Source of the DNA: a virus
DNA: 24,866 nt
IMG/VR virus record: IMGVR_UViG_3300028920_000254
Coordinates: 1-24,866 of that record
Direction: 5' to 3' (one strand)
Shown here: positions 1 to 24,866 of the stretch, in pieces
How the letters are laid out: each line of letters begins with the position of its first letter
Numbering within the stretch: position 1 is the stretch's first letter
Made by a program: the position numbers and the translations under genes
Notes under the pieces: model-generated
What the model was told of the DNA's origin: nothing
Seen by the model: only the letters and a program-made list of their open reading frames with translations
Databases searched by the model: none

Positions 1-690
1 GTCTAATATAGAAGGTTGCTCTATGTCAGCACTGCCGTCTATCATGCGTTGCCTTAGCTCAGCTCTGAGGTTCTCTATCTGATCCAGTTGAGTGCTGCCA
101 GAGATAGCAATGGTAGGATCTGCCACCCAGTAGTTGAGACCAACATACTTTGATGCCAGAGACGCGACGAGTGAGTTGTCTATGACATTGTCCATGTTCT
201 TATTGAAGTCGGGATCCTGCTCCAAGTAGGCCTTAACACGATATGCGGTGGTTGTACCCCTGTACAACAGATATGCATTGACAAGCGGGTCGATAAGCGT
301 CTCTGTGATAAGATTGGACATGTCACTGACAAATGACTCATTAGCCATTGCCCTGACGTCGCCCAGCGGCTTGGTTATCTTCGTCTCTTTAATGCGCTGA
401 ACAATCCGATTGGCTATCATCTTGTTGATGACGTCTGATTTTATGTTGAGGAATGGCGTGGCCCTGAAGTACGCAATGATATGCCTGAGCTTGTCATTCA
501 CATCCTGGGCATCAGGGAACACAGTACTCATACGAATATGTATGCGTGATCTTCCGGTATTGATAACCCGGGGGTTATTACTACGCATCCCAGGAATCAT
601 AGTAGTCCGCTTGTGATCAACCACAGATATACTGTCCGGATCTACGGTAAGTCTAACAGGGCCTATCTTGATGTTCGTCAAACCCGCCAT
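1..690 (-). CDS. Baseplate/tail structural protein, partial (3' end outside window)
   Basis: The reading frame opens with ATG at 690 and stays open for 230 codons to the left edge of the window, so the C-terminus is missing. The ATG overlaps the stop of the upstream 1872-residue gene as TGATG, and a GGGAG motif lies 6 bases before it, which supports coupled translation. The N-terminus (MAGLTNIKIGPVRLTVDP) is followed by a beta-rich stretch and the segment DKLRHIIAYFRATPFLNIKS at about residues 70-90. That segment recalls the 'LRPLIAQFKRTPFLPI' pattern I associate with baseplate-hub-type structural proteins of large phages; this is a memory-based resemblance. The position after the tail-lumen genes fits a baseplate or hub component. 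No enzymatic motif is visible in the part present. Confidence 0.55.
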   Translation of the reverse strand, partial: MAGLTNIKIGPVRLTVDPDSISVVDHKRTTMIPGMRSNNPRVINTGRSRIHIRMSTVFPDAQDVNDKLRHIIAYFRATPFLNIKSDVINKMIANRIVQRIKETKITKPLGDVRAMANESFVSDMSNLITETLIDPLVNAYLLYRGTTTAYRVKAYLEQDPDFNKNMDNVIDNSLVASLASKYVGLNYWVADPTIAISGSTQLDQIENLRAELRQRMIDGSADIEQPSILD

Positions 691-3600
691 CAGAATCTCC
701 CGCCTGTAGCAGCGTTATATTGCAGTTTAAACTGAGCATCGTTCATGCTCCTGTCATCTATGTTGAAGTCACCCTCAGACAGCATACTATTCTTGAGGTC
801 CATAATTGCAACGGCCGGATCAGCAAATAACCCAGAGGCCATGAACCTGTCAGACATACCGTAGGATGGTTCCACGTATGTAGTATCCCCAGTATCCACA
901 GGCCTGACAGCATGCTGCGGCCTGCCCATCGGCGACGCAGGAGGAGCTGCTGGTCCGCCGCCAGGGGCATCCAGCACAGGGGCGCCACCAAACATACGGG
1001 ACGTCATAACCAGAGTACCTATCGCTGCAGCACCACCTGCAAGCCACTTTGCCTTAGGGCTCTTCGTAAGAAAATCATCAGCCCTGTTAAGGACCCTATC
1101 CAACAGGCCGGGAGCGGACTTCTCTCCTCCAAGATCCATCATCTCCTGCACAGTTCTGCCGAGCTCATCACTAGCAAGCTTGTCCGTGTGCTCTGCGAAT
1201 GCGCGTGCAGCAGGCACGTAGGCTTCTTTAAAAGCATCAGAGAAGTCTATGAGACCTGATAGCTGCAACGTCCGCTGGATGTAATCGTTAGCAGCAATTG
1301 CATCATTGAGATTCAGCTTGTGTAACCGGGCAAATATCTCCGGCACCTTCTCCACCATCTGCTGTACGGTGTATCGACCCAGGCGAGCGCCATCATCACC
1401 AGAAGTAAAACCGCTCTTCTTGATGGTGAATATCTCATTGAATATCTCTTCTATCTGCCCGATGTCGCTGGTCTTCCTGTCCCGGATGTGTGTCGTGACA
1501 TCCATAATAATATCAGTGGCTTCGTTCAAGAATTCTTCCCGTGCTTCGCCTACCCCTATAGTTCCATAGATTCTCTTAAGTGCCTGCTCGCTGTATGCAG
1601 TCTTATCGACCAGATCCTGCACGACTCTGGCTCTCATATCTCCGCTGAGAACATCAGTGGGTTCATATATGTCTTCCGGTTTGATGCGGAATCCCTGGCG
1701 CAGGATCTCCTTAATCTGCTCACGGTCTCTGGCTTGTGGCAATACTCTTGCGGATTTATAATCCCCCGTTCCCCAAACGAGACTAACAAGTTCTTCCATG
1801 CCGCTACCCAGACCACCTTTGGTACGGGCTTTTAGTGCAGCCTGCGGAGCCTGGTGTGTTGATTGCATTATGATATCAAGAAGCTCACGGCGTGACCCCC
1901 TAGGACCAGCCTCAACCATCATGCCAACAAGATAGTCCTGAATGGGATGCATCTTATTAGTCATGGTGCCAAGACGAGTATGGGGTAGCAGCTTATTAGA
2001 CAGGTTCAACATCTCTGCATCTGAGACAGTCTGACCATACTTCCGCATCTTGGCCTTGAATTCTACAGAATCAAGCGTACCCTTCCGATCAAGCTCGTTG
2101 ACAGCATCCATCGCCAGATTCTTGGCGTTCTCGTCGCTAAGCTTATGGAACAACTCCTGGCCCTTGACCTCTCTGACAACACGCTCAGATAATTCACGCT
2201 CACGCTCTGCTTGGTATGCTAAAACAATAGAATCCCGCCTGAACGCGTTCCTGATCCCGGACATGGCATTCTGAGAGAACTTCCGGGCCTCTGTTGGATC
2301 CCAACCAGCCTTCACCAGGTTGCGTGCTACATCTGGCTCTCCACCCATAAAGAATATCGACATCATATCTGCGTCGAAGTCACGGGCACTGGCTACTGAC
2401 AAGCCGTACGACACGCGCATTCGGTCGCCGGTGAGATTCTTATCCAGCTTGACTTTAACCCATCGCATTTCTGATGGTGACAATGTAGGATCAGCCCTGG
2501 TGATAGCATAAAGATCTTCGCCCTTCTTCAGTCTCTGTGTGGCGTCCCACTTCTTAGCTACGTCACGGCTGATATGAACCGTCGCTGCCTCATCCATGGC
2601 ATCAACCCACTTCTGGGTGTTCCTTGGTGCTCCAAACCCAGCACGAATCTTCTCCATTGATGCCTGTGTGGGTGTCATTATGTTGAGGTAGCCAGCTTTG
2701 TTCCAATTGAGACCCATGGCTCCACCAGATACGCCAGTCCTGCCACTATGCAGCTGGGCAGCCACCTCTTCCATATAGTTACCGAAAGACTGTCTCAGGC
2801 GCTCTGTATCGGAGGCGTCATCCACCACCATCCCAAGACCCTCGTACATGTCCAGAATAGTAGAACGCATGCGGTTCATATCCATCATTTCTGGTGCCGG
2901 CCCCTTGGTATACATACGTCCGGCTAGCTCAAGAGCTGGGAGGATGACAGCCTGTCCAGCAGCATTAACACGTACGGGCATGTCGCCCATCTTGGTTATG
3001 TTCTTGGCTGCGATATCAATGAGGGTAGAATCTGGCAGTCCTTTGACAGCCAGGTTCTTGTTCAGCAATGATGCGGGGTCTTCCAGTCCTGACCTCAGGA
3101 AGTCTTCTCTGTATTTGCCGAGTATGTCATCGATGCGCATCTTGGATGGCTGCTCTTCACCGGCCTTAAGAATCTCGAGCTTTATATCCTGCATGGCACT
3201 GCTGATGAGTCCCAATCTTTTGGCGTCATCGGCGTTGCGCAGATCAAACATAGACTGTGACATATCCGTCGTGGAGAACAGGAGGTCACGAGTACGCCCC
3301 TGTGCTATGGCCTCTGGGTCAAGACCCCAGAATGGCGCCATTGTCTGTGTTGTTTGTTGGAACAGTCTCCTGTTGCTGGAGTTCCGTTGCATCTCCATAA
3401 GGTACTGGTACCACATCTCATCCTGTGGACCATGTGCCTTGGCGGCAAGCATCTTAAAATCAATAGCCCCAAACCTGGTAGGACGTGCAGCCAGATTATT
3501 GATGCGCTGGGTTTCGTATGCCTCGCGCAGGTGCTCAACGTTACCCCATGCTGATATGGGTGCCATGCCACCAACCCGGGCGCCGGTCTCGCCCATCTCC

Positions 3601-6308
3601 TCAAGAGTCTTGGTGAGCCTGCTCTGGTATTCCATCATACTACTATGGAGACCCTCGAGCTCGGTACCCGCTGCCTTCGCCTGCTGGTCTTCATAGATGC
3701 GCTTATAATTTATATCCAACCATTGGGAGGCAAGTTGACGTGCACGCGGGTCCTTGTGTTCGCCGGCTATCTTCTCCATAGAAGAGAGAAACTTCTGATG
3801 ATGTGTCTCGTAAGTCCGTTTAGCCAGAAATGCATCGCCTGTGGCCTTGGCCATCTCTTCTACAGATGAGGGCCTTCCGTACGCCTGCATGGTAAGCTTA
3901 TAACCGGTAGCCCTACGCGTAACAGGCCCCTCTGGAGTATTAACAGTATACTCCTCTGTCGTTTCTTTGAGTGCATCGGTTAACAGGGTCTTAAATCGCT
4001 GGGTTTTGTTGCTGTCTATGCTATATTTATCTCCCTGGAATTCATTCACCATGTTCTCTACGGCTTTGTTCCAGCGCTTGGCCGCATCGACTTCCTTACC
4101 GTATATATTCACATTCTTATCGAACACTTCGCCAGACAGCCCTGCTATATAGTCGCGCATACCAGGTTGCAGGGCAATATCCGCTTCCTCTGCAGCCCGC
4201 TGGACTGTACCCTGTATTCCGCGTATGATATCATGTTTCTTTATGTTGCTGGCCCACATAACACCAAGGATGCCTTCGCCGGCTTTCTTGGCGTCCTTGA
4301 AGCGCGCGAATTCCATGCTCTCGGCGTGTATGTTATTGATCCTGAGGGCTCTATTGGCATCTACGATGGAAGATCTGACCTCGCCGCTTACAGTAACTGG
4401 TGCACCAGGGATGGCAGTCCTGTTCATACTGTTTGGGTCAATCCATATGTTGCCTTTATGTTTTGGCATCAGACCTTCTTTGCCGTTGATCCACACAGAC
4501 AAACCTGCCTTATCCAGGTCTCTGGATGTTATGAGGCTCAGCTCACCCTTCCTGCCGCGCTTGCCAAGCTTACGAAGTACCTCTTCTGGGTTCCCACCAC
4601 TCCGTGATTGGATGATGAACTCTTTATCGCTGGCAGTTTGGACACGACCAACAATCTTGTTGAGCGTGATGGGGCCGCTACCAAATGCAGAATCCCCGGC
4701 GAGACCAAGTCCCTCATGTATCTTTATAGGTTTACCTCCCTTGCCAATCTGTTCCACCTTGGTTGCGAGAAGCACTTGTCCAGTGATTGATGATATGGCA
4801 GATTCAGGGGCGGTAGCAAGACCTATACGAGCGCCATGCTCCATAAGCTCACCATAGCCCATCATGCGGTTCAGGATATAATTACCCTTAAGATCTTTAG
4901 CTGCCTTTCTACCAGGCATGGTTAGCAACGCGGTTCTAAACGGTTCATGCAACTCACGAGCGATGGCATCTGCCTTGGACAATCCCCCGGCCCCAGCAAA
5001 TGCGATGGCCTGCCTACCATAGAAGGGGTTTATCAACAGTTTGGTGATAGCCTTGCCCTTAGTACCAGCAGCAAGGAGACCCATCATATGTCCCCGCTGC
5101 AGCTGATTTGCTTTGGGTCCAAAGATCAACTTGCGTACTTCTGGGTCGAAGTTCTCAGATCCAAAGAAGCCATAGAGCTTATTGACTACATCCTTAGGAT
5201 CATCATAGGGCATGATACCAGCCATTTTCTGTACGTCAGGCATGGCGGCGATGGATGTTCCTCTGAATATCTCTGTCTGTGACATTGCTGAGCCAGTTCG
5301 GCGCTTGATGGCCGTGAATTCCGATTCCATCCCTGGCGTGGACAACCCGTGGGCATAGATGGCAGTCTGCCTGACTGGCTCTACCGACTTCTTTATGAGC
5401 TCCACGATCTCACGCTCTGACCTGCGGGTACCAGACAAGTTGACATTGGATAGCACGTTGGCCATCACCTCATGCATGGTACCAGCCCCAACAATACCCG
5501 GCTGTCTCAGACCCTTATGCATGATCAACTGAGGAGACCTGTATGAGGTCTTGCCAAAGGTGATCTCTGTACCCAGGGATGCTCCCAAGGAAACGAACTG
5601 TCTGCCCACCTGGAATCCCAGTTCTGGTGCACCTCCCTTGATGCCCCGGGCCCTGAATTGAACGCCAACCTCTGGTGCAAATGTACGCAGCTTCTCTGCC
5701 ACACTCTGGAACTGCCGAGCGGCTGCCACCTCGCGCTTAACAAACTGCTGGATGGGTTGCTCACCAAATCCAGGAAGTAGTACCCTACCAATAGCCTCCG
5801 CTGCCGGATCTGTCCCAAGTGCCGTCTTCATTCCCTTAAAGTATTCGTTGTGACTAGCACGTATTCCGGTTATAATACCAGACATCTCTGTTATGGGGTC
5901 GCCGAACTTGGCCTTCTTTGGCAGCATGGCTTGCAGCACACCCTTCTGTCTCTGGAAGTAATCAAAATCAGACTGGGCGCTGAATACACGCGTACGCATC
6001 TCTTCGCCCAGGTTCTCTATCGGCTGTGGGGATATGCTTGATTTGGGGTTTATACCTCGTGATACGCCACCAGCAGCGGTGTACTCATACCTACCCAGAG
6101 GAGGTCTACTAGGGCTCATCCTGTCCTGTATGGCCTTCGTGTTGGATACGTCCTCCAGCCCCTGGGTGAATGACTTCATACTCCCAAGTTTCTTATATCC
6201 GAAGTAGCCGGCAGCACCGACACCAAGCACGTAAGGGAAGAGAGAGGCGCTGCCCTGGTCGGCCGCCTGTCTTTCTAATTGTCGTCTATCTTCCTGTTCT
6301 GTTGCCAT
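690..6308 (-). CDS. Giant tail-module protein with double-psi beta-barrel RNA polymerase signatures (putative virion RNA polymerase)
   Basis: The product has 1872 residues. Five blocks match multisubunit RNA polymerase in order. G-x2-G-x-K-G at 582-588, with Lys580 and Lys587, resembles the beta GRHGNKG lysine block. R1271-x2-PTL (1274-1276) resembles the beta' RxPTLH block. DFDAD at 1310-1314 resembles the Mg-binding DFDGD loop and lies 39 residues after the Arg, against 35 in E. coli beta'. AGPRGS at 1467-1472 resembles beta' SGARGS. A segment at 1503-1521 (GMEELVSLVWGTGDYKSAR) resembles the region leading into the bridge helix. Hydrophobic segments lie at 23-39 and about 1755-1771, near both ends. 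The gene sits in the tail module between the chaperone/tape-measure genes and a baseplate gene, so a packaged and ejected polymerase is inferred. A GAGG lies 11 bases before the ATG. The alternative is a tape-measure or ejection protein with chance matches. The motif calls are by eye. Confidence 0.65.
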   Translation of the reverse strand: MATEQEDRRQLERQAADQGSASLFPYVLGVGAAGYFGYKKLGSMKSFTQGLEDVSNTKAIQDRMSPSRPPLGRYEYTAAGGVSRGINPKSSISPQPIENLGEEMRTRVFSAQSDFDYFQRQKGVLQAMLPKKAKFGDPITEMSGIITGIRASHNEYFKGMKTALGTDPAAEAIGRVLLPGFGEQPIQQFVKREVAAARQFQSVAEKLRTFAPEVGVQFRARGIKGGAPELGFQVGRQFVSLGASLGTEITFGKTSYRSPQLIMHKGLRQPGIVGAGTMHEVMANVLSNVNLSGTRRSEREIVELIKKSVEPVRQTAIYAHGLSTPGMESEFTAIKRRTGSAMSQTEIFRGTSIAAMPDVQKMAGIMPYDDPKDVVNKLYGFFGSENFDPEVRKLIFGPKANQLQRGHMMGLLAAGTKGKAITKLLINPFYGRQAIAFAGAGGLSKADAIARELHEPFRTALLTMPGRKAAKDLKGNYILNRMMGYGELMEHGARIGLATAPESAISSITGQVLLATKVEQIGKGGKPIKIHEGLGLAGDSAFGSGPITLNKIVGRVQTASDKEFIIQSRSGGNPEEVLRKLGKRGRKGELSLITSRDLDKAGLSVWINGKEGLMPKHKGNIWIDPNSMNRTAIPGAPVTVSGEVRSSIVDANRALRINNIHAESMEFARFKDAKKAGEGILGVMWASNIKKHDIIRGIQGTVQRAAEEADIALQPGMRDYIAGLSGEVFDKNVNIYGKEVDAAKRWNKAVENMVNEFQGDKYSIDSNKTQRFKTLLTDALKETTEEYTVNTPEGPVTRRATGYKLTMQAYGRPSSVEEMAKATGDAFLAKRTYETHHQKFLSSMEKIAGEHKDPRARQLASQWLDINYKRIYEDQQAKAAGTELEGLHSSMMEYQSRLTKTLEEMGETGARVGGMAPISAWGNVEHLREAYETQRINNLAARPTRFGAIDFKMLAAKAHGPQDEMWYQYLMEMQRNSSNRRLFQQTTQTMAPFWGLDPEAIAQGRTRDLLFSTTDMSQSMFDLRNADDAKRLGLISSAMQDIKLEILKAGEEQPSKMRIDDILGKYREDFLRSGLEDPASLLNKNLAVKGLPDSTLIDIAAKNITKMGDMPVRVNAAGQAVILPALELAGRMYTKGPAPEMMDMNRMRSTILDMYEGLGMVVDDASDTERLRQSFGNYMEEVAAQLHSGRTGVSGGAMGLNWNKAGYLNIMTPTQASMEKIRAGFGAPRNTQKWVDAMDEAATVHISRDVAKKWDATQRLKKGEDLYAITRADPTLSPSEMRWVKVKLDKNLTGDRMRVSYGLSVASARDFDADMMSIFFMGGEPDVARNLVKAGWDPTEARKFSQNAMSGIRNAFRRDSIVLAYQAERERELSERVVREVKGQELFHKLSDENAKNLAMDAVNELDRKGTLDSVEFKAKMRKYGQTVSDAEMLNLSNKLLPHTRLGTMTNKMHPIQDYLVGMMVEAGPRGSRRELLDIIMQSTHQAPQAALKARTKGGLGSGMEELVSLVWGTGDYKSARVLPQARDREQIKEILRQGFRIKPEDIYEPTDVLSGDMRARVVQDLVDKTAYSEQALKRIYGTIGVGEAREEFLNEATDIIMDVTTHIRDRKTSDIGQIEEIFNEIFTIKKSGFTSGDDGARLGRYTVQQMVEKVPEIFARLHKLNLNDAIAANDYIQRTLQLSGLIDFSDAFKEAYVPAARAFAEHTDKLASDELGRTVQEMMDLGGEKSAPGLLDRVLNRADDFLTKSPKAKWLAGGAAAIGTLVMTSRMFGGAPVLDAPGGGPAAPPASPMGRPQHAVRPVDTGDTTYVEPSYGMSDRFMASGLFADPAVAIMDLKNSMLSEGDFNIDDRSMNDAQFKLQYNAATGGRF

Positions 6309-6313
6309 TGGTA

Positions 6314-9300
6314 TCAGAACCTCGCATTAGACCTGGCATTAAGGGCTACAATATCACCCATCCGATCCCGCTGAATCTCTACGTTGCTGTAATCACGAGG
6401 AATACGGGATGGTTCGCGTATCATTGAGACCAAAGTATTGTCAAAACCATATTTTACCATATAATCCTCTAACTTCAAGGACTTAATAGCCGCTGCTCCT
6501 GAGTTGTATCTGAATGGAAGAGGCCTGATGTATGGCTTTGTGCGTTCTACGTCTCGTTCATCAACGCCCCAAAACCCAAAATTATGAATGTCTGCACCCA
6601 GGTTTTGTATGGTCTTGAGCTTGACATCCCTGAGATCTATGTCTGGGTGCCAGCCTTCCCAGTTGTCATCCGGAACGCCACCAAAGGAATTAACAAAATC
6701 CCTGGCTTCGCTGACGGCAATCAGATCCTGGCTCTTGGCATACTTGCGGATCTGTTCCTGCTTGTTGCCGCCCTCTTCCCACAGCCTGGTCAAGATCGGC
6801 CGCATATACTGGGGTACAGTGTCCAAGATCTCGCCGTATTTGCGTGGATCAGCTTCCGTGAATGCCTGGAGATATGCTCTATCTCGTTTGGGGAGAGAGC
6901 TATACGCCGATTTGTAGAATGTAGCTGCGTCCTGGTTGTAGTCCAGACCTGTTACGGTCCGCTTCTTCAGCATAGCCATCCGGGAAGCCAGCCGCATGTC
7001 GCCCTGCCTGGTTGCCATCTCTTCCACGCGGTTGAGCTTCAGGAACCGCAGCTTATCAAAGTACTCCTCGAGATTACGACGTCTCAGCTCTTTCTCAGGT
7101 GTGTCTACGCCTGCCGCTCCCCACACTCCGCCAGCTATGGCACCTGCTGCAGCAACGGTACCGGCTATGGGACTACCTGTGGCCCCCACGAGAGCCCCGA
7201 ATGTGGCGCCGCCCAGGGCACCTGAGACCATCCCACGGCTTGCCTGGGCTCGCATGAACGGCATAGCCATACTGCTTATAGGATGCCGCCAGTCATGGAA
7301 ATCATTGTCGTATACTACTTTCTCTTCGTAATCACGCAGGGGATCTACATCCTTTGACATCAGCTTCGTGCCTATCCATGGTATCCTGATGTCGACCAGG
7401 TCTTTGGTCCAGTTCAGGGGACGGTCTGTAACATCGGTCAGGTTCCGGTCACCTGCAACCATGTCATCGAATCGTGGTCCAGAGCGACCCATTATCCTGG
7501 CATTGATACGCTTATATTGTTCGAGCCATGTACCATCCAGCTGACCGCTGTCTGCCATTTCGTCTACAACATTCTTGTAGTATTTGAATGCGTTACTGTA
7601 GGGCGCTACGTCAGCGAGAACACGCATCCTGTCATAGGCATCATACTGACCGGGTTTACCAGAATGAAGCTCGTGTAGGGCCTCGTATGCGGCTCCAGGA
7701 AGGCGTTTGGTAGCTTCAGGCAGCTTCGTGTACGGATCGCCATGGTGGAAGTCTATATAATCGGTATCTCCGAATTCAGACCGTTTGCCTGGTAGCCATG
7801 ACGGGGCGGCGTTCGCCAGCGGATTGACGTAGTCTATCTGCTTCTGTCTGTGGGGCAGGAAACGCCTGAATAGCTCGGTGTAGCCCATGAGACCACCGAT
7901 CTGCATATCATAGTAGTCCCTGGCACGGCTGTATATGTCGTCAGCCATCGCCCAGCGGGCACCCGTATCAGAGAAGTCCGGACTGCCGCTCACCTTCTCC
8001 TTCATGGTGGTCAGCAGGAACCCCTTCAGACCAGCATATTCAGTCATGTCGTAGATGGCGTGTCCAATATCATCTTGGACTCCCTCTATGCGCGGCACTA
8101 CCTTCTGTGGTCTTATTTGCTGTAGGGCCAAGCGATCAGCGGCTCCCTTCATACCACTTTCGCCGGACCATTCTGGAGTCTGGGTCATCCAGTACGCCAG
8201 CTCGCGCTCGTGCATAACCTTCTTTGGCTTTATGATGGACCCGACAGTTGCATCAAGGGCATTGCCCCATATAGGGAACTCTTTGAACAGACCACCAGTT
8301 ACCGGATATGGTCGGTCATAATAGTGCTTGCGCTCATAATAGTACGGATCAGCCAGAATGCCAACACCGAATAGGTTGTGGGGTGTTGGCAACATACTGC
8401 CATGGCTCCAGTATTCGCTCTTGCTTCCATACTGGCTTTCTGTGTATGCTGCATCAGACAAGATGCTGGCGACCATATGTGGTCTGTAGTAGGAAGCATC
8501 GCCTCCTTCATACGGATCGGTACCGAGCATCCAGCCGCGGCTTTTGCGGACAGCTACTTCCTGCCTGCCCTCATATATATCACGGAGCTCACCGGCGTCC
8601 ATGGCCAGGTCATCATTGGCAGTCAACAGCGCCAATCCAGCTCCTACATAGAATCCATGTCGACCCATGCCGGGATGCATTCTCTTCCCAAGGGCTGCAC
8701 CCGCTATCGGGAGACCGAGAGCTCGCACCATATTGGAGAATGGAGAATCGAGATCTATACCAGCAACTTCTTTTGCTATGCTGGTGGCATAGGATATGCC
8801 CATGAGATTCAGCGTGTTCTGACGGGCTATCTGTGCTTCTGCATAGCCTTTAACCAGCGTCTTGATGGGGCTGAAGCCGGTAGTCTCTTCGGTTATATAG
8901 TCGAGGTATTTGCTGCCTTCCCAGGCAACGAATCCGGCGGCGGGTAGTCCAACAGTGGATCTGAAGACGGTGCGGCCGAGCTTGTCTGGTTTGAGTCCAA
9001 ACCCGAACATGGCTTCAGCTATGCGGAATGGTGTCTCCACAGTAGCATATGCCAGATTCTTGAGCATGTCATCAGTGCGATAAGCATAATACTGATTGAA
9101 CTTCTGACCGAGGACATCGCCCATCTGTGCAGCAATCAGGTTCTCCTGAGCAGACACCTGATGCATACCAAATGGAGCGCGCGTCGTCTGCCACTGGGCG
9201 CCTTTCTGCAGACGTCTCAGTTCCTGTATTTGGGCGGTAGTGCGGATAGCCTGTTCGCCTGCGTCTTTAATACTTAAGTGTGCAACATCCCGGGTGTCAC

Positions 9301-10495
9301 GACCCGTGGCTACTCGCACCTTATCAGCCCAGGACATGCCGTCCCAGACCTCATCCATAGACTTGCCAGGAACCATGGATATCGGCTTGATATTGGAATC
9401 CCAATGGCGACGGTACCAGTTCATAAGCTGCTTCGGCACAGCCTGGTGCTCAGAGTATTGTGGTCCTACACCGACAATCCCCTGGAATATATCGTTCTCA
9501 GCGAACCTGTATATCTTCTCCTGTAGCGGCGAGAGCTCGAGGCCGGCTTCCTTCATCTCCTGGACAGTGCGGGTCTGATACAGACCGCGTCTGGCAGCAT
9601 GTGCCCTGGAGATAGCATTGCCTATGGGACCCACTTCCATGTTGTGCAGTTTTGTATACTTACCGAGTTTGTCTATAGCAAATACATCAGAACCGATCTT
9701 AAATGCGGAGTCTAGTGTATCCGCTTTAATCCCGGGAATCCCCTTAGTTGATATCTGTGCAATATCAGGGGTATGCTTCATGAAGTGACTGAGGGGTAAC
9801 AAGGTATCGGTCAGGAACCCGCCAGTAAATGCTTGCACAGCATTGATAAACTTCTCCGGCCACCTGCTGGGCATGAATGATGTGGCGTCGACTATTCTGT
9901 CGCCGGTGGTGAATATACCCTGGTCTACTGCCCAGCCCTTGTCTATGAGTCCGAGATCGACTGATCGTTTGAGCCGCTCAGCGTCCATGGGGTCTATAGA
10001 GAAACCCTTGAGGTTATACGGGTCACCTGGTGTTCTGCTCCTAACGGTCTTATACACGTCTTCCACAGATAGGCTGCGGGCCCCACTCTTCAGTCCCTGT
10101 ATCTTGCCGTACATTGGCTCGAGACCACCACGGAGTGTCTTGATGTCTATCCCACGTTCCCATCCTGCCAATAGACCTTCCAGGGATTCAAATAGACGTG
10201 GATTCAGGGCCTTGGTGGCGGCCGGTCTTGCTGCAGCATCAACAGCCTCAGGGCTCATACCCCGGCCGATGGCATGCTTAACCCTCTCACGGGCAAGTAT
10301 GTCCATATTGCCTGCCGCTATTCGCGCGGAGGACCAGACGTCTGCTACTTTGAATCCTATGTGGGGATGTCGGGCGAGAGTATATGCGCTTGCCGCAACG
10401 GCCATGGCGCCGGCACCATAATGGAGCCAGCTCAGCCCTTCGGCTTCTGGAGGTACTTGTTCAGCAGGTGGTGGTGTAACGTAGCTTTCAACCAT
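6314..10495 (-). CDS. Probable tape measure / tail-lumen protein
   Basis: The product has 1393 residues and lies directly after two chaperone-like genes, the usual place for the tape-measure gene. It has a hydrophobic N-terminal segment (24-41), further hydrophobic stretches near 530-550 and 600-650, and a long Gly/Ala glycine-zipper segment at 1092-1129 that could insert into or cross a membrane during DNA delivery. The middle has an unusual Tyr/Pro/His-rich region with runs such as PYYYERKHYYDRPYP. By the usual rule of about 0.15 nm of tail per residue it would correspond to a tail of roughly 210 nm. The ATG lies 1 base beyond the stop of the upstream gene with no strong ribosome binding site, so translation is probably coupled. 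I recognise no enzymatic domain. It could instead be an ejected internal protein, with the 1872-residue protein setting tail length. Confidence 0.6.
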   Translation of the reverse strand: MVESYVTPPPAEQVPPEAEGLSWLHYGAGAMAVAASAYTLARHPHIGFKVADVWSSARIAAGNMDILARERVKHAIGRGMSPEAVDAAARPAATKALNPRLFESLEGLLAGWERGIDIKTLRGGLEPMYGKIQGLKSGARSLSVEDVYKTVRSRTPGDPYNLKGFSIDPMDAERLKRSVDLGLIDKGWAVDQGIFTTGDRIVDATSFMPSRWPEKFINAVQAFTGGFLTDTLLPLSHFMKHTPDIAQISTKGIPGIKADTLDSAFKIGSDVFAIDKLGKYTKLHNMEVGPIGNAISRAHAARRGLYQTRTVQEMKEAGLELSPLQEKIYRFAENDIFQGIVGVGPQYSEHQAVPKQLMNWYRRHWDSNIKPISMVPGKSMDEVWDGMSWADKVRVATGRDTRDVAHLSIKDAGEQAIRTTAQIQELRRLQKGAQWQTTRAPFGMHQVSAQENLIAAQMGDVLGQKFNQYYAYRTDDMLKNLAYATVETPFRIAEAMFGFGLKPDKLGRTVFRSTVGLPAAGFVAWEGSKYLDYITEETTGFSPIKTLVKGYAEAQIARQNTLNLMGISYATSIAKEVAGIDLDSPFSNMVRALGLPIAGAALGKRMHPGMGRHGFYVGAGLALLTANDDLAMDAGELRDIYEGRQEVAVRKSRGWMLGTDPYEGGDASYYRPHMVASILSDAAYTESQYGSKSEYWSHGSMLPTPHNLFGVGILADPYYYERKHYYDRPYPVTGGLFKEFPIWGNALDATVGSIIKPKKVMHERELAYWMTQTPEWSGESGMKGAADRLALQQIRPQKVVPRIEGVQDDIGHAIYDMTEYAGLKGFLLTTMKEKVSGSPDFSDTGARWAMADDIYSRARDYYDMQIGGLMGYTELFRRFLPHRQKQIDYVNPLANAAPSWLPGKRSEFGDTDYIDFHHGDPYTKLPEATKRLPGAAYEALHELHSGKPGQYDAYDRMRVLADVAPYSNAFKYYKNVVDEMADSGQLDGTWLEQYKRINARIMGRSGPRFDDMVAGDRNLTDVTDRPLNWTKDLVDIRIPWIGTKLMSKDVDPLRDYEEKVVYDNDFHDWRHPISSMAMPFMRAQASRGMVSGALGGATFGALVGATGSPIAGTVAAAGAIAGGVWGAAGVDTPEKELRRRNLEEYFDKLRFLKLNRVEEMATRQGDMRLASRMAMLKKRTVTGLDYNQDAATFYKSAYSSLPKRDRAYLQAFTEADPRKYGEILDTVPQYMRPILTRLWEEGGNKQEQIRKYAKSQDLIAVSEARDFVNSFGGVPDDNWEGWHPDIDLRDVKLKTIQNLGADIHNFGFWGVDERDVERTKPYIRPLPFRYNSGAAAIKSLKLEDYMVKYGFDNTLVSMIREPSRIPRDYSNVEIQRDRMGDIVALNARSNARF

Positions 10496-10496
10496 A

Positions 10497-11228
10497 TCAT
10501 GTTAACGATCGGTTCCCAATACCCATTCGGCGCATTGCCTTCAAATCTTCTTTAATCATAGTCTGTGTAGATATCTTGCTGGCAGCGCTCTTTTGATCCT
10601 GACGTTTGATCTCGAACTTGTCTCCTGCGATCGCCTCTGCCCTGGCCAGCAAACCCATAATCTGTATCATGTTGCCAGAATATATTTGATCATCAGACAT
10701 GCCCGGGAAGGCACGCTTGATGAATGTCGCCATCTGCGTAATGAGATTGGACTCCAGCTCCTTCCGACCATAATCCTGCACGGTTAGTATGTCGTGTTCA
10801 GAATCCCACCCGGAATTCTGAATTGCCAGCTCTACGAGAGAGTAAGGCAGCCCCGCCAATACGGCCGGGTCGGTATCCAGGTTATCCGGATAGAGGATGC
10901 AGTCTCCAAATATCTCTTCGATATCCAGACTGCTGAATGCCTGTTTATCCTCCACCGGCAAACCCAACGTCGGATCGAACCACTTCCTGAGCAGGCAAAG
11001 GAGCTGGTACTCCTTTGCCGTCAGGCAGCGTATAAGGTAATGTTTACCTTCATGCTTAACATGGAATATGTCCTCATACTTCGCATGATACTTAACAACA
11101 TACGGCACCAGTTCGAGAGGCAGAGAATCAAAGTCGCCTTCGTCATCGCTGAGGTATCTTCCATGTATCCGAGGGCCTGGCAGTGGCGGATTAACCGGAG
11201 CTAAATAAGCTTCGGTGAGTTCGCCCAT
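10497..11228 (-). CDS. Tail-assembly-chaperone-like protein 2
   Basis: The product has 243 residues and starts 9 bases after the stop of the previous gene, with AAGG 6 bases before the ATG. The core at about 60-145 (YLIRCLTAKEY, then EEIFGDCILYPDN, then AGLPYSLVELAIQNSGW) has the same pattern as the upstream neighbour: a charged Thr/Ser-x-x-Glu-Tyr helix, a Cys-hydrophobic-Tyr/Phe-Pro block, then an Ala-Gly-Leu helix ending in a small-residue motif. This is the arrangement I associate with tail-assembly chaperones of long-tailed phages. It is followed by a helical block (AFPGMSDDQIYSGNMIQIMG) and a basic tail. The position directly before the giant tape-measure-type genes supports a role in keeping that protein soluble during tail assembly. 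A structural role in the virion cannot be excluded. Confidence 0.5.
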   Translation of the reverse strand: MGELTEAYLAPVNPPLPGPRIHGRYLSDDEGDFDSLPLELVPYVVKYHAKYEDIFHVKHEGKHYLIRCLTAKEYQLLCLLRKWFDPTLGLPVEDKQAFSSLDIEEIFGDCILYPDNLDTDPAVLAGLPYSLVELAIQNSGWDSEHDILTVQDYGRKELESNLITQMATFIKRAFPGMSDDQIYSGNMIQIMGLLARAEAIAGDKFEIKRQDQKSAASKISTQTMIKEDLKAMRRMGIGNRSLT

Positions 11229-11236
11229 TGTTCACC

Positions 11237-11791
11237 TTACAGTTTTGTTGGTGTTGCCAGACTGCCGAAAGCACTGGCCCTCATAATATATTCTGCCATG
11301 CTGCTAGCCAGACCAGCAAGGCCCAGCCGCAGATTCTGCACACTGACCTTCGGGAAGAGCGTACACAGCTCGGTGATCTTCTCTTCCTGGATCTCACGAG
11401 TTGCATTCTCAATGTTCATAATGCCTTTGTATTCCGGCTTGGACATTGCTCTGTAGAAATAGAAGGTGTCACATATATCTACAAAATAGACGGCACCAAA
11501 TTGCTTCTTCCAGTCCCAAATCTGTTTGAGCGTCAAACCAGCGGGTAGATACGGGGCGAGTGCCACGATCTCAGGTGGACACCCATCGGGTATCACGGCC
11601 TCTACATTGGGCTCATTGCTTTGCTGTTCTTGTGGCGGAGGAGGCTGTGGAGCCACTGTGGGTTCTGCTGCTGGTGCTGCACCGGGACCGAACCCCTTCG
11701 GCAGACCCGTGTCCGGATCTTCTTGAAGCGGCTGCTGGTTATCCGGCACGGGAGGTGCTGCTGCCGGTGTGGGGGCAGTATTTTCTGCCAT
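11237..11791 (-). CDS. Tail-assembly-chaperone-like protein 1 (Pro/Ala-rich N-terminus)
   Basis: The product has 184 residues from the chosen ATG at 11791, which has AAGGAG 7 bases upstream. An upstream in-frame ATG at 11818 would add nine residues but has only a hairpin before it. Residues 1-70 are a low-complexity Pro/Ala/Gln-rich tail, probably disordered. The C-terminal half (FYFYRAMSKPEYKGI, then ITELCTLFPKVSVQNLRLGL, then AEYIMRASAFG) shows the chaperone-like pattern shared with the next gene. In many long-tailed phages the two chaperone products come from one gene pair by frameshifting. Here the second gene has its own start and ribosome binding site, and I see no canonical slippery heptamer at the junction. 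Assignment rests on pattern and position only. Confidence 0.5.
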   Translation of the reverse strand: MAENTAPTPAAAPPVPDNQQPLQEDPDTGLPKGFGPGAAPAAEPTVAPQPPPPQEQQSNEPNVEAVIPDGCPPEIVALAPYLPAGLTLKQIWDWKKQFGAVYFVDICDTFYFYRAMSKPEYKGIMNIENATREIQEEKITELCTLFPKVSVQNLRLGLAGLASSMAEYIMRASAFGSLATPTKL

Positions 11792-11798
11792 GATGCTT

Positions 11799-11804
11799 CT
11801 CCTT
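11799..11804 (-). promoter_or_regulatory. Ribosome binding site deciding the start of chaperone-like gene 1
   Basis: AAGGAG on the minus strand is 7 bases before the ATG at 11791. It lies downstream of the alternative ATG at 11818 and therefore favours the shorter product. Confidence 0.7.
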
Positions 11805-11821
11805 AATACAATGTTCATATT

Positions 11822-11841
11822 AACCGGGACCGTCCCGGGTT
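11822..11841 (-). repeat. Hairpin at the end of the third tube-like gene
   Basis: AACCCGGGA and TCCCGGTT on the minus strand pair over eight bases with one bulged C around a three-base loop, overlapping the stop codon at 11840-11842. The bases after it (AATATGAAC) are not a T-tract, so it is at most a weak terminator. It may pause ribosomes or polymerase before the chaperone-like genes. Confidence 0.45.
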
Positions 11842-12706
11842 AGTCCAAGCGTCGCCCTATGAAGGGATAGGATATTTTGTTGGTATCCCGGGCGTCAATA
11901 GATGACTGAGAATGAGCGCCATCAAAATGTATACTACGAATAATATCCTTGTGGTCGGCATATCCTTTGCCGGTATAGGTATTAGGCTCCCCAAAATGTA
12001 TCTCGAGATCCACGCTGCCAAGGCGGTTGAACATCTCGACGGAGTCAGGGGACTTCATCTGCTGGCCTATCGTAGACTCCTTACGGTTGCGCCAGTAGGT
12101 GTTCTTCAGCTTCTCGGCAAAGTTACCACCACCTGTTTCTTCAACAAGCTTACGCAGAGTTTGGTTGGCTGCGTTATTGATATCCGGATTGTCAAGCTGA
12201 GGTTTAAGGACATCAAGAAGATTATTGATGCTCTTCTTGTACTTCTGCATACTATCCAGTGAGCGCTCTTCTATGCTGACGCCCTGCTGTACACCTGTGG
12301 CAGCGTGTCTGACCCTCACGTACATGGCAGCAAGCTGGTCAAGCGTTGCATTCGGATTCTGAACCAATGCTTCTGCCTCGTCATACAATGGCTGGACCGC
12401 GTCTACGGGAAATCTGTTGCCGAGTGGCCTCTCTTTCTGTGCCTTGTCATTGCTACTGACCAGGTCTTCGTTCAACAGTGCATAGCTCAGTTCGTTCTTG
12501 AATTCTCTGTTAAGAACCAGCAGACCATTAACTATTGTTCTGCCTATGGCGACTGTCTGGAACTCATGGTCCCTGAACCCGTAAAGTGGGTGTTTGGTAT
12601 TCTGTTGCCGATAGGTGATGGAATAGGCATTGTCCACCAGAACAGGCGGACGCCCTCTGATGCTCATCCATAACAAACAATCTGTGCCACAAAAGTATTG
12701 AGCCAT
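11840..12706 (-). CDS. Tail-tube-like structural protein with helical insertion (third paralogue)
   Basis: The product has 288 residues and its start overlaps the upstream stop (TAATG). The N-terminus, FCGTDCLLWM through SITYRQQNTKHPLYG to VAIGRTIVNGLLVLN (residues 5-66), lines up by eye with the tube gene two positions upstream (FSGVDMLCTF, SFSVTREKAPLYTMG, RGKRGIAGSLIFLVF). The C-terminus (231-288, with DIIRSIHFDGAHSQSSID and ISYPFIGRR) matches the tube's MEIRGVEVLNAGSGMSIDD and FVARSIVPW. Between them lies a helical insert of about 150 residues that the tube lacks. A role at the tube-baseplate junction, or as a tail tip or initiator ring, is inferred by analogy with other myoviruses, where extra tube-fold proteins start tube polymerisation. 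The fold assignment is my own alignment by eye, with no database support. Confidence 0.5.
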   Translation of the reverse strand: MAQYFCGTDCLLWMSIRGRPPVLVDNAYSITYRQQNTKHPLYGFRDHEFQTVAIGRTIVNGLLVLNREFKNELSYALLNEDLVSSNDKAQKERPLGNRFPVDAVQPLYDEAEALVQNPNATLDQLAAMYVRVRHAATGVQQGVSIEERSLDSMQKYKKSINNLLDVLKPQLDNPDINNAANQTLRKLVEETGGGNFAEKLKNTYWRNRKESTIGQQMKSPDSVEMFNRLGSVDLEIHFGEPNTYTGKGYADHKDIIRSIHFDGAHSQSSIDARDTNKISYPFIGRRLD

Positions 12707-13668
12707 TACGCAATCCCGGTATCAAAAGCTGGTGATTCATAGGCACCAGGCTGACTGGCGCTCTCTATATTGAACTTAAGGTTCTCTTGTATCTCTACCT
12801 GCTGGTTCGTAAACTTAAGGAACCTCTCACGGGTAGAGTTCAACTCCTGCTGACGCTGGAGACTAACACGCTCACGAATTTGCTTGAGTACGCTGGTCAT
12901 GTCCCGTGAAGCGAATGGTAGGATGTCCTCTGCAACATACTGATACATCGTTTCTGTATAGATGTCGTTCACGCTCAATGTGTTGGACGTGCTGACGAGA
13001 TTGATCCCACGGATAACCATCGATCCGGAATGCAGGAACTGATCCTGCGTATTCAGATCATCAGCAACCTCAGACATAGCTGTCAGCACGAGCCAGAATG
13101 GCGGGATCCTGTCCAGATAGAAGGGATTCTCACCCTGGTCCGCGTGCTTACGGAAAGCCTCTATAGTTGGCAGGAAGGACGAGAATGCATCCTGTTCCGC
13201 CAGAACCATGACCAGAGAGCCTGCTACTGTTCTGGTACCACGAGCATAACCAACGGCAGAAGAGGTGCCGAGCTTCCTACCCGGGATCATATCCCTGAAT
13301 GTGGAGATAGTAATTGTCTGCAACGAATTGACGCTGTATACACCAGCCTCACCAAATATGGGGAACCATATGGCTGCCTGTATATCGGCACCACTGAAGG
13401 ACACGAACCCGTGTTTGCGATCGAATAGCTGAGATAGACGCTGGTCATTCAGAACTGCCTGGAAGTGTTTTGTTACACCTGGGCGTTCATATTCGACATT
13501 GAGATCGTAGGGGTCTATAGGCTCGAATTCATAGGCCTCTGCAGCCTCTGCGTTAAGTCCTCCGGCAGGCAGTCTAACGCGCGTAGCGATGTCCGCATTA
13601 AGGGCGTGATGTGCCGCTCTCCCCATATAGTGGCGACTTAGAGCTGTCCAGTCTCGTATGTTGGCCAT
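12706..13668 (-). CDS. Tail-tube-like structural protein with C-terminal coiled coil (second paralogue)
   Basis: The product has 320 residues. Residues 90-252 repeat the landmarks of the tube protein encoded just upstream: FSGADIQAAI, then TITISTFRD, then RGTRTVAGSLVMVLAEQDAF, then PPFWLVLTAMSE, then MVIRGINLVSTSNTLSVNDI and AEDILPF. An N-terminal extension of about 90 residues and a Gln/Glu/Arg-rich helical tail (about 255-305, probably coiled coil) are extra. It begins 69 bases after the tube stop, beyond an intrinsic terminator, which suggests it is needed in smaller amounts. The ribosome binding site before the ATG is weak (GGA). The likely role is a tube-associated ring at the tail tip or tail end. 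It could alternatively be a minor tube variant. Confidence 0.5.
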   Translation of the reverse strand: MANIRDWTALSRHYMGRAAHHALNADIATRVRLPAGGLNAEAAEAYEFEPIDPYDLNVEYERPGVTKHFQAVLNDQRLSQLFDRKHGFVSFSGADIQAAIWFPIFGEAGVYSVNSLQTITISTFRDMIPGRKLGTSSAVGYARGTRTVAGSLVMVLAEQDAFSSFLPTIEAFRKHADQGENPFYLDRIPPFWLVLTAMSEVADDLNTQDQFLHSGSMVIRGINLVSTSNTLSVNDIYTETMYQYVAEDILPFASRDMTSVLKQIRERVSLQRQQELNSTRERFLKFTNQQVEIQENLKFNIESASQPGAYESPAFDTGIA

Positions 13669-13694
13669 GTTAATAGTCCATGTTCATGGTATAA

Positions 13695-13729
13695 AACCTG
13701 CCTGCGGCCCGAAGACCGCAGGACAGGTT
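13695..13729 (-). terminator. Intrinsic terminator after the tail tube gene
   Basis: On the minus strand two 6-bp stems (AACCTG/CAGGTT and CTGCGG/CCGCAG), separated by a small internal bulge, enclose an 8-base loop, and the hairpin runs directly into a TTTTAT tail. It lies 9 bases beyond the tube stop codon. It would trim transcription after the abundant tube gene so that the downstream minor tail proteins are made at lower levels. Confidence 0.75.
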
Positions 13730-13737
13730 GGTTGACA

Positions 13738-14442
13738 TCACAGTCTTTGCAATTCAGATGGTGTCGCGCCCTGTGTTTCGCTGACAAGGCCAGTGGCGGG
13801 ATCAACATACTTCTGACCAAACCACGGAACGATGCTGCGAGCCACGAAGGTACAACTCTGGTCCGTTGTGATATCGTCGATCGACATACCTGAACCTGCG
13901 TTCAGGACCTCGACCCCACGGATTTCCATACGAGCAAGGTGCCCGTATTCGTTAGCCGCGAGGATAACGATATCAAAAGGCGGAACCTGATCAGCATACC
14001 AGGCCTGACTCGGAACCTTGTCGTACTGACCAGATTCCAAGTTGTTGGCTGTATTCAGCTCTGCCGCAACAGTGCCGGTGTTGCTGAATACGAAACCATT
14101 GCCTGCAGCCAAACTGTTCGCCTGCTGGACTTCCCACTGATTTGCAATAAACTTGCCGGCTTCACGAAGACCCCACTGGAGCGCATCACGGTCAAAAACC
14201 AGAAAGATCAGGGATCCAGCAATACCACGCTTGCCACGGGAGAAGGACCGAGGGTCCGCAGAGCCCATAGTATAGAGGGGCGCTTTCTCACGGGTAACGC
14301 TGAAGCTGATACCCTGAAGTTCGCCGATTACCTTGCCCGCGAAGGTGCAGAGCATATCCACACCAGAGAAACTATTATAGCTTCTGGTATAGACGCTCGA
14401 CTCCTGAGGTCTGTTTGCTGCTGCATCATATCCATTAGGCAT
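13738..14442 (-). CDS. Tail tube protein
   Basis: The product has 234 residues and lies directly downstream of the sheath gene, the standard tube position in myoviruses. It is beta-rich. Landmarks are FSGVDMLCTFAGKVIGEL (25-42), SFSVTREKAPLYTMG (46-60), RGKRGIAGSLIFLVFDRDAL (69-88) and MEIRGVEVLNAGSGMSIDDI (172-191), a pattern typical of phage tube-fold proteins whose hexamers stack into the DNA channel. The start is secure: a full AAGGAGGT lies 6 bases before the ATG, the strongest ribosome binding site in the window, as expected for a protein made in hundreds of copies. A terminator follows the gene. Two paralogue-like genes come next. Which of the three forms the main tube is inferred from its position next to the sheath, its compact size and its strong expression signals. 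Confidence 0.7.
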   Translation of the reverse strand: MPNGYDAAANRPQESSVYTRSYNSFSGVDMLCTFAGKVIGELQGISFSVTREKAPLYTMGSADPRSFSRGKRGIAGSLIFLVFDRDALQWGLREAGKFIANQWEVQQANSLAAGNGFVFSNTGTVAAELNTANNLESGQYDKVPSQAWYADQVPPFDIVILAANEYGHLARMEIRGVEVLNAGSGMSIDDITTDQSCTFVARSIVPWFGQKYVDPATGLVSETQGATPSELQRL

Positions 14443-14448
14443 GATGTG

Positions 14449-14456
14449 ACCTCCTT
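14449..14456 (-). promoter_or_regulatory. Full-consensus ribosome binding site of the tube gene
   Basis: AAGGAGGT on the minus strand lies 6 bases before the ATG at 14442. It is the longest match to the anti-Shine-Dalgarno sequence seen in the window, and it fixes the start of the tube gene. Confidence 0.85.
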
Positions 14457-14461
14457 AAAAA

Positions 14462-15811
14462 TTATTCGGGAGCTAGGCTCACGACAGTATTGATTCTGAC
14501 CAATTCAAACGCAGGTACCAATGTGAGCTTGACAGACGCTTCGCCCAGAATCTGCTGCGAAGTGGTAGCAGTGATAGAATACTGGTAACGCCGAAGCGCA
14601 CCCTTCTCCTGCATTTTGCCAAGAGCTGCATCGATAGCCTGATCCAGTGCTGAGCGTTTCGTTGCGGTGTTCGGCTCGCCGAGGAACGGATCCGCGACTT
14701 GTCTTATCACCCGAACTGCTTCGTGAGTAATACGTACCGTCGTCAGGTTGACGAAATCGGACCGGGCGTACTGACTGATATTGTACGCACCTGTAATGCC
14801 ACGCATGATCACAACGCCCTTGGGCTTGAGACCAGTTGTAACAAAACGAGCACCGATGATTCTGTCGACCTGGCTGAGAGACGCATTCCTCTGCTGAACC
14901 AGATTCGGAACCGGCTTGTTGGTGGGTGCACTGTGTGCTACCAGGCTGGTAATCATACCTGCGTACAATGCTGCACCGCCGCCGTTGTAGTAAGAAGTCG
15001 TCGGGGACAACAGCTGTCCTGACGAGTTGAAGTACCGCGCGTTGAACGCCGTGACGCTGATATATGCGCCTGCGTCGACCGGGTTGCCCCGGGCATCTGT
15101 GATAACAGAAGCTGCACCTTCAACTGCAGGTACGCCGTCTGTGGTTGCCCAGTACTTGTAATTCTCCGGTCGATAGTCACTATCCGCGTCGGTAACGCCG
15201 TCGAAGTCCGAGCAGAACTCGAAACTTTCCAGGGCTTGCGTCCAACGTTCGACCTGGGCAAGGGTCGGTGTTCCTTGATCCGTATCAACGGATGCGCCGT
15301 CTTCTTCTTCTGCAATCTGAAGAGCATTACGATGGTCAATCACACCAATGCAGGCACGATTGGTCGCTGTGCTCTCGTAGCAGAACATAGCCAGCTGATA
15401 CGCGAAGTCACCGCTCGCAGCGGGCTTATCAATGTAAGCACCGACAGGAACAGCAACGTCGACATCCGTATTCTTCAGGGTGTCGTATGCGCTCTGCAGG
15501 GCAGCATAGCGTTCATCAAGACTGACAGCTTCATTAGAAGTGTCAGCGATCTTGACAAGTTCTATGGCCTTTGCACCACCAGCATATGCCTCTTCCAGGG
15601 CTTTGGTAAGCTCTGACGGGCGTCCGCTGGCTTCAGCTGAATACAGAAAACCGGTCTCTACATCCGGGACCAGAAAAGGCTCACCGATAGTCAGGTTTGT
15701 ACCAGTCGTGACACCCAGAAGTGTTACCTTCGGGCCTGCGACAGGCTCAGACAACCTTAACCCACCATCGTTGATTGTGACGTCAACCCTTGGGATGTTA
15801 TCTAACGCCAT
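14462..15811 (-). CDS. Contractile tail sheath protein
   Basis: The product has 449 residues from the ATG at 15811, chosen because GGAGGG lies 6 bases upstream. An in-frame ATG at 15838 would add nine residues but places that ribosome binding site inside the coding region. The sequence has typical sheath features: an N-terminal beta arm with a PxVTLLGVTTGTNLTIGEP start, a central variable domain, and a conserved C-terminal domain where GARFVTTGLKPKGVVIMRGI is followed by LTTVRITHEAVRVIRQVADPFLGEPN and a final region ending in VKLTLVPAFELVRINTVVSL. Sheath subunits surround the tube and contract to drive it through the cell envelope. The gene is followed after 19 bases by the tube gene. The sheath identity is the main evidence that this phage has a contractile tail. 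Confidence 0.88.
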   Translation of the reverse strand: MALDNIPRVDVTINDGGLRLSEPVAGPKVTLLGVTTGTNLTIGEPFLVPDVETGFLYSAEASGRPSELTKALEEAYAGGAKAIELVKIADTSNEAVSLDERYAALQSAYDTLKNTDVDVAVPVGAYIDKPAASGDFAYQLAMFCYESTATNRACIGVIDHRNALQIAEEEDGASVDTDQGTPTLAQVERWTQALESFEFCSDFDGVTDADSDYRPENYKYWATTDGVPAVEGAASVITDARGNPVDAGAYISVTAFNARYFNSSGQLLSPTTSYYNGGGAALYAGMITSLVAHSAPTNKPVPNLVQQRNASLSQVDRIIGARFVTTGLKPKGVVIMRGITGAYNISQYARSDFVNLTTVRITHEAVRVIRQVADPFLGEPNTATKRSALDQAIDAALGKMQEKGALRRYQYSITATTSQQILGEASVKLTLVPAFELVRINTVVSLAPE

Positions 15812-15817
15812 GTGAAT

Positions 15818-15823
15818 CCCTCC
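15818..15823 (-). promoter_or_regulatory. Ribosome binding site that decides the sheath start
   Basis: GGAGGG on the minus strand lies 6 bases before the ATG at 15811. It argues against the longer start at 15838, which lies upstream of this site. Confidence 0.75.
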
Positions 15824-15869
15824 ATAGTTAGGGCACATAGTTTACCTAAAGGGTTGAATACGATAATAT

Positions 15870-16946
15870 TCATATGTGTGGTATCTCGACAGAGAAATCA
15901 TTGGACGGAGTAGGTATATCGTCTACACTCGTGACAATCTCCTCCTCATTTGCGCCAAGTTCACTAAGGCCAGCTACGAAAGTGGCGCGAATACGGTGTA
16001 TGACACCCACGTCATAGGCCGTTACCTCCTGTGTCCTAACTCCATACCTCACAGAGCGTGCAATGATATCATTCCGCCAGCGTGTTACATGGATATCCTC
16101 AAGCTTACCAAGGAACACCACTTGAACAACACCATTCTCCATAAAGATAGGAGTGTACAGGTTCATGAAGTATCGGAACCAGCTCGCCAGCGCTTCCGAG
16201 TTCTCGTTGGACCTCGACCAGAGATCAAACTGAATCTCACTGTCGAAGTTCTGTACCCTGTACTCTACATTTCTGCCGTATGCATCTTCATATTGTGTTT
16301 CTAACCGCCTGGGGCGATACTCCTTTGGGCTACCAAACAAATCCCTTACGCCAGCAGGGTTTGTTCTGAGAACCCGGTAGGTTATTGTATCGACCCATGG
16401 CTCTGACTGCTTCTCTTCAAGTGTTTCTTCATCAAAGTAATAATGCACATCCTCGGCATTGGGGTAGCCGATATGGAAGTTTACGACATTGCCCGCAGCC
16501 TCATCCAGTTTAAGAATGTCGCCAGCGGCAGGGGCTGTCTCTCCGTCCAATTTGACTACGTTAACTCCGATGTTGTGCAATAGTGCCCTGACTTCATACT
16601 GGACTATCCGCTGGTCCCCGGCGGGAACCTGATCGGACTTGATATAGTTATATATCTTGTCCCCCTTATTGATCTCAGGTGCAAACGGGAAGTACACGTT
16701 GAACGGATTATTGCCAACTGGTTCCCAATGCGCCTGGTACGTAAGGAGTCCAAGATATATAAAGTCAAGCAGGTCGTCAACCGAAGCATACCGGTGAGCA
16801 CGTGCGCGAGGAGCCTGATCTGACTGCTCCTCCACTGCCCATGCAGGCCTGTAGTATGGGTTGGTGATGAACGCAACGTTGTCTACCGTATTGCGCCTGC
16901 CCAACTTCATGGGCTTAAACCCGGGTATCCTGACGAGTTCAGGCAT
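15870..16946 (-). CDS. Neck / tail-terminator-like structural protein
   Basis: The product has 358 residues and starts 3 bases after the stop of the DUF5659-like gene. It sits between the head-tail connector genes and the sheath, where myoviruses encode neck, tail-completion or tail-terminator proteins. The C-terminal half (roughly 225-340), with EIQFDLWSRSNENSEALASW then FRYFMNLYTPIFMENGV and VVFLGKLED, has the 'quantity over a subset of residues, then long helix, then beta-hairpin' look of tail-terminator proteins that cap the tube. The N-terminal half is Tyr/Pro-rich, with two acidic loops, and has no recognised domain. No membrane segment or enzyme motif is seen. The functional call rests mainly on position. 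A gateway or collar protein is the main alternative. Confidence 0.45.
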   Translation of the reverse strand: MPELVRIPGFKPMKLGRRNTVDNVAFITNPYYRPAWAVEEQSDQAPRARAHRYASVDDLLDFIYLGLLTYQAHWEPVGNNPFNVYFPFAPEINKGDKIYNYIKSDQVPAGDQRIVQYEVRALLHNIGVNVVKLDGETAPAAGDILKLDEAAGNVVNFHIGYPNAEDVHYYFDEETLEEKQSEPWVDTITYRVLRTNPAGVRDLFGSPKEYRPRRLETQYEDAYGRNVEYRVQNFDSEIQFDLWSRSNENSEALASWFRYFMNLYTPIFMENGVVQVVFLGKLEDIHVTRWRNDIIARSVRYGVRTQEVTAYDVGVIHRIRATFVAGLSELGANEEEIVTSVDDIPTPSNDFSVEIPHI

Positions 16947-16949
16947 ATC

Positions 16950-17291
16950 TTATTCGTCCATAATCGAGACGTCGCTCGAAGCCACGTTGTTTACCATGGC
17001 ACGAACAGAGCGAAGCCGACTGAGCAGACCCTGGGCGTCGACCATGCATTTGCCTGACACGTAGTCGCAAATATCACGGCGGAGTTTGTCGGTATGGTCG
17101 AACAGAAACACGATCTTGTGCTTCTGGGTGCGACCACCGACCTTCCTTGGGTCGATCGACTTCTTCTCGATATCAAAGAGCTTATGTCCGACTTCCATGA
17201 GCACAACAGCCTGATTCAGGTCTGATGTCGTATAGATGTCGGTGTTAGGGTGCCTCTGCTTCGATACATTCTTTACATCTTCATTATTCAT
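16950..17291 (-). CDS. DUF5659-like small protein in the neck module
   Basis: The product has 113 residues, and AGGA lies 8 bases before the ATG. After a short charged N-terminus, the segment IYTTSDLNQAVVLMEVGHKL, then HKIVFLFDHTDKLRRDICDY, then GKCMVDAQGLLSRLRSVRAM closely follows the DUF5659 pattern as I know it: a TSDL start, a hydrophobic helix, a short 'VFVFED' strand, then a helix, then a 'NG-x-A-x-V-(N/D)' motif and a final helix. DUF5659 proteins are small, of unknown function and common in phages. It lies between the Ig/connector protein and the neck protein, separated by 10 and 3 bases, so co-expression is expected. A role in head completion or as an assembly factor is possible but not shown. 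Confidence 0.55.
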   Translation of the reverse strand: MNNEDVKNVSKQRHPNTDIYTTSDLNQAVVLMEVGHKLFDIEKKSIDPRKVGGRTQKHKIVFLFDHTDKLRRDICDYVSGKCMVDAQGLLSRLRSVRAMVNNVASSDVSIMDE

Positions 17292-17301
17292 TTTAATATT
17301 C

Positions 17302-18810
17302 CTAAGACCACAGGTCTGTTATTCTCGGCAGTCTCAACTGCCGTTGCAATTCTGTGTTCTCTCTGTTAGGACAGTAGGATGATCTCTTCCATGTACGTGT
17401 CCTGAAGTCCTGCTGGGTTGTGGATGCGTTAATGCCCTTGATTGCCACCCGTGTTCTGATAGGATTGCAATAAGCATCCTTCAAAGATTTGATTATAGCC
17501 TTGAGGCCGTCATTTACAACAGTTTGTTTAGGCGTAGCAGCATCTCCTGCCTGTCCGCTGAAGCTGATGCTGAAGTCGCCAAGGCGTTTACTGACACCTG
17601 TCTGTGCCACAGTGGTTGTCTGTGACATATCGAATATGTCGACAACGGTTTTGGCTATTGCATAGTCGAGTGCAGAGAATGGCGGATTGCAGAGCTCAAA
17701 ACCACGACAGGCTATTGTCCACGACCTGATAGAGTTCGTGAGTATATAGCGGTTGATAACTTCGTCTGTAGCAAGAATGCCAAGCTCTGTCAATTGGAGC
17801 CGTACCTCTTCTACGCTGGCATAGAGTGGGAAGAATGTCGTGCTGAAGTCAACATCCGTGGCTGTCTTCAAGAATACCTTGTTGCCTGAATCGCCCGGCT
17901 CTGACTTGAGCGTACGTTTAATATCAATGTCTACTTCTGAATTCAGTCTAATTGGGTCGTCATCGAATGCAATGAATACAAATTCGTTGGATACGGTCAA
18001 GGTATAATCCGGCTTGGTGTAGGCTTCTCTGGTACCTATGCAGAACAGATCGTTTGAAGTTGATTCCGCGCGGTCAACGATATCTGTCTCTGATGTGCCT
18101 GCGAATTTGAGGCCGGCTACTGGGTGCTGGCGTATGACAATGGCGTCTGCAACAGTATCCTCATCGACATCCCTGCTGAATTCCAAGGTGATGCCGCTGC
18201 TATTAATGTCAGATGGGCTTATATCAGATGCGCCATTAAGAGGATATGAGTCAACGAGATAAAGATCATTCTCATACGCTGTGGTAAGGTCATTAGATGC
18301 GTCTTCAACAACCTGGGTGCTGTCTGATACCCCGTCACCATCCACGTCAACGGCTGGGGCCGATGGACCTCCATCACTGGATGATGATGTGCTTGTGGAG
18401 CCTGTTGTACTTCCAGATCCACTGGTGATGGTTTCTTCCTGGCCGATAGTAGGCGACACAGAAGCAGATATAGCCTCACCAGTCTGGAATGATATAGTCT
18501 GGGTGTCCGTCAGGGCCTCGGCATCTGCAGCAATTATATGACCGCCAGGAGAATCAGCGCTCTCACCAATCAGATCAACACGGTAGGACGTGTATTCGTC
18601 CATGACCATAGACGGCAGCACGCGGATTGTGTTACCCGACAGCGTAACCTCTACGGTTTGAACTTCATTGGTATCGAGATTGGTAAGAAGAACAGTGCCG
18701 CGGTTGACCGTCGTCATGTCCAGGTTCTTGCTGAAGGACACGTAGATGGTTATATTCGGACTAACGTCCGTTGCGGCATCAACAGGGGTTGTCTGTATGA
18801 TTGATAGCAT
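17302..18810 (-). CDS. Head-tail connector-like protein with two N-terminal Ig-like (Big_5-type) domains
   Basis: The product has 502 residues and starts inside the upstream stop (TAATG). Residues 1-110 and about 185-325 each begin with a 'P-x-(D/N)GA-x-D(V/I)SP' motif and continue as beta sandwiches containing 'I-x-(V/L)-x-FS' strands, as in Big_5/SbsA-type Ig-like domains. Between them is a Ser/Thr/Gly-rich linker (about 128-150) and DVDGDGVSD at 155-163, a calcium-binding type loop as in dockerin or thrombospondin-3 repeats. Residues 330-460 are helical (VEEVRLQLTELGI, ALDYAIAKTVVDIFD) and then read GVSKRLGDFSISFSG, reminiscent of gp6/gp15-type head-tail connectors that bind the portal. 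The last 40 residues are basic and aromatic. Position in the neck module supports the connector role. The surface-exposed Ig domains may decorate the neck. Confidence 0.55.
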   Translation of the reverse strand: MLSIIQTTPVDAATDVSPNITIYVSFSKNLDMTTVNRGTVLLTNLDTNEVQTVEVTLSGNTIRVLPSMVMDEYTSYRVDLIGESADSPGGHIIAADAEALTDTQTISFQTGEAISASVSPTIGQEETITSGSGSTTGSTSTSSSSDGGPSAPAVDVDGDGVSDSTQVVEDASNDLTTAYENDLYLVDSYPLNGASDISPSDINSSGITLEFSRDVDEDTVADAIVIRQHPVAGLKFAGTSETDIVDRAESTSNDLFCIGTREAYTKPDYTLTVSNEFVFIAFDDDPIRLNSEVDIDIKRTLKSEPGDSGNKVFLKTATDVDFSTTFFPLYASVEEVRLQLTELGILATDEVINRYILTNSIRSWTIACRGFELCNPPFSALDYAIAKTVVDIFDMSQTTTVAQTGVSKRLGDFSISFSGQAGDAATPKQTVVNDGLKAIIKSLKDAYCNPIRTRVAIKGINASTTQQDFRTRTWKRSSYCPNRENTELQRQLRLPRITDLWS

Positions 18811-19169
18811 TAAAGTAGATCCATTGCTTTCTTCTTGCGTTTAGGAGAATCTATGTATGGATCTGGCTCGAACTCTTCGGGCATAGAAGTAGATGTGTAT
18901 AGCTCCTTCTTGCCGTCTTTGATGACAAATGCCTTGCCATCCTCCAAGACAATGTCGTCCTCTTCAGCCATATCCTCTACTTTGGCGGCGTCGCCCTTGA
19001 GTCTCCCCTCCATTATGCGAATATATCGGTCACGTTTGAGTGTTGCCTTCTCGTTGTCGAGAAGAGCCTGCACCTCATCGTCCGAAAGCTGAAGAACGGC
19101 ATCGATGAAGTTCTTCGCGGGCAGATTCAGCAGATTTAGCCCGGTTGGTACGCCTTGTTCGTCATTCAT
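18810..19169 (-). CDS. Small acidic protein of unknown function after the capsid gene
   Basis: The product has 119 residues from the ATG at 19169, chosen because GAGGA lies 8 bases upstream. Three in-frame ATGs at 19190, 19184 and 19178 precede or overlap this site and are less likely. The helix FIDAVLQLSDDEVQALLDNE followed by RYIRIMEGRL resembles the short 'L-x-x-LL-x-x-E-x-x-x-(K/N)R-x-x-x-I-x-x-x-E-x-R-L' tail seen in some phage head-gene neighbours. The second half is rich in Asp, Glu and Lys, with a basic PKRKKK stretch near the C-terminus. It overlaps the Ig/connector gene by one base. It lies just beyond the capsid terminator, so it is the first gene of the next, probably weaker, transcript segment. 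Function is unknown; a head-completion or assembly role is plausible from position only. Confidence 0.6.
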   Translation of the reverse strand: MNDEQGVPTGLNLLNLPAKNFIDAVLQLSDDEVQALLDNEKATLKRDRYIRIMEGRLKGDAAKVEDMAEEDDIVLEDGKAFVIKDGKKELYTSTSMPEEFEPDPYIDSPKRKKKAMDLL

Positions 19170-19177
19170 GCTATTCA

Positions 19178-19182
19178 TCCTC
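19178..19182 (-). promoter_or_regulatory. Ribosome binding site deciding the start of the small acidic gene
   Basis: GAGGA on the minus strand is 8 bases before the ATG at 19169. It overlaps or directly abuts the earlier in-frame ATGs and so cannot serve them. Confidence 0.65.
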
Positions 19183-19205
19183 ATATTCATATTGGTGTAA
19201 TAACA

Positions 19206-19238
19206 AAAGCCCGCCCACCATCAAGGCAGGCGGGCTTT
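19206..19238 (-). terminator. Strong intrinsic terminator after the major capsid gene
   Basis: A 14-bp stem with two G-T wobbles starts AAAGCCCGCC and closes GGCGGGCTTT, around a 5-base loop (TTGAT on the minus strand). On the minus strand it is followed by TGTTATT. It lies 26 bases beyond the capsid stop codon. It probably ends most capsid transcripts and lets only part of transcription read into the neck genes. Confidence 0.88.
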
Positions 19239-19264
19239 GTTGGTATTCCAGGGACCCTGTGGGT

Positions 19265-20608
19265 TTAGTACAGGGCTGTCGTGCCAGGATCGGTGAGCTC
19301 ACCAGAACCGGACTGCCACGTGAGCAGGTTGTCGAGGTCATAGTGCTTCGTGACCTTAACATTCTTGGCTACGCGGACTGCCTGACCTTGGTTGAGAATC
19401 GCGATCGCGTACCGTTCCCGGAACTTGATCTTCATGATGTCGACGCTCGGATCATTCCAACGATCGGACTGAACCGGCTCATCAACAATCATGAGACCCA
19501 GTTGGCTACGGTCGCACATAATGATATCGGTGGTGTTGTCCGTGGTGTTATACGGAATCACCGGGGATACCACGATGTTAAAAGGCACATTCACGATTCC
19601 GGGAACATTCGTGAAGGTCGTGGCGATGTTCTGACCAAGACCAACGGACTGGCCAACGTTGCCGCGGCCGAACGAATTGTTCTCGAACGCTCCAGCATAG
19701 CCCCTGTTCCCCGAGTAATTCGTGAAGAACGTTCCGCCATTGCCGTTGATGAAGAGATGCCGCATCACCGGGTCTCTGGCGAAGATGAGCCATGCCAGCG
19801 GGTTCATGATCAACGTGTTGGGTACGAAACCCGCGTTGATCAGCTGACCGTACATCGTGAGGAGGTCATCGAGCGTGAAGGCGCCATTGGGGGCACCGCC
19901 ACTATCACGACCACTGGTGTTGGCATAGGCATTCGACTTGTTGTCGAAGGACGTGGTGCCAAGACCAAGGATGTGATTCGCGACCTTGGTTTCTTTGTGG
20001 CGGGCGAGCGCCCGGCCAGCCGCACGGACATGCAGACCCATGATGTCGAACTGGGAGTAGCGGACGATTTCTTCGGTGAGGCGGACTGCAATACCGACCT
20101 TACCGATCTTCGCCACGACGCTACCTGCAAAGTCGAGCGTGGCTTCCGGGTATTCATCCCCTTCAGCCATATCCAGATTTAAGCCACCCATCGCACCGAC
20201 GGCCGGGAAGACTACCTGCTGACCGTTCTTGTACGAAACCTTCTGAAGCAACCCGGTCATGACCTGGTTGAATTCAATAGGTTCACGGATGACTTTGTTG
20301 ATCACTCTCTGGACAAGGAAAGGAATCTGATCCGCAGACGTCGCGGTATCCTTCATCATCTGCTGACGAAGTTCAAAATCCTTCTCAATCATGTCCTGAA
20401 TAGTGATACGGGTTCCGGGATCTTCGGGCAGGTAGCCGTCATTATCCCAGACTTGCTTCCACCGCTGGGCGCGCTTCTCGATCGCCATAGCGGAGTTGTC
20501 CTTCGGAAGGCCATCGTCGTCATCTTTGATCTTCCGAAGGGCATTCGCCACGAACTCCTGCGGGTCGTCGAGGAGCTCTTGCAATGCTGATACTTGTGCT
20601 TCTGGCAT
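19265..20608 (-). CDS. Major capsid protein (HK97 fold)
   Basis: The product has 447 residues, and GGGAG lies 6 bases before the ATG. It follows the protease/scaffold and decoration genes, the usual capsid place. The N-terminal 60 residues are charged and probably helical (DDPQEFVANALRKIKDDDD) and could be a delta-type region trimmed by the protease. An N-arm/E-loop region follows, with QVVFPAVGAMGGLNLDMAEG, then VGIAVRLTEEIVRYSQFDIM. A spine-helix-like segment (LHVRAAGRALARHKETKVAN), P-domain features (LDDLLTMYGQLINAGFVPNT then LIMNPLAWLIFARDP) and a C-terminal beta segment complete an HK97-type layout. A strong terminator follows. Ile codons in the sampled 3' part of this gene are ATC or ATT, with no ATA, unlike the large tail genes. 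Identity is from layout and pattern; I did not run a search. Confidence 0.85.
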   Translation of the reverse strand: MPEAQVSALQELLDDPQEFVANALRKIKDDDDGLPKDNSAMAIEKRAQRWKQVWDNDGYLPEDPGTRITIQDMIEKDFELRQQMMKDTATSADQIPFLVQRVINKVIREPIEFNQVMTGLLQKVSYKNGQQVVFPAVGAMGGLNLDMAEGDEYPEATLDFAGSVVAKIGKVGIAVRLTEEIVRYSQFDIMGLHVRAAGRALARHKETKVANHILGLGTTSFDNKSNAYANTSGRDSGGAPNGAFTLDDLLTMYGQLINAGFVPNTLIMNPLAWLIFARDPVMRHLFINGNGGTFFTNYSGNRGYAGAFENNSFGRGNVGQSVGLGQNIATTFTNVPGIVNVPFNIVVSPVIPYNTTDNTTDIIMCDRSQLGLMIVDEPVQSDRWNDPSVDIMKIKFRERYAIAILNQGQAVRVAKNVKVTKHYDLDNLLTWQSGSGELTDPGTTALY

Positions 20609-20624
20609 TGTTTACTCCCTTCGG

Positions 20625-21443
20625 TTAGACGTTAAAGTTGATGATGGCTTTGTAAGTGGCAGAAACTCCGCCGCCACGTACATTGCCGGAATCGGCGATG
20701 GCCGAACTGAGGTGGTTCGAGATACCGTTTGTCTCTGCACCTGTCACGCCGAAGCCAGGAACGGTTTCGACTTTATCCAGGTTATCGATAACGGAAATCG
20801 CGTCCACACGCATGACCTTACCAACCACATTTGTGAGCAGCTTGTACAGCGTAGCTGCATCGATTGCAGTGAAGTCACCGGCCTTCAACGGCATCCAGTG
20901 GCCTGGATTGGCGTTGTCGGGAACGATGAGATCACCTGGGGTCGCATCCATCTGGTTGGTTGTACGAATCGGGTACTCCACCATATAGTCACAGACGATG
21001 CCCTTCTGATTCGTCTGGACCTGGTAGTTGAGGCTGCTCGGCTGACCATTCAATTCTTGGTTCTGCACCATATCGAAGGCTGCATAACCAATGCAATAAT
21101 TGGCAACCAGGCTGAAGCTTGCAGGTGTCGGGCCAGCTGCAACAGCATCACCGAGACCTTCAGATTCAGCAGCATCATACTTGGGAGTGCCGTACGTAGC
21201 ATCGGTCGCGGAGTAGCTGATGGTGGCTGCTGCCCCGCAGTTAGCGGGAACGATGTTATTCCACGCATCAAGGGCGATGAGCCGCCCAGCGGGAATAACA
21301 ACAGGATCACCTTCAACTCCAAAAGTATCCACGATCGGCAGATACGGAGCAGGTTTAAGACTCAGAGCGGGACGGAATCCCTCACTGATCTCCTGCATCT
21401 GCTTCCTGCGGAGGCTTAGACCCCTGGCAATTTTGATAGTCAT
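20625..21443 (-). CDS. Probable capsid decoration / head structural protein
   Basis: The product has 272 residues and lies between the protease-scaffold gene and the capsid gene, the slot of the lambda decoration protein (order protease, scaffold, decoration, capsid). An AGGAG lies about 11 bases before the ATG. The sequence is beta-rich without membrane segments or enzyme motifs. The pattern GDPVVIPAGRLIALD followed by NIVPAN (about residues 45-67) resembles the 'G-x-x-I-P-A-G-x-L/V' beta-turn signature common in phage decoration and head proteins. It ends with a short beta strand (TYKAIINFNV). A cement or decoration role on the capsid surface is inferred from position. A vertex or spike protein is an alternative. 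Confidence 0.5.
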   Translation of the reverse strand: MTIKIARGLSLRRKQMQEISEGFRPALSLKPAPYLPIVDTFGVEGDPVVIPAGRLIALDAWNNIVPANCGAAATISYSATDATYGTPKYDAAESEGLGDAVAAGPTPASFSLVANYCIGYAAFDMVQNQELNGQPSSLNYQVQTNQKGIVCDYMVEYPIRTTNQMDATPGDLIVPDNANPGHWMPLKAGDFTAIDAATLYKLLTNVVGKVMRVDAISVIDNLDKVETVPGFGVTGAETNGISNHLSSAIADSGNVRGGGVSATYKAIINFNV

Positions 21444-21467
21444 GGTCTAATATCTCCTGTTTGAGTT

Positions 21468-21484
21468 TGGATTAATGCAATCCA
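21468..21484. repeat. Small perfect inverted repeat between scaffold and decoration genes
   Basis: TGGATT and AATCCA are separated by five bases in the 53-base gap after the protease/scaffold stop. There is no T-rich tail, so it is not a convincing terminator. It could be a processing or stability hairpin, or chance. Confidence 0.3.
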
Positions 21485-21496
21485 GGAACACGCCTG

Positions 21497-21997
21497 TTAC
21501 AGTAGGTCGCGTCCAGTCTTGTTGCCGGTCTTGCCCTTGTCGCCGTCGCCATCTCCTTCGCCGTCTTTAGACGGAGGCGGGGTGGTGTCTTGCGACGTAG
21601 GATCGTCGACTTGCCCGGCATGATCCGTAATAGAACCCTTCTGAATATCAGCAATCTTGCTGCTGAACTTCGGGGCTCTATCCGTGATCGCATCGCGGAG
21701 AGAATCGACCGACCGCACTTTGAGCTTGTCTACCAGCTCTTTGACCTTCGCTTCGTCTTCCGGGATGTCTCCATCCAGAACACGCCGCATGGCCACGAAC
21801 TGGGACACAAGTGCGTCAGTGAGCTCCCCGTGAACCTTCTCACGGGCGTCCTGAGACTCTTGGAGCTGTTTCTCCAGGTCGGCGATCTTTGAATCGCGTT
21901 CCTGAACAGTCTTGCTCAGAGTCTCAATCTTCTCTGTGAGAACGTCGACGGTGGTTTTGTTACCCTGATCTGTGTTCTGATCTTTGGGTTCAGGCAT
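21497..21997 (-). CDS. Nested in-frame scaffold protein
   Basis: An in-frame ATG at 21997 (Met452 of the protease gene) has GGAGG exactly 7 bases upstream, ideal for independent initiation. The product would be 166 residues: MPEPKDQNTDQ, then a long heptad-like helix (VDVLTEKIETLSKTVQERDS, then KIADLEKQLQES) and an acidic Gly/Asp/Lys-rich tail. A coiled-coil core with charged ends is the usual make-up of phage scaffolds. The arrangement parallels lambda C/Nu3, in which the scaffold is made from an internal start in the protease gene. Initiation here is inferred from the ribosome binding site and the domain boundary. I have no direct evidence of the short product. Confidence 0.7.
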   Translation of the reverse strand: MPEPKDQNTDQGNKTTVDVLTEKIETLSKTVQERDSKIADLEKQLQESQDAREKVHGELTDALVSQFVAMRRVLDGDIPEDEAKVKELVDKLKVRSVDSLRDAITDRAPKFSSKIADIQKGSITDHAGQVDDPTSQDTTPPPSKDGEGDGDGDKGKTGNKTGRDLL

Positions 21998-23350
21998 AAC
22001 AGTACCTCCATCATTATGATCCTGGTCATCTTTGCCACCGGAACATCCAAGTGACTTGGCCTTGCGATTAACGCACGCGCGGACGGATGCCTTTTGACTT
22101 GCTGTCAGGTTTTTGGTCTTACCGGGATCTCCGAGGAACGATCTGGCGACTCGTACGTGTTCGCAGTCCGGTACCGGCCAACTCCTGTTCGGTCCACAAA
22201 AAGTCGACGAGGACATCTTCTTACGCTGTCCCGTTGTCAGCTTCTTGTCATCGAAATCAGCAATCTCTACGGCTTCCTCCTCGCTCAGGTCGATGAGGCC
22301 TGAATCATAAAGGTTTTTGAGAATGTGTAGCCTTGCAAACTCTTCATCGCTGTAGAGCTCGGGCGTACCATCCCCAGTGTCAACGTTATCACCACATGTG
22401 AGGTCATCGTCATCGTCTTGTGCAGCTGGCATGCTGAAGACAGAGATGTTCCTCACCCTCTTGTCGACGAGATCGTCGACCAACAGCTCCTGGTCCACAT
22501 AGCCATCAAACAGAACGAGCGAGCTAAGTGCGTTCCGTTCCGGCGCGTCTCCCAGGTACATCATATTCATAATTGTTTTGAGATCTGATTCATCTATACT
22601 TGAGTCCTCACCGATGAGCTTCGCCTTCTCTACCATGGCAAAACCCTGGGCGGGCATATTCACGAATGATACTTCTTTGTTGTTGATGCGACCGGTGATG
22701 AGGTACATCGGGTACTCTTTCTTGGTCTTCTTACCGGTCCAAAAGGCAGACTTCTCATCAATCTTATATAGCTTACCCGGGCGATGGTCGCATGGAGCAA
22801 AGAACATTCCGGCTGAGGCCCAGTCTTCACCACAGATACTGCAGGTGGCTGAGTCGGTGCCAAAACCTACTGACACGGTACTGTAGCGTCCATCAAGAAT
22901 TTTGTCTATTGAGTCTGGGTCTGTTACAACTGTTTTGAGGAGGGTTCTTCCTGAGCCTTGGCTACCAATACGTGCTGTCAAGTGGTCCGTCTCCCAATCA
23001 GATCGGGGTACAAGTGCCTCGAACCTGGCGCCGCGGACACGCCCAATGGCGTCACCAGTCGAATTGTGATGGGTCAATACCGGCTTCTCGTACGGCTGGG
23101 TCCACGTAGGTATACTGTCTCTCATGTGCTGTGCACGGTACACCCGGTGATTCACAATTGATCCAGACCGCGTGGCATCGAGTGTCGCGCTGAGCTGAAC
23201 CTTGGCCTGTTCCTTGCTGACACCCTGAGCCTTCAGGGTCGTCTTCCGCGAGTCCATGAATTGATGGAACTTATTTTCGTCCACCGCATCAGGAAGGATC
23301 TTTAGGTGATCCAGAAGCGGAAGTTCCTTCGGTTCGGTCTGTTCCGGCAT
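21497..23350 (-). CDS. Prohead protease fused to scaffold domain
   Basis: The product has 617 residues, and GGGAG lies 7 bases before the ATG. Residues about 85-240 form an HK97/S78-type prohead protease. The catalytic His is in KPVLTHHN (His94 or His95), followed by GDAIGRVRGARF; the Ser is in GRYSTVSVGF (Ser157 or Ser160, the latter preferred); and the Glu/strand block is KEVSFVNMPA (Glu226). A Cys170-x2-Cys173 ... Cys187-x-His189 cluster in an insert just after the Ser suggests a zinc site. Around 385-445 comes a second Cys-rich region (FCGPNRSWPVPDCEHVRVAR, then VRACVNRKAKSLGC) resembling the DUF6582-type motif. The C-terminal third is the scaffold domain, also made from an internal start. 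The start lies 62 bases inside the portal gene. The protease should cut scaffold and capsid N-termini during head maturation. Confidence 0.82.
   Translation of the reverse strand: MPEQTEPKELPLLDHLKILPDAVDENKFHQFMDSRKTTLKAQGVSKEQAKVQLSATLDATRSGSIVNHRVYRAQHMRDSIPTWTQPYEKPVLTHHNSTGDAIGRVRGARFEALVPRSDWETDHLTARIGSQGSGRTLLKTVVTDPDSIDKILDGRYSTVSVGFGTDSATCSICGEDWASAGMFFAPCDHRPGKLYKIDEKSAFWTGKKTKKEYPMYLITGRINNKEVSFVNMPAQGFAMVEKAKLIGEDSSIDESDLKTIMNMMYLGDAPERNALSSLVLFDGYVDQELLVDDLVDKRVRNISVFSMPAAQDDDDDLTCGDNVDTGDGTPELYSDEEFARLHILKNLYDSGLIDLSEEEAVEIADFDDKKLTTGQRKKMSSSTFCGPNRSWPVPDCEHVRVARSFLGDPGKTKNLTASQKASVRACVNRKAKSLGCSGGKDDQDHNDGGTVMPEPKDQNTDQGNKTTVDVLTEKIETLSKTVQERDSKIADLEKQLQESQDAREKVHGELTDALVSQFVAMRRVLDGDIPEDEAKVKELVDKLKVRSVDSLRDAITDRAPKFSSKIADIQKGSITDHAGQVDDPTSQDTTPPPSKDGEGDGDGDKGKTGNKTGRDLL
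22005..22009 (-). promoter_or_regulatory. Internal ribosome binding site for the nested scaffold
   Basis: GGAGG on the minus strand lies 7 bases before the in-frame ATG at 21997, within the protease coding region. Its strength and spacing equal those of the real gene starts in this window, so it supports a separate scaffold product. Confidence 0.7.
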
Positions 23351-24866
23351 CGTCTGGCTCCCTCAAATTCAGTGTTTGTTCATATATATTGGGCAGATTA
23401 TCTACCAGTTGGTTAAGACTGGCAGCCGCTTGATCAAATATTGGAAACAGCTCAGAATCTTCATCGTTTAATCTAATTATACACTGGTGATATATGTTTT
23501 GCAAGTGTTTTTCTTGGGCTTCTTTACGACATTTATTGATAAGATGTTGTGATACCGCCATGTTCCTGTCGGCGAATTCTTGTCGTAAATCCTTATCAAT
23601 CTGTTCGTTAATGGCATTTTCTATGCGCATAAAAGAGTGGCTTATGAAGCCCTTAGCCGTTGCTACATTGATGGGAATATTTCTGTCGTTGAGGCTTGCG
23701 AATGTATACTTGAGTTCACGGATTTCGTCTTCTATGCTATTGGCTGTGTACCGGGACTTAGTTGCTTTTGTACCAGATTGGTTGGTTGGCTGCGTCCTAT
23801 TCTTGGTACTATTCGATCCAGATTTGGAACTCTTCTTAGCAGAACTGCCTCCACCACTGCTGCCATTGCCTGTGGCGCTGGGCATCTTGATGCCTGGGAA
23901 TGTCGTCAGATACCCGAACTTCTTTGCCAGTTCAGCGTAGCGTTGCTGCAGATAGACATCAGTACGCTCGATGAAGCGCTCTGCGGCCTGTTTGTCACTC
24001 AAAGCCGGCCTTGCCAGTTCTTCTCTCAGCTCTGATTCAGTGATGGTATTGTTATTCCACTGGTTCAGGACATGGTTCTCGTGTGCCCGCTGCTCTTCAG
24101 AATCCACTGGCGGGAAGTACCACTGGGCCATATCATCCGGACCAAATGGACGCCCGCTATCAAGATGTAGCTGGAACAGAAGGGTACTTGTCAGCGCGTC
24201 TTCTACCATCTCCTGGATGTCGGACGCCCTGTCTATGAGTATTTTGTCGATTACGACGGCGGTACTCCGGTTGGCTGAACTACCGCGTCCGAGGGATATA
24301 CCACTGATACCAATTCCGCTGATGACCCGGTTCTCGAAATGCTCGAGGTAGGGCTTAAGGTCCAGCGCTGCGCCCTCTGCTCCTACGGCTTCTATGGAAT
24401 GTCGTTCGGATGTAACCCAGCAACCCTCCGTCGGCATATTCTCCACATCCGTAGCTACAGACTCGACTTCTGACCCGCCGCCATCGCCCTCATATATCTC
24501 TGCAGGCGCATCCGGAAGGCCAACCTTATAGTGGTAGAGAGGGAATGCATGCTTACTGGCAACGAGTTCTACGAACTCTTCCATGCGCCTGAGTGCCCTG
24601 ATATCATCCAGCACGGGCACCACAAACGGAGTCGCTATGAGCAGTCCTTTGTCATTCCACTTGAGGTGAATGACGTCATCAACACTGTATTTGGCGACAG
24701 TTCTCTGGTATCCATCGGCCGATACATTCTTCCAACCGCTAAGCTTCTTACGCCTGCTTGTTGTCCGAAACATGGGCTTCATGGTGGACGGATCGGCCCT
24801 GAACATACCAACTATCGGTTTGAATGTTCTGTTGCGGAAGGTGTATGGATTCCCAGATATAGGGAA
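23289..24866 (-). CDS. Portal protein, partial (5' end outside window)
   Basis: The frame is open to the right edge: upstream of the internal Met at 24806 it continues for 20 codons (FPISGNPYTFRNRTFKPIVG), so the true start is outside. The visible 525 residues include a typical portal core, with KYSVDDVIHLKWNDKGLLIA, then LDDIRALRRMEEFVELVASK (the long helix), and a later block with FENRVISGIGISGISLGRG. The product forms the dodecameric DNA channel at the capsid vertex and docks the terminase. Counting from the Met at 24806, residues about 310-352 are a Ser/Gly/Lys/Asn-rich linker that leads into a helical C-terminal extension of about 125 residues (IRELKYTFASLNDRNIPINV onward) not typical of the portal core. 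The last 62 bases overlap the start of the protease gene. Portal-protease-capsid order supports the call. Confidence 0.8.
   Translation of the reverse strand, partial: FPISGNPYTFRNRTFKPIVGMFRADPSTMKPMFRTTSRRKKLSGWKNVSADGYQRTVAKYSVDDVIHLKWNDKGLLIATPFVVPVLDDIRALRRMEEFVELVASKHAFPLYHYKVGLPDAPAEIYEGDGGGSEVESVATDVENMPTEGCWVTSERHSIEAVGAEGAALDLKPYLEHFENRVISGIGISGISLGRGSSANRSTAVVIDKILIDRASDIQEMVEDALTSTLLFQLHLDSGRPFGPDDMAQWYFPPVDSEEQRAHENHVLNQWNNNTITESELREELARPALSDKQAAERFIERTDVYLQQRYAELAKKFGYLTTFPGIKMPSATGNGSSGGGSSAKKSSKSGSNSTKNRTQPTNQSGTKATKSRYTANSIEDEIRELKYTFASLNDRNIPINVATAKGFISHSFMRIENAINEQIDKDLRQEFADRNMAVSQHLINKCRKEAQEKHLQNIYHQCIIRLNDEDSELFPIFDQAAASLNQLVDNLPNIYEQTLNLREPDDAGTDRTEGTSASGSPKDPS

Follow-up and report, generated by a model that had tools for sequence, protein, structure and literature searches.

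The tube-like appearance of the adaptor rings in contractile baseplates is already known from structures. In phage T4, rings of gp48 and gp54 are described as lying between the hub and the tube and as starting the latter (PMC8718954, PMC3004832). For phage P1, the tube protein BplB, the initiator Tub and the tube-linking protein PmgG are reported to have tube-like folds throughout (PMC12810830), and an old gene duplication has been proposed as the source of Tub and BplB (PMC9024508). The tube of AlgoCIS, formed by Alg1, is described together with two tube-fold initiator layers, Alg5 and Alg7, the latter with an additional domain extending to the wedges (PMC8894135), and gp43 of phage Mu is described as a tube-like domain joined to a helix-rich, wedge-binding domain (PMC11915804). 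The architecture of a tube with two tube-fold rings is hence already known. What is distinctive of the locus described here is that the sequence kinship of the three proteins is still detectable and their synteny is strict, so that this known design appears unusually clearly.

The locus lies in a stretch of viral DNA of 24,866 bases ('the window'), which is the entire contig of IMG/VR virus record IMGVR_UViG_3300028920_000254 and carries all its large genes on the minus strand. Read in their own direction, these are a tail sheath gene (14462-15838; PHROG 16991 tail sheath, E 1.3e-63), three tube-like genes designated T1, T2 and T3, two genes resembling tail-assembly chaperones, and two very long genes (1393 and 1872 aa), with the start of one further gene at the window edge past the 1872-aa gene. 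T1 (13738-14442, minus strand; 234 aa), the predicted main tail-tube protein, follows directly after the sheath gene, matches PHROG 9206 (E 4e-50) and is 47.7% identical to gp26 of Bacillus phage KLEB27-3, annotated 'tail tube protein'. T2 (12706-13668, minus strand; 320 aa) and T3 (11840-12706, minus strand; 288 aa) are the second and third tube-fold proteins, identified as such by hhalign, AlphaFold models and fold searches, and are candidates for a tube-initiator ring and a hub-adjacent ring, respectively. The first-pass annotation had pointed to three tube-like genes in a row, and its reading frames agree exactly with ours in coordinates and strand. The tube genes adjoin the sheath gene, as is characteristic of the contractile-tail tube family; T1 itself is assigned to this family through sequence homology only.

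The same arrangement is encountered in the lineage of phage 0305phi8-36, for which gene order was taken from PMC2147016 and from annotations in the record of Acinetobacter phage ME3: sheath, three tube-like genes, a chaperone pair, long genes and hub. By position, the first chaperone-like gene (11237-11818, minus strand) matches gp143/gp144 of 0305phi8-36, which are described as related to each other (PMC2147016), and the second (10497-11228, minus strand) is named from the same comparison and from its homology to the family of the first (99.5%). On the gene order given for 0305phi8-36 (PMC2147016), one would expect the 1872-aa gene to encode the tape measure and the gene at the window edge the hub.

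Relatives of T1 were found in only four phage records, representing three phages, namely KLEB27-3, Moorella phage MTATph1 and ME3 (twice), and each of these phages has three tube-like genes in order. KLEB27-3 (gp26-28, all three already labelled 'tail tube protein') and ME3 (gp30-32) share both triplet and gene order, while MTATph1 (CDS0020, 22 and 23) differs in having a short S-adenosylmethionine decarboxylase gene between T1 and T2, an ORF of 118 aa which was removed by hand before the triplets were counted. A further 93 loci come from two scans of IMG/VR, one represented by the best 80 of its 537 matches and the other narrower; this sample leans towards close relatives, some of them near-identical, and the loci hold 80 distinct T1, 79 distinct T2 and 79 distinct T3 sequences. 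The closest relative among the matches taken, with a T1 88% identical to that of the window, lies on a contig of 231,647 bases, and the window therefore most likely represents part of a jumbo phage genome. Across all 97 sources (93 viral loci, three phages and the window), T1, T2 and T3 occur in order in 84, and the remaining 13 end 0-331 bases past the last tube gene found; 81 of the 84 complete loci have the chaperone-like pair after T3. In a separate group of 13 further loci the full triplet is present in six (one being ME3 again), two break off within T1 or shortly behind it, and five, all acidobacterial, contain a fragment of T1 but neither T2 nor T3, which we count against a reading in terms of three rings. 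One locus, L098, has a split T1, in which Rfam found no intron. None of the three proteins has a real match in Pfam or NCBIfam; the window's T2, used alone as query, retrieved no relatives from the viral contigs, and its T3 gave no tblastn match in the phage collection. A literature search, with subscription journals mostly outside its reach, found no publication on the triplet of this lineage.

The first-pass annotation based its proposal on short landmarks shared in order by the three proteins, and such landmarks are indeed present in order: FSGVD, FSGAD and FCGTD for T1, T2 and T3, respectively, then ISFSV, ITIST and ITYRQ, then RGKRGIAGSL, RGTRTVAGSL and IGRTIVNGLL, and finally IRGVE..SIDD, IRGIN..SVND and IRSIH..SSID. 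Taken literally, however, the pattern given for block three is matched by neither T1 nor T3, and the closing I-(V/L)-P-(W/F) is missing from T3. When the window proteins are compared as single sequences, T1 and T2 are evidently related (Smith-Waterman score 151, against a maximum of 55 among 1000 shuffles, none of which reaches the score), whereas T3 scores no better than chance against either T1 (score reached by 361 of 1000 shuffles) or T2 (651 of 1000).

Family profiles reveal what single sequences do not. Pairwise hhalign, which had been proposed as a check on the landmarks, aligns all three pairs with clean controls: T1-T2 with a probability of 100% (E 1.7e-48), T1-T3 with 95.8% (E 6.7e-9) and T2-T3 with 89.2% (E 2.2e-6), compared with at most 0.48% for all 18 control pairs, in which each tube-like family was set against six further families from the same loci (the two chaperone families being pooled in this run and split for their later comparison). 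Shuffling the columns 50 times per pair gave probabilities of at most 17.5% for T1-T2, 2.0% for T1-T3 and 2.1% for T2-T3, and we reject the notion that the likeness of T3 is due to chance. Profile HMM searches at E <1e-3 recovered 84 of 84 T2 and 34 of 84 T3 proteins with the T1 profile, and 83 of 84 T1 and 20 of 84 T2 proteins with the T3 profile; counting against the three-ring reading, the window's own T3 was missed by the T1 and T2 profiles at E up to 10. The same verdict applies to an hmmsearch of the PDB sequences up to E 1, in which the three profiles found no tube protein, T4 gp54 and gp48 included. The T3 profile weakly matched amyloid precursor protein and a ribosomal protein there, which we attribute to chance.

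Mean column identity in the family alignments is 40% for T1, 14% for T2 and 13% for T3. In a tree of 119 cores, built from every second row of the modelling alignments plus nine annotated proteins, T1, T2 and T3 each form a clade of their own (supports 0.79, 0.68 and 0.93), and since each class is separate, the duplications predate the split of these phages. Profile homology and separate clades together support the tandem duplication that had been suggested from the window alone, and on sequence evidence T1, T2 and T3 can be regarded as confirmed paralogues.

AlphaFold2 models were computed from alignments of 72 sequences for T2 and 74 for T3; the alignments used for modelling and for segment lengths exclude six near-duplicates, the cut locus L021 and the three annotated phages, and that of T2 also excludes L054 and L089. 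The T2 model has a mean pLDDT of 76.4 (core mostly 85-97) and the T3 model one of 77.4 (core halves mostly 79-98). Foldseek matched the T2 model to 86 PDB chains at E up to 0.001, the best 50 of which are tail, neck, connector, injection-system and Hcp-type entries, and the T3 model to six chains at the same threshold, each belonging to a tail, neck or collar entry. Superposition with VIA-align gave for T2 a Z-score of 11.2 with 9gb1_S (r.m.s.d. 3.1, 129 aligned residues of a 130-residue chain) and for T3 a Z-score of 11.1 with 8q01_A (r.m.s.d. 2.5, 132 aligned of 139). The same solved tubes top both lists, so that the agreement between the T2 and T3 folds is one through a common reference. 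Among viral models, the best matches of T3 include two ME3 proteins whose lengths, 191 and 228 aa, are those of gp32 and gp30, as well as the neighbouring Gp179 and Gp180 of Bacillus phage G. Folds of T2 or T3 that failed to superpose on a tube would have spoken against the duplication proposal; instead, nearly the whole of each target is covered at Z-scores of about 11, and the models indicate that both proteins have the tail-tube fold.

Onto this core, T2 and T3 carry additions. In T1 the core comprises residues 21-87 and 149-207, with residues 88-148 forming the middle loop. The T3 insert, described as about 150 residues long, is found at 149 residues (76-224; 12035-12481, minus strand; helical in the model), although T1 has a 61-residue loop at the same site, so that the actual excess is about 90. 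Among the aligned proteins this middle segment measures 64-240 residues in T3 (74 proteins), 42-86 in T1 (74 proteins) and 18-41 in T2 (72 proteins); in T3 it follows a rigid first core half of 65-74 residues, mostly 67, in 74 proteins, and precedes the second half. In T2 the tube-fold core spans residues 88-254 (12907-13407, minus strand), for which alignment to solved tubes reaches the Z-score given above. The coiled coil ascribed to this protein corresponds to a long predicted C-terminal helix (residues 255-304 by DSSP; 12757-12906, minus strand), a single one in the model, and the description had passed over an N-terminal extension of 87 residues (1-87; 13408-13668, minus strand), which is helical at low confidence. 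Across 72 T2 proteins the N-terminus ranges from 2 to 89 residues, the C-terminus from 8 to 139, being nearly missing (8-14 residues) in some relatives, and the first half from 69 to 214, owing to an insertion near the start of the fold. Two T2 proteins outside this count are longer still, that of L054 (709 aa) with a long charged insertion and that of L089 (780 aa) with an intein. Lengths thus vary widely, and we rejected the additions as defining marks of T2 or T3. A comparable case may be gp142 of 0305phi8-36, which has an inserted domain described as missing from its prophage relative (Hardies 2007, PMC2147016) and which, by counting genes, would correspond to T3.

The gap between T1 and T2 (13669-13737, minus strand) contains a strong hairpin of 15 pairs with a UUCG loop, followed by UUUUA, and thus resembles a terminator or attenuator (MFE -34.8, z -4.25, reached by none of 200 shuffles). 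New here is the observation that a hairpin is conserved in most T1-T2 gaps and not in the neighbouring ones. With dinucleotide-preserving shuffles, which replaced the plain shuffles of an initial test, z falls below -2 in 65 of 78 distinct T1-T2 gaps, compared with 0/6 T2-T3, 1/25 sheath-T1, 2/32 T3-chaperone and 2/9 chaperone gaps, many neighbouring gaps being shorter than 20 bases and hence too short for the test. Of the 78 gaps, 72 can form a stem of 7 pairs or more (median 13 pairs, 13.5 bases past the T1 stop). A T-rich 3' foot (at least 4 T within 8 bases) accompanies 48 of these 72 hairpins, a proportion that we count against the three-ring reading, and by a stricter count stem and T-run coincide in 25 of 78 gaps. 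Judged by sequence, many of the hairpins appear terminator-like, and the others could equally well serve as stabilising hairpins at the 3' end. The T2 and T3 reading frames share 1 or 4 bases in 36 of 84 loci (1 base in the window). Hairpin and overlap fit a tube gene in heavy use and, behind it, two presumably coupled ring genes that are used little.

Comparison with the systems introduced above is instructive. T2 and T3 are two tube-fold proteins in addition to the tube, as is the case in T4, where gp19 forms the main tube and gp54 and gp48 two hexameric starting rings; here, the position and copy number of the rings are predicted from gene order and hairpin. The T2 model resembles the T4 tube itself (5w5f_A, Foldseek E 7.9e-5, probability 1.00), and neither gp48 nor gp54 is named among the 50 matches listed in each of the PDB structure comparisons of the T2 and T3 models. 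In contrast to T4, the three genes are consecutive and sequence-related. P1 likewise has three tube-fold ring types, with the same roles as those suggested for T1, T2 and T3, but the reported BLASTp similarity of Tub and BplB is confined to a 22-residue stretch, whereas here whole cores align. AlgoCIS shares the combination of tube and two tube-fold initiator layers and differs in the LysM domain described for Alg7, which Pfam did not detect in T2 or T3 of the window.

Taken together, it appears quite probable that a tandem-duplicated tube gene now provides three kinds of ring, with T1 forming the tube, T2 the initiator and T3 the ring adjacent to the hub. In an ancestor of this phage lineage, a tail-tube gene would have been duplicated in tandem to yield three kinds of hexameric ring. 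T1 would polymerise as the long tube within the sheath, a T2 ring would serve as the starting platform for its growth, a T3 ring would sit between T2 and the three-fold hub, and the helical additions of T2 and T3 may extend outward to the baseplate wedges. The hairpin past T1 might end most transcripts, giving hundreds of copies of T1 but few of T2 and T3. That T2 lies beside the tube and T3 beside the hub, rather than the reverse, we favour somewhat less firmly, because of gene order and the closer relation of T2 to T1. The specialisation into a main tube and two low-copy rings, also anticipated by the first-pass annotation, is supported in that it fits the fixed gene order, the strong conservation of T1 as opposed to the more divergent T2 and T3, the restriction of the hairpin to the position after T1, and the design of T4, P1 and AlgoCIS.

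Tail terminator proteins, too, can have the tube fold, and T2 or T3 might form a head-proximal ring rather than a baseplate ring. Several of the top fold matches are indeed from neck or collar entries, for which the listing is silent on which molecule each chain represents. Terminator genes usually lie upstream of the sheath gene, however, a place occupied in the window by unassigned genes at 15870-19190. T2 and T3 are located between the tube and the chaperones and carry helical additions reminiscent of the baseplate initiator gp43 of Mu (PMC11915804); we consider a head-proximal location unlikely. Less probable still is that the three proteins are alternative subunits mixed along the tail in decorated or tapered tubes, a view to which the clearly T1-like core of T2 lends some appeal and which recalls that Tub and BplB of P1 were once undecided between main and minor tube (PMC9024508). 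It is at odds with the hairpin that follows T1 and is missing from the neighbouring gaps, with strong conservation being limited to T1, and with the large and variable insertions in T2 and T3.

One could, finally, conceive of T3 as an independently acquired protein sharing with T1 and T2 its fold but not its ancestry, considering that as a single sequence it resembles them no better than shuffled sequences do. Against this, the T1-T3 profile comparison surpasses by far the lowest E-value of 0.024 obtained in the 50 column shuffles, and the T3 profile recovers nearly all T1 proteins, which leaves a separate origin highly improbable.

Returning to three paralogous rings, the notion that this large and mostly uncultured jumbo-phage lineage retains tube, initiator and hub-side ring as syntenic and recognisable paralogues can be extended to a wider scenario, whose chances we regard as about even. 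Tandem duplication of the tube gene would have given rise to the adaptor rings of contractile tails; the tube would have stayed fixed while the rings gained domains at fixed sites, T2 at both ends and in an early loop and T3 in the middle loop, becoming adjustable docking rings; and a hairpin conserved in position would set the copy ratio. A practical consequence is a correction of labels, since PHROG 9206 and some database records name the tube 'major head protein'. The natural series of insertions in T2 and T3 offers material for testing the docking partners of the rings. Sequence kinship that is still readable across three rings, encoded side by side throughout the lineage, provides direct evidence for their origin by duplication.

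The main tail-tube protein (T1; window 13738-14442) carries the label 'major head protein' in PHROG 9206 as well as in the records of Acinetobacter phage ME3 and Moorella phage MTATph1, apparently a label error that has been propagated. In the latter phage, T1 and the neighbouring paralogue T2, an inferred ring protein between tube and baseplate, are separated by an S-adenosylmethionine decarboxylase gene (locus L005, 20654-21010). The T2 of another related locus (L054, 9719-11848) comprises 709 aa and has a very long, charged insertion that is probably helical; this protein had no match in Pfam. The conserved RGxR-TIAGS block is interrupted at two loci: the T2 gene of L089 (9721-12063) harbours within it an intein with a LAGLIDADG domain, and at the same block the T1 gene of L098 (8977-9919) is split by ∼330 bases, which yielded no match in Rfam and possibly constitute an unrecognised intron.

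Tube-like sequences also lie apart from the T1-T2-T3 triplet. On the contig of L063 (G006), two further, weak tube-profile matches (100864-103011) are located ∼90 kb away from the triplet, so this phage may encode a fourth tube paralogue. Furthermore, a truncated T1-like gene stands alone in five acidobacterial MAG contigs, with a serine recombinase in divergent orientation ∼510-660 bases away (units at L102, 30-1771; L103, 74-1769; L105, 1823-3329; L107, 6769-8306; L108, 4126-5382). DNA identity among these five units is roughly 68-78% over matching stretches, and only two of 396 genomes drawn from the same phylum match, both being already among the five. The five units are probably decayed copies of a single integrated element.
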